Origin: an uncultured Hyphomicrobiales bacterium
Lineage (GTDB): Bacteria > Pseudomonadota > Alphaproteobacteria > Rhizobiales > Devosiaceae
Assembly: GCA_903842455.1 (NCBI GenBank)
Contig: CAIMLX010000174.1
Location: 1-64,000 of the forward strand
Direction of reading: 5' to 3'
DNA length: 64,000 nucleotides
Positions 1 through 64,000 of the stretch are shown here, in pieces; the first letter of the stretch is position 1; the number at the start of each line of letters is the position of its first letter. The position numbers were made by a program, and so were the translations under genes. The notes beneath the pieces are model-generated. The model ran no database searches, was not told the origin of the DNA, and saw only the letters and a program-made list of their open reading frames with translations.

Positions 1-3
1 ATA

Positions 4-80
4 TGGCGCGCCCGGAACGATTCGAACGTCCGACCCTCAGATTCGTAGTCTGATGCTCTATCCAGCTGAGCTACGGGCGC
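4..80 (-). tRNA. tRNA-Arg (anticodon ACG)
   Basis: Read on the minus strand the segment folds into a complete cloverleaf. The acceptor stem pairs GCGCCCG with CGGGCGC, the anticodon stem TCAGA/TCTGA closes the loop CTACGAA with anticodon ACG, and the T loop is TTCGAAT. The 3' CCA is encoded at positions 4-6. The gene reads CGN arginine codons; the A34 is expected to be deaminated to inosine. No integrase or duplicated 3' end is seen beside it, so there is no sign of use as an integration site within the window. Confidence 0.97.
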
Positions 81-190
81 TTGCCTGCCGGAACGCGATG
101 GTTCGGCGGAACGGCGTGTCCAATACATGGGGTGCGCCGGCATTGCAAGCGCTGAAGCCGAAGGATTTCGATGCGCCGGTGACCATCCGC

Positions 191-1618
191 TCAGGCGACG
201 CGGGTTGCCGCCGGCAGCGCTACCTCGAAGCGGGTACCATGCTCCTGCGGCACGTAGGCGAGCTTGCCGCCATGGGCCTCGACAAGCTCGCGCGCGATGG
301 CAAGGCCAAGCCCCGTACCGCCTGCACGGGCCGAACCCTCGAAGGCGACGAACAGGTTCTCCCGGGCCCGGGGCGGCAGGCCGGGGCCATTGTCGGTAAC
401 CGAAATGGTCAGCGTCTCGGCGGTTTCCGCGATGGCGACCTCGAGGGTCGGCGAGGGGAGGTCGGGTTTGGCCTCGAAGGCCTCGCGGGCGTTCTTGAGC
501 AGGTTGACGAAGATGCGCGCGAACTGCTCCGGATCGACCGAGATGCTCACCGCATCGGGCACCTGGTTGACAAAGCGAATCGCCGGGTGCGCCACCAGCC
601 CGGCGTCGAAGGCGGCTTCATCCAGCAGCAGGTGCAGGTCCACCGGCACCGGGCGCGGCGGCGTGACATTCTGGCGGCCATAGTCCAGCACGGACTGGGC
701 GAAAGCCACGGCCCGGTCGATCGACTGCACGAGGCGCGGCGCGAGGCGCTGCACCTTGGGGTCGTCGAGGGTGGCCACCTGGTCGGAGAGCAGTTGCGCC
801 GAGGTCAGCGTATTGCGCAGATCATGGTTGATCTTGGCGACCGCGAGGCCGAGATCGGCGAGATGGCGGCGCTGGCGCAGCATGGAGAAGATGTCGGTCT
901 CCATCGCCGCCAGTTCCTGCTCCATGATGCCGATCTCGTCGCGGCGCGATGTCGGCGACACGATCAGCGCGGCGTTCTCCGGGGCCTTGCGGTAGCCCAG
1001 CATGTTGGCGGTGAGCCGCTGGATTGGCGCGATCAGGATGCGCGACACCAGCACGTAGAGCACCGCCGACGTGATGACCGCGAGGATCAACGACAGGAAA
1101 AACAGGTTGCGCGAGAACGCCAGCAGCCCCGTCTTCAACGGCGCCTCCGACATCAGCACTTCGATGATGCGTTCCTGCTGGCCGATTTCCTCCCCGACGA
1201 TGCGGATGATCCGGTCGCCGCCGAACACCAGGGTATCGAGGGCGCCGAGGATCTGCGTGGCCGGGTCGCGGATGCGCATGTCCACCGTCACCGCCTCGCG
1301 TGGCGTCTCGGCGTTCTCGAGTTCGATCAGCTGGCTCTGGCCTTCGTGGCGGTAGACGATGGCGACGGCACCGGCCGAGGTCAGCAGCCGGTCGGTGAGC
1401 ATGCGCGGCAGGTTCATTGCATCGGGCACCGCATCGAGCACGCGCGCGGCGACGACGCCGACGCGCAACCGGTCATCCAGCCAGCTGGTGCGGTAGTTCG
1501 CTGCCGACGGCAGGTAGATCACGACCTCGACGGCAAGGATCACGATGACGATCGTCATGATGATCTTGACGGAAAGCCCGGAGAACGGGCCGGGCATCGC
1601 GCGGGATTGTTTGGCCAT
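191..1618 (-). CDS. Membrane sensor histidine kinase (HAMP, HisKA, HATPase)
   Basis: A 475-residue two-component sensor kinase of the inner membrane. One transmembrane segment lies near residues 17-37 and a second near 172-196, bracketing a periplasmic sensor domain of about 130 residues. A HAMP-like linker follows. The H-box reads KINHDLRN with the phosphoacceptor His near residue 265. ATP-binding motifs are NLLKNAREA (N box), DNGPGLP (G1) and GGTGLGLAIA (G2). I chose the ATG at 1618; a GTG two codons upstream is also possible. No response regulator gene is adjacent, so this is an orphan kinase here and its signal and partner cannot be read from the sequence. Confidence 0.9.
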   Translation of the reverse strand: MAKQSRAMPGPFSGLSVKIIMTIVIVILAVEVVIYLPSAANYRTSWLDDRLRVGVVAARVLDAVPDAMNLPRMLTDRLLTSAGAVAIVYRHEGQSQLIELENAETPREAVTVDMRIRDPATQILGALDTLVFGGDRIIRIVGEEIGQQERIIEVLMSEAPLKTGLLAFSRNLFFLSLILAVITSAVLYVLVSRILIAPIQRLTANMLGYRKAPENAALIVSPTSRRDEIGIMEQELAAMETDIFSMLRQRRHLADLGLAVAKINHDLRNTLTSAQLLSDQVATLDDPKVQRLAPRLVQSIDRAVAFAQSVLDYGRQNVTPPRPVPVDLHLLLDEAAFDAGLVAHPAIRFVNQVPDAVSISVDPEQFARIFVNLLKNAREAFEAKPDLPSPTLEVAIAETAETLTISVTDNGPGLPPRARENLFVAFEGSARAGGTGLGLAIARELVEAHGGKLAYVPQEHGTRFEVALPAATRVA

Positions 1619-1681
1619 GTTCACTGATCAATAGCGGGCAAAACACTTGCCTTCCAGTGACTTCGTTCCGTGTCCCCGGCT

Positions 1682-3109
1682 TCAGCCGAGAAGCCGGTTG
1701 AGGGTCAGCAGCGTGCGGGTGACCGGATCGTCCCGGCGCGGGGCTGCGCGACCCATCCGACTGGCGATTTCGGCAAGGCTCGGATAGGGCGCGGCGAACT
1801 GCGCCAGTTGCGACACCGAAAGCCGGGCCGACAGCGCCAGCGAGAACAGCGCGGCCAGTTCGGCGGCATCGGTCCCGGCCACGCCGGCGCCGAGCAGCCG
1901 GCCGTCCGACCCGACGATCAGTTTGGCAACGCCGTAGGTCTCGCGCCGGGCGCGGGCCCGGTCGTTCTCGGCATAGGCGGCGCGCAGCACGCGGAAGCGG
2001 GTGCCGAACTTCGTGCGGGCGGTGCGTTCGGTGAGCCCGATCTCGGCGATCTGCGGGTCGGTGGAGACGACGCGCGGGACGTCGCCGCTGTGCCGCGGCA
2101 CGAAGGCGAGAAAGGCGTTGTCGACCACGAGGCGCGCCTGTTCCTGCGCACCGCCGACCGACGCCTGGCCACCCGCCACATCGCCCGCCGCGTAGATGCG
2201 CGGGTTGCTGGTGCGCAGGCCTGGCGTCAGGTCGAGCCGGGTGACGTCCTCTTTCAGGCGGCGGATGCCGGCCTTCTCGAGGTCGAGCGTATCGACGTCC
2301 GGGACGCGCTCGACCGCCACGAGGATGTGCGAAACGTCGAGCATCGCCTCGCCGTCCGCCCCACGGATGCCGACGCCGATGCCCATCGAGCGGGCGTGGA
2401 TGGCGGTGACCGAGGTGTGGGGGCGAAGGTGCACACCCTCTTCTTCCAGCCGCTTCAGCGCCACGGCGGCGAGCTCGGGATCGAACGCGGCAAGGAAGCC
2501 GGCCGGCTCGACCACCGTCACCTCGGTGCCCAGCCGCGCGTAGGACTGGGCCAGTTCCAGCGCCGGCGGGCCGCCGCCGATGATCACCAGGTGGGTGAGC
2601 TTTCGCGTATTGTCGAGAATGGTGTCGGTGGTGAAAAAGGGCACGGCGTCGAGGCCGGGAATGGCGGGCACCACCGGCCGCGATCCCGTCGCGAGGACGA
2701 AGCGGTGGGCACGAACCAGAGTCTCGCCCACCTTGAGGGTGCGCTTGTCGGTGAAAGCGGCATCGCCGGTGACGATCTGCGCGCCGAGCGCCTCGAAATG
2801 CGGTGCCGCCCGCGACGGCGACAGGGCCGCGATCACGGCATCGACATGGTCGTGGACGCGGCGGAAATTGACCTTGATGGCGTCGGCGGTGATGCCGAAG
2901 GCGGCACCATTGCGCATGGCATGGGCATGGGCCGCGGCGGCAGCGAGCGCCCGGGCCGGAACCGCCCCGGTGTGGAGGCCCTTGCCGCCGAGGCGACCCT
3001 TGTCAACGATGACCACCGACAGGCCGAGCGAACGTGCCGCTTCGGCCACGGCGAGGCCAGCCGGACCTGCCCCGATGACGCAGAGGTCGGGTGTGAGCTT
3101 ATCGACCAA
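1682..3109 (-). CDS. FAD-dependent pyridine nucleotide-disulfide oxidoreductase homologue lacking redox cysteines
   Basis: This belongs to the dihydrolipoamide dehydrogenase/mercuric reductase family by its N-terminal FAD-binding GAGPAG near residue 13, an NAD-binding GGGPPALELAQ motif, the second FAD motif with AAGD, and a C-terminal dimerisation domain. The usual active-site sequence GGxCLNxGCxPSK reads GGKGLHTGAVPAR here, so both catalytic cysteines are replaced (Gly44, Ala49). The C-terminal HPT catalytic motif reads YPS (Tyr442). It should still bind FAD and NAD(P)H but cannot do classical dithiol-disulfide chemistry. I prefer a TTG start at 3109, preceded by GAGG. The open frame runs up to 3268, but those extra 53 residues precede the conserved fold and approach the rpmH promoter. 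Substrate unknown. Confidence 0.85.
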   Translation of the reverse strand: MVDKLTPDLCVIGAGPAGLAVAEAARSLGLSVVIVDKGRLGGKGLHTGAVPARALAAAAAHAHAMRNGAAFGITADAIKVNFRRVHDHVDAVIAALSPSRAAPHFEALGAQIVTGDAAFTDKRTLKVGETLVRAHRFVLATGSRPVVPAIPGLDAVPFFTTDTILDNTRKLTHLVIIGGGPPALELAQSYARLGTEVTVVEPAGFLAAFDPELAAVALKRLEEEGVHLRPHTSVTAIHARSMGIGVGIRGADGEAMLDVSHILVAVERVPDVDTLDLEKAGIRRLKEDVTRLDLTPGLRTSNPRIYAAGDVAGGQASVGGAQEQARLVVDNAFLAFVPRHSGDVPRVVSTDPQIAEIGLTERTARTKFGTRFRVLRAAYAENDRARARRETYGVAKLIVGSDGRLLGAGVAGTDAAELAALFSLALSARLSVSQLAQFAAPYPSLAEIASRMGRAAPRRDDPVTRTLLTLNRLLG

Positions 3110-3278
3110 ATCTGCCTCGTCTTGCCCAATGCCGCGGGTGTGGGAGGTCCCGACAGCCTCATTATCATCCACAGGGCACGAGGCAAGGGGCCGGGGGGCC
3201 GAGGCCCCGGAGAATTCAGCACTTTTCCGCATCGCGGGGCGGTCCTGCGCAATGCGTTTGCGCCGCACTGCCTTCGCG

Positions 3279-3307
3279 TTGACTAATGGGGCTCAATTCC
3301 CTATAAG
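3279..3307 (+). promoter_or_regulatory. Predicted sigma-70 promoter of rpmH-rnpA-yidC
   Basis: TTGACT at 3279-3284 and TATAAG at 3302-3307 are separated by exactly 17 bp. This is the best housekeeping promoter match seen in the window. Transcription would start near 3314 and leave a leader of about 95 nt before rpmH. The site lies in the divergent gap between the flavoprotein gene and rpmH. Confidence 0.7.
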
Positions 3308-3407
3308 CCCGCCAACTTGCCGGAGACGCTCTTGCTGGGCATCTGTCGGCACGCACCTTGCGACACTGAAGAAAAAGAGGAACTGCGCGTAAGCGTGGTC
3401 ACATGGT

Positions 3408-3545
3408 ATGTCGAAACGTACTTTCCAGCCGAGCGTGCTCGTTCGCACCCGCCGCCATGGCTTCCGTGCCCGCATGGCAACCAAGAATGGCCGCATCATC
3501 CTGTCGCGCCGTCGCGCCGTCGGCCGCAAGAAGCTGTCGGCCTGA
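3408..3545 (+). CDS. rpmH: 50S ribosomal protein L34
   Basis: A 45-residue very basic protein starting MSKRTFQPS and containing [15 protein letters not shown] and the C-terminal GRKKLSA, the hallmark of bL34 of the large ribosomal subunit. Length is normal for the family. It is the first gene of the conserved rpmH-rnpA-yidC operon and lies behind a strong predicted promoter at 3279-3307. It is out of frame with longer overlapping reading frames on both strands, which I reject in its favour. Confidence 0.97.
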
Positions 3546-3582
3546 CGCTGAGGCCCTCGTGGCCAGATCTGAGGAGGTCGGT

Positions 3583-3921
3583 TTGCGACGCCTCAAGAAA
3601 AGAGCAGAATTCGTGAGAGTCGCCCGGGGCAGCCGCGTCGGGCGCTCTGCGTTTTCCCTGCAGGCTGGCGACCGCGACATTGCCGAGCCTGGCATCGGCT
3701 TTACCGTTACCAAGCAGACCGGCAATTCGCCGCAGCGCAATCGCATCCGGCGCCGTCTTCGTGCTGCCGTGAAAGCTTGCGAAACTGCCTTCCAGCCCTC
3801 ACATGACTATGTGCTCGTCGGTCGCCGCGAGGCATTGAGCATACCGTTCGACCGCCTCGTCCACGAGTTGGGCGGTGCCATTCCCAAAGTCCACGCCCGA
3901 AAGAAGAACGATGCAGTCTGA
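3583..3921 (+). CDS. rnpA: Ribonuclease P protein component
   Basis: The 112-residue protein subunit of RNase P, which works with the RNase P RNA to mature tRNA 5' ends. It begins with the family's RRLKKRAEF sequence and carries the RNA-binding RNR signature (GNSPQRNRIRRRLR). The start is a TTG at 3583, chosen because GAGGAGG lies 5 nt upstream and the conserved N-terminus starts exactly there. No ATG or GTG gives a family-length product. Its end overlaps the yidC start by 11 nt. The yidD gene often found between rnpA and yidC is absent. Confidence 0.93.
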   Translation: MRRLKKRAEFVRVARGSRVGRSAFSLQAGDRDIAEPGIGFTVTKQTGNSPQRNRIRRRLRAAVKACETAFQPSHDYVLVGRREALSIPFDRLVHELGGAIPKVHARKKNDAV

Positions 3922-5785
3922 AAACAACCGCAACATGATCATCGCGATCGTGCTCAGCGTCGTGGTGCTGTTCGGCTGGCAGTTCTTCATCGCAGGCCCG
4001 CAACTGGAACAGGCGCAACGCCGCGCCGAACTGGCGGCGCAGCAGGCAGCGCAGGATACGAGCCTCGCCGCGCCGGCCGCCACCACCGCCGAGGGCGCGG
4101 CACCAGCCGCAGAGGGCACCACGCCGGCAGCTGCGGTCAATTCCACCCAGCCCGGCGTCTACGCGACGCGCGACGAGGCGCTGGCCGCCAGCCCCCGCGT
4201 GGCGATCGACACGGTGGCGCTCTCGGGCTCCATCAGCCTCACCGGCGGCCGCGTCGATGACCTGAAGCTCAAGCGCTACAACGAAACCGTCCAGCCCAAT
4301 TCGCCGATCATCACGCTGCTCAGCCCCGCTGGCGCGCCGGGCGGCTACTACATCGAAAGCGGCTGGGAGCCGCCGCAGGGCGTGACGCTCGCCCGTCCCG
4401 ACTCCAACACCGTGTGGACGCTCGAGGGCGACAACCAGACCCTCACCACGGCCGCGCCCGTGACCCTCTGCTGGGACAACGGCGCTGGACTCGTGTTCCG
4501 CCGCACCATCGCGGTGGATGACAATTACCTCTTCACCGTCACCCAGTCGGTCGCGAACGCCTCGGGCGGCGACGTGATGCTCTACCCCTACTCGCGCATC
4601 GTGCGCCAGGGCACGCCGACCACCGCGAATTTCTTCATCCAGCACGAAGGCCCGCTGGGCGTCCTCGGCTCGAACAACCTCGTGTCCAAGAAGTACTCCG
4701 ACATGGTCAACGAGGGCCGCGTCGAATGGACCTCGACGACCGGCGGGTGGGTCGGCATCGGCGACAAGTACTGGGCGACCGCGATCATCTCGCCGCCCGC
4801 CTCGCCGCTCACCGCCCGCTTCGTGTCGGCCAAGCAGAACAGCATTGACGTCTACCAGACCAACTTCGTCGAAACGACGCCGGTGGTGGTGCCCAATGGC
4901 GGCTCGGCCGAGAACAAGGGCTTCATCTTTGCCGGCGCCAAGCAGACCTACATCATCGACAACTACGACAAGAGCTACGGTTTCGACCGGCTCGAACTGC
5001 TGATCGACTGGGGCTGGCTGCACTTCATCACCCGGCCGATGTTCGACCTGATCCAGTTCCTCTACGGCATCCTGGGCAATTTCGGCCTCGCTATCCTCGC
5101 GGTGACGGTGCTGGTGAAGGCGATCTTCTTTCCGCTTGCCAACCGCTCCTACGCCTCGATGGCGGCGATGCGACGCGTGCAGCCCGAGATGAAGTCGATC
5201 CAGGAGCGCTTCAAGGACGACCGCACGCAGCAGCAGACGGCGATGATGGAGCTCTACAAGAAAGAGAAGATCAATCCGCTGTCCGGCTGCTGGCCCGTCC
5301 TGATCCAGGTGCCGGTGTTCTTCGCGCTCTATACCGTCATCTTCATCTCGCTCGAGATGCGGCATGCGCCGTTCTTCGGCTGGATCGTCGACCTCGCGGC
5401 GCCTGATCCGACCAACATTTTCACCCTGTTCGGGCTGATCCCGTGGAACCCGGTTGCCGTTCCGGTCATCGGTGGCCTGCTGCACCTCGGCGTCTGGCCG
5501 CTGATCATGGGCGTGACCATGTGGGTGCAGATGAAGCTGAACCCGCCGCCGACCGACCCGACCCAGGCGATGATCTTCAACTACCTGCCGATCGTGTTCA
5601 CCTTCATGCTCGGCTCGTTCCCGGCCGGCCTCGTCATCTACTGGGCCTGGAACAACTTCCTGTCGGTCACCCAGCAGTACTTCATCATGAAGCGCCACGG
5701 CGCCGAAGTGAACCTGCTCGAAAACATCACGGCCAGCTTCAAGCGCAAGCCGGCCACCAAGCCCGCCGACGGCAAGGCGAGCTAG
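3911..5785 (+). CDS. yidC: Membrane protein insertase YidC
   Basis: A 624-residue YidC/Oxa1-family insertase of the inner membrane, acting alone and with SecYEG. The first transmembrane segment (MIIAIVLSVVVLFGWQFF) is followed by an Ala/Thr-rich linker and the large periplasmic beta-domain. Five C-terminal hydrophobic segments begin near the FLYGILGNFGLAILAVT stretch and include the conserved NPLSGCWPVLIQVPVFFALY region. The ATG at 3911 gives the typical MQSENNRN N-terminus; an upstream in-frame ATG at 3875 lies inside rnpA. The lysine-rich tail fits ribosome contact. It overlaps rnpA by 11 nt, suggesting coupled translation. Confidence 0.96.
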   Translation: MQSENNRNMIIAIVLSVVVLFGWQFFIAGPQLEQAQRRAELAAQQAAQDTSLAAPAATTAEGAAPAAEGTTPAAAVNSTQPGVYATRDEALAASPRVAIDTVALSGSISLTGGRVDDLKLKRYNETVQPNSPIITLLSPAGAPGGYYIESGWEPPQGVTLARPDSNTVWTLEGDNQTLTTAAPVTLCWDNGAGLVFRRTIAVDDNYLFTVTQSVANASGGDVMLYPYSRIVRQGTPTTANFFIQHEGPLGVLGSNNLVSKKYSDMVNEGRVEWTSTTGGWVGIGDKYWATAIISPPASPLTARFVSAKQNSIDVYQTNFVETTPVVVPNGGSAENKGFIFAGAKQTYIIDNYDKSYGFDRLELLIDWGWLHFITRPMFDLIQFLYGILGNFGLAILAVTVLVKAIFFPLANRSYASMAAMRRVQPEMKSIQERFKDDRTQQQTAMMELYKKEKINPLSGCWPVLIQVPVFFALYTVIFISLEMRHAPFFGWIVDLAAPDPTNIFTLFGLIPWNPVAVPVIGGLLHLGVWPLIMGVTMWVQMKLNPPPTDPTQAMIFNYLPIVFTFMLGSFPAGLVIYWAWNNFLSVTQQYFIMKRHGAEVNLLENITASFKRKPATKPADGKAS

Positions 5786-5788
5786 GCC

Positions 5789-6493
5789 ATGACGGTGCTC
5801 GACACCGTCTGCCTGGTTTCGAGCCCGCGCACCGGCGCAAGCCATCTGCTGAGCCTCTGCGAGAACCTCGCGGAGGCTCAGTCGTTTCCGCAGCTGTTCG
5901 AACCGATCGCGGAGCGCCTCTCGCCCGAAGCAGCGATCGCCGCCGCCATCGAAGCGACTCGTGCCGCGAGGCGGCGGGTGATGCTGTTCCGGCTGTGGCA
6001 CGACATGCTGTCGCTCGATGAGGCCATCGCGGTGGCGGACCGCCGGGGCGTGCGGCTGGTGCTGGTGATGCGCCGGCAGATCGACGCCTATATCAGCTGG
6101 TGCAAGGCGATCCAGCTCGGCCAATGGCACGGCATCGACACCTCCTCGCTGCAGCTGGCCGGCTCGATCGACGATTTCGTCGCCTTCATGGATGCGCAGG
6201 AGACCTGGTTCGCGCACTGGCATACCTGGCTCACCCGCCGCTACCTGCCGGTTCCGGTGCTCCGCTACGAAACCGACATCGACCAGCCGCCCGAATGGGC
6301 ACTCAGGCGCCTCTCGGCGGCCGCCGCGCAGGTCGGCATCACGCTGCGGGTCCCCGCCACTCTCAGCGCCACCGGCCTCGTCAAGCAGGACCGGGTGAAG
6401 GCTGTCGCCGACAAGCTGAGCAACTGGCCGCAATTCTCGCGCGAGCTGACGCGGCGGGGGCTGGAGAAGCGGGCGTTCGGTTATCCGCTCTAG
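5789..6493 (+). CDS. Stf0-like sulfotransferase
   Basis: A 234-residue cytoplasmic protein resembling Stf0-type sulfotransferases, which move sulfate from PAPS to a sugar or other acceptor. The N-terminal SSPRTGASHLLSL matches the 5'-phosphosulfate-binding loop, and VMRRQIDAYISW fits the 3'-phosphate-binding Arg/Ser motif. The acceptor is unknown; the family includes trehalose 2-sulfotransferase. It starts 3 nt after yidC and ends shortly before engB, so it is co-transcribed with housekeeping genes. In many relatives engB follows yidC without such a gene, so this looks like a lineage-specific insertion in the operon. Confidence 0.7.
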   Translation: MTVLDTVCLVSSPRTGASHLLSLCENLAEAQSFPQLFEPIAERLSPEAAIAAAIEATRAARRRVMLFRLWHDMLSLDEAIAVADRRGVRLVLVMRRQIDAYISWCKAIQLGQWHGIDTSSLQLAGSIDDFVAFMDAQETWFAHWHTWLTRRYLPVPVLRYETDIDQPPEWALRRLSAAAAQVGITLRVPATLSATGLVKQDRVKAVADKLSNWPQFSRELTRRGLEKRAFGYPL

Positions 6494-6525
6494 CCTTTCG
6501 TCGCGCCCTCGCCTAATACGGCGAA

Positions 6526-7173
6526 ATGACCGACGCTCCAAAGTTCAATGAAGCCGAACTCGAAGCCGGACGCCTGCTGTTTGCGCGGCCGTTCTCCTTC
6601 ATCAAGGGTGCCGTGCGCCTCGGCGACCTGCCGGAGCCCGACCGGATGGAAGTCGCATTCGCCGGCCGCTCCAATGTCGGCAAGTCGAGCCTCATCAACG
6701 CGCTGACCGGCACCACCGGGCTCGCCCGCACCTCGAACACGCCGGGACGGACGCAGGAGCTCAACATCTTCGAGAGCCAGAACGCGCCGCTCCGCATCGT
6801 CGACATGCCCGGCTACGGTTTCGCCAAGGCACCCGAGGCTAAGGTGAAGCAGTGGACCCGGCTGATCCACCAGTACCTCACCGGCCGCGCCAACCTGCGC
6901 CGCGTCTACGTGCTGATCGATGGCCGCCACGGCCCGAACGCCAACGACAAGTCCGTGATGAACGAGCTCGACAAGGCCGCCGTCAGCTACCAGGTGGTCG
7001 TCACCAAGGCCGACAAGCCTACCCACAAGGAACTCGCCGACGCCATCACCAAGACCCGCGAGGCGATCGCCAAGCGCCCCGCCGCCCACCCCGACCTGAT
7101 CGTCACCTCATCGGAGACCAAGTTCGGGATGGAATCGCTGCGCGCCGAAATCCAGCGGCTGCTGGAGCACTGA
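6526..7173 (+). CDS. engB: Ribosome biogenesis GTP-binding protein EngB/YihA/YsxC
   Basis: A 215-residue TrmE-Era-EngA-EngB GTPase that acts in 50S subunit maturation and is often essential. The G1 loop is GRSNVGKSSLIN, the G2/switch region carries TSNTPGRTQ, G3 is DMPGYGFAKA, and G4 is TKADK; the later SSETKFG fits G5. Length is normal. Its position after yidC follows the alphaproteobacterial order, apart from the sulfotransferase gene in between. Confidence 0.95.
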   Translation: MTDAPKFNEAELEAGRLLFARPFSFIKGAVRLGDLPEPDRMEVAFAGRSNVGKSSLINALTGTTGLARTSNTPGRTQELNIFESQNAPLRIVDMPGYGFAKAPEAKVKQWTRLIHQYLTGRANLRRVYVLIDGRHGPNANDKSVMNELDKAAVSYQVVVTKADKPTHKELADAITKTREAIAKRPAAHPDLIVTSSETKFGMESLRAEIQRLLEH

Positions 7174-7218
7174 GCCTAGCAGTATTTATCGCGCCCTCTG
7201 GACTTCATAGTTGCCTTT

Positions 7219-7234
7219 TGCGATATATATCGCA
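7219..7234. promoter_or_regulatory. 16-bp perfect palindrome over the toxin start codon
   Basis: TGCGATATATATCGCA is its own reverse complement. Its last base is the A of the toxin ATG at 7234. The AT-rich centre could serve as a -10 element. A toxin-antitoxin operator bound by the downstream XRE-type antitoxin is the simplest reading, and it suggests a very short or leaderless transcript. Confidence 0.55.
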
Positions 7235-7485
7235 TGAAGACGATCATCTTCACTGTCGGCGCGGCGCGCGACCACGACGCCCTGCCCGCCGTGGCGCGTG
7301 CGATGGTGGATCAGGCCCTCGACGGCTTTGCCCGAGAGGGCCGTGGCGATGTGAAGCGACTGCAAGGCAGCCCATATTTCCGGCTACGGGCCGGTCGCTA
7401 TCGGATCGTCTTCGGACAGGATCAGACAACGATACTCGCGATCTACATCGGCAAGCGAGAGACAACCACCTATCACGGAATATGA
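7234..7485 (+). CDS. RelE/ParE-family toxin (HigB-like order)
   Basis: An 83-residue basic protein with the RelE/ParE plan: an N-terminal helical pair, a central VKRLQGSPYFRLRAGRYRIVF strand region, and a final strand (TILAIYIGKRE). RelE-type members are ribosome-dependent mRNA interferases, while ParE types inhibit gyrase. The KRLQG..YRLR..YRIVF pattern is the RelE type. It precedes its presumed antitoxin by 16 nt, the toxin-first order seen in HigBA systems. Its start codon is embedded in a palindrome at 7219-7234. Confidence 0.8.
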   Translation: MKTIIFTVGAARDHDALPAVARAMVDQALDGFAREGRGDVKRLQGSPYFRLRAGRYRIVFGQDQTTILAIYIGKRETTTYHGI

Positions 7486-7501
7486 CCTGAAGGACGCGAG
7501 C

Positions 7502-7897
7502 ATGAACAAGCCCCTGCAGACCTTCACGACGCCGAGCGGCGACGAACTCGTCGTCCTAACCAGGGCTGACTATGAACAGCTCGTTGAACTTGCCGCTCAG
7601 AGCGATGACGACGAGGATGCCGAGTTGATCCGCATCGCCGATGCGCGAATGGCAAGTGCGCAGGAGCGAGCCTCGCTGCCTGCCGAGGTGTCGCGACTGC
7701 TCCTGGGCGGGATGAGCGTCCTCAAGGCGTTGCGCCAGTGGCGCGATGTCGGCCAGGTCAAGCTGGCATACGATATCGGCAGTTCTCAGGGCTTCATCTC
7801 CGACCTGGAAAGTGGCCGGCGCGCGATGACGCCCGAGGTCCGCAGCCGGCTTGCGGCCGCCCTGGACGTCCCGGAAAGTTGGCTGCCTAGCGGCTGA
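7502..7897 (+). CDS. XRE-family antitoxin
   Basis: A 131-residue acidic protein. The first ~35 residues (SGDELVVLTRADYEQLVELA) resemble the N-terminus of small antitoxins. The C-terminal half holds a helix-turn-helix of Cro/XRE type (VKLAYDIGSSQGFISDLESGRR, followed by PEVRSRLAAALDV). It is predicted to neutralise the RelE-like toxin encoded 16 nt upstream and to bind the operator palindrome. Its last 11 nt overlap the end of the convergent amidotransferase gene, so the two genes share a 3' boundary. Confidence 0.78.
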   Translation: MNKPLQTFTTPSGDELVVLTRADYEQLVELAAQSDDDEDAELIRIADARMASAQERASLPAEVSRLLLGGMSVLKALRQWRDVGQVKLAYDIGSSQGFISDLESGRRAMTPEVRSRLAAALDVPESWLPSG

Positions 7898-8591
7898 GGA
7901 AGTTACCGAGCCAGACCGCGACATCGGGGCTATGCGACTTTGTGTCGAGCGATGCGACCGCGCCATCCACGACCGCGTCAGGCGCCTTGCCGCGCCGCAG
8001 TTCGGCGAGCGCCAGCGTGTAGTCGTCGAGGAACTCGGGGTGCGGTTGCAGGCTCAGTGCCCGGCCGTTGCGATAGGCGAGCCCGGCATTGGGCGTGAAC
8101 ACCGAGCCGAGAAACGCCTCGGCCTCGCTGGGCGGCTCGATCACCTGGTCCTGGTGCGAGCAGGCGATCGACAGGGCCGGCAGGTCGGTGGCGAGGAAAG
8201 CCGGACGCGACTTCACCTCGTAGGTATGACGCCCGAGGCCCCAGCCCTTGTCGGACTTGCGCACGTCGCCGCCCAGTGCATCGGCCATGATCTGGTGGCC
8301 GAAGCAGATGCCGAGCATCGGGGTGTTCGCCGCGTAGGCGCCGCGGATAAAGGCCCGGAGCGGCTCGAGCCATGCGAGGTCGTCGTACACCCCTGCCGCC
8401 GAACCGGTGATGAGGATGGCCTCGAGCCCAGCCGGGTCCGGAAAACCGGCGCCGTCGTGAATCGGCACGGTGTCATACGAGAACCGGAACCCGGCCTCGT
8501 CGAACATCCGCATGAACATGGGCGGGTAGAGACCGAACCCGGGGCGCAGGGCCGGCGGCACTTCACCGGCCTGGATGATGGTGAGCTTCAT
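7887..8591 (-). CDS. Class I glutamine amidotransferase domain protein
   Basis: A 234-residue stand-alone GMP-synthase-like glutaminase. The nucleophile elbow is GICFGHQ with Cys96, and the His/Glu of the triad sit in LQPHPEF (His184, Glu186). LITGSAAGVYDD near residue 61 fits the oxyanion region. Such proteins release ammonia from glutamine or hydrolyse gamma-glutamyl bonds; with no synthetase domain or partner gene nearby the acceptor is unknown. The ATG at 8591 (MKLTIIQAG) fits the family; the open frame extends to 8657 but through a terminator region. It is convergent with the antitoxin gene. Confidence 0.85.
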   Translation of the reverse strand: MKLTIIQAGEVPPALRPGFGLYPPMFMRMFDEAGFRFSYDTVPIHDGAGFPDPAGLEAILITGSAAGVYDDLAWLEPLRAFIRGAYAANTPMLGICFGHQIMADALGGDVRKSDKGWGLGRHTYEVKSRPAFLATDLPALSIACSHQDQVIEPPSEAEAFLGSVFTPNAGLAYRNGRALSLQPHPEFLDDYTLALAELRRGKAPDAVVDGAVASLDTKSHSPDVAVWLGNFLSR

Positions 8592-8654
8592 GGTGCGCAA
8601 GATTTGGCCCGGTTCGCCCCGCGATTCAAGCGACTGCATCACATGGCTCCCCTC

Positions 8655-8689
8655 CAAAAGAAGAACCCCCAGCCTTGCGGCCGGGGGCT
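8655..8689 (-). terminator. Rho-independent terminator after msrB
   Basis: On the minus strand AGCCCCCGGCC-GCAA-GGCTGGGGGTT forms a stem with one mismatch and is followed by TTCTTCTTTT. It lies just downstream of the msrB stop and just before the amidotransferase start, separating the two transcripts. Confidence 0.75.
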
Positions 8690-8713
8690 ACCGAGCTTGG
8701 AGGTCGGTACTGG

Positions 8714-9232
8714 TTACGCCGCTGAGGCGTGAAACTGGAGGGCGGCGCCGTTCATGCAGTAGCGCAGTCCCGTCGGCTGTGGGCCGTCGTCGAACACATG
8801 GCCGAGGTGACCGCCGCAATTGGCGCAATGCACCTCGGTGCGGGGATATCCCAGCTTCGTATCCGTCGCCTCGCCCACCGCACCGGCAATCGGCTGGTAG
8901 AAACTCGGCCAGCCGGTGCCGCTCTCGTACTTGGTGGCGCTGTCGAACAGCGCGATGTCGCAGCCGGCGCAGTTGAAAGTGCCCGCGCGATGCTCTTCGA
9001 GCAATTCGGATGTTCCCGGACGCTCGGTATATTCGTGCCGCAGCACCTGGTAGCTCAGCGGCTCCAGCCTCTGCTGCCACTCGGCATCGGTGAGCGTAAA
9101 GGGGAACGGCCCCTTCACTGTTGCCTCTTCGGCCGCCACGGAAATCCCCATTGGCCGCGACGCAAGGCCGAGGGCGCCGAGCACCGCCACCGCGGTGCCG
9201 CCAAGCAATACTGAACGTCGGTCGAGTTTCAT
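8714..9232 (-). CDS. msrB: Peptide-methionine (R)-S-oxide reductase, Tat-exported
   Basis: A 172-residue MsrB that reduces the R-sulfoxide of methionine. The zinc-binding CxxC pairs are NCAGC and HCANC, followed by GGHLGHVFDDG, and the catalytic Cys sits in RYCMN (Cys159). The N-terminus MKLDRRSVLLGG plus a hydrophobic stretch is a twin-arginine signal, so the enzyme should act in the periplasm; most MsrB proteins are cytoplasmic. The ATG at 9232 places the signal correctly; the open frame reaches 9295. A terminator follows. Its neighbours are a fasciclin protein and a SigK-like sigma pair, suggesting an envelope redox-stress role. Confidence 0.92.
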   Translation of the reverse strand: MKLDRRSVLLGGTAVAVLGALGLASRPMGISVAAEEATVKGPFPFTLTDAEWQQRLEPLSYQVLRHEYTERPGTSELLEEHRAGTFNCAGCDIALFDSATKYESGTGWPSFYQPIAGAVGEATDTKLGYPRTEVHCANCGGHLGHVFDDGPQPTGLRYCMNGAALQFHASAA

Positions 9233-9293
9233 GGCCTCTGGCCCTTCCACGATTGTTAGCATCCTAGCCGGTCGCAGGGGGATCCGGCACCTC

Positions 9294-9334
9294 AAAAGGT
9301 CGTGTCCCGCAAGGATTGCTCCCGCGGGACACGA
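9294..9334 (-). terminator. Predicted terminator after the fasciclin gene
   Basis: TCGTGTCCCGC and GCGGGACACGA form a perfect 11-bp stem with a 13-nt loop, followed on the minus strand by CCTTTT. It lies 40 nt after the fasciclin stop and upstream of msrB, so msrB is probably transcribed separately. Confidence 0.65.
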
Positions 9335-9374
9335 TTTCGGGTCACGTCTTACTTCGCGCCAGCTGGCGCAAAGG

Positions 9375-9944
9375 TTACGAGGCCGGGAGCAGAACCTTGT
9401 CGATGACGTGGATCACGCCGTTCGACTGCATCACGTCGGCAATGGTCACGGTCGCGACGCCACCGGCGCCATCGGTGATCTTGACCATGTCGCCGTCGAG
9501 CATGAACGACAACTCGCCGCCCTGGACGGTTGCGGCAGTGTAGGTGCCGCCAGCGTCCTGGATTGCCTTGACGAGGTCAGCGGCGGCGATCTTGCCAGCG
9601 ATGACGTGGTAGGTCAGCACGCCGACGAGCTGGTCCTTGTTCTCAGGCATCAGCAGGGTGTCGACGGTACCGGCCGGCAGCGCTTCGAAGGCGGCGTTGA
9701 CGGGAGCGAATACGGTGAACGGGCCGGCGCCCTTCAGGGTCTCCACGAGACCGGCGGCCTGCACGGCGGCGACCAGCGTGGTGTGGTCGGCAGAATTGAC
9801 GGCGTTGTCGATGATGTCCTTGTCGGCCATCATTGCCGCGCCGCCAACCATCGGGCTGTCCTGGGCGAACACGGCGCCCGAGAGCGCAGTCATCGAGAGC
9901 ATCGCGGAGACGCCGAGAACACGGAGAGTGGTGGAGAGCTTCAT
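9375..9944 (-). CDS. Secreted fasciclin (FAS1) domain protein
   Basis: A 189-residue protein with a Sec signal peptide (residues 1-27, cleavage expected near FAQ-D) and a single FAS1 domain. The H1 box is GPFTVFAPVNAAFEALP, the central YHVIAGK lies in the conserved YH motif, and the H2 box is NGVIHVIDKVLLP. FAS1 proteins are extracytoplasmic adhesion or surface proteins. The ATG at 9944 has GGAAGG upstream. It lies downstream of a SigK/RskA-like pair; in Mycobacterium SigK controls the FAS1 proteins MPT70 and MPT83, so control by the neighbouring sigma factor is a reasonable inference. A terminator follows. Confidence 0.9.
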   Translation of the reverse strand: MKLSTTLRVLGVSAMLSMTALSGAVFAQDSPMVGGAAMMADKDIIDNAVNSADHTTLVAAVQAAGLVETLKGAGPFTVFAPVNAAFEALPAGTVDTLLMPENKDQLVGVLTYHVIAGKIAAADLVKAIQDAGGTYTAATVQGGELSFMLDGDMVKITDGAGGVATVTIADVMQSNGVIHVIDKVLLPAS

Positions 9945-10016
9945 CTGGTTGTTCCTTCCTTTGGGGTCTGTCCGACATTGTTTCGGATTTGACACCCGTA
10001 GATACGGAAGGGGCTT

Positions 10017-10029
10017 TCAGACTGTTTCA
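10017..10029 (-). promoter_or_regulatory. Candidate ECF promoter motif upstream of the fasciclin gene
   Basis: The minus-strand sequence TGAAACAGTCTGA lies 73 nt before the fasciclin ATG. It matches 10 of 13 positions of TGACACTGACTGA upstream of the sigma factor gene (11423-11435). A shared element at both genes would fit recognition by the ECF sigma factor encoded between them. Two sites are too few to be sure. Confidence 0.3.
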
Positions 10030-10102
10030 GATTTCTTGCCGATATATTTTCGCGCCGGGATGCAACTCTTCGCGCCATCCCGGCGTTTCAATGTGTTTTG
10101 CG

Positions 10103-10840
10103 TCAGATCGGCGTGATCTTGCCCACGGCGACGATCGGCCCCTCGGCCACGCCGGTCGGCGAACCGCCCTTGCGCTCCAGCGTCACCGCCAGCGTCGTGC
10201 CGGCCTCGATGCCAGACTTCGCGGCCTCATCGAGCGGGATCTCGAGACGCTGGTTCACCGGCAGGACGCCCATCGAGACGGCCGGCGCATCGCCATGGAT
10301 GTACCACAGCTCATAATCGTTCTCGGCCAGCGCCTCGCCGCTCAGCGAGGTGATCCGGACGGCGCCCGAGCCCTGGTCGTAGAAGGCCACGAACTCGACT
10401 CCCGAGCCCTCGGTCGCCTGCAGCGCCGCCACCAGCTGGGTGGCGAGCGTATTGGGATCGACGCGGGGCGGCTGAACGAAGATGTAGCCGATGGCGACGA
10501 AGGCCAGCGCGTAACCGGCCACCGCGAGGCCTCGCAGGGTGGTGACGGAGTTCCACCAGTTCTTCAGCCTGGCTGCCGGCCGCTGGTCGATCGCCTCGCC
10601 CCACAGCCGGTGTTCGATACGGCCGAGCGCTTCGTGCGGAGCAGGCGTCTCGGCGAATTCGCGGTCCAGTGTCGCCAGGCGGTCACGCCAGATGCGCATC
10701 TCCACCGTCAATGCCGGTTCGGTCGCAACTCGGTGCGCCATGAGGACCCGCTCGCTGCCGTCGAGCAGGCCGAGCGCATACTCGGCGACGAGGACCTTGT
10801 CGTCCTCCGGCCCGCCGCTATGTTCTCTGCCATCGCTCAT
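10103..10840 (-). CDS. RskA-like anti-sigma factor
   Basis: A 245-residue membrane-anchored anti-sigma-K-type factor. The cytoplasmic N-terminal domain contains the VAEYALGLLDGSER segment typical of the RskA/ChrR-like zinc-less sigma-binding domain. One transmembrane helix lies near residues 105-123 (GLAVAGYALAFVAIGYIFV). The periplasmic part is the RskA C-terminal domain ending with LAVTLERKGGSPTGVAEGPIVAVGKI. The ATG at 10840 overlaps the sigma factor stop in an ATGA junction, so the pair is translationally coupled. It should hold the sigma factor at the membrane until an envelope signal triggers proteolysis. Confidence 0.85.
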   Translation of the reverse strand: MSDGREHSGGPEDDKVLVAEYALGLLDGSERVLMAHRVATEPALTVEMRIWRDRLATLDREFAETPAPHEALGRIEHRLWGEAIDQRPAARLKNWWNSVTTLRGLAVAGYALAFVAIGYIFVQPPRVDPNTLATQLVAALQATEGSGVEFVAFYDQGSGAVRITSLSGEALAENDYELWYIHGDAPAVSMGVLPVNQRLEIPLDEAAKSGIEAGTTLAVTLERKGGSPTGVAEGPIVAVGKITPI

Positions 10841-11382
10841 TCCGAAAGGCACTCCCGCAGTTTGATCAGGCTGCGCCGCAGCCAGGTTCGCATTGTGTTG
10901 AGCGGTACGCCGTGGCGCGCCGCCAGTTCTTCGTAGCTGAAGCCGTCGAGATAGGCTCCGCGGACACAGTCCGCCTTGTCGTCATCGAGCGTTGCGAGGC
11001 AGGTATCGATCCGGCCGCGCTCGCCCTTGTCCATCGCCGCCTGCTCGGGGTCCGGCCCGCCATCTGCGATGTCGAGCGCTTCGTCGATGTCGTCGTTCAC
11101 CGGCTTGCGCGCTCGCAGGATATCGAGCGCGTGATTGCGGGCGACCGCTACCAACCAACTGATCGGGCTGTAGCCGCCCTGCACGTAGCGGTCGGCACGC
11201 TGCCAGATCTTTACATAGACTTCCTGAAGCGCCTCTTCGGCTTCTGCTCTGTCCTTAAGAATACGGAGCACCACGCCGAAGAGTTTCGCGGAGGTGCGTC
11301 CGTACAGATCACGAAAGGCGTTGCGGTCCCGCAAGGCGCATCGGGAAATCAGCTCGGAGATATCGGGACTCGGATTCATCAT
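10837..11382 (-). CDS. ECF RNA polymerase sigma factor, SigK-like
   Basis: A 181-residue ECF sigma factor with region 2 (AFRDLYGRTSAKLFGVVLRILKDRAEAEEALQEVYVKIW region, -10 recognition) and region 4 (ELAARHGVPLNTMRTWLRRSLIKLRE, -35 recognition). Residues 1-10 lead directly into region 2, so I use the double ATG at 11382/11379 with AAGG upstream and not the longer frame to 11496. It is coupled to the RskA-like gene. The arrangement sigma, anti-sigma, then FAS1 protein mirrors the mycobacterial SigK locus. It diverges from argB. Confidence 0.9.
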   Translation of the reverse strand: MMNPSPDISELISRCALRDRNAFRDLYGRTSAKLFGVVLRILKDRAEAEEALQEVYVKIWQRADRYVQGGYSPISWLVAVARNHALDILRARKPVNDDIDEALDIADGGPDPEQAAMDKGERGRIDTCLATLDDDKADCVRGAYLDGFSYEELAARHGVPLNTMRTWLRRSLIKLRECLSE

Positions 11383-11422
11383 CGAGTGGAACCTTAGCGA
11401 AGCCGATCGCGTCTGCCTATCC

Positions 11423-11435
11423 TCAGTCAGTGTCA
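11423..11435 (-). promoter_or_regulatory. Candidate autoregulatory ECF promoter motif
   Basis: TGACACTGACTGA on the minus strand, 41 nt before the sigma factor start, matches 10 of 13 positions of the element upstream of the fasciclin gene. ECF sigma factors commonly drive their own promoter. The evidence is only this pairwise similarity. Confidence 0.3.
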
Positions 11436-11522
11436 CGAAATCCATACGATTAAATGTTGAACGCTGGCGGCGCCCTAAAAGCGCTTTCGACTCCACCAGA
11501 ATGCGCTATACGACGAGGTACC

Positions 11523-12431
11523 ATGGATACTCAGCGCGTCATGCCCGACATCGAGACCTTCACCCGCGACGCCGGCGTACTCAGCCAGGCCCTGCCGTAC
11601 ATGCAGCGCTACGAAGGCAAGACCGTCGTGGTCAAATATGGCGGCCATGCCATGGGCGATGTCGAGCTCGGCCGAGCCTTCGCCCGTGACATCGCGCTGC
11701 TCAAGCAGTCGCGCGTCAACCCCATCGTGGTGCATGGCGGCGGCCCGCAGATCGCCTCGATGCTGAAGAACCTCGGCATCGAGAGCAAGTTCGAGGGCGG
11801 CCTTCGCGTCACCGACGAGCGGACCATGGAAGTGGTCGAAATGGTGCTCGCGGGCTCGATCAACAAGCAGATCGTCGCGCTGATCAATGCCGAGGGCGAG
11901 TGGGCCATCGGGCTCTGCGGCAAGGACGGCAACATGGTCTTCGCCAGGAAGGCCGTGAAGTCGATCAAGGATCCCGGCTCCAACATCGAGCGCGTGCTCG
12001 ACCTGGGCTTCGTCGGCGAGCCGGTGGAAGTGGATCGCACGCTGCTCGACACACTGGCCCGCTCCGAGATGATCCCGGTGATTGCCCCGGTGGCTCCGGG
12101 TCGCGACGGCCATACCTACAACATCAATGCCGACACGTTCGCGGGCGCCATCGCCGGCTCGCTCGGCGCCAAGCGCCTGCTGTTCCTTACCGACGTAGAT
12201 GGCGTCCTCGATGCGAACAAGAAGCTCATGCCCGAGCTGACCATGCGTGACGCCAAGGCGATGATCGCCGACGGCACCATCTCGGGCGGCATGATCCCGA
12301 AGGTCGAAACCTGCCTCGAGGCGCTGGAGAACGGCGTCGAGGGCGTGGTGATCCTCAACGGCAAGACCCCGCACGTGGTGCTGGTGGAGCTCTTCACCGC
12401 GCACGGCGCCGGCACGCTGATCGTGCGCTGA
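11523..12431 (+). CDS. argB: Acetylglutamate kinase
   Basis: A 302-residue amino-acid kinase phosphorylating N-acetyl-L-glutamate in the second step of arginine synthesis. Motifs are [12 protein letters not shown] (phosphate binding), [12 protein letters not shown], the [29 protein letters not shown] region and [14 protein letters not shown]. The ATG at 11523 gives normal family length; earlier in-frame codons lie in the divergent promoter region. It is the only arginine gene here and is followed by a strong hairpin terminator, so it appears monocistronic. Confidence 0.96.
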
Positions 12432-12453
12432 AGGCCGCATCGGCCATCGAATG

Positions 12454-12483
12454 AAAAAGGGCGGCTTCGAAGCCGCCCTTTTT
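12454..12483 (+). terminator. Bidirectional Rho-independent terminator after argB
   Basis: AAAAAGGGCGGCTTCGAAGCCGCCCTTTTT is a perfect stem of GGGCGGCTT with flanking A and T runs. It can end argB on the plus strand and the convergent small gene on the minus strand. Confidence 0.9.
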
Positions 12484-12507
12484 CATTTCCGGCGCCGCCC
12501 GCCAGCT

Positions 12508-12648
12508 TCACCGCCGCGCGAACGGCAGCTCGGTGCCCCAGGCGCCCAGCGGCGTGTGGGCGGCCAGCTTGGCCGGCACAGCCAGGGCCTGCCCCAAGGT
12601 AAACAGCACCAGGGCGGTGGCGATGAAGGTGGTGATGGAACTGCTCAT
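12508..12648 (-). CDS. Small membrane protein, hypothetical
   Basis: A possible 46-residue protein with one hydrophobic segment (residues 5-24, ITTFIATALVLFTLGQALAV) and a short polar tail. The ATG at 12648 is preceded by AGAGG with good spacing, and the gene ends just before the argB bidirectional terminator. I do not recognise a family. It may be a small integral membrane peptide or an exported one; no function is assigned. Confidence 0.45.
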   Translation of the reverse strand: MSSSITTFIATALVLFTLGQALAVPAKLAAHTPLGAWGTELPFARR

Positions 12649-12754
12649 GGTACGCCTCTGGCAAATCGATGCCGGCTTGGTCGCATCGGTCCGGGGCCGC
12701 ATTGTGGGCGGGCCCGGACCAATCGATGGCATTTGAACAGCTTTCAGAACCTGT

Positions 12755-12773
12755 GGTTTACCAGTGGTAAACC
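12755..12773. promoter_or_regulatory. Perfect 19-bp palindrome, putative operator
   Basis: GGTTTACC-AGT-GGTAAACC forms two perfect 8-bp arms around a 3-bp centre. It lies about 105 bp upstream of the small minus-strand gene and just after the efflux gene stop. No T-run follows on either strand, so it looks like a repressor site and not a terminator. The cognate regulator is unknown. Confidence 0.4.
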
Positions 12774-12797
12774 GGCCACGCGGCGTCCCCGGCGCCC

Positions 12798-14297
12798 CTA
12801 TGCCTCGGCGACGACCGGCGTTGCGCCTGGGGCCCTGCCCTGCCCGGCCGCCGGGGGCCGGATCTTGAGGAACGGCACGAGGATCACCACCAGGCCGAAG
12901 CTGACGATCTGGTAGATGATGGCCGGCCCGGCCGCTGCCGCATAGGCCGCCTGCGGTGTTTCGCCAGCCGCGAGGTTTCCGGCGAGGGCCGAAAAGAACA
13001 CCTCGCCCACCACCGCGACGCCCAGCGCGCCACCGATCTGCTGGAAGGCCTGCAGCGCCCCCGAGCCGGCGCCGGCGTCGCGCGCCGGCACGCTCGACAG
13101 CACCGTCTGGAACAGCCCCGAAAAGCCGATGCCCAGCCCGATGCCAGCCAGCAGCAGCGGCGGCAGCAGCATCCAGTGGTCGACGCTGTCGCCGAGCCCG
13201 AAGATGATGACGTCGAGCCAGCCGATGCCGCACACCAGCAGCGCCGCGCCGACCATCAGCCGCTCCTTGAGGTAGCGCTGCCCCAGCCGGCCGATGAGCA
13301 ACGACACCGTCAGCACGCCGACCGAGAACGGCGTGTTGGTGAGCCCCGATTCGAGCGGCGTGAAGCCGAAGCCCGATTGCAGCATCAGCGACAGCACGAT
13401 GAACATGGCGGGAATGCCGGAGGCGAAGATCGTGGTGACCAGCAGCCCCAGCAGGTAGTTCGGGTTGGAGATGAGGCTGTAGTTGAGCAGTTGCGGCGCA
13501 CCGGTCCGCGCCCGGTGACGCTGCCAGAGGACGAAAAGCGCCGTCGCCACCAGCGAGACCGCCACCAGCCCGAAGGCCCAGAGCGGCCAGCCATAGGCCC
13601 GGCCTTCGACGAGCGGGAACACCAGCGCGACGCTCGCAACCGCGAACAGGGCGATGCCGACGAAGTCGTTGCGCATGTCCGGATTGCCGGGAGTGCGCGG
13701 AATAAGGAACCAGCCGGCCACCACGGCGGCGATGCCCACCGGGATGTTGACGAGGAAGATCGGCCGCCAGTCGAGCCCGAAGAAATCGCCGCCGATCAGC
13801 AGGCCGCCGAGAATCGGCCCCGAAACGGCGGCCAGCCCGGCGCTGAGCCCGAACAGCGAGAACGCCTGGCCCTTCTCCTCGGGCGGGAAGGTCACCTGCG
13901 CGATGGCCAGCACCTGCGGCGTCATGGCGGCGCCGGCGAGGCCCTGCAGCACGCGCGCGCCGATCAGCCAGTCCATCGAGGGCGCGAGGCCGCACAGCGC
14001 CGAGGCCAGGGTGAACAGCGCCACGCCGATCAGGAACATGCGGGTGCGCCCGACAATGTCGCCGAGCCGCCCGAACGGCAGCAGGCCGAGCGCGAAGGCC
14101 AGCACGAAGGCCGCCACCACCCACTCGATCTCGTTGGGGCCGGCGTTGAAATCGCGCATCAGGCTGGGCAGCGCGACGTTGACGATGGTCACGTCGATCA
14201 GGTTCATGAAGCTGGCGAGCAGCAGCACGAACAACGCCACCCAGCGACGCGGGTCGGCTTCCGCCTTGGACTGGGGCACATGGAAGGGTTGGCTCAT
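12798..14297 (-). CDS. DHA2-family MFS drug efflux transporter (EmrB/QacA-like)
   Basis: A 499-residue inner-membrane proton antiporter predicted to have 14 transmembrane helices. Motif A is GRLGDIVGRTRMF, the DHA2 motif D1 is NLIDVTIVNVALPSL in helix 1, and PXXGPILGGL marks motif C in helix 5. Family members export lipophilic toxicants. The ATG at 14297 starts 4 nt after the TetR gene stop, so both are in one operon. No membrane-fusion protein gene (EmrA type) is adjacent. Confidence 0.9.
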   Translation of the reverse strand: MSQPFHVPQSKAEADPRRWVALFVLLLASFMNLIDVTIVNVALPSLMRDFNAGPNEIEWVVAAFVLAFALGLLPFGRLGDIVGRTRMFLIGVALFTLASALCGLAPSMDWLIGARVLQGLAGAAMTPQVLAIAQVTFPPEEKGQAFSLFGLSAGLAAVSGPILGGLLIGGDFFGLDWRPIFLVNIPVGIAAVVAGWFLIPRTPGNPDMRNDFVGIALFAVASVALVFPLVEGRAYGWPLWAFGLVAVSLVATALFVLWQRHRARTGAPQLLNYSLISNPNYLLGLLVTTIFASGIPAMFIVLSLMLQSGFGFTPLESGLTNTPFSVGVLTVSLLIGRLGQRYLKERLMVGAALLVCGIGWLDVIIFGLGDSVDHWMLLPPLLLAGIGLGIGFSGLFQTVLSSVPARDAGAGSGALQAFQQIGGALGVAVVGEVFFSALAGNLAAGETPQAAYAAAAGPAIIYQIVSFGLVVILVPFLKIRPPAAGQGRAPGATPVVAEA

Positions 14298-14301
14298 CTC
14301 G

Positions 14302-14928
14302 TCAGTCCTTGCTCGGGTCTGGGTGGCGGACGAAGCGGCGGAGTTCCGCGCAAAGCCGCTGATAACTGTCACTGGAAAGGTCGCTGCTGCGACCGAAGGC
14401 GATCAGCGCGCCGACGAAGATCGTCGCGGCGGGCTCGGGATCGAGGTCGGGCCGGAAGCTCCCTTCGGCGCGCCCGGCGGCCATGATGTCGGCGACCATG
14501 CGATGCCACTTGCCCTGCATCGGCGCGATGGCCGCCTTGATGAGGGGATCGCGGCGGGAACGCTCGCTCAGTTCACCCATCACGGCGATAATTTCGGGCT
14601 GCTCGGTATACATTTCGCGGAAATCGTAGAGTTCGTGCTCCAGCCGCTCGACAGCCGACAGGTGGGCCCTCGGCCGCAGCAGCGACTGGGCGCGGAACTC
14701 GGTCTTCATGGTCTCGGCGACGAGGCCGATCAGCGCTTCCTTGGTCGGCACGTGGTAGTGCAGCGTGGCGATATTGATGCCGACCCGATCGGCGATATCG
14801 CGGGTCCTCAGACCCTCGACGCCCTTTTCGACGATCAGTTCGCGGGCGGCCCGGGCGATCGCGGCACGGCGCTCCTCGGTGTTCTCCCGCTTCTGCGTCT
14901 CGCGTCTTTCTGCGCTGGCAATGGCCAT
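14302..14928 (-). CDS. TetR-family transcriptional regulator
   Basis: A 208-residue regulator. The N-terminal helix-turn-helix (TRDIADRVGINIATLHYHVPTKEALIG) is of TetR type and is preceded by an unusually charged leader of about 20 residues. The remaining helices form a ligand-binding domain of unknown specificity. It is transcribed ahead of the DHA2 efflux gene with a 4-nt gap, so it most likely represses its own operon until a toxic ligand binds. Confidence 0.9.
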   Translation of the reverse strand: MAIASAERRETQKRENTEERRAAIARAARELIVEKGVEGLRTRDIADRVGINIATLHYHVPTKEALIGLVAETMKTEFRAQSLLRPRAHLSAVERLEHELYDFREMYTEQPEIIAVMGELSERSRRDPLIKAAIAPMQGKWHRMVADIMAAGRAEGSFRPDLDPEPAATIFVGALIAFGRSSDLSSDSYQRLCAELRRFVRHPDPSKD

Positions 14929-14951
14929 GGAACATCCCCGATCAGCGCGGC

Positions 14952-14992
14952 CTGATACGCCTCGACCGCCTGTCCATCAAGTGATTGATTGA
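14952..14992 (-). promoter_or_regulatory. Predicted promoter with imperfect palindrome for the tetR-efflux operon
   Basis: On the minus strand TTGATG (14980-14975) and TATCAG (14957-14952) are spaced by 17 bp. The -35 box overlaps the imperfect palindrome TCAAGTGATTGATTGA (14977-14992), a plausible TetR operator. Only 5 of 8 arm positions pair, so the operator part is tentative. Confidence 0.4.
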
Positions 14993-15054
14993 GCGGTTTC
15001 CGGTCTGGCAGCGATGCGTTTTCCACAAGGATGCGAAGCGGAACGGATTCCTGT

Positions 15055-15780
15055 ATGCTCGTCACCATGATCGAAGCACCGCCCGCCATCCGCCCGCCCC
15101 GCTCGCTGTCCCACGTCACCGACTGGGTCTTCGACCTCGACAACACGCTCTACCCGCGTGAGTGCAACCTGTTCGCGCAGATCGACCTGCTGATCTCCGA
15201 CTACATGGTGGGGGTGACCCAACTCCCCTACGACGAGGCGCGGGCGCTGCAGAAGAGCTACTACCGCGACTACGGCACCACGCTGAACGGGCTGATGCAG
15301 CGCCATTCGGTCGATCCCGACCACTTCCTCAACACCGTGCACGCCATCGACTACTCGCCAGTGTCGGAGCATCCGGGGCTGATCGAGGCGATCAAGCGGC
15401 TGCCGGGCCGCAAGTTCATCCTCACCAACGGCGATGTCGGCCACGCCACCGCGGTGCTCCGGCGGCTCGGCGATGCCGATGCGCTGTTCGAGGATATCTT
15501 CGACATCCGCGCCATGAGCTACCGCCCCAAGCCGCTCCGCGAGGCCTATGACACGTTTTTCGAAAAGCACGGCATCGATGCGCGGAATGCCGCCATGTTC
15601 GACGACCTCGAAAAGAACCTGCTGGTGCCGCACGAGACCGGCATGGTGACGGTGCAGGTCGTAGCCGGCGAGGATTTCGCCCACCACCAGGTCGAAGCCT
15701 GGGAACTCGACCGCACCGGCGGCGACCACGTGCACCACGTCACGGCCGACCTCGCGGGGTTCCTCGTCAAGCTGCCGTAG
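15055..15780 (+). CDS. Pyrimidine 5'-nucleotidase (HAD family)
   Basis: A 241-residue HAD phosphatase. Motif I is FDLDNTLYP, motif II is ILTNGD, motif III Lys lies in YRPKPL, and motif IV is MFDDLEKNL. The SDT1/pyrimidine-5'-nucleotidase-type cap follows motif I. It is predicted to dephosphorylate pyrimidine monophosphates. The ATG at 15055 has GGA upstream; one at 15067 is equally possible. In many Hyphomicrobiales this gene neighbours dapD, as it nearly does here. Confidence 0.85.
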   Translation: MLVTMIEAPPAIRPPRSLSHVTDWVFDLDNTLYPRECNLFAQIDLLISDYMVGVTQLPYDEARALQKSYYRDYGTTLNGLMQRHSVDPDHFLNTVHAIDYSPVSEHPGLIEAIKRLPGRKFILTNGDVGHATAVLRRLGDADALFEDIFDIRAMSYRPKPLREAYDTFFEKHGIDARNAAMFDDLEKNLLVPHETGMVTVQVVAGEDFAHHQVEAWELDRTGGDHVHHVTADLAGFLVKLP

Positions 15781-15806
15781 TCTTAGGGGCGCAGGGGGCG
15801 CTCGCC

Positions 15807-16403
15807 ATGAAGGTCAACGTCGTCTATGCCCATCCAGCAGCCGACAGCTACACCGCGTCGCTGCACCAGAGTATCCTGCGGACGCTAAGGGCCCGGGGCG
15901 ACGAGGTCATCGACTTCGACCTCTACGCGATGCAGTTCGACCCGGTGATGGGAGAGGACGAGTGGCGCGGGCACGAGGACCCGTCTCGGCCGCCGCCGCA
16001 GGACCTGAAAATCTATGTCGACGCGCTGAAATGGGCCGAGGCCTGTGTGTTCTGCTTTCCCACCTGGTGGGTGGGCCTGCCGGCGATCCTCAAAGGCTAT
16101 TTCGATCGCGTGTGGCGTCCGGGTATTGCCTTTGAACAGCCGCCGGGCGGCGGTCTCATCAAGCCGGCTCTGGTGAACCTCACCCGGATGGGCGTGGTCA
16201 CCACCTGCGGCGCGCCCTGGTTCTACAACAGGCTATTGATGCAGGATCCGGCGAGAAAGGTGCTGTTGCGCGGGTTGAAGGCCACCTGCGGCGGCTTCGG
16301 CGTGAAGCACCTCTATCTCGCGCAGCACGCCGTCTACGACATCTCGCCGGAAGCGCGTGAAAAGTTCGCACAAAAGGTCGAGCAGCGGTTCGCCCGGTTC
16401 TAG
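15807..16403 (+). CDS. NAD(P)H-dependent flavin oxidoreductase (NQO1/WrbA-like fold)
   Basis: A 198-residue flavodoxin-fold quinone reductase of the NAD(P)H dehydrogenase (quinone) family. The N-terminal VVYAHPAADSYTASLH phosphate-binding region and the FCFPTWWVGLPAILKGYFDRVW segment are diagnostic of the family; TTCGAPWFYN lies near the flavin. It probably reduces quinones or related electrophiles with two electrons. It starts 26 nt after the nucleotidase gene and ends 12 nt before the convergent LOG gene. Confidence 0.85.
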   Translation: MKVNVVYAHPAADSYTASLHQSILRTLRARGDEVIDFDLYAMQFDPVMGEDEWRGHEDPSRPPPQDLKIYVDALKWAEACVFCFPTWWVGLPAILKGYFDRVWRPGIAFEQPPGGGLIKPALVNLTRMGVVTTCGAPWFYNRLLMQDPARKVLLRGLKATCGGFGVKHLYLAQHAVYDISPEAREKFAQKVEQRFARF

Positions 16404-16415
16404 TGCTACCGCCCT

Positions 16416-17270
16416 TCAACCCGCCTTCAGCTTCACCGCCGGCAGCTTGTAGTGGCGGCGCACCACGTCCCAGCCTTCTTCGGCGCTGTCGACGATGGTG
16501 AACAGGTTCGGATCGTCGGGCGAGATCGTGCCCGCCTCGGCCAGCGCCTCGAAGTTGATGATCTTCTTCCAGAACTCGCCGCCGAACAGCAGCAGTGGCA
16601 CGCGGTCCATGCGGCCGGTCTGGATCAGCGTCAGCGTCTCGAAGAACTCGTCCATGGTGCCGAAGCCGCCGGGGAAGATGGCCACCGCGCGGGCGCGCAG
16701 CAGGAAGTGGATCTTCCGCGTCGCGAAATAGTGGAAATTGAAGCACAGGTCCGGGGTGATGTAGGCGTTCGGGGTCTGCTCGTGCGGCAGCACGATGTTG
16801 AGCCCGATGTTCGGCGCCCCGACATCGGCCGCGCCGCGATTGCCGGCCTCCATCACGCCGGGACCACCGCCCGTCGTGACCACGAAATCCTTGTAGCCGG
16901 TCGCCTGCGAGGTCACCGAGGCGTACTGAGCGAACTTGCGCGCCTCGTCATAGTACTTGCTGGCGAGTTCGAGGTTCTTTTTCTGCACCTCGTTGCGCGC
17001 CGCCCAGGCGGGCTTGCCCGGCTCGGGGATGCGGGCACCGCCGAACAGCACCACCGTCGAGTTGATGCCGCGGCGCCGCAGCTCGAACTCGGGCTTCAGG
17101 TATTCGAGCTGGAAGCGGACGCCGCGCAGGTCCTCCGAGGTGAGGAAGTCATCGTCGGCGAAGGCCAGGCGGAAGGCCGGCGCGCGGGTCTGGTCGGTTT
17201 CGGCTGCATGCTTGGCCGCATCGATGTCTTCTGCCGATGTGCGAAGCGGCGTGTGCCGGGTTCTGGCCAT
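16416..17270 (-). CDS. LOG-family protein (TIGR00730 Rossmann-fold nucleotide hydrolase)
   Basis: A 284-residue member of the LOG/lysine-decarboxylase-like family, with VVTTGGGPGVMEAGNRGA and the signature PGGFGTMDEFFE. LOG enzymes cleave nucleoside 5'-monophosphates, including cytokinin ribotides, to free base and ribose 5-phosphate. The N-terminal ~75 residues extend beyond the minimal domain, as in larger bacterial members. It diverges from dapD and may share the palindromic control region at 17383-17398. Confidence 0.85.
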   Translation of the reverse strand: MARTRHTPLRTSAEDIDAAKHAAETDQTRAPAFRLAFADDDFLTSEDLRGVRFQLEYLKPEFELRRRGINSTVVLFGGARIPEPGKPAWAARNEVQKKNLELASKYYDEARKFAQYASVTSQATGYKDFVVTTGGGPGVMEAGNRGAADVGAPNIGLNIVLPHEQTPNAYITPDLCFNFHYFATRKIHFLLRARAVAIFPGGFGTMDEFFETLTLIQTGRMDRVPLLLFGGEFWKKIINFEALAEAGTISPDDPNLFTIVDSAEEGWDVVRRHYKLPAVKLKAG

Positions 17271-17380
17271 TCTGGCGTCTCCAAAGGGCGGAGCGTTTCC
17301 AGGAAAAGTTGCAGACTTTTCCGGTTCGGAAACGCGACCACGAGTGAGTCCATTGCTCGCATAAGCGAAGTTAAGGATCG

Positions 17381-17408
17381 TTGACAGCCCGGGCTGTCCG
17401 GATAATGT
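17381..17408 (+). promoter_or_regulatory. dapD promoter overlapped by a 16-bp perfect palindrome
   Basis: TTGACA (17381-17386), an exact -35 box, is 16 bp from TAATGT (17403-17408). The palindrome GACAGCCCGGGCTGTC (17383-17398) covers the end of the -35 box and most of the spacer, an ideal place for a repressor. Transcription would start near 17415, about 30 nt before dapD. Confidence 0.6.
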
Positions 17409-17444
17409 CCGCCCCGCCTAACTCTCCCGCCAGAAAGCCGCTCC

Positions 17445-18290
<846 letters not shown>

Positions 18291-18291
18291 C

Positions 18292-19431
18292 GTGATCGAC
18301 GCCCTCTCGCTCCTCCAAGACCTGATCCGCCGCCCGTCGGTCACCCCGGCCGAGGAGGGCGTGCTCGGTGTGCTCGAAGCGGTGCTCACCCCGCTGGGCT
18401 TCACCTGCACGCGGGTGCGGTTCGAGGGGGATGGGTCGTATCCGGTCGATAACCTGTTCGCGACGCGCGGCAGCGCCGGCAAGCACCTGTTGTTTGCCGG
18501 GCACACCGATGTGGTGCCGCCCGGCGATACGGCCGCGTGGCAGCACCCGCCCTTCGCGGCCGACATCGCCGATGGCCTGATCTATGGCCGCGGCGCCGCC
18601 GACATGAAGTCGGGCATCGCTGCCTTCGTCGCGGCGCTGTCGCAGGCGCCCGCCGATGCCCGCATCTCGCTCGCCATCACCAATGACGAGGAAGCGGATT
18701 CGGTGAACGGCACCGACAAGCTGATGGCCTGGGCCGAGGCCCAGGGTCACCGCTTCGATTTCGCCATCGTCGGCGAGCCGAGCGCCACGCTGCGGGTCGG
18801 CGACTCGATCAAGATCGGCCGGCGCGGCTCGTTCAGCGGGCAGATCAAGGTCACCGGCACGCAGGGGCACGCCGCCTATCCGGACCGGGCCAACAACCCC
18901 ATCCCGGTGGCGGCGGCGCTCGTCTCCGCGCTCTCCGGCAAGCTCGACGACGGCACCGAGCACTTTCCGCCCTCGAACCTCGAATTCACCACGGTGGATG
19001 TCGGCAACCCCACCGGCAACGTCATCCCGGCCGCCGTCACCATGCGCTTCAACGTGCGCCACAACGATCGCTGGAGCCCGGAGAGCCTGACGCAGTCGGT
19101 CAACGACGTGATCGACAACCTCGACAAGCAGGGCACCACGGTAGAGTTCATCCAGCTCGGCCGGCCGTCGCGGGTGTTCCTGTCGCCGCTCGATGGCGGC
19201 GTCGACACGCTGATCGAGACCATCGCCCGCTCCACCGGCATCCCGCCCGAGCTCTCGACCGCCGGCGGCACCTCGGATGCGCGCTTCATCGCCGAATACT
19301 GCGCGGTGGTGGAGTTCGGCCTCCCTGGCCCCACCATGCACAAGGTGGACGAGCATATCCGCATCGCCGACCTTGCAGCGCTGACCGGGCTTTATGCCCA
19401 GTTCATCGCCGACTATTTCCGGAGCGCCTGA
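18292..19431 (+). CDS. dapE: Succinyl-diaminopimelate desuccinylase
   Basis: A 379-residue M20 zinc hydrolase that removes succinate from N-succinyl-LL-diaminopimelate. Metal ligands lie in FAGHTDVVPPGD (His, Asp), YGRGAADMKSG (Asp), TNDEEADS (Glu-Glu) and the late TMHKVDE (His). A dimerisation domain sits between. The start is GTG at 18292, one base after the dapD stop. Its TGA overlaps the ATG of the next membrane-protein gene (TGATG). Confidence 0.96.
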   Translation: MIDALSLLQDLIRRPSVTPAEEGVLGVLEAVLTPLGFTCTRVRFEGDGSYPVDNLFATRGSAGKHLLFAGHTDVVPPGDTAAWQHPPFAADIADGLIYGRGAADMKSGIAAFVAALSQAPADARISLAITNDEEADSVNGTDKLMAWAEAQGHRFDFAIVGEPSATLRVGDSIKIGRRGSFSGQIKVTGTQGHAAYPDRANNPIPVAAALVSALSGKLDDGTEHFPPSNLEFTTVDVGNPTGNVIPAAVTMRFNVRHNDRWSPESLTQSVNDVIDNLDKQGTTVEFIQLGRPSRVFLSPLDGGVDTLIETIARSTGIPPELSTAGGTSDARFIAEYCAVVEFGLPGPTMHKVDEHIRIADLAALTGLYAQFIADYFRSA

Positions 19432-19988
19432 TGACCAACGGCTTTTTCGCTGCCGCGAAGGCGACGCTGCGCGCCTTTGGATCGCGCGCCGGCAACGAGG
19501 CGACCGACCCGGCCTCGGTCACCCCCACCCATGCCGGCCTCGCCGTGGCGCTGATGCTGGCGACACAGGTTGCGACCCAGATCGGGCCGATCGCCATGGT
19601 CGCGCCGGAGGTGCTGCCGGATGTTGCCGTGCCCTTCGCCATCAGCGTCGCCGTGCAACTGGTGCCTTTCGCGGTAATCGTCGCGGGCGCCCTGTGGGCG
19701 AAGCAGCGCGAGCGGGTGCCCATGGTGGTCATGCTGACGGCGCTGGGGCTGGTGGTCATCCAGTTGAGCGCGCTTACCCTGTCGCTGACGGGGTTCCGCT
19801 CTGATGCGGCGCTCGTCGGCATCATGGCCTACATGACCGGCAGGGCGTCGCGCACCATGCTCGGCTTCTCGATCGCCGGCTGCATCGTCGCCGGGCTGGT
19901 CGTGGCGGTCGGCGTCGTCGCGGCCTCCATCCTGTTCTACGCCCTGCCCGGCGCCGAGGCCGCCGCCGGCGCGGCGGAGCTCGGCTAG
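19431..19988 (+). CDS. Integral membrane protein, hypothetical (dap operon)
   Basis: A 185-residue protein with four or five hydrophobic segments, near residues 33-58, 65-86, 97-121 and 140-170. No known family motif is recognised. The TGATG overlap with dapE and the TAGTG overlap with the next gene show it is part of the dap operon. It resembles YIP1-like small membrane proteins only in general plan. Function unknown. Confidence 0.7.
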   Translation: MTNGFFAAAKATLRAFGSRAGNEATDPASVTPTHAGLAVALMLATQVATQIGPIAMVAPEVLPDVAVPFAISVAVQLVPFAVIVAGALWAKQRERVPMVVMLTALGLVVIQLSALTLSLTGFRSDAALVGIMAYMTGRASRTMLGFSIAGCIVAGLVVAVGVVAASILFYALPGAEAAAGAAELG

Positions 19989-20536
19989 TGTCCGACCGCC
20001 CTCCCAGCTTCATCGACGAGGCCATCTCGGCCGCCCGCGGCGTTGCCGGCCTCGTCGTCGGCAATCGTGAAGTCGAGCGCCGCTTCGACCTGACGCTGCG
20101 CGGCCTGCTCGGCAGCCTGATTGCGCTGCTGTTCGTCACCGCCATCAGCGCGGCCCTGCCGATGCTGATGGGCCAGCCCGGCGGGGTGCTGCGCGGTATT
20201 CTGAGCTATAGCTTGCTGCTGTCGCTGCAGGTGGGCTGCTCGGCCATCGTACTCGTGCAGCTGAAGCGGCTCGACGGTTTCGTGCCCTATTTCACCGCGG
20301 ATAACTGGGCGAGCGTCTACGTCACCATCCTCTCCACCGGGCTCAACCTCGCCGGGGTCAGCGACGAGTTCCTGTCGCTGCCCGTCGCGGTGCTGGTGAT
20401 CGTCATCGCGGTCAATATCGGGCGGCTGATCGTCAAGCTCGAGCCACTGCAGGTGGCGATGTTCGTCATCGCGCAGATGGTCGGTGCGGTGGCCGGCGGC
20501 TTCGTGCTCAGCCTGTTCGTGCCGATCAGTAGCTGA
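19988..20536 (+). CDS. Integral membrane protein, hypothetical (dap operon)
   Basis: A 182-residue protein with about five predicted transmembrane segments, the first near residues 37-58 and the last near 155-175. It begins at a GTG whose G is the last base of the preceding TAG. The N-terminal 30 residues (AISAARGVAGLVVGNREVERRFDLT) are soluble and look amphipathic. It may work with the preceding membrane protein, since the two are translationally coupled. Its last 11 nt overlap the end of the convergent truA gene. Function unknown. Confidence 0.7.
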   Translation: MSDRPPSFIDEAISAARGVAGLVVGNREVERRFDLTLRGLLGSLIALLFVTAISAALPMLMGQPGGVLRGILSYSLLLSLQVGCSAIVLVQLKRLDGFVPYFTADNWASVYVTILSTGLNLAGVSDEFLSLPVAVLVIVIAVNIGRLIVKLEPLQVAMFVIAQMVGAVAGGFVLSLFVPISS

Positions 20537-21263
20537 CGCGGGTGAGGTAGAGCCCGTCGGGTGGCGCCAGCGGGCCGCAGCGGGCGCGCTCTGCCGCATC
20601 GAGCGCGGCGCGGAAATCGCGCGGGCTCCACTTGCCATCGCCGACGAGCTTCAGCGAGCCAACCATCGAGCGCACCTGCGAGTGGAGGAAGCTGCGCGCC
20701 CTTGCCGTCACCACGATCATGTCCGACTGCCGCGACACGTCGAACTGCTCGAGCGTGCGGATCGGCGAGTTCGCCTGGCACTCGGCGGCGCGGAAGGTGG
20801 TGAAGTCGTGCCGCCCGAGGATCAGCTGCGCCGCGGCATGCATGACGTCGGCGTCGAGCTCCACCGGCACGTGCCACACCTTGCCCGCATCGAGCGCCGG
20901 CCGGGCCCTCCGGTTGAGGATGCGATACTCGTAGTGCCGCGCCGTCGCCGAGAACCGCGCCTCAAACGTGTCGTCCACCGCCGCGCATTCAACGATCGCC
21001 ACCGGGTGCGGCTTGGTGTGGAAGTTCAAGGCCTCGCGCACCTTGAACGGGTCCCACGCGCGGGAAAGGTCGAAGCTGACCACCTGCCCCAGCGCATGCA
21101 CCCCGGCATCGGTCCGCCCCGCCGCCTGCGTGGACACCGTCTCGCCCGAAAACCGCGCGATCGCCTCTTCCAGCACCTGCTGCACCGACAGATCATGCGC
21201 CTGTCGCTGCCAGCCGCAGAAGGGTCGGCCGTCATACTCGATGGTCAGCTTGTAGCGGGGCAC
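20526..21263 (-). CDS. truA: tRNA pseudouridine(38-40) synthase TruA
   Basis: A 245-residue enzyme that isomerises uridines 38-40 of the tRNA anticodon arm. The catalytic aspartate lies in GRTDAGVHALGQ; other family segments are YEYRI(L)N and FLHSQVRSMVGSL. The start is GTG at 21263, overlapping the fmt stop in TAGTG, so truA is translated from the fmt transcript. It converges with and overlaps the end of the membrane-protein gene by 11 nt. Confidence 0.96.
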   Translation of the reverse strand: MPRYKLTIEYDGRPFCGWQRQAHDLSVQQVLEEAIARFSGETVSTQAAGRTDAGVHALGQVVSFDLSRAWDPFKVREALNFHTKPHPVAIVECAAVDDTFEARFSATARHYEYRILNRRARPALDAGKVWHVPVELDADVMHAAAQLILGRHDFTTFRAAECQANSPIRTLEQFDVSRQSDMIVVTARARSFLHSQVRSMVGSLKLVGDGKWSPRDFRAALDAAERARCGPLAPPDGLYLTRVSY

Positions 21264-22183
21264 TACTCCGCCCGTTCCGGCAGCGTCCCGGCGCCGCGCA
21301 GGAAGGTCTGGGCGTCCATGGCGCCCTTGCCCTCGCGCTGCACAGCGGTGAGCCGCACCGCGCCCTCGCCACAGGCAATGGTAAGATCGGGGAGGATGGT
21401 GCCCGGCGCGGCAGAGCCCGTGGCCAGCGTCGAGCGCAGCGCCTTCACCCGGGTCGGCACGCCGTTGAGGCTCAGCTCGAACCAGGCGCCGGGGAACGGC
21501 GACAGCCCGCGGATCAGGTTATGCACCTCCGCTGCGGGCTTGCTCCAGTCGATCCGCGCCTCGGCCTTGTCGATCTTGCTGGCATAGGTCACGCCCTCGT
21601 CGGGCTGCGGGGTGAAGTGCAGGCTGCCGCGTTCCACCGCCGCCAGTGCCCGGCCCATCAGGTCGGCGCCAACCAGCATCATCTTGTCGTGCAGTTCGCC
21701 CGAGGTCATGTCGGGACCGATGGGCATTTCCTCGATCAGGCCGACGGCGCCGGTATCGAGCCCCTCGTCCATCTGCATCACCATGATGCCGGTGCGCTTG
21801 TCGCCCGCCATCACCGCCCGCTGGATCGGCGCGGCACCGCGCCAGCGCGGCAGCAGCGAACCATGCAGGTTCAGGCAGCCGAGCCGTGGCGCCTCGAGGA
21901 TGGCCTTGGGCAGGATCAGCCCATAGGCCACCACCACGCCCAGGTCCGCGTCGAGCGCCGCGAACGCTTCCTGCTCGGGCGCCTGCTTCAGCGAGCGCGG
22001 GGTGTACACCGGGATGCCGAAACCCTCGGCCGCCTCGTGCACCGGCGACTTGCGCTCGGCCTGCCCGCGTCCCGCCGGTTTTGGCGCACGCGTATAGACG
22101 GCGACGACCTCGTGGCCGCTCGAAACGATCTCGGTGAGGGTGGGGACCGCGAAGTCCGGGGTGCCCATGAAGACTATGCGCAT
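21263..22183 (-). CDS. fmt: Methionyl-tRNA formyltransferase
   Basis: A 306-residue enzyme that formylates initiator Met-tRNA. The formyltransferase domain has [19 protein letters not shown] with the catalytic His and a later DTGAVG segment; the C-terminal OB-like tRNA-binding domain follows from about residue 205. It lies upstream of truA and, after an intergenic inverted repeat, downstream of def, matching the usual def-fmt-truA grouping. Confidence 0.96.
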
Positions 22184-22202
22184 CGAGCTATCGGCTCCAT
22201 CG

Positions 22203-22335
22203 CCTTCTCCCCTTGTGGGAGAAGGTGCCCGAAGGGCGGATGAGGGGTGGTCTCAGCGAATGCAGTCGCCCGGGCAGCGTTGCCGAAACCCCTCATCCGG
22301 CGCTGCGCGCCACCTTCTCCCACAAGGGGAGAAGG
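22203..22335. repeat. Long imperfect inverted repeat, RIME-like intergenic element (copy 1)
   Basis: A 25-bp outer arm (22203-22227) is perfectly repeated in inverse at 22311-22335. A second 12-bp inner arm CGGATGAGGGGT (22237-22248) pairs with ACCCCTCATCCG (22288-22299). Such CCCCTCATCCG...CACCTTCTCCC elements are typical of Rhizobiales intergenic mosaic repeats. It sits between def and fmt, so the RNA would fold into a long hairpin inside that transcript. A relative lies at 27307-27436. Confidence 0.85.
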
Positions 22336-22358
22336 GAAGGAAGGGCGCCCCGCTTCTA

Positions 22359-22871
22359 TCAGCCCGCCCGCCTCGCCTGCTTCTGGAACTTCTTCAGCAC
22401 GCGGTCGCGCTTCAGCCGGCTCAGGTAGTCGATGTAGAGCACGCCATCGAGGTGGTCGAGTTCGTGCTGCACGCAGATCGCCAGCCGCTCCTTGGCATGC
22501 AGCTCGATATCCTTGCCGTCGAGGTTGGTGTAGCGAACCGTCACCTCGGAGGGGCGATCGACGTCGTAGTAGAGCTCGGGGATCGACAGGCAGCCTTCCT
22601 CGGTGGTGATCACCTCGTCCGAGTAGCTCATGATCTCGGGGTTGATCATCACCAGCGGGTCAGCCTCTTCGCCTTCCTTGGCGACATCGATCACCACGAT
22701 GCGCTTCAGCTCGCCGATCTGCGGCGCGGCAAGGCCGATGCCCGGTGCATCGTACATGGTCTCGAGCATGTCGGCGGCCAGCTGCCTGACGCCGTCGTCG
22801 ATCTTCTCGATCGGCTCCGCAATCGCACGCAGGCGCTCGTCGGGCAGGATCAGGATGGGGCGCGTGGCCAT
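22359..22871 (-). CDS. def: Peptide deformylase
   Basis: A 170-residue metalloenzyme that removes the formyl group from nascent proteins. All three signatures are intact: GIGLAAPQIG, EGCLSIP (Cys ligand) and QHELDHLDG (two His ligands and the catalytic Glu). The ATG at 22871 has AAGGA 10 nt upstream; a TTG six codons earlier is possible. It is upstream of fmt on the same strand, so formylation and deformylation genes are together. Confidence 0.96.
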   Translation of the reverse strand: MATRPILILPDERLRAIAEPIEKIDDGVRQLAADMLETMYDAPGIGLAAPQIGELKRIVVIDVAKEGEEADPLVMINPEIMSYSDEVITTEEGCLSIPELYYDVDRPSEVTVRYTNLDGKDIELHAKERLAICVQHELDHLDGVLYIDYLSRLKRDRVLKKFQKQARRAG

Positions 22872-22980
22872 TGCCGGGTGGTCCTTCAATTCGGAGATCG
22901 GCTGAATATGGTATTTCCGCGGTGGGGGTCAACCGCACAGGATGGAACAAAAGGGAAACCGAATCGGATAGGGTGTGTCG

Positions 22981-24153
22981 ATGGATCGTGTTCTGTTCGT
23001 TCTCGCCGATTTTCCGGTCACGGTGGAGACCGCCGCCCTCGCCGCGGCCGGGACGTTCGCACTGCTGCTGATCGCCTTGCTGGTTGTCGTCGTCCGCCAG
23101 TCGCAGGCCCGGGCCGAGGAGGCGCGGCAGCGCGCCGACGAAGCTGCCGTGGCACAGGCGAAGGCGGCGGAGAACGAGCGGCACCTTGCCGACATGATCC
23201 GCATCCAGTCCGAAATGACCGGGCGCATGCAGACCATGTCGGAGATTTTCGGCTCCCGCACCTCCGACCTCGCCCGCCTCGTCAACGAGCGGCTCGACAG
23301 CCAGGGCCAGCGGCTCGGCGCGGCCATGGCCGACAGTTCGACCAAGACAAACGAGACGCTGTCCAAGCTGCAGGAACGCCTCGCCGTCATCGACCGGGCG
23401 CAGTCCAACATCACCCAGCTCAGCCAGGACGTCGTCGGGCTGCAGTCGATCCTCGCCAACAAGCAGACGCGCGGCGCTTTCGGGCAGGGCCGGATGGAAG
23501 TCATCATCGGCGACGGGCTCGCGCCCAACGCCTACGCCTTCCAGGCGACGCTCTCCAATGGCAGCCGGCCGGACGCGGTGGTCTACATGCCCAACAGCGC
23601 CCCCTCGCTGGTCATCGATGCCAAGTTTCCGCTCGAGAGCTGGCAGCGTTTCGCCACCGGCACGCCCGAAGAGCAGCGCTTCGCCGCCAACGGCTTCCGC
23701 AACGACATGGGCGTCCACATCAAGGCGATCTCCGAAAAGTACCTGATCCCCGGCGAGACTGCGGATACGGCCTTCCTGTTCGTCCCATCGGAATCGATCT
23801 TCGCCGACCTGCACGAGAAGTTCGAGGACGTGGTGCAGAAGGCGCTGAAGGCGCGCGTCGTCATAGTTTCCCCGTCGATCCTGATGCTGTCCATCCAGGT
23901 GGTGCAGGCGCTGATGCGCGACGTGCGGATGCGCGAGGAAGCCTACCGCATCCAGACCGAGGTGCGCGCCCTGCTCGGCGACGTCGGCCGGCTCGACGAG
24001 CGAGTGAAGAAGCTGCAGAGCCACTTCACGCAGGCCCAGAACGACATCGGCGACATCCTCGTCTCGTCCAGCAAGGTGCTGCGCCGCGGCGAAAAGATCG
24101 AGGCGATGGAGTTCGACGAGACGCCGCAGCCTCAGCGCCTCGCGGGGGAATAG
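22981..24153 (+). CDS. rmuC: DNA recombination protein RmuC family
   Basis: A 390-residue protein with an N-terminal membrane anchor (residues 18-37, ALAAAGTFALLLIALLVVVV), a long coiled-coil region to about 150, and the RmuC nuclease-like domain with GRMEVIIGDGLAPNAY, IDAKFPLESWQRF and YLIPGETADTAFLFVPSE. RmuC limits inversions and rearrangements at repeats. The ATG at 22981 is used; a GTG two codons earlier is possible. Its TAG is directly adjacent to the stop of the convergent GGDEF-EAL gene. Confidence 0.92.
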   Translation: MDRVLFVLADFPVTVETAALAAAGTFALLLIALLVVVVRQSQARAEEARQRADEAAVAQAKAAENERHLADMIRIQSEMTGRMQTMSEIFGSRTSDLARLVNERLDSQGQRLGAAMADSSTKTNETLSKLQERLAVIDRAQSNITQLSQDVVGLQSILANKQTRGAFGQGRMEVIIGDGLAPNAYAFQATLSNGSRPDAVVYMPNSAPSLVIDAKFPLESWQRFATGTPEEQRFAANGFRNDMGVHIKAISEKYLIPGETADTAFLFVPSESIFADLHEKFEDVVQKALKARVVIVSPSILMLSIQVVQALMRDVRMREEAYRIQTEVRALLGDVGRLDERVKKLQSHFTQAQNDIGDILVSSSKVLRRGEKIEAMEFDETPQPQRLAGE

Positions 24154-26556
24154 CTAGCCGGCCATGGCGACAACCAGCGCCACGCCTGCGGGCAGTTGCC
24201 GCGAGCGGCCGGCAGTCACCTCGGCGAACCGGGAAATGTCCTGTGGCCGGCTCAGCAGGTAACCTTGTGCCGCCTGGCAGGTTTCGCCGCGCAGGAACGC
24301 CAGTTCCTCCGGTCGCTCGACGCCCTCGGCGATGACCGGCACGTTGAGCCCGCTGCCGAGGCCGAGTACCGCGCGCACGATCGCCGCCGACTGGTCATTG
24401 CTGTCGACCGAGCGAATGAAGCTCTGGTCGACCTTGATGCGCGAAAACGGGAAGGCGCGCAGGTTGGCGAGCGACGAGTACCCGGTGCCGAAGTCGTCCA
24501 TGGCGATATGGACGCCGAGCCCGCGCACCTGGCGCAGCGTCGCCACTGCCCGGTTAATGTCGCGTACCAGCGCCGTCTCGGTGATCTCGACCTCCAGCCG
24601 ATCCGGCTTCAGACCCGTCTGCAGCAGCACCTCGAGCAGCATTTGCACGAAGGCAGGCGAATGCAGTTGCACCGCCGAGACGTTGACGGCGATGGAAAGC
24701 GGCGCCTCCCAGCGGGCTGCCTCGGCGCAGGCAGTCCGCATCACCCACTCGCCGATCTGCAGGATCAGCCCGCTTTCCTCGGCAATCGGCACGAACTCGC
24801 CGGGCGGCACCTCGCCGCGTTCCGGGTGTGTCCAACGCAGCAGCGCCTCGAAACCCGTGACCTCGTCGGTCTGGATATCGACCTGCGGCTGGTAGACCAG
24901 CTTCAACTGGTTGCGCGAAATGGCGTGGCGCAAGTCATGCTCCAGCAGCCGCCGCTCCCGCACCGCGGCACCCATCGCCGTCTCGTAGAAGCGGTAGATG
25001 CCGCGGCCTTCCTGCTTGGAGCGATAGAGCGCGGTGTCCGCCTGGCTCATCAATTGTTCCGCGCCGTCGGCGTTATCGGGGAACATGGCGATGCCGATCG
25101 AGGCGGAGATCATCGCCCCAGAACCGGCGCTCTCGTTGTCGATACGGAACGCATCGAGCAATTGCTCGGCGATGCGACCGGCACGCCCGGCCGTCTCGAT
25201 GTTGGTCAGCAGCACGGCAAACTCGTCGCCGCCAAGTCGCGCGGCGCTGCCGATTCCCTCGACCCGCGACAGCAGCACCTGCCCGACGCGCTGCAGCAGC
25301 GTGTCGCCGACCGGATGCCCGAACAGGTCGTTCACTTCCTTGAAGCGTTCGAGGTCGAGGCAGAGCACGGCGAAGCTCTGATCGTGGCGGCGTGCATGGG
25401 CGATCTCGTCCGCGAGCGCCCGGGCAAAGCTCGCCCGGTTGGGGAGCCCGGTCAGCGGGTCGTGGTGCGCGAGGAAGCGGATATGCTGCTCGGCGCGCTT
25501 GCGGGCGGAGAGGTCGCGGATGGCGATCGCCTGGTGCGGCGACCCACCGAAATCGACCTCGCGAAGGATCAGTTCGACCGGGAGCATGCTGCCCTCGGCT
25601 GTCTGCAGTTCGGCCTCGAGCCCCGTGTTCGGGTGGTCGCCGAGGGCGCCCAGCGCCTTTGGCGCGAGAAACTCCGAAAGGTGGCGGCCGGCAAGATCGT
25701 CGGCGCCGATACCGACCAGTTTGGTGAAGCTGGCGTTCGCCGTGACGATCACCTGCTCGCGGCAGACCAGCAGCCCCTCGACCGCGGCATCGGCGAGGCC
25801 CTTCATCCGGTCGGTCTCGGCGGCAGCCCGGCGGCGGTCGCGCAGGTCGAGATAGGTGCCGCCCAGCGCCGCGAACAGGATGAGGATCGAGGCGACCGCG
25901 ACGACCAGCGACAGCCAGGTCGGGGTCGCGTCGGTCTCCGAAACCACGGCGTAGCAGTTCTCGAACCCCGCCGCGCCCATGCCGGTGAAGTGCATCGAGA
26001 CGATCGCTATCGTCAGCAGTGCGGCGCCGGCGACGCGGGAGCGGAGATCGGGCGAGCGCGTGCCGACATGGAGCGCCGCCGCGCCGAAGCCCATGCCGAG
26101 CAGCAGCGAAGCTCCGACGACATAGGGGTCCCAGGCGATGCTTCCACCCAGCAGCAGCGCCGACATGCCGACATAGTGCATCGCCGAAATGCCGATGCCG
26201 ACGATGGCGCCCGCCAGCAGCGCATCCGATCGCCGACGTCCGATCGTTGCGTAGAGAAACGCGCCGCCAACGATGGCGACCGCGATGCCGAGCGACAACA
26301 CGGTCAGCCACAGGTCGTAGCCGGTGGGGATGCCGGACGAAAAGCTCAGCATGGCGACGAAATGCGTCGCCCAGATACCGAAGCCGACGGCGATAGCGGC
26401 AATGCCGATCCACACCTTCGCCATCGGGCCTTCGGTCCGCCGCGCGTGGATGAGCAGCGTCATCCCGGCGAAGGCGGAGAGTGCGCACACGAGCGCAGCG
26501 ACCGCTACCAACCGAATATCGTGGTGATCGAGAAGGGTGGAAATGACGTTGTGCAA
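24154..26556 (-). CDS. MHYT-PAS-GGDEF-EAL cyclic di-GMP signalling protein
   Basis: An 800-residue membrane protein. An N-terminal seven-helix MHYT sensor (about residues 10-235) carries ATHFVAML, SAMHYVGMSA and SMHFTGMGA, thought to bind a metal. A PAS domain spans about 250-355. The GGDEF domain (about 360-520) keeps an intact GGDEF at 442-446 but lacks the RxxD inhibitory site. The EAL domain (about 535-790) has FEALLRW and DDFGTGYSS. Both diguanylate cyclase and phosphodiesterase sites look intact. I prefer the TTG at 26556, since the MHYT fold starts there; upstream frame to 26772 has no membrane-protein character. Confidence 0.88.
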   Translation of the reverse strand: MHNVISTLLDHHDIRLVAVAALVCALSAFAGMTLLIHARRTEGPMAKVWIGIAAIAVGFGIWATHFVAMLSFSSGIPTGYDLWLTVLSLGIAVAIVGGAFLYATIGRRRSDALLAGAIVGIGISAMHYVGMSALLLGGSIAWDPYVVGASLLLGMGFGAAALHVGTRSPDLRSRVAGAALLTIAIVSMHFTGMGAAGFENCYAVVSETDATPTWLSLVVAVASILILFAALGGTYLDLRDRRRAAAETDRMKGLADAAVEGLLVCREQVIVTANASFTKLVGIGADDLAGRHLSEFLAPKALGALGDHPNTGLEAELQTAEGSMLPVELILREVDFGGSPHQAIAIRDLSARKRAEQHIRFLAHHDPLTGLPNRASFARALADEIAHARRHDQSFAVLCLDLERFKEVNDLFGHPVGDTLLQRVGQVLLSRVEGIGSAARLGGDEFAVLLTNIETAGRAGRIAEQLLDAFRIDNESAGSGAMISASIGIAMFPDNADGAEQLMSQADTALYRSKQEGRGIYRFYETAMGAAVRERRLLEHDLRHAISRNQLKLVYQPQVDIQTDEVTGFEALLRWTHPERGEVPPGEFVPIAEESGLILQIGEWVMRTACAEAARWEAPLSIAVNVSAVQLHSPAFVQMLLEVLLQTGLKPDRLEVEITETALVRDINRAVATLRQVRGLGVHIAMDDFGTGYSSLANLRAFPFSRIKVDQSFIRSVDSNDQSAAIVRAVLGLGSGLNVPVIAEGVERPEELAFLRGETCQAAQGYLLSRPQDISRFAEVTAGRSRQLPAGVALVVAMAG

Positions 26557-26828
26557 GCTACACCGGCAATAATCTGTTTTGAATATGCGGCAGCCTAGGG
26601 GTGGCAACGGTAAACGGACGCTTGAGCCAAGACGGCGCTCCTGCCTCAACCCGATCACGCTGAAGCGCATCATTAACAAAGGTTTACACGGCGCGAGGCG
26701 CGCCCCCTTCGTGGTCAACCATAATCGCGGTGCATGCTGGCAGTTCAGGCAGTTGCTATCCGGACGCCGCAAGCCAGTGAACCGCAGGGCTCGTTCAAGC
26801 GTTTGATGCCAAACAGCTGGAGCAAGCG

Positions 26829-27287
26829 ATGAGCCATTCCCGTGATCTGATCGGCCAGGACGACACCGTCGGCAATGACGGCGACACGCCCGGATTTTCC
26901 GCCCCCATCGGCCCGGGCGAGATCGAGGAGCTGCTCTACAACGAGGGCTGGACTGCTACCGCTCGGATCGAGCGCCTCGTCGAAATGCGCGCCCGGCTCG
27001 CCGAACTCGAGAGCCCGGACTTCGGCGACGACGACCCGCGCACCCTGATCCGGCAGATCGACGCCGCGATCGGCCAACTGCAGAGCCTCGAAGGCGAGGG
27101 AATGGACGCCGGCGGCATCGACATGGATGCCAGCGCCCACCGCGAGACCCTGTCGCCGGACTCCGACGAACTGCTCGACCTCGCAGCGCTCGATGCCGAG
27201 TCCCTCACCGACGACGAGGAGGCCGACGAGGATAGCATCGACAAGCGCGAGTGGATCGACGGCCTCGATCTCGACGAGAAGAAATAG
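26829..27287 (+). CDS. Acidic hypothetical protein
   Basis: A 152-residue strongly acidic protein. Residues 30-95 are predicted helical (EIEELLYNEGWTATARIERLVEMRARLAEL and IRQIDAAIGQLQSLEG); the last 50 residues are rich in Asp and Glu. GGAG stands before the ATG. No family is recognised. It stands alone behind a 270-bp gap that contains TTAA-N7-TTAC, resembling a CtrA site. Function unknown. Confidence 0.65.
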   Translation: MSHSRDLIGQDDTVGNDGDTPGFSAPIGPGEIEELLYNEGWTATARIERLVEMRARLAELESPDFGDDDPRTLIRQIDAAIGQLQSLEGEGMDAGGIDMDASAHRETLSPDSDELLDLAALDAESLTDDEEADEDSIDKREWIDGLDLDEKK

Positions 27288-27306
27288 GGCTTTTGGGACT
27301 GTTCGT

Positions 27307-27436
27307 CCCCTCACCCGGCCGCTATCGCGGCCACCCTCTCCCTCAAGGGGAGAGGGGCCAGGGGGCTCACACTGCAGGAGGGTTCCAACGCCCTTCTCCC
27401 CTTGAGGGAGAAGGTGCCGGCAGGCGGATGAGGGGT
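27307..27436. repeat. RIME-like intergenic inverted repeat (copy 2)
   Basis: The left arm (27331-27356, CACCCTCTCCCTCAAGGGGAGAGGG) and right arm (27391-27416) are near-perfect inverted copies. Outer CCCCTCACCCGGC and GGCGGATGAGGGG also pair. The same modules as the element at 22203-22335 are present. It separates the acidic hypothetical gene from the end of recR. Confidence 0.8.
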
Positions 27437-27455
27437 TGGCCGTGGCAGTAGCCCT

Positions 27456-28049
27456 CTAAAGCAGCGTCCGCGCTCGCAGGGCCTGGCTCAGGGTGCCATC
27501 GTCGAGATAGTCCAGCTCGCCGCCGACCGGCACGCCATGCGCCAGGCGGGTTATCTTGATGCCGCTCGGCTGCAGCCGGTCGGTAATGTAGTGCGCCGTG
27601 GTCTGCCCCTCCACCGTGGCGTTCACCGCCAGCACGACTTCGGAGAAATCCGGCGCCCGCCGCAGGAGCGCGTCGATGGACAGGTCGTCCGGCCCTACCC
27701 CATCAAGCGGCGACAGCACGCCGCCGAGCACATGATACTTTACCGCCCCGACCCCGGCGCGCTCCAGCGCCCAGAGGTCTGCAACGTCCTCGACCACGAT
27801 CAGGATGGCGCCGTCGCGCCGGGGGTCCGAGCAGATGTGGCAGGGCGAGATCGTATCGACATTGCCGCACACCTCGCACACGGTCACCGCCGCGACCGCG
27901 CGGTCAAGCGCCGCCGACAGCGGCACCATCAGCGCGTCCTTCTTCTTGATCAGGTGCAGCACCGCACGCCGCGCCGAGCGCGGGCCAAGGCCGGGCAGGC
28001 GCGCCAGCAGCAGGATCAGCTGCTCGATCTCGGGTCCGCCATTGGCCAT
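27456..28049 (-). CDS. recR: Recombination mediator protein RecR
   Basis: A 197-residue RecFOR-pathway protein that helps load RecA on gaps. It has an N-terminal helix-hairpin-helix ([16 protein letters not shown]), a C4 zinc finger (CEVCGN...CHICSD), a Toprim domain ([15 protein letters not shown]) and the C-terminal Walker-B-like region. It follows ybaB by 4 nt in the conserved dnaX-ybaB-recR operon. Confidence 0.97.
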
Positions 28050-28053
28050 GGGG

Positions 28054-28374
28054 TCAGAACGGGAATTTCATGCCCGGAGGCAGCGGCAGGCCGGCGGTGA
28101 GTTCCTGCATCTTGGCGTTGGTCTCGTATTCGAGCTTGCCCTTGGCGTCGTTGTGGGCGGCGATGATCAGGTCCTCGACCACCGAGATGTCGTCGGAGAC
28201 AAGGCTCTTGTCGATCTTCAGCCCCTTCATCTCGCCCTTGCCGCTCAGCGTCACCACGACCATGCCGGCGCCAGAGCGGCCTTCGACCGTCATCTGCGCG
28301 ATCTGGCTCTGCATGTCCTGCATCCGCCCCTGCATTTCCTGGGCGGCCTTCATCATTCCCATGATGTCCTTCAT
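28054..28374 (-). CDS. YbaB/EbfC-family nucleoid-associated protein
   Basis: A 106-residue dimeric DNA-binding protein. The N-terminal [18 protein letters not shown] helix, the central [18 protein letters not shown] strands and the C-terminal [10 protein letters not shown] are family features. It lies between dnaX and recR; its ATG overlaps the dnaX stop (TGATG), giving coupled translation. Confidence 0.95.
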
Positions 28375-30149
28375 CAGTCGTCGTCCTCGTCGCTGTCGCG
28401 GATGGCGTCCGCGTACGCCTCGATCGGAATCTGCTCATGCTTGACGGTGACCCGCACCGTCGCCCCGGGAAAGGTATCGAGAATGGCCTGCACCAGCGGG
28501 TCCTGGTGCGCCTCCTCGCGGGCCGCCTCGACATGCACGTCACGCTGCTCGCGCATGGTGGGCACGTGGGCGGCGTCGTTGGCGAGGCTGATCACCCACT
28601 GCCGGCCGGTCCACAGCTTCAGCTTGCCCATCAGGTTCTGGATGATCGCCGGGTCGGCATTCGCCACCAGCGCCACCTCGAGCCGGCCATCGCCGATCGA
28701 CACCGGTCGCAGCGAGTTTTCGAGCGCCAGCTTGACCAGGATATCACGCCGCTCACCGGCCAGCGCCACGAGGTCAGAATAGGTGCGCGGATTGGCGAAG
28801 GCCTGCGCGGCCGGAGCCGGCGGCGCCGCTACTGGCGCGGGGGCCGGCTCGAAGCGCGGTGCGACGTCCGGCACGGCGCGCAGCGCCGACGGGCCGCCGC
28901 CACCATTGCCGCGCGGCGCCGGCGCAGTGGGCGGCGCGCTCGATACCGGCGCGTTGGAGAGCTTCGCGATCAACTCGTCGGGGCTCGGCAGGTCGGCGGC
29001 GTAGGCGAGGCGCACCAGCACCATTTCGGCCGCCTGCACGGCGTTGCCGGCCTTCTGCACTTCCTCGTGGCCCTTGAACAGGATCTGCCAGGTTCGCGTC
29101 AGCGCCCGCATGCCGAGCCTCGAGGCAAGGCCGGCGCCGCGGGTGCGCTCGTCGGGCGTCAGCGACACGTCGTCGGCCGCCGCCGGCACCACCTTCATGC
29201 GGGTGACGAGGTGGGTGAAGTCGCAGAGGTCGGCGATGATGGTCTGCGGGTCGGCGCCCGCGTCATACAGCTCGCGCAGGTTCACGAGGGCCTCGGCGAT
29301 CTGCCCGGCCATCAGCGCCTCGAACAGGTCGATGGTGCGCGCCCGGTCGCCCAGCCCCAACATCGCCTTCACCGTCGCGGCCGTGACCTTGCCATCGCCG
29401 TGGCTGATCGCCTGGTCGAGCAGCGACTGGTTGTCGCGCACCGAGCCTTCGCCGGCCCGCACGATCATCGCCAGCGCCTCGGGCTCATAGGCGATGCCCT
29501 CGCGACCCAGCAGGTCGACGAGGTGGGCGTGCATGATGTCGGCCGGCACGCGGCGCAGGTCGAAGCGCATGCAGCGGGAAAGGATCGTCACCGGCACCTT
29601 GCGGATCTCGGTGGTGGCGAAGATGAACTTCACATAGGGCGGCGGCTCTTCGAGCGTCTTCAGTAGCCCGTTGAAGGCCGCCGTCGAGAGCATGTGCACC
29701 TCGTCGATGATGTAGACCTTGTAGGGCGCCGAGACCGGCCCGTACTTCACCGAATCGATGATCTCGCGGATGTCGCCGATACCAGTGTTGGAGGCGGCAT
29801 CCATCTCGATCACGTCGACATGGCGCCCTTCGATGATCGCCTTGTCGTGCACCCCCTCGTGCTCGAAATCGAGCGTCGGCCGCCGGCCGGCCTCGTCCTC
29901 GTAGTTGAAGGCGCGGGCGAGGATGCGGGCCGTCGTGGTCTTTCCGACCCCGCGGACGCCGGTGAGAATGAAGGCGTGGTGGATGCGGCCGGATTTGAAC
30001 GCGTTGCGCAGCGTCTGCACCATCGCGTCCTGCCCGATCAGGCTCTGGAAGCTCAGCGGCCGGTATTTCCGGGCGAGCACGAGATAGGGCGAGGCCGTCG
30101 CGGAAGCGGCGGGCGCGGGTACGTCGTCGGGGAACATTCCGTCAGCCAT
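28374..30149 (-). CDS. dnaX: DNA polymerase III subunit gamma/tau
   Basis: A 591-residue clamp-loader ATPase. Walker A is GVRGVGKTTTARI, Walker B is IIDEVHMLS, and the sensor-1 SRC motif lies in ILSRCMRFDLRR. Residues from about 360 form the linker and tau C-terminal domain. The zinc-binding cysteines of enterobacterial DnaX are absent: the segment between Walker A and B contains no CxxC. An Ala/Pro-rich linker near residues 385-460 precedes the last domain. I use the ATG at 30149; one at 30158 is possible. It heads the dnaX-ybaB-recR operon. Confidence 0.96.
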   Translation of the reverse strand: MADGMFPDDVPAPAASATASPYLVLARKYRPLSFQSLIGQDAMVQTLRNAFKSGRIHHAFILTGVRGVGKTTTARILARAFNYEDEAGRRPTLDFEHEGVHDKAIIEGRHVDVIEMDAASNTGIGDIREIIDSVKYGPVSAPYKVYIIDEVHMLSTAAFNGLLKTLEEPPPYVKFIFATTEIRKVPVTILSRCMRFDLRRVPADIMHAHLVDLLGREGIAYEPEALAMIVRAGEGSVRDNQSLLDQAISHGDGKVTAATVKAMLGLGDRARTIDLFEALMAGQIAEALVNLRELYDAGADPQTIIADLCDFTHLVTRMKVVPAAADDVSLTPDERTRGAGLASRLGMRALTRTWQILFKGHEEVQKAGNAVQAAEMVLVRLAYAADLPSPDELIAKLSNAPVSSAPPTAPAPRGNGGGGPSALRAVPDVAPRFEPAPAPVAAPPAPAAQAFANPRTYSDLVALAGERRDILVKLALENSLRPVSIGDGRLEVALVANADPAIIQNLMGKLKLWTGRQWVISLANDAAHVPTMREQRDVHVEAAREEAHQDPLVQAILDTFPGATVRVTVKHEQIPIEAYADAIRDSDEDDD

Positions 30150-30188
30150 GCACAGCATATAGCGACCGCGGCGGCGGATCGCAAAATT

Positions 30189-30215
30189 TCATCCCCATCA
30201 AACCGGGGACCCAAC
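30189..30215. repeat. Decayed half copy of the 31164-31247 palindromic repeat
   Basis: TCATCCC and GGGACCCAAC are separated by 10 bp here, the same order and spacing as in the left arm of the intact element about 1 kb away. The right arm is missing or scrambled. It lies between dnaX and the 3' end of the SRP RNA gene. Confidence 0.5.
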
Positions 30216-30235
30216 AGAAAAAGTTTGGATGAGTA

Positions 30236-30327
30236 GGAGGCTGGCATCGACCCGTGAAGGTCTCGTTGGGGCTGCTACCTTCCGGTCCTGACCCGGTTGG
30301 CGAGGAACACGTCCGCGCCAACCTCCC
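30236..30327 (-). ncRNA. ffs: Signal recognition particle RNA (4.5S type)
   Basis: The minus strand carries the SRP RNA apical domain, GTCAGGACCGGAAGGTAGCAGCC, with the GGAA tetraloop and the Ffh-binding asymmetric loop. The 5' end GGAGGTTGGC pairs over ten positions with the 3' end GCCAGCCTCC, which defines the ends to within a few bases. With Ffh it targets nascent membrane proteins. Its place beside dnaX is common in alphaproteobacteria. A -35/-10 pair lies just upstream. Confidence 0.9.
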
Positions 30328-30333
30328 GGGCCC

Positions 30334-30362
30334 TATATGGCGAGGGATTTTGTGCTTGGCAA
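30334..30362 (-). promoter_or_regulatory. Predicted ffs promoter
   Basis: On the minus strand TTGCCA (30362-30357) and CATATA (30339-30334) are 17 bp apart. This predicts a start about 7 nt downstream, exactly at the 5' stem base of the SRP RNA near 30327. Confidence 0.6.
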
Positions 30363-30437
30363 GATGCAACGGCGGCAAGATGCAACCGGGCCGGCGCTCA
30401 GCCGTTGTTCGGGTGCATTCACCCGAAGGTTCTACCC

Positions 30438-30842
30438 ATGATCGCCAGAGGCAGCAGCGACGAAGACCTCGCCCGCAAGCACGTCACCCGGTTGCAGGGC
30501 CTGATCGCGCGCTGGAACGAGGATGCCGATACCTACCGGCGTACGGCTCGCGGCACCAGCCCTGCTACCCCATGGATGCTGGAAGAGGCCGACCGGACCC
30601 GGCTCGCCATCCGCGACGAAACGGCGTTGTGCGAAAGCCTGATCGACAACCTGCCACCGGGCCACGAAATGTGGGGCGAACTGCTGCGAGTGGCCACCGC
30701 GCTCGACGCGCTGAACGTGAGCATCGCCGTATCCGCCGAAGCGATGGGGCCGCGCATCGAGCAGGGGCGCGAGATCGCCGGGCTGAAATATCTGGTCGGC
30801 GAACTGAGGAAGGATGCGGCACGCCAGGCTGTGCCGCACTGA
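30438..30842 (+). CDS. Hypothetical protein
   Basis: A 134-residue soluble, mostly helical protein. GAAGG lies 8 nt before the ATG at 30438; the longer frame back to 30297 would run through the ffs promoter and is rejected. Heptad-like segments occur in DLARKHVTRLQGLIARWNED and in the C-terminal REIAGLKYLVGELRK. No family recognised. It diverges from ffs and is followed by another small orphan gene. Confidence 0.6.
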   Translation: MIARGSSDEDLARKHVTRLQGLIARWNEDADTYRRTARGTSPATPWMLEEADRTRLAIRDETALCESLIDNLPPGHEMWGELLRVATALDALNVSIAVSAEAMGPRIEQGREIAGLKYLVGELRKDAARQAVPH

Positions 30843-30911
30843 ACCAGCCGGTCATCTCCTGTTAACGGAGTGAGGCGCACCATCCTCCTGCCCATAGGCC
30901 AGGAGGCCAGT

Positions 30912-31130
30912 ATGACGAAGTCCCTGCGTGTTCCCCTCGAGCTTCTGGCCCTCAGCCAGATGCAGCGCGCCACCACCCGCGAAGCCGGGGCCGCGCTCTA
31001 TCTCCCCGCCTTCCAGACCGCCATTCTCTGCGACCCCCGCGCCGAGGACGACCTGACGGCCGAAGCCGACTTCGGCGTCGAGGCCCACGGCTTCACCCTC
31101 GGCGACGACGAGGATGACGACTTTTACTGA
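30912..31130 (+). CDS. Small hypothetical protein with acidic tail
   Basis: A 72-residue protein: a helical N-terminal half (LRVPLELLALSQMQRATTREAG), a hydrophobic stretch (AALYLPAFQTAILCD), and a tail GDDEDDDFY. AGGAGG is placed 7 nt before the ATG, one of the best ribosome binding sites in the window, which supports real translation. No family recognised. The palindromic repeat follows at once. Confidence 0.6.
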   Translation: MTKSLRVPLELLALSQMQRATTREAGAALYLPAFQTAILCDPRAEDDLTAEADFGVEAHGFTLGDDEDDDFY

Positions 31131-31163
31131 GGCATTCGTCCGCTGACGGCGACAGTTCCACAG

Positions 31164-31247
31164 CGTGTCATCCCTGCGAAAGCAGGGACCCAACTGGAAA
31201 CTGGCTCAGGTGGATAGGTGGGTCCCTGCTTTCGCAGGGATGACACG
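31164..31247. repeat. Palindromic repeat with perfect 29-bp arms
   Basis: Positions 31164-31192 are repeated exactly in inverse at 31219-31247 around a 26-bp centre. Each arm holds its own small hairpin CCCTGC-GAAA-GCAGGG. The structure lies between the 72-residue gene and the end of pheA, where it could block both convergent transcripts. It looks like a dispersed REP-type element; a decayed half copy lies at 30189-30215. No transposase is present. Confidence 0.85.
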
Positions 31248-31280
31248 TTGAGTTAGTGCCCCGGTGCGAAGCGAATTGAA

Positions 31281-32123
31281 TCACACCGCGCCGGGGGAAT
31301 CCGCCTTGTAGACGCCGAGCACGCGGAACTGGTCGGTGAAAAATCCCAGCTCCTCGAACGCCCGCTGCACCGCGAGGTCCGACGGCCGGCCCTCGATATC
31401 GGCGTAGAACTGCGTGGCGGTGAACGAGCCGTCGAGCATGTAGCTCTCGAGCTTGGTCATGTTGACGCCATTGGTCGCAAAGCCGCCCATCGCCTTGTAG
31501 AGCGCTGCCGGCACGTTGCGGACCCGGAAGACGAAGGTGGTCTTCACCTTGCCCGCATCGGCGGCCGGCTCTTCGGGCGTCTTCGAGATCACGAGGAAAC
31601 GCGTGGTGTTGTGCGCCGCGTCCTCGATGTTGGACGCGAGGATATCGAGCCCGTAAACCTCGGCGGCGAAGCGCGAGGCGATGGCGGCGACGGTCTTGTC
31701 GCCCTTTTCGGCGATCTCGCGGGCCGAGCCGGCGGTGTCCACGGCGTTGATGGTCTTGAACTTGTGCTCGGCGATGAACTTGCGGCACTGACCCAGCGCC
31801 ACCGACAGCGACTGCACCGCCTTGACGTCCTCGAGCTTCGTGCCCGGCACGCCGAGCAGGTTCATCTGCACCCGCAGGAAATGCTCGCCCACGATATGGA
31901 GGCCGCTCTCGGGCAGCAGGTGGTAGATGTCGGTGATGCGGCCATAGAGCGAGTTCTCTACCGGCACCACGCCAAAGTCGGCGCGGCCCTGCTGCACCGC
32001 CGTGATGGTGTCCTCGAAGGTGGTGCAGGGCAGCGCCTCGTCGGCGGGAAACAGCGCGTGCGCCGCGGCATGGCTGAAGGCCCCTGCCTCACCCTGGAAC
32101 GCGATCTTCCGCACCATCTGCAC
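31281..32123 (-). CDS. pheA: Prephenate dehydratase
   Basis: A 280-residue monofunctional enzyme that turns prephenate into phenylpyruvate. The catalytic domain starts KIAFQGEAGAFSH and includes VVPVENSLYG and the conserved NTTRFLVI motif. An ACT regulatory domain with NVPAALYKAMGGFATNGVNMTKLES (GALV/ESRP-like) binds phenylalanine for feedback control. No chorismate mutase domain is fused. It diverges from the cytochrome c gene, a common pairing in this order. Confidence 0.95.
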   Translation of the reverse strand: MQMVRKIAFQGEAGAFSHAAAHALFPADEALPCTTFEDTITAVQQGRADFGVVPVENSLYGRITDIYHLLPESGLHIVGEHFLRVQMNLLGVPGTKLEDVKAVQSLSVALGQCRKFIAEHKFKTINAVDTAGSAREIAEKGDKTVAAIASRFAAEVYGLDILASNIEDAAHNTTRFLVISKTPEEPAADAGKVKTTFVFRVRNVPAALYKAMGGFATNGVNMTKLESYMLDGSFTATQFYADIEGRPSDLAVQRAFEELGFFTDQFRVLGVYKADSPGAV

Positions 32124-32375
32124 TACTCCCCTGCCGTCGGCGGGCCTTAATGCGGCCGGCCGGGGCCCAAGTCAACGTCGGGAAAAGACTGTCCGATTTT
32201 CTCTATTGTCGCAGCCCCCGCCTAACCCGTTGCGCCTGAGATTGCGACGGACTATCTTCCGCCCGCGTCGGTACAGGGGTTTACGCGCCCGAGGGGTGTG
32301 CTTGAGCTTGCTTGGGCTCATGAAACGCTGTACCGCCGCTCTGCACACCGGCGGTCAAAGGCTCAGATACCCGCG

Positions 32376-33176
32376 ATGGATTCGTTCGAACTCAACAAAA
32401 TTTCTGGCGCCATCCTGGGCACCCTGCTGTTCGTCATGGGCCTGGGTTTCCTGGCGCAGGCCATCTACCACCCCATCGAGGACCGCGGTCCGGGCTACAT
32501 GCTGGCGGAAGCCGAGGCTGCCCCCGGTGGCGAAGAGGATGCCGGCCCGGTCCTCGTTTCCGATCTCGGCACGCTGATGGCGAGCGCCGACGTCTCGGCT
32601 GGCGAAGCCGCTGCCCGCAAGTGCACCGGCTGCCACAACTTCGTGGCCGGCGCCGGCAACAAGCAGGGCCCCGAGCTCTACGAGGTCGTCAACCGGCTCG
32701 TCGGCTCGCATGAGGGCTTCGCCTATTCCGATATCCTCCTCGAGCACCGGGATAGCGGCGACGTCTGGTCGTACGAGAACCTGAGCGCCTTCCTGCTCTC
32801 CCCCAGGGGCTACGCGCCCGGCACCAAGATGGCCTTCCCGGGCATCAAGGATGATTCGGAACGCGCCAACGTGCTGGCCTATCTGGGCAGCCTGTCGGCT
32901 TCGCCGGTGGCCTTCCCCGCGCCGGCCGCTGCCGAGGCTCCGGCCGAAGCAGCTCCCGCTGCCGACACACCAGCAGCCGACGCTCCTGCGGCTGACGCTC
33001 CGGCTACCGAAGCCCCCGCGGCAGAGGCTCCTGCTGCTGAAGCCCCTGCGGCCGATGCGGCTCCCGCTGCCGACGCGGCGCCCGCCGTCGAGACGCCCAC
33101 CACCACGGACTCCGAGACCATGGTCGAGGGAACTCCGATCTCAGAGACGCCTCAGACGGTCACTCCGGTTCAGTGA
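32376..33176 (+). CDS. Membrane-anchored cytochrome c (CycM/c552 type) with Ala/Pro-rich tail
   Basis: A 266-residue electron carrier. An uncleaved N-terminal anchor (ISGAILGTLLFVMGLGFLAQAIY) is followed by one class I cytochrome c domain with CTGCH haem attachment and the later GTKMAFPGI methionine ligand. Residues from about 178 to 250 form a low-complexity tail of Ala, Pro, Glu and Asp (repeats of the APAAE/D type), probably a flexible periplasmic linker. The ATG at 32376 is chosen because the anchor starts there. It probably links the bc1 complex and terminal oxidases. Confidence 0.9.
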   Translation: MDSFELNKISGAILGTLLFVMGLGFLAQAIYHPIEDRGPGYMLAEAEAAPGGEEDAGPVLVSDLGTLMASADVSAGEAAARKCTGCHNFVAGAGNKQGPELYEVVNRLVGSHEGFAYSDILLEHRDSGDVWSYENLSAFLLSPRGYAPGTKMAFPGIKDDSERANVLAYLGSLSASPVAFPAPAAAEAPAEAAPAADTPAADAPAADAPATEAPAAEAPAAEAPAADAAPAADAAPAVETPTTTDSETMVEGTPISETPQTVTPVQ

Positions 33177-33252
33177 GCCGCCGCATAGCGACGATTTTCG
33201 AGCCGCGCTCCCAACCGGGCGCGGCTTGCGCTTTTTCGAGGGACCATTTCCG

Positions 33253-34200
33253 ATGACGTTGCTGCTCCACCTGGCCGATTTCAACGAGCGCCGCTGGGCC
33301 GACGGCTTTGCCGCCGCCCTGCCCGGCCGCAAGGTGGTGACGCGGGCCGACCAGTATGATCCGGCCGAGGTCGAGTACATTTTCATCTGGAAGCCGAAGC
33401 CCGATGCATTCGAGGGGCTCGTCAACCTCAAGGCCGTGCTGTCGCTCGGCGCCGGCGTCGATGCCCTGCTGCGCCACCCGGCCCTGCCGCAGGACGTGCC
33501 GGTCGTACGCTTCATGGACGAGGACCTGACGCAGCGGATGAGCGACTATGTGCTCGCCGAAGTGACCCGCCACCACCGCCTTTGCACCCGCTTCAAGCGC
33601 GACCAGGCGAACAAGCGCTGGGTGCAGCTCTATCCGGCTCCCGCCTGGGACGCCAATGTCGGGGTCATGGGCCTCGGCCAGCTCGGCATGGATGCGATCC
33701 GCCACCTCAAGGTGTTCGGCTACAAGCTGCGCGGCTGGAGCCGTACGCCCAAGGAGGTCGACGGGGTCGAGGTGTTCCACGGCGCCGAGCAGTTCGAGGC
33801 GTTCCTCAACGGCACCGACATCCTCGTCAACCTGCTGCCGCTGACGCCCGAGACGCACGGGATCCTCAACTACGACACCTTCTCGAAGCTGCGCCGCGAC
33901 GGGCTCGATGGCGAAGGCCCCGTCGTGATCAACGCGGCGCGCGGTGGCCACCAGAAGGAGGCCGATATCGTCCGCGCCCTCGATGACGGCACGCTGAAGG
34001 CCGCCAGCCTCGACGTGTTCGAGGTCGAGCCGCTGCCTCAAGACTCGCCGCTCTGGGGCCGCGACGACGTCTACATCACCCCACACATCGCCGCTGCCTC
34101 CTCCGAGCGGACCGGCGTCCGCTACTTCAGCCGCGTCATCAAGGACCACGAGGCCGGCAAGCCGCTGCCCAACGTGGTCGATCTCGGTCGGGGCTACTAG
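33253..34200 (+). CDS. D-2-hydroxyacid dehydrogenase (glyoxylate/hydroxypyruvate reductase type)
   Basis: A 315-residue NAD(P)-dependent reductase resembling GhrA. The Rossmann motif is GVMGLGQLGMDAIRHLKVFGYKLRGWSR; catalytic Arg is in NAARGG, Glu in DVFEVEPLP, and His in ITPHIAA. It probably reduces glyoxylate or hydroxypyruvate. The ATG at 33253 begins the conserved MTLLLHLADF; the open frame upstream overlaps the cytochrome gene out of frame. Its last 4 nt overlap the convergent MarR-GNAT gene. Confidence 0.88.
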   Translation: MTLLLHLADFNERRWADGFAAALPGRKVVTRADQYDPAEVEYIFIWKPKPDAFEGLVNLKAVLSLGAGVDALLRHPALPQDVPVVRFMDEDLTQRMSDYVLAEVTRHHRLCTRFKRDQANKRWVQLYPAPAWDANVGVMGLGQLGMDAIRHLKVFGYKLRGWSRTPKEVDGVEVFHGAEQFEAFLNGTDILVNLLPLTPETHGILNYDTFSKLRRDGLDGEGPVVINAARGGHQKEADIVRALDDGTLKAASLDVFEVEPLPQDSPLWGRDDVYITPHIAAASSERTGVRYFSRVIKDHEAGKPLPNVVDLGRGY

Positions 34201-35123
34201 AGCTCCAGTTCCCAGTACTCGCCGACCAGGTCCTTGCCGAAGCTGCGATGCGGGCGGCTTTCGACCATGGCGAAGCCGGCGTCGGCGTAGACGCGACGGG
34301 CGGCGCTCAGGCTCTCCTGCGTCCACAACCGGACCTTGGCGTAGCCCTTGTCGCGGCTGAAGCGCACCACCTGATCGACCAGCAGCCGGCCGATTCCGAG
34401 ACCGCGCGCGCCCGGCTCGACATAGAGCAGGCGCAACTGCGCCACGCCCTTGCCGGCGTCGACGACGAAGATGGAGCCGGCCAGGTCATCCCGCCACTCG
34501 GCGATCCAGCAGGCCTCGCGCTCCGGGTCGTGGGCCTGCATGAACTTGCCGGCGATCTCGGCCGCGAGCCCCTCGTAAGTGGCATCCCAGCCGAACTCGG
34601 CGGCGTAGAGCTGCGACTGCCGCGAGACGACGAGCGCGATCTCGCCCAGCCGGGGCGGTCGGATCAGCACGGGCGATGCAGGCAGGTCATCGCCGAGCAG
34701 GGTGCGGATGGTCCACATCGCTTCGGCCAGGCGGCGGCGATCGGGCCCCGAGAGCGGCGCCAGCATCTTGCCGACGGCCAGTTCGGCCTTCTCGCGCAGG
34801 CCGGCATAGGCGCCGTCGCCATCGCGGGTCAGCGCGATGAAGTTGCCACGCCGGTCGCCGGGGTTGGGCGAATAGCTCACCAGCCCCTTGGCGCTGAACC
34901 CCTGCAGGATGCGGGTCAGGTAGGCGCGATCGAGTTCCAGCGCCCGCGCCAGTTCGCTGCCGGTGGTGTGGCCGCGTGCCGCAATCTCGTGCAGCACCCG
35001 CGCTTCGGCGAGGCTGAAGGGGCTCTCGGTCAGGTGCTCGTCCAGCACGCCGATGAGCCGCGTATAGAAGCGGTTGAAGGCGCGGGTGTCGTCAATCAGC
35101 GAGTCGGACGGAATGTCACTCAT
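34197..35123 (-). CDS. MarR-GNAT fusion regulator/acetyltransferase
   Basis: A 308-residue two-domain protein. Residues 1-140 form a MarR winged helix (EARVLHEIAARGHTTGSELARALELDRAYLTRILQGFSAKGLV). Residues about 150-305 form a GNAT N-acetyltransferase with the acetyl-CoA loop VEPGARGLGIGRLLV. Such fusions are common in actinobacteria and proteobacteria; the acetyl acceptor is not known. It is transcribed toward and overlaps the hydroxyacid dehydrogenase gene by 4 nt. I start at 35123; an ATG at 35141 is also in frame. Confidence 0.85.
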   Translation of the reverse strand: MSDIPSDSLIDDTRAFNRFYTRLIGVLDEHLTESPFSLAEARVLHEIAARGHTTGSELARALELDRAYLTRILQGFSAKGLVSYSPNPGDRRGNFIALTRDGDGAYAGLREKAELAVGKMLAPLSGPDRRRLAEAMWTIRTLLGDDLPASPVLIRPPRLGEIALVVSRQSQLYAAEFGWDATYEGLAAEIAGKFMQAHDPEREACWIAEWRDDLAGSIFVVDAGKGVAQLRLLYVEPGARGLGIGRLLVDQVVRFSRDKGYAKVRLWTQESLSAARRVYADAGFAMVESRPHRSFGKDLVGEYWELEL

Positions 35124-35158
35124 GATGCATGACAAGCTCATTCAGTTCGTTGACAAAG

Positions 35159-36502
35159 TCAACCATATCGCTGCTTCAAATAGCCATAGACCGCCCGAAT
35201 GCCCTGGTCGGTGCCGCCCACGGGCCGTCCGGCCCGCGCCTCCGGAGCCCAGGCGAAGATATCGAGGTGCGCCCAGTCCTTCGCCTGCTTGACGAACCGC
35301 TTGAGGAACAGCGCCGCCGTGATCGACCCGGCAAAGCCGCCCTGTCCGGCATTGTTGATGTCGGCGATCTTGCTCGACAGCATGGTCTCGTAGGGCATGT
35401 GCAGCGGCAGCCGCCACAGCGGATCATCGCTCGCGAGCCCCGCCACCATCAGCCCGGCCGCCAGCTCGTCGCTGAGGGTGTAGAGCGGCGGCAGCTCCGG
35501 CCCGAGTGCGACGCGCGCCGCGCCGGTCAGCGTCGCCATGTCGACGATCAGTTCCGGCGCCTCCTCATCGGCCAGCGCCAGCGCGTCGCCGAGGATCAGC
35601 CGCCCCTCGGCATCGGTATTGCCGATCTCGACCGTGCTGCCATTCCGAGCCCTAAGGATGTCGCCCGGCCGGAACGCCGGGCCGGAAATGGCGTTCTCGA
35701 CGATCGGGATCAGCACCCTGAGCCGCACCCGCAGCTTCGCGTCGATGATCGCATGGGCCAGCCCCAGCACATTGGCGGCACCGCCCATGTCCTTCTTCAT
35801 CAGCAGCATGCCGGAAGCCGGCTTGATGTCGAGCCCGCCGGTGTCGAACGTCACCCCCTTGCCCACCAGCGTGATCTTCGGATCCTTCGCCTTGCCCCAG
35901 CTGAAATCGACCAGCCGCGGCGCCTCGGCGGCAGCCCGCCCCACCGCATGGATCATCGGGAAGTTCTCCTTCAGCAGGTCGTCCCCCGCGATTACCTTGA
36001 CGTCCAGCTTGTGGCGTTTGGCGAACGCCCGGATCTCCTTTTCCAGCGCGTCCGGACCGAGGTCGCTCGCCGGGGTGTTCACCAGATCCCGCGCCAGGAA
36101 GGCGGCATCGACAAGGCGAGCCACCTCGGCGCTGTCGGCACCCTCCGGCAGCTCCAGTTCTACCGGCTCCCGGGCCTTGCGATAGCGGTCGAAGCGGTAG
36201 GCGCCGAGCCGGAAGCCGAGGGCCGCGATGGTCGGATCACCCAGCGCGCCCGCAAGCCCGTAGCGGCCCGGCTCGAGGGCAGCGGCAGCGAGGCCATGCA
36301 CCAGCTTCGGCCGGTCGGCAGCGGCGCCCACGCCGAACAGGTAACCGGCCAGACCACCATCCTCGGCCGGCAGTGGCAGCAGCCTGCCGCGCTGGCCGCT
36401 GAACCCGTTCGCCTTGGCCCACCTGAGGTGAGCGGGGTTCAGTCCTTCGGGGACGCTCCCCTCTTCTACAGCGGTAAGGAGGAGCGGCTTCGACTTGGCC
36501 AT
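35159..36502 (-). CDS. M17 leucyl aminopeptidase family protein
   Basis: A 447-residue peptidase that removes N-terminal residues from peptides. Metal and catalytic segments are VGKGVTFDTGGLDIKP (Lys, Asp), MKKDMGGAA and the M17 signature NTDAEGRLIL. The N-terminal domain is shorter and divergent compared with PepA, as in the alphaproteobacterial subgroup. It lies 35 nt upstream of the MarR-GNAT gene, so the two may share a transcript. Confidence 0.92.
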   Translation of the reverse strand: MAKSKPLLLTAVEEGSVPEGLNPAHLRWAKANGFSGQRGRLLPLPAEDGGLAGYLFGVGAAADRPKLVHGLAAAALEPGRYGLAGALGDPTIAALGFRLGAYRFDRYRKAREPVELELPEGADSAEVARLVDAAFLARDLVNTPASDLGPDALEKEIRAFAKRHKLDVKVIAGDDLLKENFPMIHAVGRAAAEAPRLVDFSWGKAKDPKITLVGKGVTFDTGGLDIKPASGMLLMKKDMGGAANVLGLAHAIIDAKLRVRLRVLIPIVENAISGPAFRPGDILRARNGSTVEIGNTDAEGRLILGDALALADEEAPELIVDMATLTGAARVALGPELPPLYTLSDELAAGLMVAGLASDDPLWRLPLHMPYETMLSSKIADINNAGQGGFAGSITAALFLKRFVKQAKDWAHLDIFAWAPEARAGRPVGGTDQGIRAVYGYLKQRYG

Positions 36503-36650
36503 GATGCGGTTCCGGATGCGGCGGGAGTGCCACGATAGCGCCGGGCGCGCGCCCCGCGCAATGCTCGCGAGGCCCGGTTTAACCCGCTGTTAGGGTTAAT
36601 CAATTATTGCTGGAAGTGGGCTCGGGACTGGCACCCGGAGGACTTTGTTC

Positions 36651-37430
36651 GTGTCGCGTCGATTTTCACTGAAGCCGTTCGTGTCGCTGCTGTGCACCGG
36701 CGTTGCCGTGCTGGCGCTGAGCGCCTGCGCCGCCAATCCGATGACCACCGGCTCGATCGGTTCGAGCGATCCCATCGCCATTCCGGCCGATCAGCGGGCG
36801 GCTGCCATCGGTCAGCTCGCGGCCCGCTACAAGCAGAACCCGGGCGACCGGAACACGGCCCTCTACTACGCCGCGGCGCTGCGCAGCAACGGGCAGGCCG
36901 ACCAGGCGATCGCCGTGCTCGAGGGGGCCGTCGGCAAGTTCCCGCGCGATCCTGAAGTAGCGGTTGAGTACGCCAAGGCGCTGTCGGCCGCCGGGCGATT
37001 CGACCAGGCGCTGACGGTGGTCGAGCGGGCCATCGACCCCACCGCACCCAACTGGAATGCGCTGCTGGTCAAGGGCGCGATCCTCGACCAGAAGGGCCAG
37101 AACGTCGAAGCGCGGCAGCTCTACCAGACGGCGCTGAAGGTCGCTCCGGACCAGCCGTCGATCCACGCCAATCTCGGCCTCTCCTATGCCATGACCAACG
37201 ACCTGACGGCGGCCGAGAAGTCGCTCAGGCTCGCGGTGTCGATGCGCGGCGCCAACACCAAGGTCCGGCAGAACCTGGCGCTGATCGTTGGCCTGCAGGG
37301 CCGCTTCGACGAGGCGCAGCGACTGTTCGCCGCCGAACTCCCGCCGGCACAGGTGGAGGCCAATATGGCCTATATCCGTGCCCTGCTGACCCAGCAGAAC
37401 CGCTGGGACCGGATCGAGGGCGCCGGCTGA
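36651..37430 (+). CDS. tadD: TadD-like TPR lipoprotein of the Tad pilus
   Basis: A 259-residue outer-membrane lipoprotein. The signal ends in the lipobox LSAC (Cys near residue 23). From about residue 50 to 235 there are five or so TPR-like repeats, for example AKALSAAGRFDQALTVVERAI and ARQLYQTALKVAPDQP. TadD assists secretin assembly in Tad systems. The GTG at 36651 has GGAGG 9 nt upstream. A TTG two codons earlier is too close. It is on the opposite strand from tadC, with a shared terminator between. Confidence 0.87.
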   Translation: MSRRFSLKPFVSLLCTGVAVLALSACAANPMTTGSIGSSDPIAIPADQRAAAIGQLAARYKQNPGDRNTALYYAAALRSNGQADQAIAVLEGAVGKFPRDPEVAVEYAKALSAAGRFDQALTVVERAIDPTAPNWNALLVKGAILDQKGQNVEARQLYQTALKVAPDQPSIHANLGLSYAMTNDLTAAEKSLRLAVSMRGANTKVRQNLALIVGLQGRFDEAQRLFAAELPPAQVEANMAYIRALLTQQNRWDRIEGAG

Positions 37431-37456
37431 GACACGGTCCCCCCAGCCTGAATGCC

Positions 37457-37480
37457 AAAGGGCGCCGGTGGCGCCCTTTT
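37457..37480. terminator. Bidirectional terminator between tadD and tadC
   Basis: AAAGGGCGCC-GGT-GGCGCCCTTT is a perfect 10-bp stem with A and T runs on both sides, placed between the ends of convergent tadD and tadC. Confidence 0.85.
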
Positions 37481-37503
37481 CATTTCACTCGATGTCGCCG
37501 GCC

Positions 37504-38508
37504 CTAGCCGAAGCTGACATTGTTCTGCATCACCTTGATGATCGCCGGCGAGATGATGACGATGAACAGCACCGGCAGGAAGAAGATGATCAGCGGCACC
37601 GTCAGCTTGGGCGGCAGCGCGGCGGCCTTCTTTTCGGCATCCATCATGCGGGTTTCGCGGCCTTCCTCAGCCATGACGCGCAGCGAGGTGCCCACCGACG
37701 TGCCGTAGCGCTCGGCCTGGATCAGGGCCTGCATCACCGACTTGACGTTGTCGAGGCCGGTCCGGCGGCCGAGGTTGTCGTAGGCCCGGGTGCGGTCTTC
37801 GAGGAAACTGAGCTCCGCAGTGGTCAGCGTCAGCTCCTCGGCGAGCGCCACCGAGGCCAGGCCGATCTCCTTGGAGACGCGCTTGAAGGCATGCTCGATC
37901 GACATGCCGGATTCGACACAGAGCAGCATCAGGTCGAGCGCATCGGGCCAGGCGCGCTTGATCGAGAGCTGGCGCTTGGAGGTCTGGTTGCGCAGGAACA
38001 GGGTCGGCAGGTAGGCGCCGACGAGGCCGATGAAGAGCGCGTAGAGGGCGCTCATGTAGATCGGATTGTCCTTCATCACGGTCAGCGCCAGATAGGCGAA
38101 GGCCAGCGCGAAGAGGATGAACGGGGTCACGAAGCGCGCGAACAGGAACGTCGTCATCACCGCCGGGCCGCGATAGCCGGCGCGGGCCAGTGCATCGACG
38201 GTGGTCTCGTCGGCGAAGGCCTTCTCGAGCGAGAAGCGCTCGACGACGTTCTTCATGTAGCTGCGGCCGGAGGCCTGGCGGGCGGTGCGGGTGGGACCGT
38301 CACTGACCGTCGTGCCGCGCAGGCGCGCCATTTCCTCGGCGCGCATCTTCTCGCGCTCGAGCGCCACGCGGCGGATGCGCTGCTTGATGTTGCTGCCCGA
38401 GGACAGGAATGTCGCGCCGATCGTGAACACCACTGCCGCCGCGGCGATGGCGGCGAACAGGGCGGTCAGGAATTTTGGATCAGTCAGTGTGTGGACCAGG
38501 TTGTCCAT
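37504..38508 (-). CDS. tadC: Tad pilus inner-membrane platform protein TadC
   Basis: A 334-residue type II secretion GspF-domain protein. Hydrophobic segments near residues 12-33, 110-150 and 295-325 surround a cytoplasmic GspF domain (KRAWPDALDLMLLCVESGMSIEHAFKRVSKE and AERYGTSVGTSLRVMAEEGRETR). With TadB it forms the platform on which the pilus is assembled. It is the last gene of the minus-strand cpa/tad operon, 7 nt after tadB. Confidence 0.93.
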   Translation of the reverse strand: MDNLVHTLTDPKFLTALFAAIAAAAVVFTIGATFLSSGSNIKQRIRRVALEREKMRAEEMARLRGTTVSDGPTRTARQASGRSYMKNVVERFSLEKAFADETTVDALARAGYRGPAVMTTFLFARFVTPFILFALAFAYLALTVMKDNPIYMSALYALFIGLVGAYLPTLFLRNQTSKRQLSIKRAWPDALDLMLLCVESGMSIEHAFKRVSKEIGLASVALAEELTLTTAELSFLEDRTRAYDNLGRRTGLDNVKSVMQALIQAERYGTSVGTSLRVMAEEGRETRMMDAEKKAAALPPKLTVPLIIFFLPVLFIVIISPAIIKVMQNNVSFG

Positions 38509-38515
38509 CGGTACC

Positions 38516-39493
38516 TCAGATGTCGAACTGGACCATTTTGCTCATGATGAAAATGCCCATCGACATCATGATGAGCGCGATGCCGAGCATGACGAGCCCG
38601 ATCTCGGTCTGGAAGAGCGGCAGCATGTAGCTCGGCGTGGTCAGCGTCACGAGGATCGCGACGATGAAGGGCAGCGATCCGATGATGCCGGCCGACGCCT
38701 TGGCTTCAGACGACATTGCCTTGATCTTCTGCTTCATCTTCTTGCGGTTGCGCAGCACCTTGGCGAGGTTGCCCAGCGCCTCGGACAGGTTGCCGCCCGC
38801 CTGCTGCTGCACGGTGATGACGACAACGAAGAAATTGACCTCCGAGACCGGCACGCGGTCGTAGAGGGTCTGTACGGCTTCCATCATCGACTTGCCGAGC
38901 GACTGCTGGTCGAGCACGCGCTGGAAGTCGGACTTGATGGGTTCCTTGGCTTCCTTGGCGACGAGGCGCATCGAATCGTTGAGCGGCAGGCCGGACTTGA
39001 CGCCACGGACGATGGCTTCGACGGCGTTGGGGAGTTCGTCGAGGAAGGCGTTCTGATATTTCTTGCGGCGGTGGCCGAGGTACATGCGCGGCAGCAGGTA
39101 GCCACCGGCGAGCGCGAAGATGGCGCAGTAGAGCAGCTCGACCTGCAGCAGGAAGGTGACGACGAACAGCACCCCGCCGAGGATGATGGAGTTGCGGATG
39201 AAGGTACCGCGCTTCAGCTTCATCCCCGCCTGGTAGAGCTGGTCCTGCAGGGGCACGCGCTTCCGGCGCTTCTCCAGCGTCTCGGTCTGGGCTCGCAGGG
39301 TCTGCTGGATTTCCTTGCGGCGGGAATCGCGGGTGCGGCTCGCCGACGCCTCGCGGCGGTTGGCCTGAATGTCGCCCTGCAGCGCCTTGATGCGCTTGTC
39401 GGCGCGATTGCCGCCAAGCAGCGACGGCACCAGCGCAAAGCCTGCGGCCCCGACGGCGACGGCGATCAGCAGCATGAAGATCAACGGGTTCAT
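38516..39493 (-). CDS. tadB: Tad pilus inner-membrane platform protein TadB
   Basis: A 325-residue GspF-domain protein with an N-terminal helix (FMLLIAVAVGAAGFALVPSLL), a paired helix near 110-150, the GspF domain (LPNAVEAIVRGVKSGLPLNDSMRLVAKEAKEP), and a C-terminal pair. It partners TadC. The gene lies 9 nt after cpaF and 7 nt before tadC. Confidence 0.93.
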   Translation of the reverse strand: MNPLIFMLLIAVAVGAAGFALVPSLLGGNRADKRIKALQGDIQANRREASASRTRDSRRKEIQQTLRAQTETLEKRRKRVPLQDQLYQAGMKLKRGTFIRNSIILGGVLFVVTFLLQVELLYCAIFALAGGYLLPRMYLGHRRKKYQNAFLDELPNAVEAIVRGVKSGLPLNDSMRLVAKEAKEPIKSDFQRVLDQQSLGKSMMEAVQTLYDRVPVSEVNFFVVVITVQQQAGGNLSEALGNLAKVLRNRKKMKQKIKAMSSEAKASAGIIGSLPFIVAILVTLTTPSYMLPLFQTEIGLVMLGIALIMMSMGIFIMSKMVQFDI

Positions 39494-39502
39494 CGGATCG
39501 CC

Positions 39503-40975
39503 TTACGCACCAAGGATTTCACGCTGTTCGACGTTCGATTTCTCGAGCGCCTCGACAAGGTTGGCTTCCTCGTTGAAGTAGCGGGCGCGCTCGGTGAACT
39601 GCGGCTTGGTGATACCGGTCGAGCGGTGCCGGCCGATCAGGTTGCCGCTGCTGTCCTCGCCCATGATGTCGTAGAGGAAGATGTCCTGGGTGACGATCAC
39701 GTCGCCTTCCATGCCCAGCACTTCGGAAATGTGGGTGATGCGGCGCGAGCCGTCGCGGAGACGGGCGGCCTGCACCACGACGTCGATCGAGGAGACGATC
39801 ATCTCCTTGATGGTACGGCTGGGGAGCGAATAGCCGCCCATGGTGATCATCGATTCAAGGCGGCTGAGGGCCTCGCGTGGCGAGTTGGCGTGCAGCGTGC
39901 CCATGGAGCCGTCGTGGCCGGTGTTCATGGCCTGAAGCAGGTCGAAGGCCTCGGGTCCGCGCACTTCGCCCACGATGATTCGCTCGGGACGCATGCGCAG
40001 GCAGTTCTTCACCAGGTCGCGCATGGTGATCTCGCCCTCGCCCTCGAGGTTGGGCGGACGGGTTTCGAGGCGCACCACGTGCGGCTGCTGCAGCTGCAGT
40101 TCGGCCGAGTCCTCGCAGGTGATGACGCGCTCGTCCTTCTCGATGAAGGCGGTGAGGCAGTTGAGCAGCGTGGTCTTGCCCGAACCGGTACCGCCCGAGA
40201 TCAGCACGTTGGCGCGCACGCGGCCCAGAATGCGCAGCACCTCGGCGCCTTCGGGCGAGATCGAGTTGTATTTGACCAGCTGCGGCAGGGTCAGCTTGTC
40301 CTTCTTGAACTTACGGATGGTGAGCGCAGCGCCGTCGATCGCGAGCGGCGGGGCGATCACGTTGACGCGCGAGCCATCGGGCAGTCGGGCGTCACAGATG
40401 GGGGAGCTCTCGTCGACGCGGCGGCCGACCTGCGACACGATGCGCTGGCAGACGTTCATCAGGTGCGCGTCGTCGCGGAAGCGGACATTGGTGAGCTTCA
40501 CCTTGCCGCCGACCTCGATGTAGCATTTCTGCGACCCGTTCACCATGATGTCGGCGATGTCGTCGCGGGCCAGCAGCGGCTCGAGCGGGCCGTAGCCGAG
40601 CACGTCGTTGCAGATGTCCTCGAGCAGGTCTTCCTGCTCCGAGATGGACATGATGATCGACTTGAGCGCGATGATCTCAGCGACGATGTCGCGGATTTCC
40701 TCGCGCGCCGTCTCCATTTCCATGGTGGCGAGCTGGCTGAGGTCGATCGAGTCGATCAGCGCGTTGAAGATCGCCGACTTGGTCTGGAAGTACTCCTTGT
40801 CGCGCTGCGCCGATTCCGGGCTGCGGACATCGATGACTTCCTCGCTGCGCTTGGGCTCAGACGAGCGCGACAGCTCGCGGCTCGCCGCCTGCACGACCGG
40901 CGCGGGGGCCTGGCGAGGCGCCTGGGTGTTGGCCCCCGGGGTATTGCCGCCGAACGTGGTACGCTTGCCGAACAT
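39503..40975 (-). CDS. cpaF: Tad pilus assembly ATPase CpaF/TadA
   Basis: A 490-residue secretion ATPase that powers pilus extension and probably retraction. Walker A is [14 protein letters not shown], Asp boxes lie in [13 protein letters not shown], the Walker B region is [33 protein letters not shown] with the His box. An N-terminal ~70-residue disordered, Ala/Pro/Gln-rich region precedes the ATPase. It is co-transcribed with cpaE and tadB. Confidence 0.95.
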
Positions 40976-40985
40976 CCGAAACCTC

Positions 40986-42254
40986 TCAGGCGCGCTTCTT
41001 GAGGAACGGAATCTTCAGGCTGGACTTGCTGGCGACCCGTTCAGGCGTATTGCGGCCGGTGACATGCATGCCGATCAGGCGGAACATGTCGTTGGCGCGG
41101 TTGCTGGCGGCCACTTCGGCGATCATCTGGCCGTTATTGGCCGCTGTACCGAAGGTCTGGGCGTCGAACCCCACCTGGCCGAGGAGCTTGCACTCGACGG
41201 AGGTGGCGAACTCGTTGGCCGGGATTTCGGGCCGGCGCGGCACGCCGACCTTGTTCAGCACCAGCAGCGGCTCGGCCTCGGTGGGGCGGAGCGCCTTGAT
41301 GGTATCGGCGAGGTTCTTGGCGTTGCGCAGGTTGGCGAGATCCGGCTCGGCGACGATGATCACCTCGTCGATGGTCGCGATGGTGTGCCGGACCCACGCG
41401 CTCCAGATATGCGGGATGTCGAGGATGACGACCGGAGTCGATTTCTGGCTGAGCTCGATGATCTGCTCGAAGTCGCGTTCCTCGAAGTCGAAGGTCTTGT
41501 CGAGCACGACCGGAGCGGTGAGCAGGCTCACGTGGTTGGCGGCCTTGGAACTCAGCCGGTCGAGCAGGGTCTGGTCCATCTTCTGGCTCGCGCCAACGGC
41601 GTCGGCGATGCCGTGGGGCGGGTCCTGGTTGAAGTTCAGCCCGGCCGTGCCGAAGGCGAAGTCCAGGTCGAGGATCAGCACATCCTGCCGGAGGCTCTGG
41701 CTGATGGCCCAGGCAACGTTGTGGCTGACGGTCGAGCCGCCTGCCCCGCCCTTGGCGGAGATGAAGCCGATGGTGCGGCCGATCGGCGCTGCCCCTTCGG
41801 CGGCGAACAGCTCGGTGATGACCGACACGATCGCCTGCGCCGATGTCGGCAGCACGATGTATTCGGAAACGCCCGAGCGGATCAGCTCGCGGTAAAGCAC
41901 CACGTCGTTGACGTGCCCGAGCACGATCAGGCGGGTCGCCGCGTCGCACACCTCGGCGAGCCGCTCCAGGGCGCGCGGGATGTCCTCGGTCGGCAGCGTC
42001 GTCTCGACGATGATGAGGTTCGGCGTCGGATTGGCCTTGTAGGTCTCGATGGCACCTTCGAGGCCGCCATTATGCGTGGTGAGCGCCACCTTGCTCATCC
42101 GGCGATCATGCACCGCCGCCTCGACCAGTTGAGCGGTCTGGGAGTGCTCGCAGAAGGCCTGGATGGTGATGCGCGGGATCAGCCGCGCACCGTTTGCCAC
42201 TTCGATCGCGGGCTCTTCCGCCTGCTTGCCGCCATCGATCTTCAGGAAACTCAT
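40986..42254 (-). CDS. cpaE: Tad pilus localisation protein CpaE/TadZ
   Basis: A 422-residue protein with an N-terminal receiver-like domain (about 40-150, IIVETTLPTEDIPRALERLAEV) and a C-terminal ParA/MinD-like ATPase. The P-loop reads SAKGGAGGSTVSHN: the signature lysine of the deviant Walker motif is kept but the second lysine is replaced by Gly, as in other TadZ proteins with altered ATPase function. It positions the pilus machine at a pole. The ATG at 42254 is used; the longer frame enters cpaC. Confidence 0.92.
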   Translation of the reverse strand: MSFLKIDGGKQAEEPAIEVANGARLIPRITIQAFCEHSQTAQLVEAAVHDRRMSKVALTTHNGGLEGAIETYKANPTPNLIIVETTLPTEDIPRALERLAEVCDAATRLIVLGHVNDVVLYRELIRSGVSEYIVLPTSAQAIVSVITELFAAEGAAPIGRTIGFISAKGGAGGSTVSHNVAWAISQSLRQDVLILDLDFAFGTAGLNFNQDPPHGIADAVGASQKMDQTLLDRLSSKAANHVSLLTAPVVLDKTFDFEERDFEQIIELSQKSTPVVILDIPHIWSAWVRHTIATIDEVIIVAEPDLANLRNAKNLADTIKALRPTEAEPLLVLNKVGVPRRPEIPANEFATSVECKLLGQVGFDAQTFGTAANNGQMIAEVAASNRANDMFRLIGMHVTGRNTPERVASKSSLKIPFLKKRA

Positions 42255-42270
42255 GGTACTGTTAACTCCA

Positions 42271-43719
42271 TCAATCCAGCAGGAAGCCGATCGAGCCGTC
42301 GTAGCTGCCGCGCATGCCGTCCGGCCCGACGCCGTAGATGGTCTCAATATGGCCCAGGAACATTGCTTCGGCGTCACCAGCGAACTGAAGGTTGTCAGTA
42401 GGCAGTTCGGGCATGTGGGCCTGGGCGCGGGCGTAGTAGGGGGTCACGAGGAACACCAGTTCGGTACGGTCGCTGGTGTATTCGCGGGAGCGGAACAGGG
42501 CGCCGAGGATCGGGATGTCGCCCAGTCCAGGCAGCCGGTCGATCTGCTGGCGCGAGCGCTCCGACAGCATGCCGCCGATCGACAGGGTCTGGCCGACGCC
42601 GAGCTGCACCGTGGTTTCCACGTCGCGGGTGTTGAGGGCCTGGCCGTTCGGCTCGGAGACGGTGCTCTTGACCTCCAGCTGGATGGTGCCGTCCGACTTG
42701 ATGGTCGGGGTGAAGGCCAGCTGCACGCCATAGGGCTTGAACTCGGTGATCGTGCGACCGCTGTCATCGGTGGTGGTGTAGGGGAGTTCGCCACCGGCGA
42801 GGAAGGTCGCGGGCTTGCCCGAGAGGGCGGTGAGCACCGGCTCGGCCAGCGTGCGGATGCCGCCGCGGGCCTCGAGTGCGCGGAGCTCGACATTGATCGA
42901 ACCGCCGCTGAACGGGATACTGGTGTTGCCGCCGACTGCCGGAATCTCGGCGTTCGTAGCCATCGGGGTGTTGAAGCCGCCGGTCAGGCTGCCGACCGAG
43001 AAGCTGCCTGACAGGTTGATGCCGAGCTGCTTGGCGAGGCTGCGCTGTACCTCGGCAACCGTCACCTTCAGCATCACCTGCTCCGGGCCGGCCACGGTGA
43101 TGACGCTGGCGACGTTCTCCGGCGCACCGGCAAACTGCCCGGCAATGGCCAGGGCCTTGTCGGCATCCTCGGCCGAGTTGACGGTGCCGGAGATGACCAC
43201 CCGATTGATGGCGTTGCCGTTCACATCGACAAGTTCTATCGACTCCACCTCGATGGCAGAGCCGGGGATGACCCTGGCGTAGGCGTCGCGCAACGCGGCG
43301 GCGACATTGGATGTCGCTCCCTTTACTGCGACGTCGAGCACCACGATGGTGCGCCCGTTGGCATCAAGGAAAATCATGTTGGTGTCGCCCGCGCCCGTCG
43401 ACTGCAGGACGGCGCGGCGCTTGGAGCGCAGGATGGCGTTGGCAACGCCCGGCTGGGAGACGATGACTTCCTTCACGTCCACGGGCAGGTCGAGGATGAT
43501 CGACTTGTTGGGGCCGATGCTGACGCTGCGCGTGGAGCCGAAGGCGCTGCCGTTGATGGTGATGTGGGCAGAGTCGGCGCCCAGCACCTGGCCGAGCCCG
43601 AGCGGGGCGAGGCCGAGGGTGAGGCCGAGCAACGCAGCCAGGGCGGTCATCTTCAGGGTGTCGTACATCAGGCGCCTCGTCCAGGCAGACCGGGTCATTT
43701 CGCTCTCGTCGGACATCAT
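42271..43719 (-). CDS. cpaC: Tad pilus outer-membrane secretin CpaC/RcpA
   Basis: A 482-residue secretin. After a signal peptide near residues 24-47, the pilus assembly N-terminal domain (SIILDLPVDVKEVIVSQPGVANAIL) and a BON domain (VVISGTVNSAEDADKALAIAGQFAG) precede the secretin core (GGNTSIPFSGGSINVELRALEARGGIRTLAEPVLTALSGKPATFLAGGE) and SIGGMLSE. It forms the outer-membrane pore. ATGA coupling with cpaB upstream. cpaE follows after 16 nt, leaving no room for cpaD. Confidence 0.95.
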   Translation of the reverse strand: MMSDESEMTRSAWTRRLMYDTLKMTALAALLGLTLGLAPLGLGQVLGADSAHITINGSAFGSTRSVSIGPNKSIILDLPVDVKEVIVSQPGVANAILRSKRRAVLQSTGAGDTNMIFLDANGRTIVVLDVAVKGATSNVAAALRDAYARVIPGSAIEVESIELVDVNGNAINRVVISGTVNSAEDADKALAIAGQFAGAPENVASVITVAGPEQVMLKVTVAEVQRSLAKQLGINLSGSFSVGSLTGGFNTPMATNAEIPAVGGNTSIPFSGGSINVELRALEARGGIRTLAEPVLTALSGKPATFLAGGELPYTTTDDSGRTITEFKPYGVQLAFTPTIKSDGTIQLEVKSTVSEPNGQALNTRDVETTVQLGVGQTLSIGGMLSERSRQQIDRLPGLGDIPILGALFRSREYTSDRTELVFLVTPYYARAQAHMPELPTDNLQFAGDAEAMFLGHIETIYGVGPDGMRGSYDGSIGFLLD

Positions 43720-44585
43720 TCCCCCGTCGCCGGCTGCTCTTGGTCGCCATAGCTGGCATCTGTCACTGCAAGTTCGGTGGTAGCCGACACGTCCTCGCCG
43801 CGTCCGAAGCGGATCATCCGGATCGGGCGATTGACGTTGTTCTTGCGCTCGGTGTCGGCGCTCTCGGCGTAGTCGGCGATGGACCTCAGCACCAGCGAGA
43901 GGGTGCCGAGGCGGGTCGAGTTGATGACCGTCTCGCCCTGCACCGGGTTGAGCTCCAGCACCGCGATGGTGTCGGCAAAAACGTTGGCGGCCGGGTCTTC
44001 GGGGTCGACCGGGGCACCGGTGGTGCCGGCCTCGCCCAGCCGCGTGCCGATGGCGAGAACCTTGACGTTCTCGAGGATGGTCTGCGAAATCGAGCCGCTG
44101 GCACCGGCCTGGCTCAGCACCACGTCGACGCGGTCGTTGGGCAGGATGTAGCCGCCCGAGGCGGATGCGGCGCTCACCTGCACCGGAATTGCCCGCATGC
44201 CTTTGGGCAGCACGGCCGACAGGTAGCCCTGGTCGGAGTGGACCAGCTTGACCTGCATGATCGGCTCACCGGGGAAGAACTCGAACCGCGCGACCGCGCC
44301 GTTCATCTCGGTCAGCGCATCGGGCAGGGCGGCGTCGGTGATGTATTCGGGGCGAACGGCCAGCTCGGGCCAGTCCTGCCACTCGATCGTCGCTTCGCCG
44401 AGGCGCTGGCCAACGCCGATCTGGGTCTTGGCGACCAGGATGCGCGCCTTGCGCTCCTGGATGACCTGGGTCGGCCCCTCGACCATCACCTGCTGCGGAG
44501 TATTGGTCGTGGCGACGAAGAAGTAGGCCGCGAGGCCACCAGCCAGAAGGGCGACCATGAGCAAGATGATGCGCGACGCTCTCAT
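43716..44585 (-). CDS. cpaB: Flp pilus assembly protein CpaB/RcpC
   Basis: A 289-residue periplasmic protein with an N-terminal anchor (IILLMVALLAGGLAAYFFV), a SAF/AFP-like domain (RILVAKTQIGVGQRLGEATIEWQDWP) and a RcpC-type C-terminal domain (VSAASASGGYILPNDRVDVVLSQ). It supports the secretin. It begins the cpaB-cpaC-cpaE-cpaF-tadB-tadC run; a 143-bp gap separates it from cpaA. Confidence 0.93.
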   Translation of the reverse strand: MRASRIILLMVALLAGGLAAYFFVATTNTPQQVMVEGPTQVIQERKARILVAKTQIGVGQRLGEATIEWQDWPELAVRPEYITDAALPDALTEMNGAVARFEFFPGEPIMQVKLVHSDQGYLSAVLPKGMRAIPVQVSAASASGGYILPNDRVDVVLSQAGASGSISQTILENVKVLAIGTRLGEAGTTGAPVDPEDPAANVFADTIAVLELNPVQGETVINSTRLGTLSLVLRSIADYAESADTERKNNVNRPIRMIRFGRGEDVSATTELAVTDASYGDQEQPATGE

Positions 44586-44728
44586 CGCCGGTACTCCACT
44601 GAACCAAGACGCATCGGCGCCTGACTAACTCGTGGACTGACTATCGGCGCAAAGGGTCAAAGTTTGGTTAATCGATGCTTTGCAATTACGGTTAACGGAA
44701 CGTTTCCATATTGCGCGCCGTCCGGCGA

Positions 44729-45238
44729 TCAGGCCAGAAATCTCTGGAAGATCACGCTGTCGGAATAGACGAGGATGCCGGCGATGGCGAGCGCGATCCC
44801 GTAGGGGACGCCGGTCTTGCTGTCGTGCAGGCGATCGATCCAGGTGATCGCCCGCAGCCGCGCGGGCAATGGGTAACGCCGGGCAGCGAGGATGATGAGC
44901 GTCAGCGCCCCGCCAAGCAGCGACGCGTAGACAAGGTAGGGCAGCAGCAGGCCCAGGCCCAGCCAGAGCGCCGTCGCCGCGACGAGCTTGCCGTCTCCGC
45001 CGCCGATCCACCCCAGGTTGAAGAACACGAGGGCGACGACCAGCACTCCTGCCGCGCAGGCCAGGTGCATGCCGATCACCTCGAGCGGCAGACCGACGAA
45101 GAGCGCCAGCGCGAAGAAGGCGACGATCACCGTCAGCACGAGCTTGTTCGAGATGCGCATGGTGAACAAGTCCGAGAAGGCGGCGAACGCCATCAGCAGC
45201 GGAAAGATCACCAGGGCGAGGAGCGAGATGGGGGACAT
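44729..45238 (-). CDS. cpaA: Prepilin peptidase CpaA/TadV
   Basis: A 169-residue inner-membrane aspartic protease of the short TadV type, lacking a methylase domain. The two catalytic aspartates lie in AAFSDLFTMRISN and WIGGGDGKL (GxGD motif). It cleaves the signal of Flp and TadE-like prepilins. It is transcribed toward cpaB. No pilin gene is found next to it, although pilA-cpaA is the usual order. Confidence 0.93.
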   Translation of the reverse strand: MSPISLLALVIFPLLMAFAAFSDLFTMRISNKLVLTVIVAFFALALFVGLPLEVIGMHLACAAGVLVVALVFFNLGWIGGGDGKLVAATALWLGLGLLLPYLVYASLLGGALTLIILAARRYPLPARLRAITWIDRLHDSKTGVPYGIALAIAGILVYSDSVIFQRFLA

Positions 45239-45437
45239 GGCTGCCGGAATGTGGGCGAACGCGCGGGAGACGCGACGCGCAGTTTCGCGCGGGCATGGTT
45301 AACAAAGCCGCAACGCGCCGTGCCGGCGGAAGGCCGGGGTCGCGGCGGATCGTGACGATACCGGCATTTGCGAAATATTCACCATTCCGGGCAACACTCC
45401 ATTCAGCGTATCAGTCAAGTAACCCAGGGTTCGTCCC

Positions 45438-45896
45438 ATGATGTTCCGCAAGAGTCTCGCGGTACTCCTCAGCGCCGGCGCGATGTTTGGCAGCCTGGCC
45501 CCGGCCATCGCCGCCGACAGCGCGCCGGTGACCGTGAAGGTCAACATGGCGCGGATCCTCCGGATCGACGCCCCGGCATCGACGGTGATCATCGGCAATC
45601 CGGGCGTGGCGGATGTCACCATCCAGGACCCGCAGACGCTGGTGCTGACGGGCAAGAGCTACGGCCTGACCAACCTCATCATCCTCGATGGCAGCGGTAA
45701 CCCGATTGCCGACACGATGATCCAGGTGACCCAGGACACGGCCGACGTGGTGACGGTGTATGCCGGCAACAAGCGCCAGAGCTACAGCTGCGAACCGGTG
45801 TGCCAGTCGATCATCATGATGGGCGACGACCCGGCGTTTACCGGCGAAGCCGTCGGCTCGTCGCAGACCCTTGCCGGCGTTGCCAACAGCAACTGA
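45438..45896 (+). CDS. Stand-alone pilus assembly N-terminal (CpaC-N) domain protein
   Basis: A 152-residue exported protein with a signal peptide (cleavage near AIA-ADS) and one domain equal to the N-terminal domain of CpaC secretins: VNMARILRIDAPASTVIIGNPGVADVTIQDPQTLVLTGKSYGLTNLIILDGSG. No secretin core follows. A C-terminal segment with two cysteines (SYSCEPVCQS) may form a disulfide. It diverges from cpaA and probably interacts with the secretin or replaces an accessory protein in the periplasm. Confidence 0.85.
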   Translation: MMFRKSLAVLLSAGAMFGSLAPAIAADSAPVTVKVNMARILRIDAPASTVIIGNPGVADVTIQDPQTLVLTGKSYGLTNLIILDGSGNPIADTMIQVTQDTADVVTVYAGNKRQSYSCEPVCQSIIMMGDDPAFTGEAVGSSQTLAGVANSN

Positions 45897-46008
45897 TCCT
45901 GCCGTTAACAGCGCCTGAACCATCGACGCAAGTTGCGCATGGCAGCTAACCTTCGCTTAGCGCTGTCTCGCTATTTTGGCGTTCGATGGAGCAACCCGCC
46001 GAACGCCG

Positions 46009-46623
46009 ATGACGAAACGAAGATCGTGGCTCAGATGGATGCTGGCTCCCGCGCTGAATCGCGCGGGCAGGTTCAGGCGTGACGAACGCGGCGTGACGGC
46101 GGTCGAGTTCGGCATCCTAGCCCTGCCGTTTTTCACCCTGATCGCGGCGATCCTCGAGACCAGCTTCGTGTTTTTTGCGGGCCAGATTCTCGACAGCGCC
46201 GTCCAGGATGCCAGTCGGCTGATCCGCACCGGACAGCTGCAGACGGGTGTTGCGGCCAACAATACCCTCGAGAGCTTCCGCACCCGGATCTGCAACGGCC
46301 TCTACAACATGATGACCTGCGCCAACGTGAAGGTGAAGGTTTCGGTAGTGGCAAATTTTGCCAGTGCCACGGTCACATATCCGATCCAGACCGGCGCCGC
46401 CTGCACGACGACGGGCGGGGTCACGACCTGCAACTGGACGATCACGGAAGGCTACACCCCCGGCGCCGGCGGCGACGTCGTGCTGGTGCAGGCCTACTAC
46501 AAGTGGCCCACCCTGGTCCGCCTGCCCGGCTTCAACCTGCAGGACCAGGTCGACGGCACCCGGCTGCTCGGCGCCGTACGGGTGTTCCGCAACGAACCGT
46601 TCGGGTGCTCGAATTGCACATGA
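46009..46623 (+). CDS. TadE-like pseudopilin
   Basis: A 204-residue TadE-family protein. After a basic leader (RAGRFRRDERG) comes the prepilin-like cleavage and hydrophobic helix VTAVEFGILALPFFTLIAAILETSFVFFAGQ, then an extracytoplasmic domain with several cysteines. It should be processed by CpaA and act as a minor pilin. It overlaps the next TadE-like gene by ATGA, so the two are coupled. Confidence 0.88.
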   Translation: MTKRRSWLRWMLAPALNRAGRFRRDERGVTAVEFGILALPFFTLIAAILETSFVFFAGQILDSAVQDASRLIRTGQLQTGVAANNTLESFRTRICNGLYNMMTCANVKVKVSVVANFASATVTYPIQTGAACTTTGGVTTCNWTITEGYTPGAGGDVVLVQAYYKWPTLVRLPGFNLQDQVDGTRLLGAVRVFRNEPFGCSNCT

Positions 46624-47183
46624 GCCACAACCCGTTCCGCCGGTTCCTGCGTGACCCGCGAGGGGTCGCGGCAGTCGAGTTCGCGCTGATCCTGCCGTTG
46701 CTGGTGACGCTTTATTTCGGCACGGTGGAATCGGCATCGCTCTATGCGGTCGACCGTCGGGTCGCCACGGTGGCCAGCGCGATGGCCGATCTGGTGTCGC
46801 GCGAGCAGAAGTGCATCACCACTGCCAAGCTCGAGAGCTATTTCAACGCCGCCACCGGCATCATGCAGCCCTTTTCGACGACGGGCCTGAAGCAGGTGGT
46901 GTCGTTCCTGCAGGTGAGTTCCGCCGGCACCGTGACGGTCAAGTGGAGCACGCCGTACGGCACCGGCGCGACGGCGCGCGCCCTCGGCACCACGACGGCC
47001 ATCGGCACTGCGACCAGCATCAACACGCTGGCGCGCACCAGGGGCTGGCTGGTGGCAGCGGAAATCCAGTATCCGTACCAGCCGCTCTTCGGCATCGTCA
47101 TCAAGACCATCAACCTCGGCCACACCGAGTATTTCCTGCCGCGCTACGAGGAAGAGATCACCACCTCCGCCGCTTGCACCTGA
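46620..47183 (+). CDS. TadE/TadG-like pseudopilin
   Basis: A 187-residue protein with the same plan as its upstream partner: basic leader, DPRGVAAVEFALILPLLVTLYFGTVESASL helix, and a mainly beta extracytoplasmic part. It is short compared with TadG, which carries a von Willebrand A domain, so it is better seen as a second TadE/TadF-type minor pilin. Its start overlaps the TadE stop. Confidence 0.85.
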   Translation: MSHNPFRRFLRDPRGVAAVEFALILPLLVTLYFGTVESASLYAVDRRVATVASAMADLVSREQKCITTAKLESYFNAATGIMQPFSTTGLKQVVSFLQVSSAGTVTVKWSTPYGTGATARALGTTTAIGTATSINTLARTRGWLVAAEIQYPYQPLFGIVIKTINLGHTEYFLPRYEEEITTSAACT

Positions 47184-47248
47184 GGCCGCTTGCCGCCACA
47201 CCGCACGCCATGATAGCCGGGCATCCCGAACCCAAGGATGCCGCCGCC

Positions 47249-47875
47249 ATGCAGGACACCATTATCCCCGTATTCGACCTCGGCGGCGTCTTCGTCGAGT
47301 GGAACCCGATGTTCCTGTTCCGCAAGCTCTTCGACACCGAAGAGGAAGCGCAGTGGTTCCTCGACAATATCTGCACCAAGGACTGGAACCTCGAGTTCGA
47401 CGCCGGCGACATCTTCGCCGAGGGCGTCGCCCGGCTGATCACCCGGTATCCGCGCTACTGGCGCGAAATCCAGGCGTTCGACCTGCGCTGGAAGGAAACG
47501 GTCGGCGAGTTCATTCCCGGCACGATCGCCATCCACGACGAGCTGATCGCCAGCGAGATCCCGACCTTCGCGATCACCAACTTCTCGTGGGAGAAATGGG
47601 TGAGCTGCCTGCCCGAATGGCCGTTCCTCGAGAAGTTCGACGGGGTGGTGGTGAGCGGGCTCGAAGGGCTGGTTAAGCCCGACCCCCGGCTCTATCGCGT
47701 GTTCTGCGAGCGCTATGGCCTGTCGCCCGAGACCTGCGTGTTCATCGACGACAGCGAGGCCAACGTGGTGTCGGCCCGCAAGTTCGGCATGCAGGCGATC
47801 CACTTCACCGGCGACACCAAGGCACTGCGCAAGGAATTGATCGGCCTCGGCCTGCCGCTCGAGGCCAAGAAATAG
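47249..47875 (+). CDS. HAD-family hydrolase (haloacid dehalogenase-like phosphatase)
   Basis: A 208-residue HAD protein of the YihX type. Motif I reads VFDLGGVFVEW, where the second Asp of DxD is replaced by Gly as in the DLGGV subgroup of YihX-like hydrolases. Motif II is AITNFS, motif III Lys in VKPDPRLY, and motif IV is FIDDSEANV. The ATG at 47249 has AAGGA upstream. Substrate not predictable; alpha-glucose-1-phosphate is used by YihX. Confidence 0.85.
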   Translation: MQDTIIPVFDLGGVFVEWNPMFLFRKLFDTEEEAQWFLDNICTKDWNLEFDAGDIFAEGVARLITRYPRYWREIQAFDLRWKETVGEFIPGTIAIHDELIASEIPTFAITNFSWEKWVSCLPEWPFLEKFDGVVVSGLEGLVKPDPRLYRVFCERYGLSPETCVFIDDSEANVVSARKFGMQAIHFTGDTKALRKELIGLGLPLEAKK

Positions 47876-47994
47876 ACGCGACGGAGCGCCCGGCTGGCGT
47901 GAGCCGTCGGGTCTCGGGCAGTTCTGCCGCGGGTGGGGAACGATGCGCCAGCGTAGGGGTTGTTCAAGCACAACCCAAACCGGAGGACCAGTAA

Positions 47995-48294
47995 ATGGAC
48001 CATAGCAACCACGTACGCCTCGCCGCGAGCGACCTGACCGCAGCGACCCTCGAAGGCGCGACGATTTATGGCGCCGACGACCACAAGGTGGGCAAGGTCG
48101 ACCATGTGCACGGCACGGGTGCCAGTGGCGCGGCGATCATCGATGTCGGCGGGTTTCTCGGGATTGGCGCCAAGCCGGTTTCGGTGCCGCTGAGCGATCT
48201 GCAGTTCATGCGCGACGAGAACGGCGATGTGCACGCCGTGACCGCCTGGACCAAGGACCAGCTGAAGGACATGCCGGAACACACGCACCACTGA
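47995..48294 (+). CDS. PRC-barrel domain protein
   Basis: A 99-residue protein that is almost all one PRC-barrel: TLEGATIYGADDHKVGKVDHV, then IIDVGGFLGIGAKPVSVPLSDLQF. Small PRC-barrel proteins are often stress-linked in Hyphomicrobiales; no precise function. GGAGG precedes the ATG. A strong hairpin terminator follows, so the gene is a single unit. Confidence 0.85.
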   Translation: MDHSNHVRLAASDLTAATLEGATIYGADDHKVGKVDHVHGTGASGAAIIDVGGFLGIGAKPVSVPLSDLQFMRDENGDVHAVTAWTKDQLKDMPEHTHH

Positions 48295-48318
48295 GTGTGC
48301 CCCGGATTGAAACGAGAG

Positions 48319-48340
48319 CGGCCCCGCAAGGGGCCGTTTT
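48319..48340 (+). terminator. Rho-independent terminator after the PRC-barrel gene
   Basis: CGGCCCC-GCAA-GGGGCCG is a perfect 7-bp stem followed by TTTT, 25 nt after the stop codon. Confidence 0.85.
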
Positions 48341-48390
48341 CACGTCGGGACGTTGGCGGGCGCCCCACGGCAAGCTTGCAGGGTTAAGGC

Positions 48391-49020
48391 CTACTTGGTG
48401 CCGTACATGCGGTCGCCGGCGTCGCCGAGGCCCGGGATGATGTAGCCCTTCTCGTTGAGATGGCTGTCGATGGCGGCAGTAAAGATCGGCACGTCCGGAT
48501 GGGCGGCGGAGAACTTCTCGATGCCTTCGGGGGCGGCCAGCAAGCAGAGGAAGCGGATATTGTTGGCGCCCCGCTCCTTCAGCTTGTCGATGGCGGCGAT
48601 CGACGAATTGCCCGTCGCCAGCATCGGATCGACGACGATGATCAGCCGGTTTTCGAGCTCCGACGGCGCCTTGTAGTAATACTCGACCGGCTGCAGCGTC
48701 TCGTGGTCGCGGTAGATGCCGATATGGGCGACGCGGGCGGCCGGAACCAGATCGAGCATGCCGTCGAGGAGGCCGTTGCCGGCGCGGAGGATCGAGGCGA
48801 AGACCAGCTTCTTGCCCTTGATGGTGGGCGCATCCATCTTCACCATCGGCGTCTCGATGGGGATCATCTCGAGCTCGAGGTCGCGGGTGACCTCGTAGCA
48901 CATCAGGTGCGCGATCTCGCGCAGCAGGCGCCGGAAACTCGCGATCGAGGTGTCCTTGTCGCGCATGATCGTCAGCTTGTGCTGGATCAGCGGGTGATCG
49001 ACGACCGTTACTCCACGCAT
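48391..49020 (-). CDS. upp: Uracil phosphoribosyltransferase
   Basis: A 209-residue salvage enzyme making UMP from uracil and PRPP. The PRPP loop is [12 protein letters not shown] and the uracil-binding end is [18 protein letters not shown]. The ATG at 49020 gives the exact normal length; a GTG at 49029 is less likely. It follows deoB by 17 nt in a deoA-deoB-upp operon. Confidence 0.96.
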
Positions 49021-49037
49021 GGGGGACACCTGAGCCG

Positions 49038-50216
49038 CTAGAGGAAGGATTTGCCGTGCTGTCCGGGCGCGAGGCCGAGCCAGTGGGCGATGCTTTCTCC
49101 TATATCCGCAAAGGTATGGCGGATGCCAAGGGTTCCTGCCGCGAGGCTTGGGGAAAAGACCATGATCGGTACCTGTTCGCGGGTGTGGTCGGAGCCGCGC
49201 CAGGTCGGATCGTTGCCGTGATCGGCGGTGAGCACCACGAGGTCGGTGGGCTGGAGCCTGCTGATCAGTTCGGGAAGGCGCGCATCGAAGGCTTCGAGCG
49301 CCTGGGCGTAGCCGGGGACGTCGCGGCGGTGGCCGTAGTCCTGATCGAAATCGACGAAGTTGGTCATGATGAACGCCCCGTCGGCGGCCATTTCCATGGC
49401 CTCCAGCGTGCGGTCGAACAGGGCCATGTTGCCGGTGGCCTTCATCTTGTGGGTGACGCCGTGGCCCGCGTAGATGTCCGAAATCTTGCCGATGGCGTAG
49501 ACCTGCCGGCCAGCATCCTTGGCCCGATCGAGCAGCGTCGGCTCCGGCGGGGCGATGGCGAAGTCGCGGCGGTTGCCGGTGCGCTTGAAGGTTTCCGCCG
49601 TTTCGCCGACGAACGGACGGGCGATAACGCGGCCGATGTTCAGCGGCGCCGTAAGCTCGAAGGCGGTTTCGCAGAGCGTGTAGAGGCGGTCGAGGCCGAA
49701 ATGGGTTTCGTGCGCGGCGATCTGGAACACCGAATCGATCGAGGTGTAGCAGATGGGTTTGCCCGTGCGGAGCGACTCCTCGCCGAGCTCGGCGATGATG
49801 GTGGTGCCGGAGGCGTGCCTGTCGCCGAGGATGCCGGGAATGCCTGAGCGTTCAACCAGTTGGGCGATGAGGTCGGGCGGGAAGGTCGGCTCGGTGTGGG
49901 GGAAGTAGCCCCAGTCGAACGGCACCGGCACGCCGGCGATTTCCCAGTGGCCGGACGGGGTGTCCTTGCCCTTCGATACCTCGCGGCCGACGCCCCAGCG
50001 ACCACCCTTCGGTTGATCGGTGAGACCGCGCGGGATGCTGCCGGTCGAGAGCTTCGCTGCGGCGCCGAGGCCGAGCGCATCGAGATTGGGCAGCGATATC
50101 GGGTAGTTGGCGGCGATGTGCCCGAGGGTGTCGGCGCCGACATCGCCATAGTCGGCCGCGTCGGGGGCGCCGCCGATGCCGAAGGAATCGAGGATGCAGA
50201 GGATGGCGCGGGGCAT
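49038..50216 (-). CDS. deoB: Phosphopentomutase
   Basis: A 392-residue alkaline-phosphatase-fold mutase interconverting (deoxy)ribose 1- and 5-phosphate. It starts [25 protein letters not shown] with metal ligands and contains the phosphorylated Thr region [11 protein letters not shown] and late [18 protein letters not shown] ligands. It is coupled to deoA by a TGATG junction and is followed by upp. Confidence 0.96.
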
Positions 50217-51526
50217 CAGGGGGCTCCGATATGGTCGGCGATGAGCGGGTGGTGGGGAGCTTCGCCATCGGTGATGCTGTAGGCGGCGAGAAGCCGGCTG
50301 GTCACGTCGGCCGCCATGCTTTCGTCGCGCAGATGAACACGGGCCAACGGCACATGAACGTCGACTGTGTGGCCGAGGCCAAGCAGTTGGTCGAAACCGA
50401 CGGCGAAGTCGATGCTGTCGGTGGGGAGGCGCCGGCCGCCGCCGGCCGCGACGACGGCCATGCCGACGCCGCGCGTGTCGATGGCGGTTACGGTACCGGC
50501 GCGCGGCGCGAATATCTCACGGACGATCGGCGCGGGGACAAGGTGGGTGTCCATGCGCTCGACTAAATCGACGGGGCCGCCGAGCAACGCCACCATCTTC
50601 GAAAAGTGTTCGAGCGCGGTGCCGGTATCGAGGGCGCGGGTGACGGCGGCGAGCGCGTCCGTGCGGCCGGTCAGTTCGAGGGCGGCGGCAGCCAGCGCCA
50701 GGGTGACCTCGCGCAGGCGCGGGTCCTGGTGCTTGCCGGTGAGGAAATCGACGGCATTGCGCACTTCGAGCGCGTTGCCGGCGGCCGAAGCGAGCGGCTC
50801 GTTCATGTCGGTGATGAGAGCAGCGGTCTTGAGCCCGGCACCGTTGGCGACGGAGACGAGGCTTTCGGCCAGCGCCCGGGACTTTTCCAGCGTCGGCATG
50901 AAGGCGCCGGAGCCGGTCTTGACGTCGAGGATGAGGGCGCCGAGCCCAGCGGCGAGCTTCTTGGAGAGGATCGAGGCCGTGATCAGCGGAATGGACTCGA
51001 CCGTCGCCGTCACGTCGCGGATGGCGTAGAGCACCTTGTCGGCCGGGGCGAGGTCGGCAGTCTGGCCGATGATGGCGCAGCCGGCGGCCTTCACTACCTT
51101 ACGAAATAACGCGTTATCAGGGCTGGTGGTGTAGCCGGGGATGGCATCGAACTTGTCGAGCGTCCCGCCGGTATGGCCGAGGCCGCGGCCGGAGATCATC
51201 GGCACGTACACGCCGCAGGCCGCAAGAATCGGTGCCAGCATCAGCGAGGTGTTGTCCCCTACCCCGCCGGTCGAGTGCTTGTCGGCGACGGGGCCATCGA
51301 GGTCGGACCAGTCGAGCACGGTGCCGCTGTCGCGCATCGCGAGGGTGAGCGCCACGCGCTCGGGCGTGGTCATGTCGCGAAAGAACACCGCCATGGCGAA
51401 GGCCGCGGACTGGGCGTGGCTGACGCTGCCGTCGGTCAGTCCGGCAATGAAGGCGCCGATTTCACCGGCACTCAGGTCCTGGCCATCGCGCTTTCTGGCG
51501 ATGACCTCCTGCGGGAGGAAAGGCAT
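50216..51526 (-). CDS. deoA: Thymidine phosphorylase
   Basis: A 436-residue enzyme that splits thymidine into thymine and deoxyribose 1-phosphate. Family motifs are [16 protein letters not shown] (phosphate binding) and [21 protein letters not shown]. It is the first gene of the deoA-deoB-upp salvage operon. The adenosine deaminase gene often present between deoB and upp in relatives is missing here. Confidence 0.95.
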
Positions 51527-51582
51527 GTGGATGCTCTCGTTCTGGGTGCCGCGAATCTAGAGCGGCGGCACGACACAAGCAA

Positions 51583-52749
51583 TCAGCCCGCCGTGGGCAA
51601 CCCGTCGGCGGGAGCAGTCTTGCGCTCGGCGAGGCCGCGATTGAGCAGCGCGACGGCCGCGGCGGCAACGCTCAGCACCGCGAGGACGAGGTAGCCGGCC
51701 TGCGGACCCCAGTCGTAGAGCGCCCCGGCCAGCACCGGCCCGATGACGCGGCCCAGCGCCGAAAAGGCCTGGTTGAGGCCGACATACTTGCCCGTTGCCC
51801 CGGCCGGTGCGAGGCGGCTGGCCATCGAGGCGGTGATGTTGGTGAGCGCGCCCTGCGCCGCGCCGACGATGCACACACCGGCGAGGAAAACCACGAACGG
51901 GGTGAGCGGCAGGGTCGCCAACGCCACGGCGATGAGGATGGCCGCGCCTGCTGCAACACTCCAGTCGCCAAAGCGGGCGCTCAGCCGCCAGACGAGACCG
52001 GCCTGGGCGATGATCGAGGCGATGCCGGCCAGCGTCAGCAGCCAGCCGAGACCGGAGGCGGTGATGGCGAAACGATCGTAGACGAGGAGGCCAAGAGTGG
52101 TCTCCATGCCGACGAACACCACCATGGAGAGACCGGTCAGGACCAGCAGGCGCCAGAACCCGGGGGTCAGCTTCTGGTCAGGCGCGGCGACGACGGGCCG
52201 GCGCGTCGCATGCGGCAGCATCCAGATCGCGGCGATGAAGTTGACAGCGGCAATGGCGGCGCCGATCAGGCAGATGGCCGAAAAGCCGAGCGGCGCGGCG
52301 AGCGCGCCGATGCTGGGCCCAACGGTGAAGGCAAGGCCGATGGCGGCGCCACCCATGCCCATGACGCGGGTGCGCTTGTCGGGTTCGCTGAGGTCGGAAA
52401 GCGTCGCCATGGCGACCGAAATCGAGCCACCGAACAGCCCGCCGAGGACGCGGGCGCCGATCAGCACCCAGATATTGTCGGCGAGCGCACAGACGATCAG
52501 CGACAGCGTCGTGCCGAGCAGGGCGGCGAGCAGCAACGGCCGGCGGCCGATGCGGTCGGACAGGCGTCCGAGGATGGGCGCGGCGATAAACTGGGCCAGC
52601 GAGTAGCCGGTGAACAGCAAGCCGAGCGTCAGGCCAGTGCCGCCATACTGCGTCACCACGAAGGGCAGCGAGGGGATGACGAGGCTGAACGCCAGCATGT
52701 CGGTGAAGATCACCGCGCAGAGGATCAGCAGGCTGGATTTGGACGGCAT
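51583..52749 (-). CDS. MFS transporter (TetA-like, DHA1)
   Basis: A 388-residue transporter with 12 predicted helices. Motif A in loop 2-3 is GRLSDRIGRRPLLLAA, and the start FTDMLAFSLVIPSLPF is TetA/DHA1-like. Substrate unknown; drugs or nucleosides are possible from the family and the position just upstream of deoA on the same strand with a 56-nt gap. It may share the deo transcript. Confidence 0.88.
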   Translation of the reverse strand: MPSKSSLLILCAVIFTDMLAFSLVIPSLPFVVTQYGGTGLTLGLLFTGYSLAQFIAAPILGRLSDRIGRRPLLLAALLGTTLSLIVCALADNIWVLIGARVLGGLFGGSISVAMATLSDLSEPDKRTRVMGMGGAAIGLAFTVGPSIGALAAPLGFSAICLIGAAIAAVNFIAAIWMLPHATRRPVVAAPDQKLTPGFWRLLVLTGLSMVVFVGMETTLGLLVYDRFAITASGLGWLLTLAGIASIIAQAGLVWRLSARFGDWSVAAGAAILIAVALATLPLTPFVVFLAGVCIVGAAQGALTNITASMASRLAPAGATGKYVGLNQAFSALGRVIGPVLAGALYDWGPQAGYLVLAVLSVAAAAVALLNRGLAERKTAPADGLPTAG

Positions 52750-52987
52750 CGGCTACCCGGATGAGTTCGGCGCGGTTGTGCACCCTTCCGGTGGCGATGG
52801 CCAGAGGACAGAGGGTCGCGAGCGGGGTGTAACGCGATGGCGTCACGGTGGTTTGATGTGGATCAGGGGGGCGTGAGGCGGCAATGGGTGCCTCAGCCAC
52901 AACGTGTTGGGGCCCCTCCGCCGGCAGAGACCCGTGACTTCGTCGGCCCGATCCAGCACAGTGCCCGTGACCTCGGGGGGAAGAACC

Positions 52988-53818
52988 ATGTCGCGGCCGC
53001 TGCTTGTCATCGATGGGGATTCGTTTGCGCACCGGGCCTATCACGGGGTGCCCAAGACAGTGCGGCGGGCCGGGAACAAGGCCGGCAACGCCATCGTCGG
53101 GTTTGCCAACTACCTGATCAAGCTCATCACCGAGGAGCAGCCGCGTGCCGTCGTCGTCGGCTGGGATACGCTCGAGGTGCCGAACTGGCGGGCGCTGGAG
53201 CTCGAGGGTTATCAGGGCGGACGGGTGTTCGAGGACGAGATCGTCGAACAGTTGAGCGTGCTGCCGGAGTTCGTCGCGGCGTTCGGCTGCGTGGTCGGCA
53301 AGGGCGCGGGCTTCGAGGCCGACGATTTCCTCTCGACCGCCGTGGCGCGCGAGGAAGCGCGCGGCGGTGCGGTGCTGGTGGCGACGGGCGACCGCGACGC
53401 GTTCCAGCTTGCCTCGGAGCGGACGACGATCCTGCAGCCGGTGAAGGCCGGACAGATCGCGCGGATCGATCCCGCCGGGGTGCGCGAGCGCTACGAGGTG
53501 GAGCCCGCCCAGGTGCCGGACTTCATCGCGCTGCGCGGCGACCCATCCGACAAGATCCCCGGCGCCAGGGGTGTCGGCGAAAAGACCGCGGCGAGCCTCC
53601 TGAAGCGCTACCCTGACCTCGAAGCCATGCTGGCCGACAACCGCTTCCCCGGCCAGGAAGACAACCTCCGGCTCTACAAGCGCATCGCCACCATGGTGAC
53701 GAACGCCCCGCTCGGAGACGTGCCCGACGCCGAGCCGACCTGGAGCAAGGCGGCCGAGTTGGCGCGGACGTGGGAGCTCAAGGGATTGAGCGAACGGCTG
53801 GCGGCGCTGGCGGGCTAG
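52988..53818 (+). CDS. 5'-3' exonuclease (PolA N-terminal/FEN-like)
   Basis: A 276-residue stand-alone homologue of the 5'-3' nuclease domain of DNA polymerase I. The PIN-like domain has VIDGDSFAHRAYHG, ADDFLSTAVARE and ATGDRDAFQL with clustered Asp ligands. The helix-3-turn-helix is SDKIPGARGVGEKTAASLLKRYPDLEAML. It may remove RNA primers or flaps. The ATG at 52988 gives the conserved MSRPLLVIDGD start. Its stop overlaps the convergent DUF5615 gene by 4 nt. Confidence 0.88.
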   Translation: MSRPLLVIDGDSFAHRAYHGVPKTVRRAGNKAGNAIVGFANYLIKLITEEQPRAVVVGWDTLEVPNWRALELEGYQGGRVFEDEIVEQLSVLPEFVAAFGCVVGKGAGFEADDFLSTAVAREEARGGAVLVATGDRDAFQLASERTTILQPVKAGQIARIDPAGVRERYEVEPAQVPDFIALRGDPSDKIPGARGVGEKTAASLLKRYPDLEAMLADNRFPGQEDNLRLYKRIATMVTNAPLGDVPDAEPTWSKAAELARTWELKGLSERLAALAG

Positions 53819-54195
53819 TCGGAGGCCGTGTTGCCAATTGGCAGACGACGGACACGCATGCGAGAACCCTTGAGGCTCAGGACGGCGCCAGCGGCCAGCT
53901 CGTGCTCGACCTGTCGCATGGCACTGGCTACCAGCCTGGCAAAGTCTTCGCTGAATCTGTCCTGCCGTCGAAGGTGAATCACACTGGGGGTAACTCCACT
54001 TGTGGCAGCCAGGATGGTGCTGAAATCGATGTCTCGCGTCAGAACGACGTGCCCGTGCGCAGAGGCGTAGCGCATTATTTCCTCGTCCGACGACGAGGCT
54101 TCGCCGAGTGTGGACCAGTGGACTGCAACAATGCCCTGTTCGCGAAGGGCATCGACCCATCGCGTGGACATGTTCATATCCACCAGAACTTTCAT
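53815..54195 (-). CDS. DUF5615-type PIN-like toxin candidate
   Basis: A 126-residue protein of the DUF5615 Mut7-C/PIN-like group. The signature VLVDMNMSTRW at the start, VHWSTLGEASSSDEEIMRYASAHGHVVLTRDIDFSTILA in the middle and the acidic residues match the PIN-like fold. These proteins usually pair with DUF433 and are predicted RNase toxins. It starts inside the DUF433 stop (ATGA). The C-terminal extension GSRMRVRRLPIG is strand-like. Confidence 0.78.
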   Translation of the reverse strand: MKVLVDMNMSTRWVDALREQGIVAVHWSTLGEASSSDEEIMRYASAHGHVVLTRDIDFSTILAATSGVTPSVIHLRRQDRFSEDFARLVASAMRQVEHELAAGAVLSLKGSRMRVRRLPIGNTASD

Positions 54196-54422
54196 GTGCC
54201 GGTCAGGTCGAGCTCACGCTCCTGCGCCAGCCAGGCGCCGTAGCGAATAGCCTGCAGAATGTCCTCACGTTCAAGGTAGGGGAAATCGGCCAGGATTTCT
54301 TCGATCGTTGCGCCGGAGCCGAGTTCTCCCAGGATCATGCCGACAGTCACCCGCATGCCGCGGATGCAGGCCTTGCCGCCCATCACGGCGGGGTTGTGGG
54401 TAATGCGATCGAGTTGGGCCAT
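54192..54422 (-). CDS. DUF433 antitoxin candidate
   Basis: A 76-residue DUF433 protein with the family pattern RITHNPAVMGGKACIRGMRVTVGMILGEL and EEILADFPYLEREDILQAIRYGAWLAQE, a small helix-turn-helix-like fold. It is predicted to be the antitoxin and operon repressor for the DUF5615 partner. The ATG at 54422 has AAGGAG 8 nt upstream; the longer frame to 54506 is not family-like. Confidence 0.82.
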   Translation of the reverse strand: MAQLDRITHNPAVMGGKACIRGMRVTVGMILGELGSGATIEEILADFPYLEREDILQAIRYGAWLAQERELDLTGT

Positions 54423-54483
54423 GCGGAACTCCTTGGCCTTAACATAGCAACTGGCCGGTCCGGACGCAAAGTGCCGCTCCTCC

Positions 54484-55944
54484 CTAGCCCAGCGGATCGG
54501 GATCAAGCGGCCACATCGGGCGGGGAATGAGCTTGAACGGGATGCTCTGCCAGTCTGGCGGGCAGGCGCCGGGGGTGGCGACGTAGAGCTGGCCGCGGAC
54601 CAGTGGCGCGAAGATGTCGGTGTGGCGGAACAGGTTCTTGAGGCCGATCACCTGCTTGCCCTCGAGCACGATGCCGTGGCGGGTGAACATGGTGGGGGAG
54701 AACACCCCGGTGCGGCGGGTGTTGAGCAGCACCTCGATGCCGTTGACCCGCACCACCGCCACGTCGCCGATCGGCACACGCTCGTTGCTCAACTGGTCCT
54801 GCCAGGTGTTCGGCGCGAGGTGCAGCACTTCGGCGTCGACGTCCATCGAGGGGCCCGAGTAGGGCTCGTACTTGCCGCCGATGCGCAGTTTCAGTTTCGC
54901 GCCAACGCCCACGGACATGCAAATGCCGACCGCCAGCGGGTCCCAGAGCGGGCCGTAGACGGCGTTGGTGATGCCGGCCTCGATCAGGGCGCGCAGCATG
55001 TGCGTGGTGTCGCCGGGGGCGCCGCCGCCGGTCTGGTCGGAGGTGTCGGCGAGCAGCAGCGGCTTGTCGCCGCCACGCTGCGCTTCGGTGATGGCCTCGG
55101 CGAGCGAGGTGAAGGGCAGCGTCGCCTCGGCGCGGACGGCGTAGAAGCGGCGGCCGAAATCTTCGGCTGCCCGCGCAGCGATGGCGGGGTCGCGATCGGC
55201 GACGGCCAGCATCTTCGCGCCGGCATGCGGGACATCGGCCCACGGGAAGCCGTGATTCAGCGACAGCGACAGGATGCCGTCCTTGCCTTCGGCGGCGAAC
55301 ATGTCGGCCACGAAGCCGGGCATTGGGCCCTTTCGCGTGGTGGGGAACAGGCCCATCGTCTTGCAGTCGAACAGCGCCATCACCGGCTCGATCTCGCCCG
55401 CGAGGGTGCGCCGCATGAGGGCGAAGAGGTCGTCAGCGCGCTCGGCGTAGTCGATATGCGGGTAGGCCTTGTAGAAGACGATGAGGTCGGTGACGTCGAG
55501 CAGCCGATGATCGATATGGGCGTGGAGGTCGAGCTCCAGCCCAATGCGCGTGCCTTTGCCCACTTGCGCCCGCATGCGGGTCACGAAATCGGCTTCGCAG
55601 TCATCGTAACCATCGGCGACCATGGCGCCGTGGAGGAACATCAGCACCGCATCGACCGGGCCGGCCGCCGCGAGGTCGGCAAGAATGCGGTCGCGCATCG
55701 TCTCGTAGGCCGAGCGGACGGTCGGGCCGGCGGGCTCGGCGAAGGCGTGCAGCGACTGGATCACCTCCCAGCCCAGGTCGGTGGCGTGGGTGAGCCAGCG
55801 CTGCGCCGGCATGGCCCACGGGCTGCCGGGCACGCTGCCGACATCGCCCTCGTTCCAGAAGCCGCGCTGGAAACTGTCGAGGCCGGTCGGAAACGACGCG
55901 AAGGTATTGGTTTCGGTGCCGAGCGTGGCGATGAACAGGCGCAT
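54484..55944 (-). CDS. M81-family metallopeptidase (MlrC-like)
   Basis: A 486-residue M81/microcystinase C-type peptidase. The N-terminal DUF1485 domain has TLGTETNTFASFPTGLDSF, LFLHGAMVADGYDD, ELDLHAHIDHRLLDVTD and KAYPHIDYAERADDLF with predicted zinc ligands. The C-terminal MlrC domain has LLLADTSDQTGGGAPGDTTHMLRALIEAG. Real substrates in non-degraders are unknown, probably small peptides. The start is the ATG at 55944. The gene diverges from an aminotransferase gene 100 bp away, which suggests joint use in amine or peptide catabolism. Confidence 0.9.
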   Translation of the reverse strand: MRLFIATLGTETNTFASFPTGLDSFQRGFWNEGDVGSVPGSPWAMPAQRWLTHATDLGWEVIQSLHAFAEPAGPTVRSAYETMRDRILADLAAAGPVDAVLMFLHGAMVADGYDDCEADFVTRMRAQVGKGTRIGLELDLHAHIDHRLLDVTDLIVFYKAYPHIDYAERADDLFALMRRTLAGEIEPVMALFDCKTMGLFPTTRKGPMPGFVADMFAAEGKDGILSLSLNHGFPWADVPHAGAKMLAVADRDPAIAARAAEDFGRRFYAVRAEATLPFTSLAEAITEAQRGGDKPLLLADTSDQTGGGAPGDTTHMLRALIEAGITNAVYGPLWDPLAVGICMSVGVGAKLKLRIGGKYEPYSGPSMDVDAEVLHLAPNTWQDQLSNERVPIGDVAVVRVNGIEVLLNTRRTGVFSPTMFTRHGIVLEGKQVIGLKNLFRHTDIFAPLVRGQLYVATPGACPPDWQSIPFKLIPRPMWPLDPDPLG

Positions 55945-56043
55945 TGGGGTCCCCTCCCTTTTGCCTAGACCATACGAGCTTGGTCGGCGGTTGCCAGAAG
56001 CAAAGCGGCCTGCTCTGCTCAGCAAAAAGAAGGAGGACCCATC

Positions 56044-57351
56044 GTGGGGGAATTGCGGTTCGAGAAGTCGGCGGCGGCGATTGCCGATGCAGGGCGATGG
56101 ATTGCCGGCGGGGTGAACAGCCACTTTCGCGCCGGCATGGCGCCGGGTCCGCTGGTGTTCACGCATGGCGAAGGGCCGTATCTGTTCGATGTCGATGGCA
56201 ACCGGCTGATCGACTATTACTGCGGCATGGGCGCGATGGTGCTGGGGCACAGCCCGGCCGGGGTGCGCGAGGCGGTGAAGGCGCAGGTGGACAAGGGCAT
56301 CCTGTTCGCCGGGCAATCGCCGATCGAGGCCGAAGCGGCGCGCATGCTGTGCGAGCGGATCCCCTCGGCGGAGCGCATTCGCTTCGGCTCGTCGGGGTCG
56401 GAAGTGGCGCAGGCGGCGATGCGGTTGATGCGGGCCGTGACCGGCCGGCGGACGATCCTGAAGTTCGAGGGGCACTATCACGGCTGGTTCGACAACATCC
56501 TGTGGTCGACCGCCCCAGCGCTGAACGCCGCCGGCCCCGAGGACGCGCCGGTGCCGGTCGCCGGCAGTGCCGGGCAGGACACCTCGGAGGCGGACGGCCT
56601 CGAAGTGATGGGGTGGAACGACCTTCCCAGGCTCGAGGCGCGGCTCGCACGCGGCGATATCGCCGGGGTGCTGATGGAGCCGGCCATGTGCAACCAGGGC
56701 GCCATGCGGCCAGCACCGGGCTATCTCGAGGGGGCGCTCGCGGCGTGCCGGGCGAGCGGTACCATCCTCTGCTTCGACGAGGTGATCACCGGCTTCCGGC
56801 TGGCCGCCGGCGGAGCGCAGGAGCTGTTCGGGGTGACGCCGGATATCTCGATCTTCGCCAAAGCGATCGCCAACGGCTTTCCGGTTGCGGCGATCGCCGG
56901 GCGGGCCGAGCTGATCGACAAGTTCTCAACCGCGGGCGTCCTGCATGGCGGCACGTTCAACGCCCAGCCCGTCGCCATCGCGGCGATGGTGGCGACGCAG
57001 CAGGGGTTGACGGCTGTCCATTTCGCCACCGCGGGGGCGCGGGGGCAGCGGCTGCAAGATGGGGTGCGCGACGCGCTCGCCGAAGCCGGCATCACCGCGC
57101 AGGTGATGGGCTTTCCGCTGATGTTCCACGTCTCGTTCGGGCTGAGCGAACCGCCGCGCAACTACCGCGAGATCGCGGCGGCCGACAAACGGGGCTATTC
57201 GGCCTTCGCGCTGGCGCTGCTGAAGCGCGGCGTACGGGTGCTAGAGCGCGGGGCGTGGTTCGTCTCGTCGGAGCACGACGATGCGGTGATCGACGCAACG
57301 CTGGCAGTGGTCCGCGAAGCGGCGCGGGAGGTGGCGCCGCAACTGGGCTGA
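56044..57351 (+). CDS. Class III PLP aminotransferase, glutamate-1-semialdehyde aminotransferase-like
   Basis: A 435-residue class III PLP enzyme. Features are PYLFDVDGNRLIDYYCGMGAMVLGH, the phosphate-binding SSGSE (116-120), DEVITGFR with the PLP Asp245, and the Schiff-base Lys273 in FAKAIANGFP. The nearest well-known family is glutamate-1-semialdehyde 2,1-aminomutase, but a true hemL role is unlikely since alphaproteobacteria make 5-aminolevulinate by HemA synthase. It starts at GTG 56044 with GGAGG 7 nt upstream. It diverges from the M81 peptidase gene. Confidence 0.85.
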   Translation: MGELRFEKSAAAIADAGRWIAGGVNSHFRAGMAPGPLVFTHGEGPYLFDVDGNRLIDYYCGMGAMVLGHSPAGVREAVKAQVDKGILFAGQSPIEAEAARMLCERIPSAERIRFGSSGSEVAQAAMRLMRAVTGRRTILKFEGHYHGWFDNILWSTAPALNAAGPEDAPVPVAGSAGQDTSEADGLEVMGWNDLPRLEARLARGDIAGVLMEPAMCNQGAMRPAPGYLEGALAACRASGTILCFDEVITGFRLAAGGAQELFGVTPDISIFAKAIANGFPVAAIAGRAELIDKFSTAGVLHGGTFNAQPVAIAAMVATQQGLTAVHFATAGARGQRLQDGVRDALAEAGITAQVMGFPLMFHVSFGLSEPPRNYREIAAADKRGYSAFALALLKRGVRVLERGAWFVSSEHDDAVIDATLAVVREAAREVAPQLG

Positions 57352-57354
57352 TCG

Positions 57355-60300
57355 CTAGAAGTCGAGCTTCGGCTTGGGCTGGGTGGCCTCGGCGGCGGCA
57401 ATCCTGTCGATCAGCCTCTGGTTCTCGAGGGCGGTATATCGGGTGTCGATCAGCAGCACCTGGGTGTAGAGCTGACGGACAAAGGCGCCACAGTTCCGCG
57501 AGCGGTACGCTTCGGGGATGCGGATCAGATCGGGCCAGACTGGCGTGCAATCGTAGCCATCACCGTTGAAGAACGGGGCCATAGATGGCTCGCTCGGCCA
57601 GACGCGGTAGTTGCTGTCGCCATCGCCGTAGTAGGTAGGGCCGTACTTGTCGACCAGACCGTTGGTCAGTGCCTCGAGCATCTCCCTGCTCACTTCGCGG
57701 GCCACGGCGCCAACGACGTCGCCGGACTGGGTGGCCTTGAAGACCACGATGCGATCGTTCTGCCCATCTTCCTGCGGCACGTCATAGCCGAAAGCCACCT
57801 GCAGCACGGTGAGGTCGACCACGCCGCATTCGGCGCGGGCGAAGTCGTCGATGTAGGAGTCGCGGATGCGCTGCTCCGCGGCGTCATCGCCGATCTCGGC
57901 CAGTTCGGCGTTCATATCAGCCTCGAGCCGCGCACAGGCCGGACCGCTGCTTTCGGTGCTGACGCTGAGGGGAACTGCGTTGCGGCCCTCAAAGCGGGCC
58001 TCGAGCAGCTTTTGTGCCTCCTCGAGAGGCATGCCGAGAGTTATGCCAAGGATATCGAAGCGCGATTCCGGCAATCCCGGGTCCACCGGGCCGGCGGTGG
58101 GCACCACCCTGGGCGTCCAGCCGGGATAGGCTATGTCGGCAAGGTGCATGCCCAGGTCGGCGATCGGATAGAGGCTGCGCTCAAGAGGGTCGACCAACGC
58201 CTCGACCTCATCGTTGTCCACTCTGAGCGCCTGCAGCCGGTAGGTTTCGATCACCACCAGCGTGCCGGCGGGTGCCGTGATCCTGGCGTCGCCGAAAATG
58301 GCCGGATCGATGTTGACCGACTGCAGCTGGCGCAGTCGCTCACGGAACGCCCGTGCGTCGGCCTCCGGCATCGGAAGCTCGGCAGGGGCATCGATGGCGC
58401 CGACCAGTGTCATCCGGTCGGCGCCCGAGCCTCCGAGCGCCAGTGGCCTGCGCTCCGACAGGCCGACCGGGAAAGCCGATCGCTGGGCACTGAACTCGAC
58501 GACGCTGGCATAGCGCAGAACCGATATCTCGGCCGGCAACACGGGCAGCAGCGCATCGAGCGCCGGCCGGTGGGCAGCAACGAAGCGCTTGCGCGTGTCC
58601 TCGCGGGTAAACTCGTCGACGCCTTCCCAGCTGGTGTAGTTCTTCTCGAAGTAGTCGCCCTTTTCGAAGGCCTCCCGTGCCCCCGGCGCCAGGTAGGGGC
58701 CAACGTCGAACCCAAGGTCGACAGCCATAGGCAAGGTGAGGCTGCGCTGCTCGAACAACCCGGGTTGAGCGGCCTCGGCAAACAGGGCGGTTACGGCGCG
58801 CAACCCAGCGTAGCCGGGCATGTCGTCGGGGACGAAAAGCGGGCGGCCGTCCAGCACCGGGATGTTGAACCGCGCGACCCACGGCTGGTCCGAGCCAGCC
58901 ACGCTGACCCCGCGCTGCGGCGTGTTGTCGACTTCCGGCCGCACGACAAGGCCGGCGACATCGAGCGGCATGATTTCTTCGCTCAGATCGGTGCTGCGGA
59001 ACAAGCCGGACCGTTCGGCGACAAAGCGGATGACGTGGCGCTCGCCTGATTTCTCGGCCACCAGCTGGCCGAAGGTCGCCAGCACGACCACCGGTCTGTT
59101 GCCGGAGGAGACGCGCGCCATCATGCGCTCGGCGTCCGCTTCGTTCATCGGCAGGCTTTCGGGCAAGCCGGAGTAGATCTCCTCCGGCTGCAGGCCCGGC
59201 ATCTGTGACGGAACGAGGACGGCCCGCTGCGAGCCCTCATACTCGATCGGGAAGCTCGCGCTGGCGAAATCGTACGAACCGAGGATAGCACGCTTGAGCA
59301 GGACGACCGGGATCGGGAAGGCCGGCGCGCCGGCAATGAGTTCGGGAACGATCTGGTCGCTGAAAGCGGCGGCAGCACGCCGGCGGTCGAACTCGTTGCG
59401 AAGGGTGTAGGAGTTGCCGTCACGGTCGCCGAAAACCCGCAGCCGCTGGGTCGGGCGCAGCAAGTCGATGACCATCTGGTTGTCGAGACCGTTGCTGGCA
59501 ATCCCCGGGTCGAGGCCGATGGCGGCGAGGTTGAAATAGCGCGGCATCGGACTGTCATAGCGGTCGCCGTTCACCAGTCGCAGCGACGCCTGGTCAGCCG
59601 CGAGCATCACGCGGCCATCGAGCACCGGCAGGTTCATCATCCTCGCGATGCGCACGGGATCGGAGGAAGCGGCGGCGGCGGGAGCGGTATCGACCAGCAC
59701 GGCGATCTGTTCGTAGCCGGGCTGCTTTTCCTTGTTGCGGCCGGGAACGGTGACGGCAACCAGCCGATCAAGGGTTATTGTGACGGGCAGGTCGCCCGGC
59801 CCCCCTCCCGCACCCGAGGCGTTGGCGTCGGTGCCGAAGCCCGACAGGGTGAGGTAGGCGACAAGCCTCACCTGGCTGTCGCGGGACGTCGCCTTCAGCC
59901 GGTCGAGCAGCCCGCTCGCTGCTGCTTCGTCGGCAAGCGGCAGGCTGTAGGTCTCGGGCAGGCCAGGAACGATGCCGACCACCTGGGTTTTGAGCCAGGC
60001 ATTCGAGTACTCCAGCTTCCGGTCGCTGAGCAGGCCGTAGGGCTCGTCGATGTCCATGCCGGTTTCAGGATCGAACCTGCCAAGGCTCGTGTCATCCTCG
60101 AAGCGCACCTTCAGGCTGAGCGCGGCGGGATCGGGCGCAAACGCCTTTGCCTCGGCCAGCACTGCCGCACGGAACTGCCCCAGGATGGCCGGGCGATCGA
60201 TCTCGTTGGCCGCATCATAGCGCGCCGCCACTGCACTGACCTCCTCGCTTTCGGCATAGCGTTTGTCCGCGACCAGCCAGTTGAATGCCGCAGCATCGGA

Positions 60301-61101
60301 CGCAAGCAGTTCGGGCTGGGCAGCGAGGCTGACGAGGGCGAACTGGCGGGCAATGGTATCGGAAGCCAGGTAGGCATCGTCGGCGAAAGTGGCTGTGCGC
60401 GGCACGCCGGTAACCGCCAGCAGCAGGCCGACATCGATGCGACCACTCCCGGCACCAGGGTTGTCGGCGAGGAACCCGGCAACCGCTGCGCGGCTGCGCT
60501 TGCCGAGGCGCCCATCCGGCTTGCCGGCGTCGTAGCCTGCTGCGTTCAGGGCCTGCTGCAGTTCGAAAATCTCGTCGCGGGTGAGCGCGCGAGCCATCTC
60601 GGCGTCATCGCTCCCGTCCAGTTCTGCTTCGGGCACGAACGCCGACCCTCCGCCGCCCTTCACGCCGGAGACGGCACCCTTGAAGCGTTCGGGCGTGGCG
60701 GCAGCGTATTTGAGGAAGCAGACCTTGGCCCTGGCATTATAGGTGAAGGCGCGGCACTGGCCGTCGGCCTCGCAGAGCCGGACGCAGTCGTCGAGGCGGA
60801 TGCCCTTGAGGGCCGGATCGTCCATGCCGGAGCGGTAGTCGTTCTGCGGCAGGTCGGTATCGTATAGCAGGCCGATGCTGTCGGACTGGGCGTACTCCTC
60901 CGGATCGGGCTCCACCGGACGAGGAGTGACTGCCGGCTTTTCGGCGTCGATCGTCCGCGCCTCGGCGTCCTCCCGGGCCTTTTCGAGGGCAAGGCCGATG
61001 ATCTTGCCGAACATGTCTCCCTGGGCCAGTGCAGATGGCGCGAACATGCCAATGCACAGTGCCAGAACAACCAGACACCTTGCCGAAACCCAGACCCGCA
61101 T
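57355..61101 (-). CDS. Large secreted protein with PAN/Apple and peptidoglycan-binding-like domains and long internal repeats
   Basis: A 1248-residue exported protein. Residues 1-26 form a signal peptide (VSARCLVVLALCIGMFAPSALAQ). A PAN/Apple-like domain (87-149) has four cysteines (CVRLCEADGQCRAFTYN...KVCFLKY). A peptidoglycan-binding-like helical domain lies near 175-233. The remaining ~850 residues show similar blocks near 386, 649 and 908 (SLPLADEAAASGLLDRL, SLPMNEADAERMMARV, ELPMPEADARAFRERL), and NLPVLDGR/NIPVLDGR at 490 and 746, a period of about 260. A C-terminal domain begins near LPESRFDILGITLGMPLEEAQ and holds most other cysteines. No function is known. The ATG at 61101 is set by the signal peptide. 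Confidence 0.75.
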   Translation of the reverse strand: MRVWVSARCLVVLALCIGMFAPSALAQGDMFGKIIGLALEKAREDAEARTIDAEKPAVTPRPVEPDPEEYAQSDSIGLLYDTDLPQNDYRSGMDDPALKGIRLDDCVRLCEADGQCRAFTYNARAKVCFLKYAAATPERFKGAVSGVKGGGGSAFVPEAELDGSDDAEMARALTRDEIFELQQALNAAGYDAGKPDGRLGKRSRAAVAGFLADNPGAGSGRIDVGLLLAVTGVPRTATFADDAYLASDTIARQFALVSLAAQPELLASDAAAFNWLVADKRYAESEEVSAVAARYDAANEIDRPAILGQFRAAVLAEAKAFAPDPAALSLKVRFEDDTSLGRFDPETGMDIDEPYGLLSDRKLEYSNAWLKTQVVGIVPGLPETYSLPLADEAAASGLLDRLKATSRDSQVRLVAYLTLSGFGTDANASGAGGGPGDLPVTITLDRLVAVTVPGRNKEKQPGYEQIAVLVDTAPAAAASSDPVRIARMMNLPVLDGRVMLAADQASLRLVNGDRYDSPMPRYFNLAAIGLDPGIASNGLDNQMVIDLLRPTQRLRVFGDRDGNSYTLRNEFDRRRAAAAFSDQIVPELIAGAPAFPIPVVLLKRAILGSYDFASASFPIEYEGSQRAVLVPSQMPGLQPEEIYSGLPESLPMNEADAERMMARVSSGNRPVVVLATFGQLVAEKSGERHVIRFVAERSGLFRSTDLSEEIMPLDVAGLVVRPEVDNTPQRGVSVAGSDQPWVARFNIPVLDGRPLFVPDDMPGYAGLRAVTALFAEAAQPGLFEQRSLTLPMAVDLGFDVGPYLAPGAREAFEKGDYFEKNYTSWEGVDEFTREDTRKRFVAAHRPALDALLPVLPAEISVLRYASVVEFSAQRSAFPVGLSERRPLALGGSGADRMTLVGAIDAPAELPMPEADARAFRERLRQLQSVNIDPAIFGDARITAPAGTLVVIETYRLQALRVDNDEVEALVDPLERSLYPIADLGMHLADIAYPGWTPRVVPTAGPVDPGLPESRFDILGITLGMPLEEAQKLLEARFEGRNAVPLSVSTESSGPACARLEADMNAELAEIGDDAAEQRIRDSYIDDFARAECGVVDLTVLQVAFGYDVPQEDGQNDRIVVFKATQSGDVVGAVAREVSREMLEALTNGLVDKYGPTYYGDGDSNYRVWPSEPSMAPFFNGDGYDCTPVWPDLIRIPEAYRSRNCGAFVRQLYTQVLLIDTRYTALENQRLIDRIAAAEATQPKPKLDF

Positions 61102-61194
61102 TATTGCACTCGAACTTGCCGCTTCACCAACAGGACAAGTGTGCACGCTGGAACGACGGTGGCAATACGGCAGCCGCCCTATGGTTGAAGTCGT

Positions 61195-62568
61195 TCAGGG
61201 CCGCGGCGCGTCGCGGAGGGCGCGCAGGAATTCGTCGGCCCAGGCGTGGATGTTGTATCGCTCGATGTCGGCGCGCAGCTTGACCCAGCGCTCCTTGCGC
61301 TCTTCGAGCGGCATCTTCAGCGCAACATCGATGGCATGCGCAGTTTCGTCGGCATCGTAGGGATTGACCAGCAGTGCGTCGGGCAGGATTTCGGCCGCCC
61401 CCGCGAAGATCGAAAGCACCAGCACGCCGGGATTGTCGGGATCCTGGCTGGCGACGAACTCGTGGGCGACGAGGTTCATGCCATCGCGCAGCGGGGTGAC
61501 AAGGCCGACCCGGGCGGCGCGGTAGAGCCCGGCCAGCGTCGACTGGCCATAGGCGCGCTTCACGTAGTTCAGCGGCTGCCAGTCGATCTCGGCGAAGCGG
61601 CCCATGACGCGGCCGCACTGGTAGTCGAGGCTGCCGGTGATCTCCTGGTATTGCTGGATGGTGTCGCGCGACACCGGAGCGACCTGCAGGAAACTGACCT
61701 TGCGGCGATACTCTGGATAGTCGGCGAGCAGCCGCTCATAGGCTTCGAGGCGCTGCGGCAGCCCCTTGGTGTAGTCGAGCCGGTCGACACCGAGGATCAG
61801 CTGCCGATCGGCGATCGACTTGTTGAAGGTGACCATGGCCTTGCGGGTCGCCGGTAGCTCGGCCATGCGCGCAAACGCCTCGGGGTCCGAGCCGATGGGG
61901 AAGACACCGGCGTTGACGCCGGTGACCGGGACCAGCGGGCCGGAGCTGCGGCGCAGGCGCACAAACTCGACGGGCGAGGCGAAGTCTTCCAGCGCCGCCA
62001 CATCGCGCTTCGCCTGCAGGCCGACGAGGTCGTAGGCGGTGAGGGAACCGATGAGGTGGCGATGGCTCGGGATGGCGGACAGTCCCTCGGGCGTGGGGAA
62101 CGGGATGTGGAGGAAGAAGCCGATCCGGTTCGTCACCCCGCGATCCCTCAGCAACTGCCCGAGCGGAATCAGGTGATAGTCGTGCACCCAGATCAGGTCG
62201 TCGGGCCTCAGCAAAGGCAGCAGCGCATCGGCGAACTGCTCGTTCACCCGCATGTAGCCCTCGTAGAAGGCGGTGTTGAACCGGGCGAGCTCGGGGCGCA
62301 TGTGGAAGGTCGGCCACAGCACGCTGTTGGCATAGCCAGCGTAGTAGGCGGCGTGATCGGCCTTGTTGAGGTCGATATGGACGATCTCGTTGCCGCCGAC
62401 ATCGAGGTGACGCGGCTTCCCCGGCTGTTCGGCGAAGTCGCCGCTCCAGCCGACCCAGATGCCGCCGAGCTGCTTGAGCACGCCATCGAGCGCGGCAGCA
62501 AGGCCACCGGCCGCCACCTTGCCGGGCTTGGGCGTACGGTTGGAGACGACGACCAGACGTTCCGTCAC
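61195..62568 (-). CDS. otsA: Trehalose-6-phosphate synthase
   Basis: A 457-residue GT20 glycosyltransferase that joins UDP-glucose and glucose 6-phosphate. Motifs are [43 protein letters not shown], and [14 protein letters not shown] near the C-terminus. It starts at GTG 62568, whose bases overlap the otsB stop (GTGA), so otsA is translated after otsB. Trehalose protects against osmotic and desiccation stress. Confidence 0.95.
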
Positions 62569-63350
62569 GAGAGGAACTCCCGGCTGCGGATGACGGCATC
62601 GAGCACGGCGGGCACACTGCTGGTGCCGGGAATGCGATAGAGCGCGGCCGTGTCGCCCGGCCCGACCTTGATGCCGGTGCCGCCAAGCTGCTGGGCGGCG
62701 GCGAAGCCATCCTCGTCGGTGATGTCGTCGCCGATGAACAGCGGCGTGCGGCCTTCAAACGGCGTTTCCTGCATGTAGCCGCGCACGGCGGCGCCCTTGT
62801 CGGCACCGGCGGCGCGGGCCTCGATCACCATCTTGCCGGCAACGATGGAAAAACCGGAGTGGACACCGACCGCGGCGTTGACCCGCTCGAAGCACTCGGC
62901 CGCACGTTCGGGGGCGAGACGATAGTGCACGGCCACCGCCGAGGGCTTGCGCTCGACGATGATGCGGTCGTCGGCGCCGAAGGCGAGTTCGAGCTCGGTG
63001 GCGAGTTCCGGCACCACCTGCATCGCCGCCTCGTTGAGCACTACGACCCGGCCGTCGCGGCTGCGGCGCATGTTGCCGTGCTCGGCTGCGACCGGGAGGT
63101 GCAACGGCGCGAGGAACCGGTCGATATCGGCCATGGCGCGGCCGGTGACCACCGCCACGGCACCATCGAGGGCGCTGTGGAGGGTCTGCAGCCTTGCGAT
63201 GACGACAGGGTTGACTGACACGGCGTCAGGGGTGGGAGCAATCTCGGCCAGGACGCCATCGAAATCGAGGAACAGCGCGATCGGCCCTGAGCGAAAGAGC
63301 AGATCAGCCAGCGAACCGGCTGCCACTGATGCGTTCGTGGGTGATGTCAT
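62565..63350 (-). CDS. otsB: Trehalose-6-phosphate phosphatase
   Basis: A 261-residue HAD phosphatase that completes trehalose synthesis. Motif I is LFLDFDGVLAEIAPTPD, motif II VVTGRAM, motif III near ADKGAAV, and motif IV GDDITDEDGFAAA. The ATG at 63350 gives MTSPTNASV; the longer frame to 63500 runs into the next gene. It is the first gene of the otsB-otsA pair. Confidence 0.94.
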   Translation of the reverse strand: MTSPTNASVAAGSLADLLFRSGPIALFLDFDGVLAEIAPTPDAVSVNPVVIARLQTLHSALDGAVAVVTGRAMADIDRFLAPLHLPVAAEHGNMRRSRDGRVVVLNEAAMQVVPELATELELAFGADDRIIVERKPSAVAVHYRLAPERAAECFERVNAAVGVHSGFSIVAGKMVIEARAAGADKGAAVRGYMQETPFEGRTPLFIGDDITDEDGFAAAQQLGGTGIKVGPGDTAALYRIPGTSSVPAVLDAVIRSREFLS

Positions 63351-63409
63351 GTGGACTATACGTACGAGCGGCCGGAAGGTTCCACGGCTGCGTGCTTTTT
63401 GCCGGGGGC

Positions 63410-63715
63410 TTAGCCAGCGCGGCGGTAGAGCCGCACGGGAGACGGCGTGCGGGCAATCACCCGCTTGGCCTCGAGATCGAGTTGCACCGCCTTCACCCAC
63501 CAGCCCGCCTTTTCACCGCCGGGAAACAGGTCGGCAGGCAGCAGCGGCTTGGCCGCAGCGATGACGGCTTCCACCGTCATGCCGGGCGGTGCGGTGGGCA
63601 ACACGGCGAGCACAGCCTCGCGCATGGCGGCGTACTTCGCCCCATCGACGCGATAGAGCCTGCCGGGCTGGCCGACATTTTCGATTTCGATACGACCGTC
63701 CGGCTTAAGCGCCAT
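63410..63715 (-). CDS. DUF6958-like small protein
   Basis: A 101-residue protein with IEIENVGQPGRLYRVDGAKYAAMREAVLAVLP, ADLFPGGEKAGWWVKAVQLDLEAKRVI and a final RLYRRAG. The pattern resembles DUF6958 proteins, a small family without a known role; I am moderately sure. Its start overlaps the stop of the aldehyde dehydrogenase gene by 11 nt. Confidence 0.6.
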   Translation of the reverse strand: MALKPDGRIEIENVGQPGRLYRVDGAKYAAMREAVLAVLPTAPPGMTVEAVIAAAKPLLPADLFPGGEKAGWWVKAVQLDLEAKRVIARTPSPVRLYRRAG

Positions 63716-64000
63716 ACGGGATCCAGACGTTCTTCACCTGCGTAGCGCGGCGCAGCAGGTAGTCGCCTTCGAACTTCTGGCGGTCTGACAGGTCATAGTA
63801 GAGGCCGCTTGTGGTCCAGGTCTGCTTGAGGTTGCCGACCGAGGCCTGCTCCACCATCGTCGAGGTTTCGGCGTCGCCGGCGAACCAGATGGCGTCGATG
63901 CCATCGTGTTCGGCCAGCGTTTTCGCCAAAACCTTGCTCTCACCGGTGACGATGTTGAGGACGCCCGAGGGGACGTCGGAGGTTTCGAGCACCTGGTAGA
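63705..64000 (-). CDS. Aldehyde dehydrogenase family protein, C-terminal part (runs off the window)
   Basis: The last 98 codons of an NAD(P)-dependent aldehyde dehydrogenase. The visible segment starts YQVLETSDVPSGVLNIVTGES, matches the C-terminal catalytic/dimerisation region, and ends RRATQVKNVWIPYGA. The frame stays open to the window edge, so the start and catalytic Cys are outside. The stretch AIWFAGDAETSTMVEQASVGNLKQTW is family-like. It overlaps the DUF6958-like gene by 11 nt. Confidence 0.85.
   Translation of the reverse strand, partial: YQVLETSDVPSGVLNIVTGESKVLAKTLAEHDGIDAIWFAGDAETSTMVEQASVGNLKQTWTTSGLYYDLSDRQKFEGDYLLRRATQVKNVWIPYGA

Follow-up and report, generated by a model that had tools for sequence, protein, structure and literature searches.

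The gene and its N-terminal domains

The window, i.e., the whole 64,000-nucleotide stretch of DNA analyzed here from an uncultured alphaproteobacterium of the family Devosiaceae, contains a gene for a 1248-residue protein that consists, in this order, of a signal-like start, a PAN domain, a peptidoglycan-binding-like domain, three modules of ~245 residues, a C-terminal domain (CTD) and a tail (Table 1). The GC content at the three codon positions (0.70/0.47/0.82) follows the pattern of a real gene in a GC-rich genome, and an alternative start, a GTG at 61146, lies 15 codons upstream of the ATG. The initial annotation did not state that the gene is on the minus strand and did not mention the CTD, the C-terminal tail or relatives. 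No promoter-like site was found for this gene, and the two terminator-like sites equal the chance expectation. Across eight loci with listed flanks (the listing is poor at L088, L081 and L084), inspection by eye revealed no constant neighbor gene; the Pfam scan covered eight neighbor genes from five of these loci.

Table 1. Features of the gene for the 1248-residue protein in the window
Feature	Residues	Coordinates	Strand	Evidence
Whole gene	1-1248	57355..61101	minus	ATG at 61101; stop codon 57355-57357
Signal-peptide-like stretch	1-26	61024..61101	minus	sequence reading; ends APSALA before QG
PAN domain	82-137	60691..60858	minus	PAN_1 1.1e-6, PAN_4 1.3e-6, above cut-off
Peptidoglycan-binding-like domain	170-212	60466..60594	minus	PG_binding_1 4.1e-6
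Module R1	220-478	59668..60444	minus	held-out profile iE 1.8e-21, envelope 225-478
Module R2	484-728	58918..59652	minus	held-out profile iE 1e-28, envelope 487-728; NLPVLDGR 59611-59634
Module R3	743-990	58132..58875	minus	held-out profile iE 1.2e-13, envelope 744-982; NIPVLDGR 58843-58866
CTD	1010-1231	57409..58074	minus	held-out profile iE 5.9e-12; best of 100 shuffles 8.4
Hydrophilic linker and tail	1232-1248	57358..57408	minus	...QPKPKLDF-COOH; last three residues 57358-57366

The head proposed in the initial annotation, a PAN domain and a peptidoglycan-binding-like domain, is borne out by the Pfam scores, all of which exceed the respective cut-offs (PAN_1, 28.8 bits vs. 21.4; PAN_4, 28.8 vs. 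27; PG_binding_1, 27.3 vs. 23), and the PAN domain holds four cysteines (106, 110, 116 and 128). Secretion had been claimed as well, and the N-terminus indeed reads as signal-like. We found no paper in the open-licence PMC literature on the combination of a PAN domain, peptidoglycan binding and Hyphomicrobiales, or on PAN domain-containing proteins in Devosia.

The repeated module and its relatives

The protein had been described as built from repeats of ~260 residues, and this period is recovered by a held-out profile, i.e., one built from other proteins only, with the 1248-residue protein excluded, which detects all three copies (the best of 50 shuffled versions of the protein gives an iE of 12). 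The block positions given earlier are exact: NLPVLDGR at 490, NIPVLDGR at 746, and SLPL, SLPM and ELPM at 386, 649 and 908. Self-comparison by the Smith-Waterman algorithm agrees for two of the pairs, with a score of 96 for R2-R3, which none of 1000 shuffles reaches, and 57 for R1-R2, which is reached by 2 of 1000; the R1-R3 score of 39 is reached by 347 of 1000 shuffles, i.e., is at chance level by itself. The repeat noted initially is confirmed.

The copies are old and diverged rather than near-identical. In a tree of 23 module copies, those of the R1 and R2 types, contributed by five proteins, cluster by position, and the three groups jointly need two changes, the minimum possible, compared to a mean of 7.5 upon shuffling. 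The R2-type as a single group is weakly supported (38/77; the bootstrap has not settled), and R3 is placed among the R2-type copies, on a long branch. Given that first- and second-position copies cluster by position across species, the positions probably have tasks of their own rather than being interchangeable spacers.

The profile search in other genomes that had been proposed for the repeat uncovered relatives that are sporadic: they are present in 4 of 136 genomes at the level of the family, in 14 of 397 for the order and in 10 of 376 for the class, with the own genome counted each time. A scan of the genome contigs with the 1248-residue protein as the sole query found no relative. The family members are large hypothetical proteins (about 860–1860 aa) from many alphaproteobacterial families, with one to three module copies per protein.

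The core of the module is distantly related to the Pfam family DUF4852 (PF16144), as shown by the comparison of a family profile of the 23 copies with three accepted DUF4852 members (E 4.8e-8, probability 94.8); the three copies of the 1248-residue protein alone give a weaker result (E 0.0045, probability 7.8). The core, composed of an NEFxR helix, a strand with LGxYDF...FP, and then an LPM..EAxxxxxRL helix, can be aligned to three proteins that carry a single module and score above the DUF4852 cut-off. Unlike DUF4852, which is a model of 116 positions, the module spans ~245 residues, occurs in three copies and is accompanied by the PAN and peptidoglycan-binding heads and the CTD. Direct scanning of the 1248-residue protein yielded no Pfam match to DUF4852 at E up to 10; among the nine proteins scanned, three have such matches at E up to 1, and the two of these that were examined (22.0 and 13.4 bits) are both under the cut-off of 22.8. 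The initial annotation had singled out the protein as the best candidate in the window for an undescribed one; this holds insofar as neither Pfam nor NCBIfam gives a match to residues 240–1248, and has to be qualified by the distant relationship of the module core to DUF4852, a family on which we found no paper, under either designation, in the open-licence PMC literature. The one PF16144 match in the own genome is weak (14.2 bits) and was discarded as chance, given that the frame concerned resembles Lon protease. Among the PDB sequences listed for a nine-protein profile, 24 at E up to 1, all correspond to the PAN and peptidoglycan-binding parts except for two, 9evr (0.16) and 4v7h (0.58); both are weak and were taken as chance.

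Structure prediction of one repeat, also suggested previously, gave a confident AlphaFold model for R2 (pLDDT 86.3, pTM 0.84), with a helical half followed by b1-b2-b3-helix-b4-b5. From the strand order and weak structural matches, we interpret R2 as a predicted unit of helices plus an OB-like barrel. Comparison of the model with PDB structures produced no match at E 0.001 (573 at E up to 10; the best Foldseek E is 0.05), nor did comparison with viral models (746 at E up to 10), and the best VIA match is weak (Z 3.1 over 67 residues, rmsd 7.2). Of the 50 PDB matches listed, all weak, 31 are what we take to be OB-fold proteins (CusF/SilF, Cdc13, Stn1, SSB, etc.), and 10 are kinesins.

The C-terminal domain and tail

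The CTD is found alone, in proteins of 269–368 aa, or behind DUF4852-like arrays. In the 1248-residue protein it carries Cys 1185 and Cys 1204, a pair common to most relatives. The AlphaFold model is middling (pLDDT 69.6) and has no match among PDB structures at E 0.001; its best VIA match is RhsI1 (Z 5.9), and other candidate matches include 4ifa (Z 5.7, rmsd 4.8, 112 aligned) and 4h0a (Z 5.1, rmsd 5.0, 124 aligned), the folds of which are presumably of the BamE/BLIP or CAP-associated N-domain type. The missing structural matches for R2 and the CTD do not show that either is a new fold.

What is new here is a recurrent C-terminal pattern of the CTD proteins. The 1248-residue protein terminates in LDF, and the pattern [ILVFP]-polar-[FL] is present in 25 of 25 CTD proteins, which are homologous and were inspected before the pattern was drawn up, vs. 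3 of 172 other predicted genes. The count of 25 excludes a decayed copy (L029, from G070) and L122, a broken-looking locus with two overlapping frames, the last of which ends in TSF, outside the pattern; L087–L089 denote the genes already listed as L027, L028 and L039, which were counted once, and the near-copies L120 and L121 were both counted. The background consists of frames of at least 200 aa that lie in the window or at 24 loci and were selected with a codon-GC rule, after removal of 16 CTD-bearing genes; 169 of the 172 differ in the last 60 residues. With the pattern fixed in advance, five of nine new CTD proteins match (p 4e-6 against the 3/172 background; all nine are counted, including the four misses, L138 (RAG), L147 (PLN), L142 (TGG) and L143 (SRF)). 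None of six module proteins that lack the CTD has the pattern. Given these four misses and L122, the tail is not obligatory.

Counting back from the end of the 25 proteins, the last residue (-1, PDZ position 0) is hydrophobic in all, the third-last (-3, PDZ position -2) is hydrophobic in 21 and proline in the other four, and the residue at -2 is charged in 21, mostly Lys, Asp, Glu or Arg. The PDZ domains of DegS and AlgW read C-terminal positions 0 and -2 (PMC8545111), and the LDF end, with hydrophobic residues at both positions of a free C-terminus, is compatible with such recognition. Like the known ligands of periplasmic PDZ proteases (OMP YxF and MucE WVF), the tail has hydrophobic last and third-last residues and a free C-terminus; unlike these, it is mostly aliphatic at -3 and mostly Lys/Asp/Glu/Arg at -2, with a soluble domain ahead, and is a putative ligand. 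By its sequence, the tail thus resembles ligands of periplasmic PDZ domains. In the open-licence PMC literature, a search on PDZ domains and C-terminal motifs of alphaproteobacteria yielded a paper on BamB.

Proposed role and alternatives

The initial annotation had spoken of an envelope or adhesion architecture, of which the envelope part is supported by the sequence, and this location is likely. We propose, at a probability of about 0.42, that the protein is a scaffold or receptor of the periplasm, tethered to peptidoglycan, and uses its tail to dock a partner. The protein would be exported by Sec into the cell envelope, where the PAN and peptidoglycan-binding head would anchor it at the cell wall; each module, with its helices and predicted OB-like barrel, could offer a surface to which a glycan or a protein binds as ligand, and the CTD would display the flexible tail, hydrophobic at its last and third-last residues, to a C-terminus-binding pocket. 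Among candidate partners, the PDZ domain of a protease or assembly factor in the periplasm appears most plausible. Also in favor of the proposal, similar PAN heads are present on the bacterial alpha-2-macroglobulin of the own genome and on a caspase-like protein of a sister species.

Adhesion as such finds no support. A surface adhesin, in which the array would project from the cell and stick to surfaces or other cells via the PAN domain and the modules, would be in keeping with a protein that is secreted-looking and modular, with copy numbers that vary among its relatives, and PAN domains in other organisms bind proteins or sugars. However, PG_binding_1 matches at E up to 1 in seven of the nine proteins scanned, including this one, which points to the cell wall. 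Furthermore, the module copies are not near-identical, the module is predicted to combine helices with an OB-like barrel, and Pfam detects no adhesin domain, outer-membrane anchor or autotransporter domain in the 1248-residue protein, so we consider this reading improbable.

A sentinel of the envelope, with the tail hidden at rest and freed upon stress or ligand loss to switch on a PDZ protease, appears comparably improbable. By analogy with the MucE and OMP tails that switch on AlgW and DegS, such a role might be envisaged: the tail chemistry suits PDZ positions 0 and -2, and the tail accompanies the CTD, including in the stand-alone proteins. Against this, the tail has low confidence in the CTD model (model residues 234–239 are under pLDDT 50), as expected of a disordered, always exposed end, and the known activators are aromatic at 0 and -2 (PMC8545111), in contrast to the I/L/V that prevails at -3 and the F/L end seen here.

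Still less probable is a role as a protease-trap accessory in an alpha-2-macroglobulin (A2M) system. Over 77 residues, the PAN head shares 45% identity with that of the bacterial A2M of the own genome (G000:C32), which also has a signal-like start, but the body of that protein consists of a macroglobulin array that includes bait and TED domains, and Pfam detects no A2M domain in the body of the 1248-residue protein. Moreover, the head of the latter is more similar to that of the D. riboflavina relative (57% over 94). A whole-protein search of the genus retrieved mostly PAN heads on A2M-sized frames, not relatives of the body; such frames (1594–1926 aa) are present in 18 of the 19 genomes sampled from the genus, the one in the own genome having been scanned for domains and assigned to A2M, compared to the module in just one of these genomes. 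A caspase-like protein of a sister species (G009, L031; 1265 aa) has the same head pair, with a similar PAN head, and a similar length, but its body ends in Peptidase_C14 and its genome has no module match. We found no paper on bacterial alpha-2-macroglobulin and the PAN domain in the open-licence PMC literature.

Finally, a tail that acts as a beta-signal and directs BAM-mediated insertion along the outer-membrane route, with which the F or L end and the hydrophobic -1 and -3 would agree, is already disfavored and highly improbable, given that the OMP signal is a ~10-residue amphipathic strand (PMC3582582), whereas positions -5, -7 and -9 are hydrophobic in just 7, 3 and 2 of the 25 CTD proteins, and that Pfam detects no beta-barrel domain in the 1248-residue protein.

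Returning to the docking scaffold, a broader and more doubtful extension is that the CTD, as a secreted module, and its tail represent an undescribed docking system of the alphaproteobacterial envelope, in which the [ILV/P]-charged-[F/L]-COOH tag would address a dedicated periplasmic receptor, PDZ or other, and a ligand in the cell wall would be sensed or held by the helix-plus-OB arrays.

Large hypothetical proteins of alphaproteobacteria are now united in a single family by a defined module, and proteins of the DUF4852 kind gain a structural prediction and a wider context. The analysis also exposes a short C-terminal tag, upheld in five of nine cases with the pattern preset. If this tag has a receptor, the envelope of bacteria would possess a recognition signal that is new and could be tested with peptides.

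Domain layout, gene neighborhood and the PAN head

The anatomy of the studied protein (P0001) is established at the level of sequence: a head of PAN and peptidoglycan-binding domains, three modules of ~245 residues (R1, R2, R3), a C-terminal domain (CTD) and a short tail ending in LDF. The ~1000 residues that follow the peptidoglycan-binding domain have no matches in Pfam or NCBIfam. The GC content of the gene by codon position is 0.70/0.47/0.82. The otsBA genes lie directly upstream on the same strand, with 93 bases between otsA and the P0001 gene; P0001 and otsBA may share a transcript. Elsewhere in the window, on the minus strand, overlapping frames at 53815–54506 encode DUF433 (5.2e-23) and DUF5615/PIN-like (2e-24) proteins, which we take to be the usual composition of a toxin-antitoxin-like pair.

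Features of P0001 and its neighborhood
Feature	Position	Strand	Basis
P0001 gene	57355–61101	minus	1248-codon open frame
Signal-like stretch of P0001	residues 1–26	minus	by-eye reading of sequence
PAN domain of P0001	residues 82–137	minus	exceeds Pfam cut-off
Peptidoglycan-binding domain of P0001	residues 170–212	minus	exceeds Pfam cut-off
R1 / R2 / R3	residues 220–478 / 484–728 / 743–990	minus	
CTD	residues 1010–1231	minus	
otsA/otsB trehalose genes	61195–63500	minus	Glyco_transf_20 and Trehalose_PPase; 4-base overlap

The PAN head is closest to the heads of the relatives of P0001 (57% over 94 residues in Devosia riboflavina). Similar heads also occur on other large proteins: the alpha-2-macroglobulin encoded in the same genome (45% over 77 residues), a caspase-like protein with PAN and peptidoglycan-binding domains in a sister species (48% over 81 residues) and a PAN/peptidoglycan-binding protein adjoining one relative (42% over 71 residues). 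The caspase-like protein (L031, 2796–6593, minus strand, 1265 aa) combines peptidoglycan-binding, PAN and Peptidase_C14 domains. Among the nine proteins scanned, P0001 included, PG_binding_1 was found in seven and PAN_1 in five (E up to 1). The PAN domain, with or without the peptidoglycan-binding domain, looks like an address label placed on varied envelope bodies in this group.

The repeated module and its affinity to DUF4852

The motifs named in the initial annotation are present in P0001 where it placed them, and the ~260-residue repeat that it proposed is real and beyond chance, with three copies recovered by a held-out profile when compared with shuffled sequences. In direct comparison, R2 and R3 are strongly similar (score 96, reached by 0 of 1000 shuffles), R1 and R2 weakly (57; 2 of 1000), and R1 and R3 show no likeness (39; 347 of 1000). 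An iterated profile finds 23 module copies in 9 of 10 input proteins; the tenth, the PAN/peptidoglycan-binding protein adjoining one relative, yields none. A profile built from the other proteins only detects R1, R2 and R3 with iE of 1.8e-21, 1e-28 and 1.2e-13, against 12 for the best of 50 shuffled versions of P0001, a control that matters because the relatives were collected by their likeness to P0001. The remaining eight proteins, tested in the same way, contain 2–3 copies each (weakest iE 2.7e-5).

Weak DUF4852 matches occur in three of the nine proteins scanned, falling within the module core in the two that were looked at; the best scores 22.0 bits, below the cut-off of 22.8. The module profile retrieves three single-module proteins in the class sample (1.7e-10 to 1.3e-15), all accepted DUF4852 members, and the profile of the module family matches the profile of these three with E 4.8e-8 and probability 94.8. 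The three copies of P0001 do not show the link by themselves (E 0.0045, probability 7.8). Given the profile-profile match and the sub-cut-off scores, we regard the module as distantly related to DUF4852 but, under Pfam's rule, outside that family. Among the papers searched, none names DUF4852 or PF16144.

The AlphaFold model of R2 (17 copies as input; mean pLDDT 86.3, pTM 0.84) has helices in its first half, followed by strand-strand-strand-helix-strand-strand, which, as modeled, is the element order of the OB-fold. The 50 PDB matches listed are all weak; 31 of them are OB-fold proteins and 10 are kinesins. In a second structure comparison the top match is the envelope lipoprotein NlpE, whose C-terminal part aligns with R2 over 67 residues (Z 3.1, rmsd 7.2), which is too weak for a claim of kinship.

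Distribution and history of the modules

With the body of P0001 (residues 233–1248) as query, a search of 121 family genomes at E 0.1 gives six, namely its own, two with good relatives, one with a decayed copy and two with marginal matches; in the order, 7 of 397 respond at E 0.01, own genome counted. The module profile finds 4 of 136 genomes in the family (own genome and decayed copy counted), 14 of 397 in the order and 10 of 376 in the class (own genome counted in each). Among 209 stretches searched, six relatives come from named sources: D. riboflavina, Devosia rhodophyticola, Chthonobacter albigriseus, a Rhodobacteraceae MAG, Shinella granuli and Roseitalea sp. The decayed copy (L029, ~5300–7100, genome G070) consists of fragments in several frames, with ~2.1 kb gone from the middle, and occupies the same site as the intact D. 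riboflavina gene (flanks 91–94% identical); the gene is thus dispensable in G070.

By eye, the Devosia and several other relatives have an additional segment (RW..E...FF...W..R) that follows the third module, precedes the CTD and is missing from P0001; it covers residues ~1040–1298 in L027 and has counterparts in L028, L039, L044 and L084. One two-module relative (L042, 8327–12421) ends in a WD40 propeller instead of the CTD and has no tail.

In a tree of the 23 copies, which has long branches and bootstrap values that have not settled, the R1-type copies of five proteins form one group (91/89), as do the R2-type copies of five proteins, but only weakly (38/77). For the R3 group, two changes are required. 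Jointly, the three position groups require 2 changes, the minimum possible, vs 7.5 in shuffles. This grouping by position suggests that the module positions have kept distinct sequences over a long time. R3 of P0001 sits on a long branch among the R2-type copies, in keeping with the strong R2–R3 likeness, suggesting that it is a copy of R2 made within the lineage of P0001. In the Devosia relatives, a module of a different type stands in third place.

The C-terminal domain and its tail

The last ~240 residues of P0001 form a separate domain in which DI.G..LGM...EA is followed by KYG and a Cys pair, the pair being present in most alignment rows. A held-out CTD profile detects it with iE 5.9e-12 (best of 100 shuffles, 8.4). 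Its AlphaFold model is middling (pLDDT 69.6), and the best second-comparison matches (Z 5.9, 5.7 and 5.1) fall below a trustworthy level. The CTD profile finds 19 of 397 genomes in the order. The domain also stands alone in secreted-looking proteins of 269–283 aa in the family and 236–368 aa in the order (L119, L120, L121, L139, L140, L141, L148, L142, L143), seven of these nine with the tail pattern; a Pfam scan of L119 and L120 gave no match. Two CTDs in a row occur in L137, L138 and L041.

The aligned CTD proteins share a common ending, preceded by an Ala-, Glu-, Lys- and Pro-rich linker that varies in length. The pattern drawn up after seeing this alignment, [ILVFP]-[KRDEASTQN]-[FL]-stop, fits every CTD protein known at that stage whose end is intact (25 of 25). 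Among 172 other predicted genes 3 fit it, and none does among the six proteins that have modules but no CTD (L042, L086, L117, L123, L124, L125). With the pattern fixed, a search of the order with the CTD profile yielded nine new CTD proteins, five of which carry the tail (p 4e-6 vs background); the four misses end in RAG, PLN, TGG and SRF, and in the one ending in PLN the CTD lies far from the protein's end, an explanation that does not serve for the other three. From this split, the tail accompanies the CTD without being obligatory.

Across the 25 tails, position -1 is always hydrophobic, -3 is hydrophobic in 21 and Pro in the remaining 4, position -2 is charged in 21, and few hydrophobic residues occur upstream of -3. 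The tail is therefore unlike the signal read by BAM, an amphipathic strand of ~10 residues (PMC3582582). By contrast, the hydrophobic positions of the tail are those that PDZ domains read in their ligands, C-terminal positions 0 and -2 (PMC8545111).

Taken as a whole, P0001 is likeliest to serve in the periplasm as a scaffold or receptor that is tethered to peptidoglycan and bears a docking tag at its C-terminus, a function that we infer. The tag, absent from the initial annotation, is the most surprising part of the protein.
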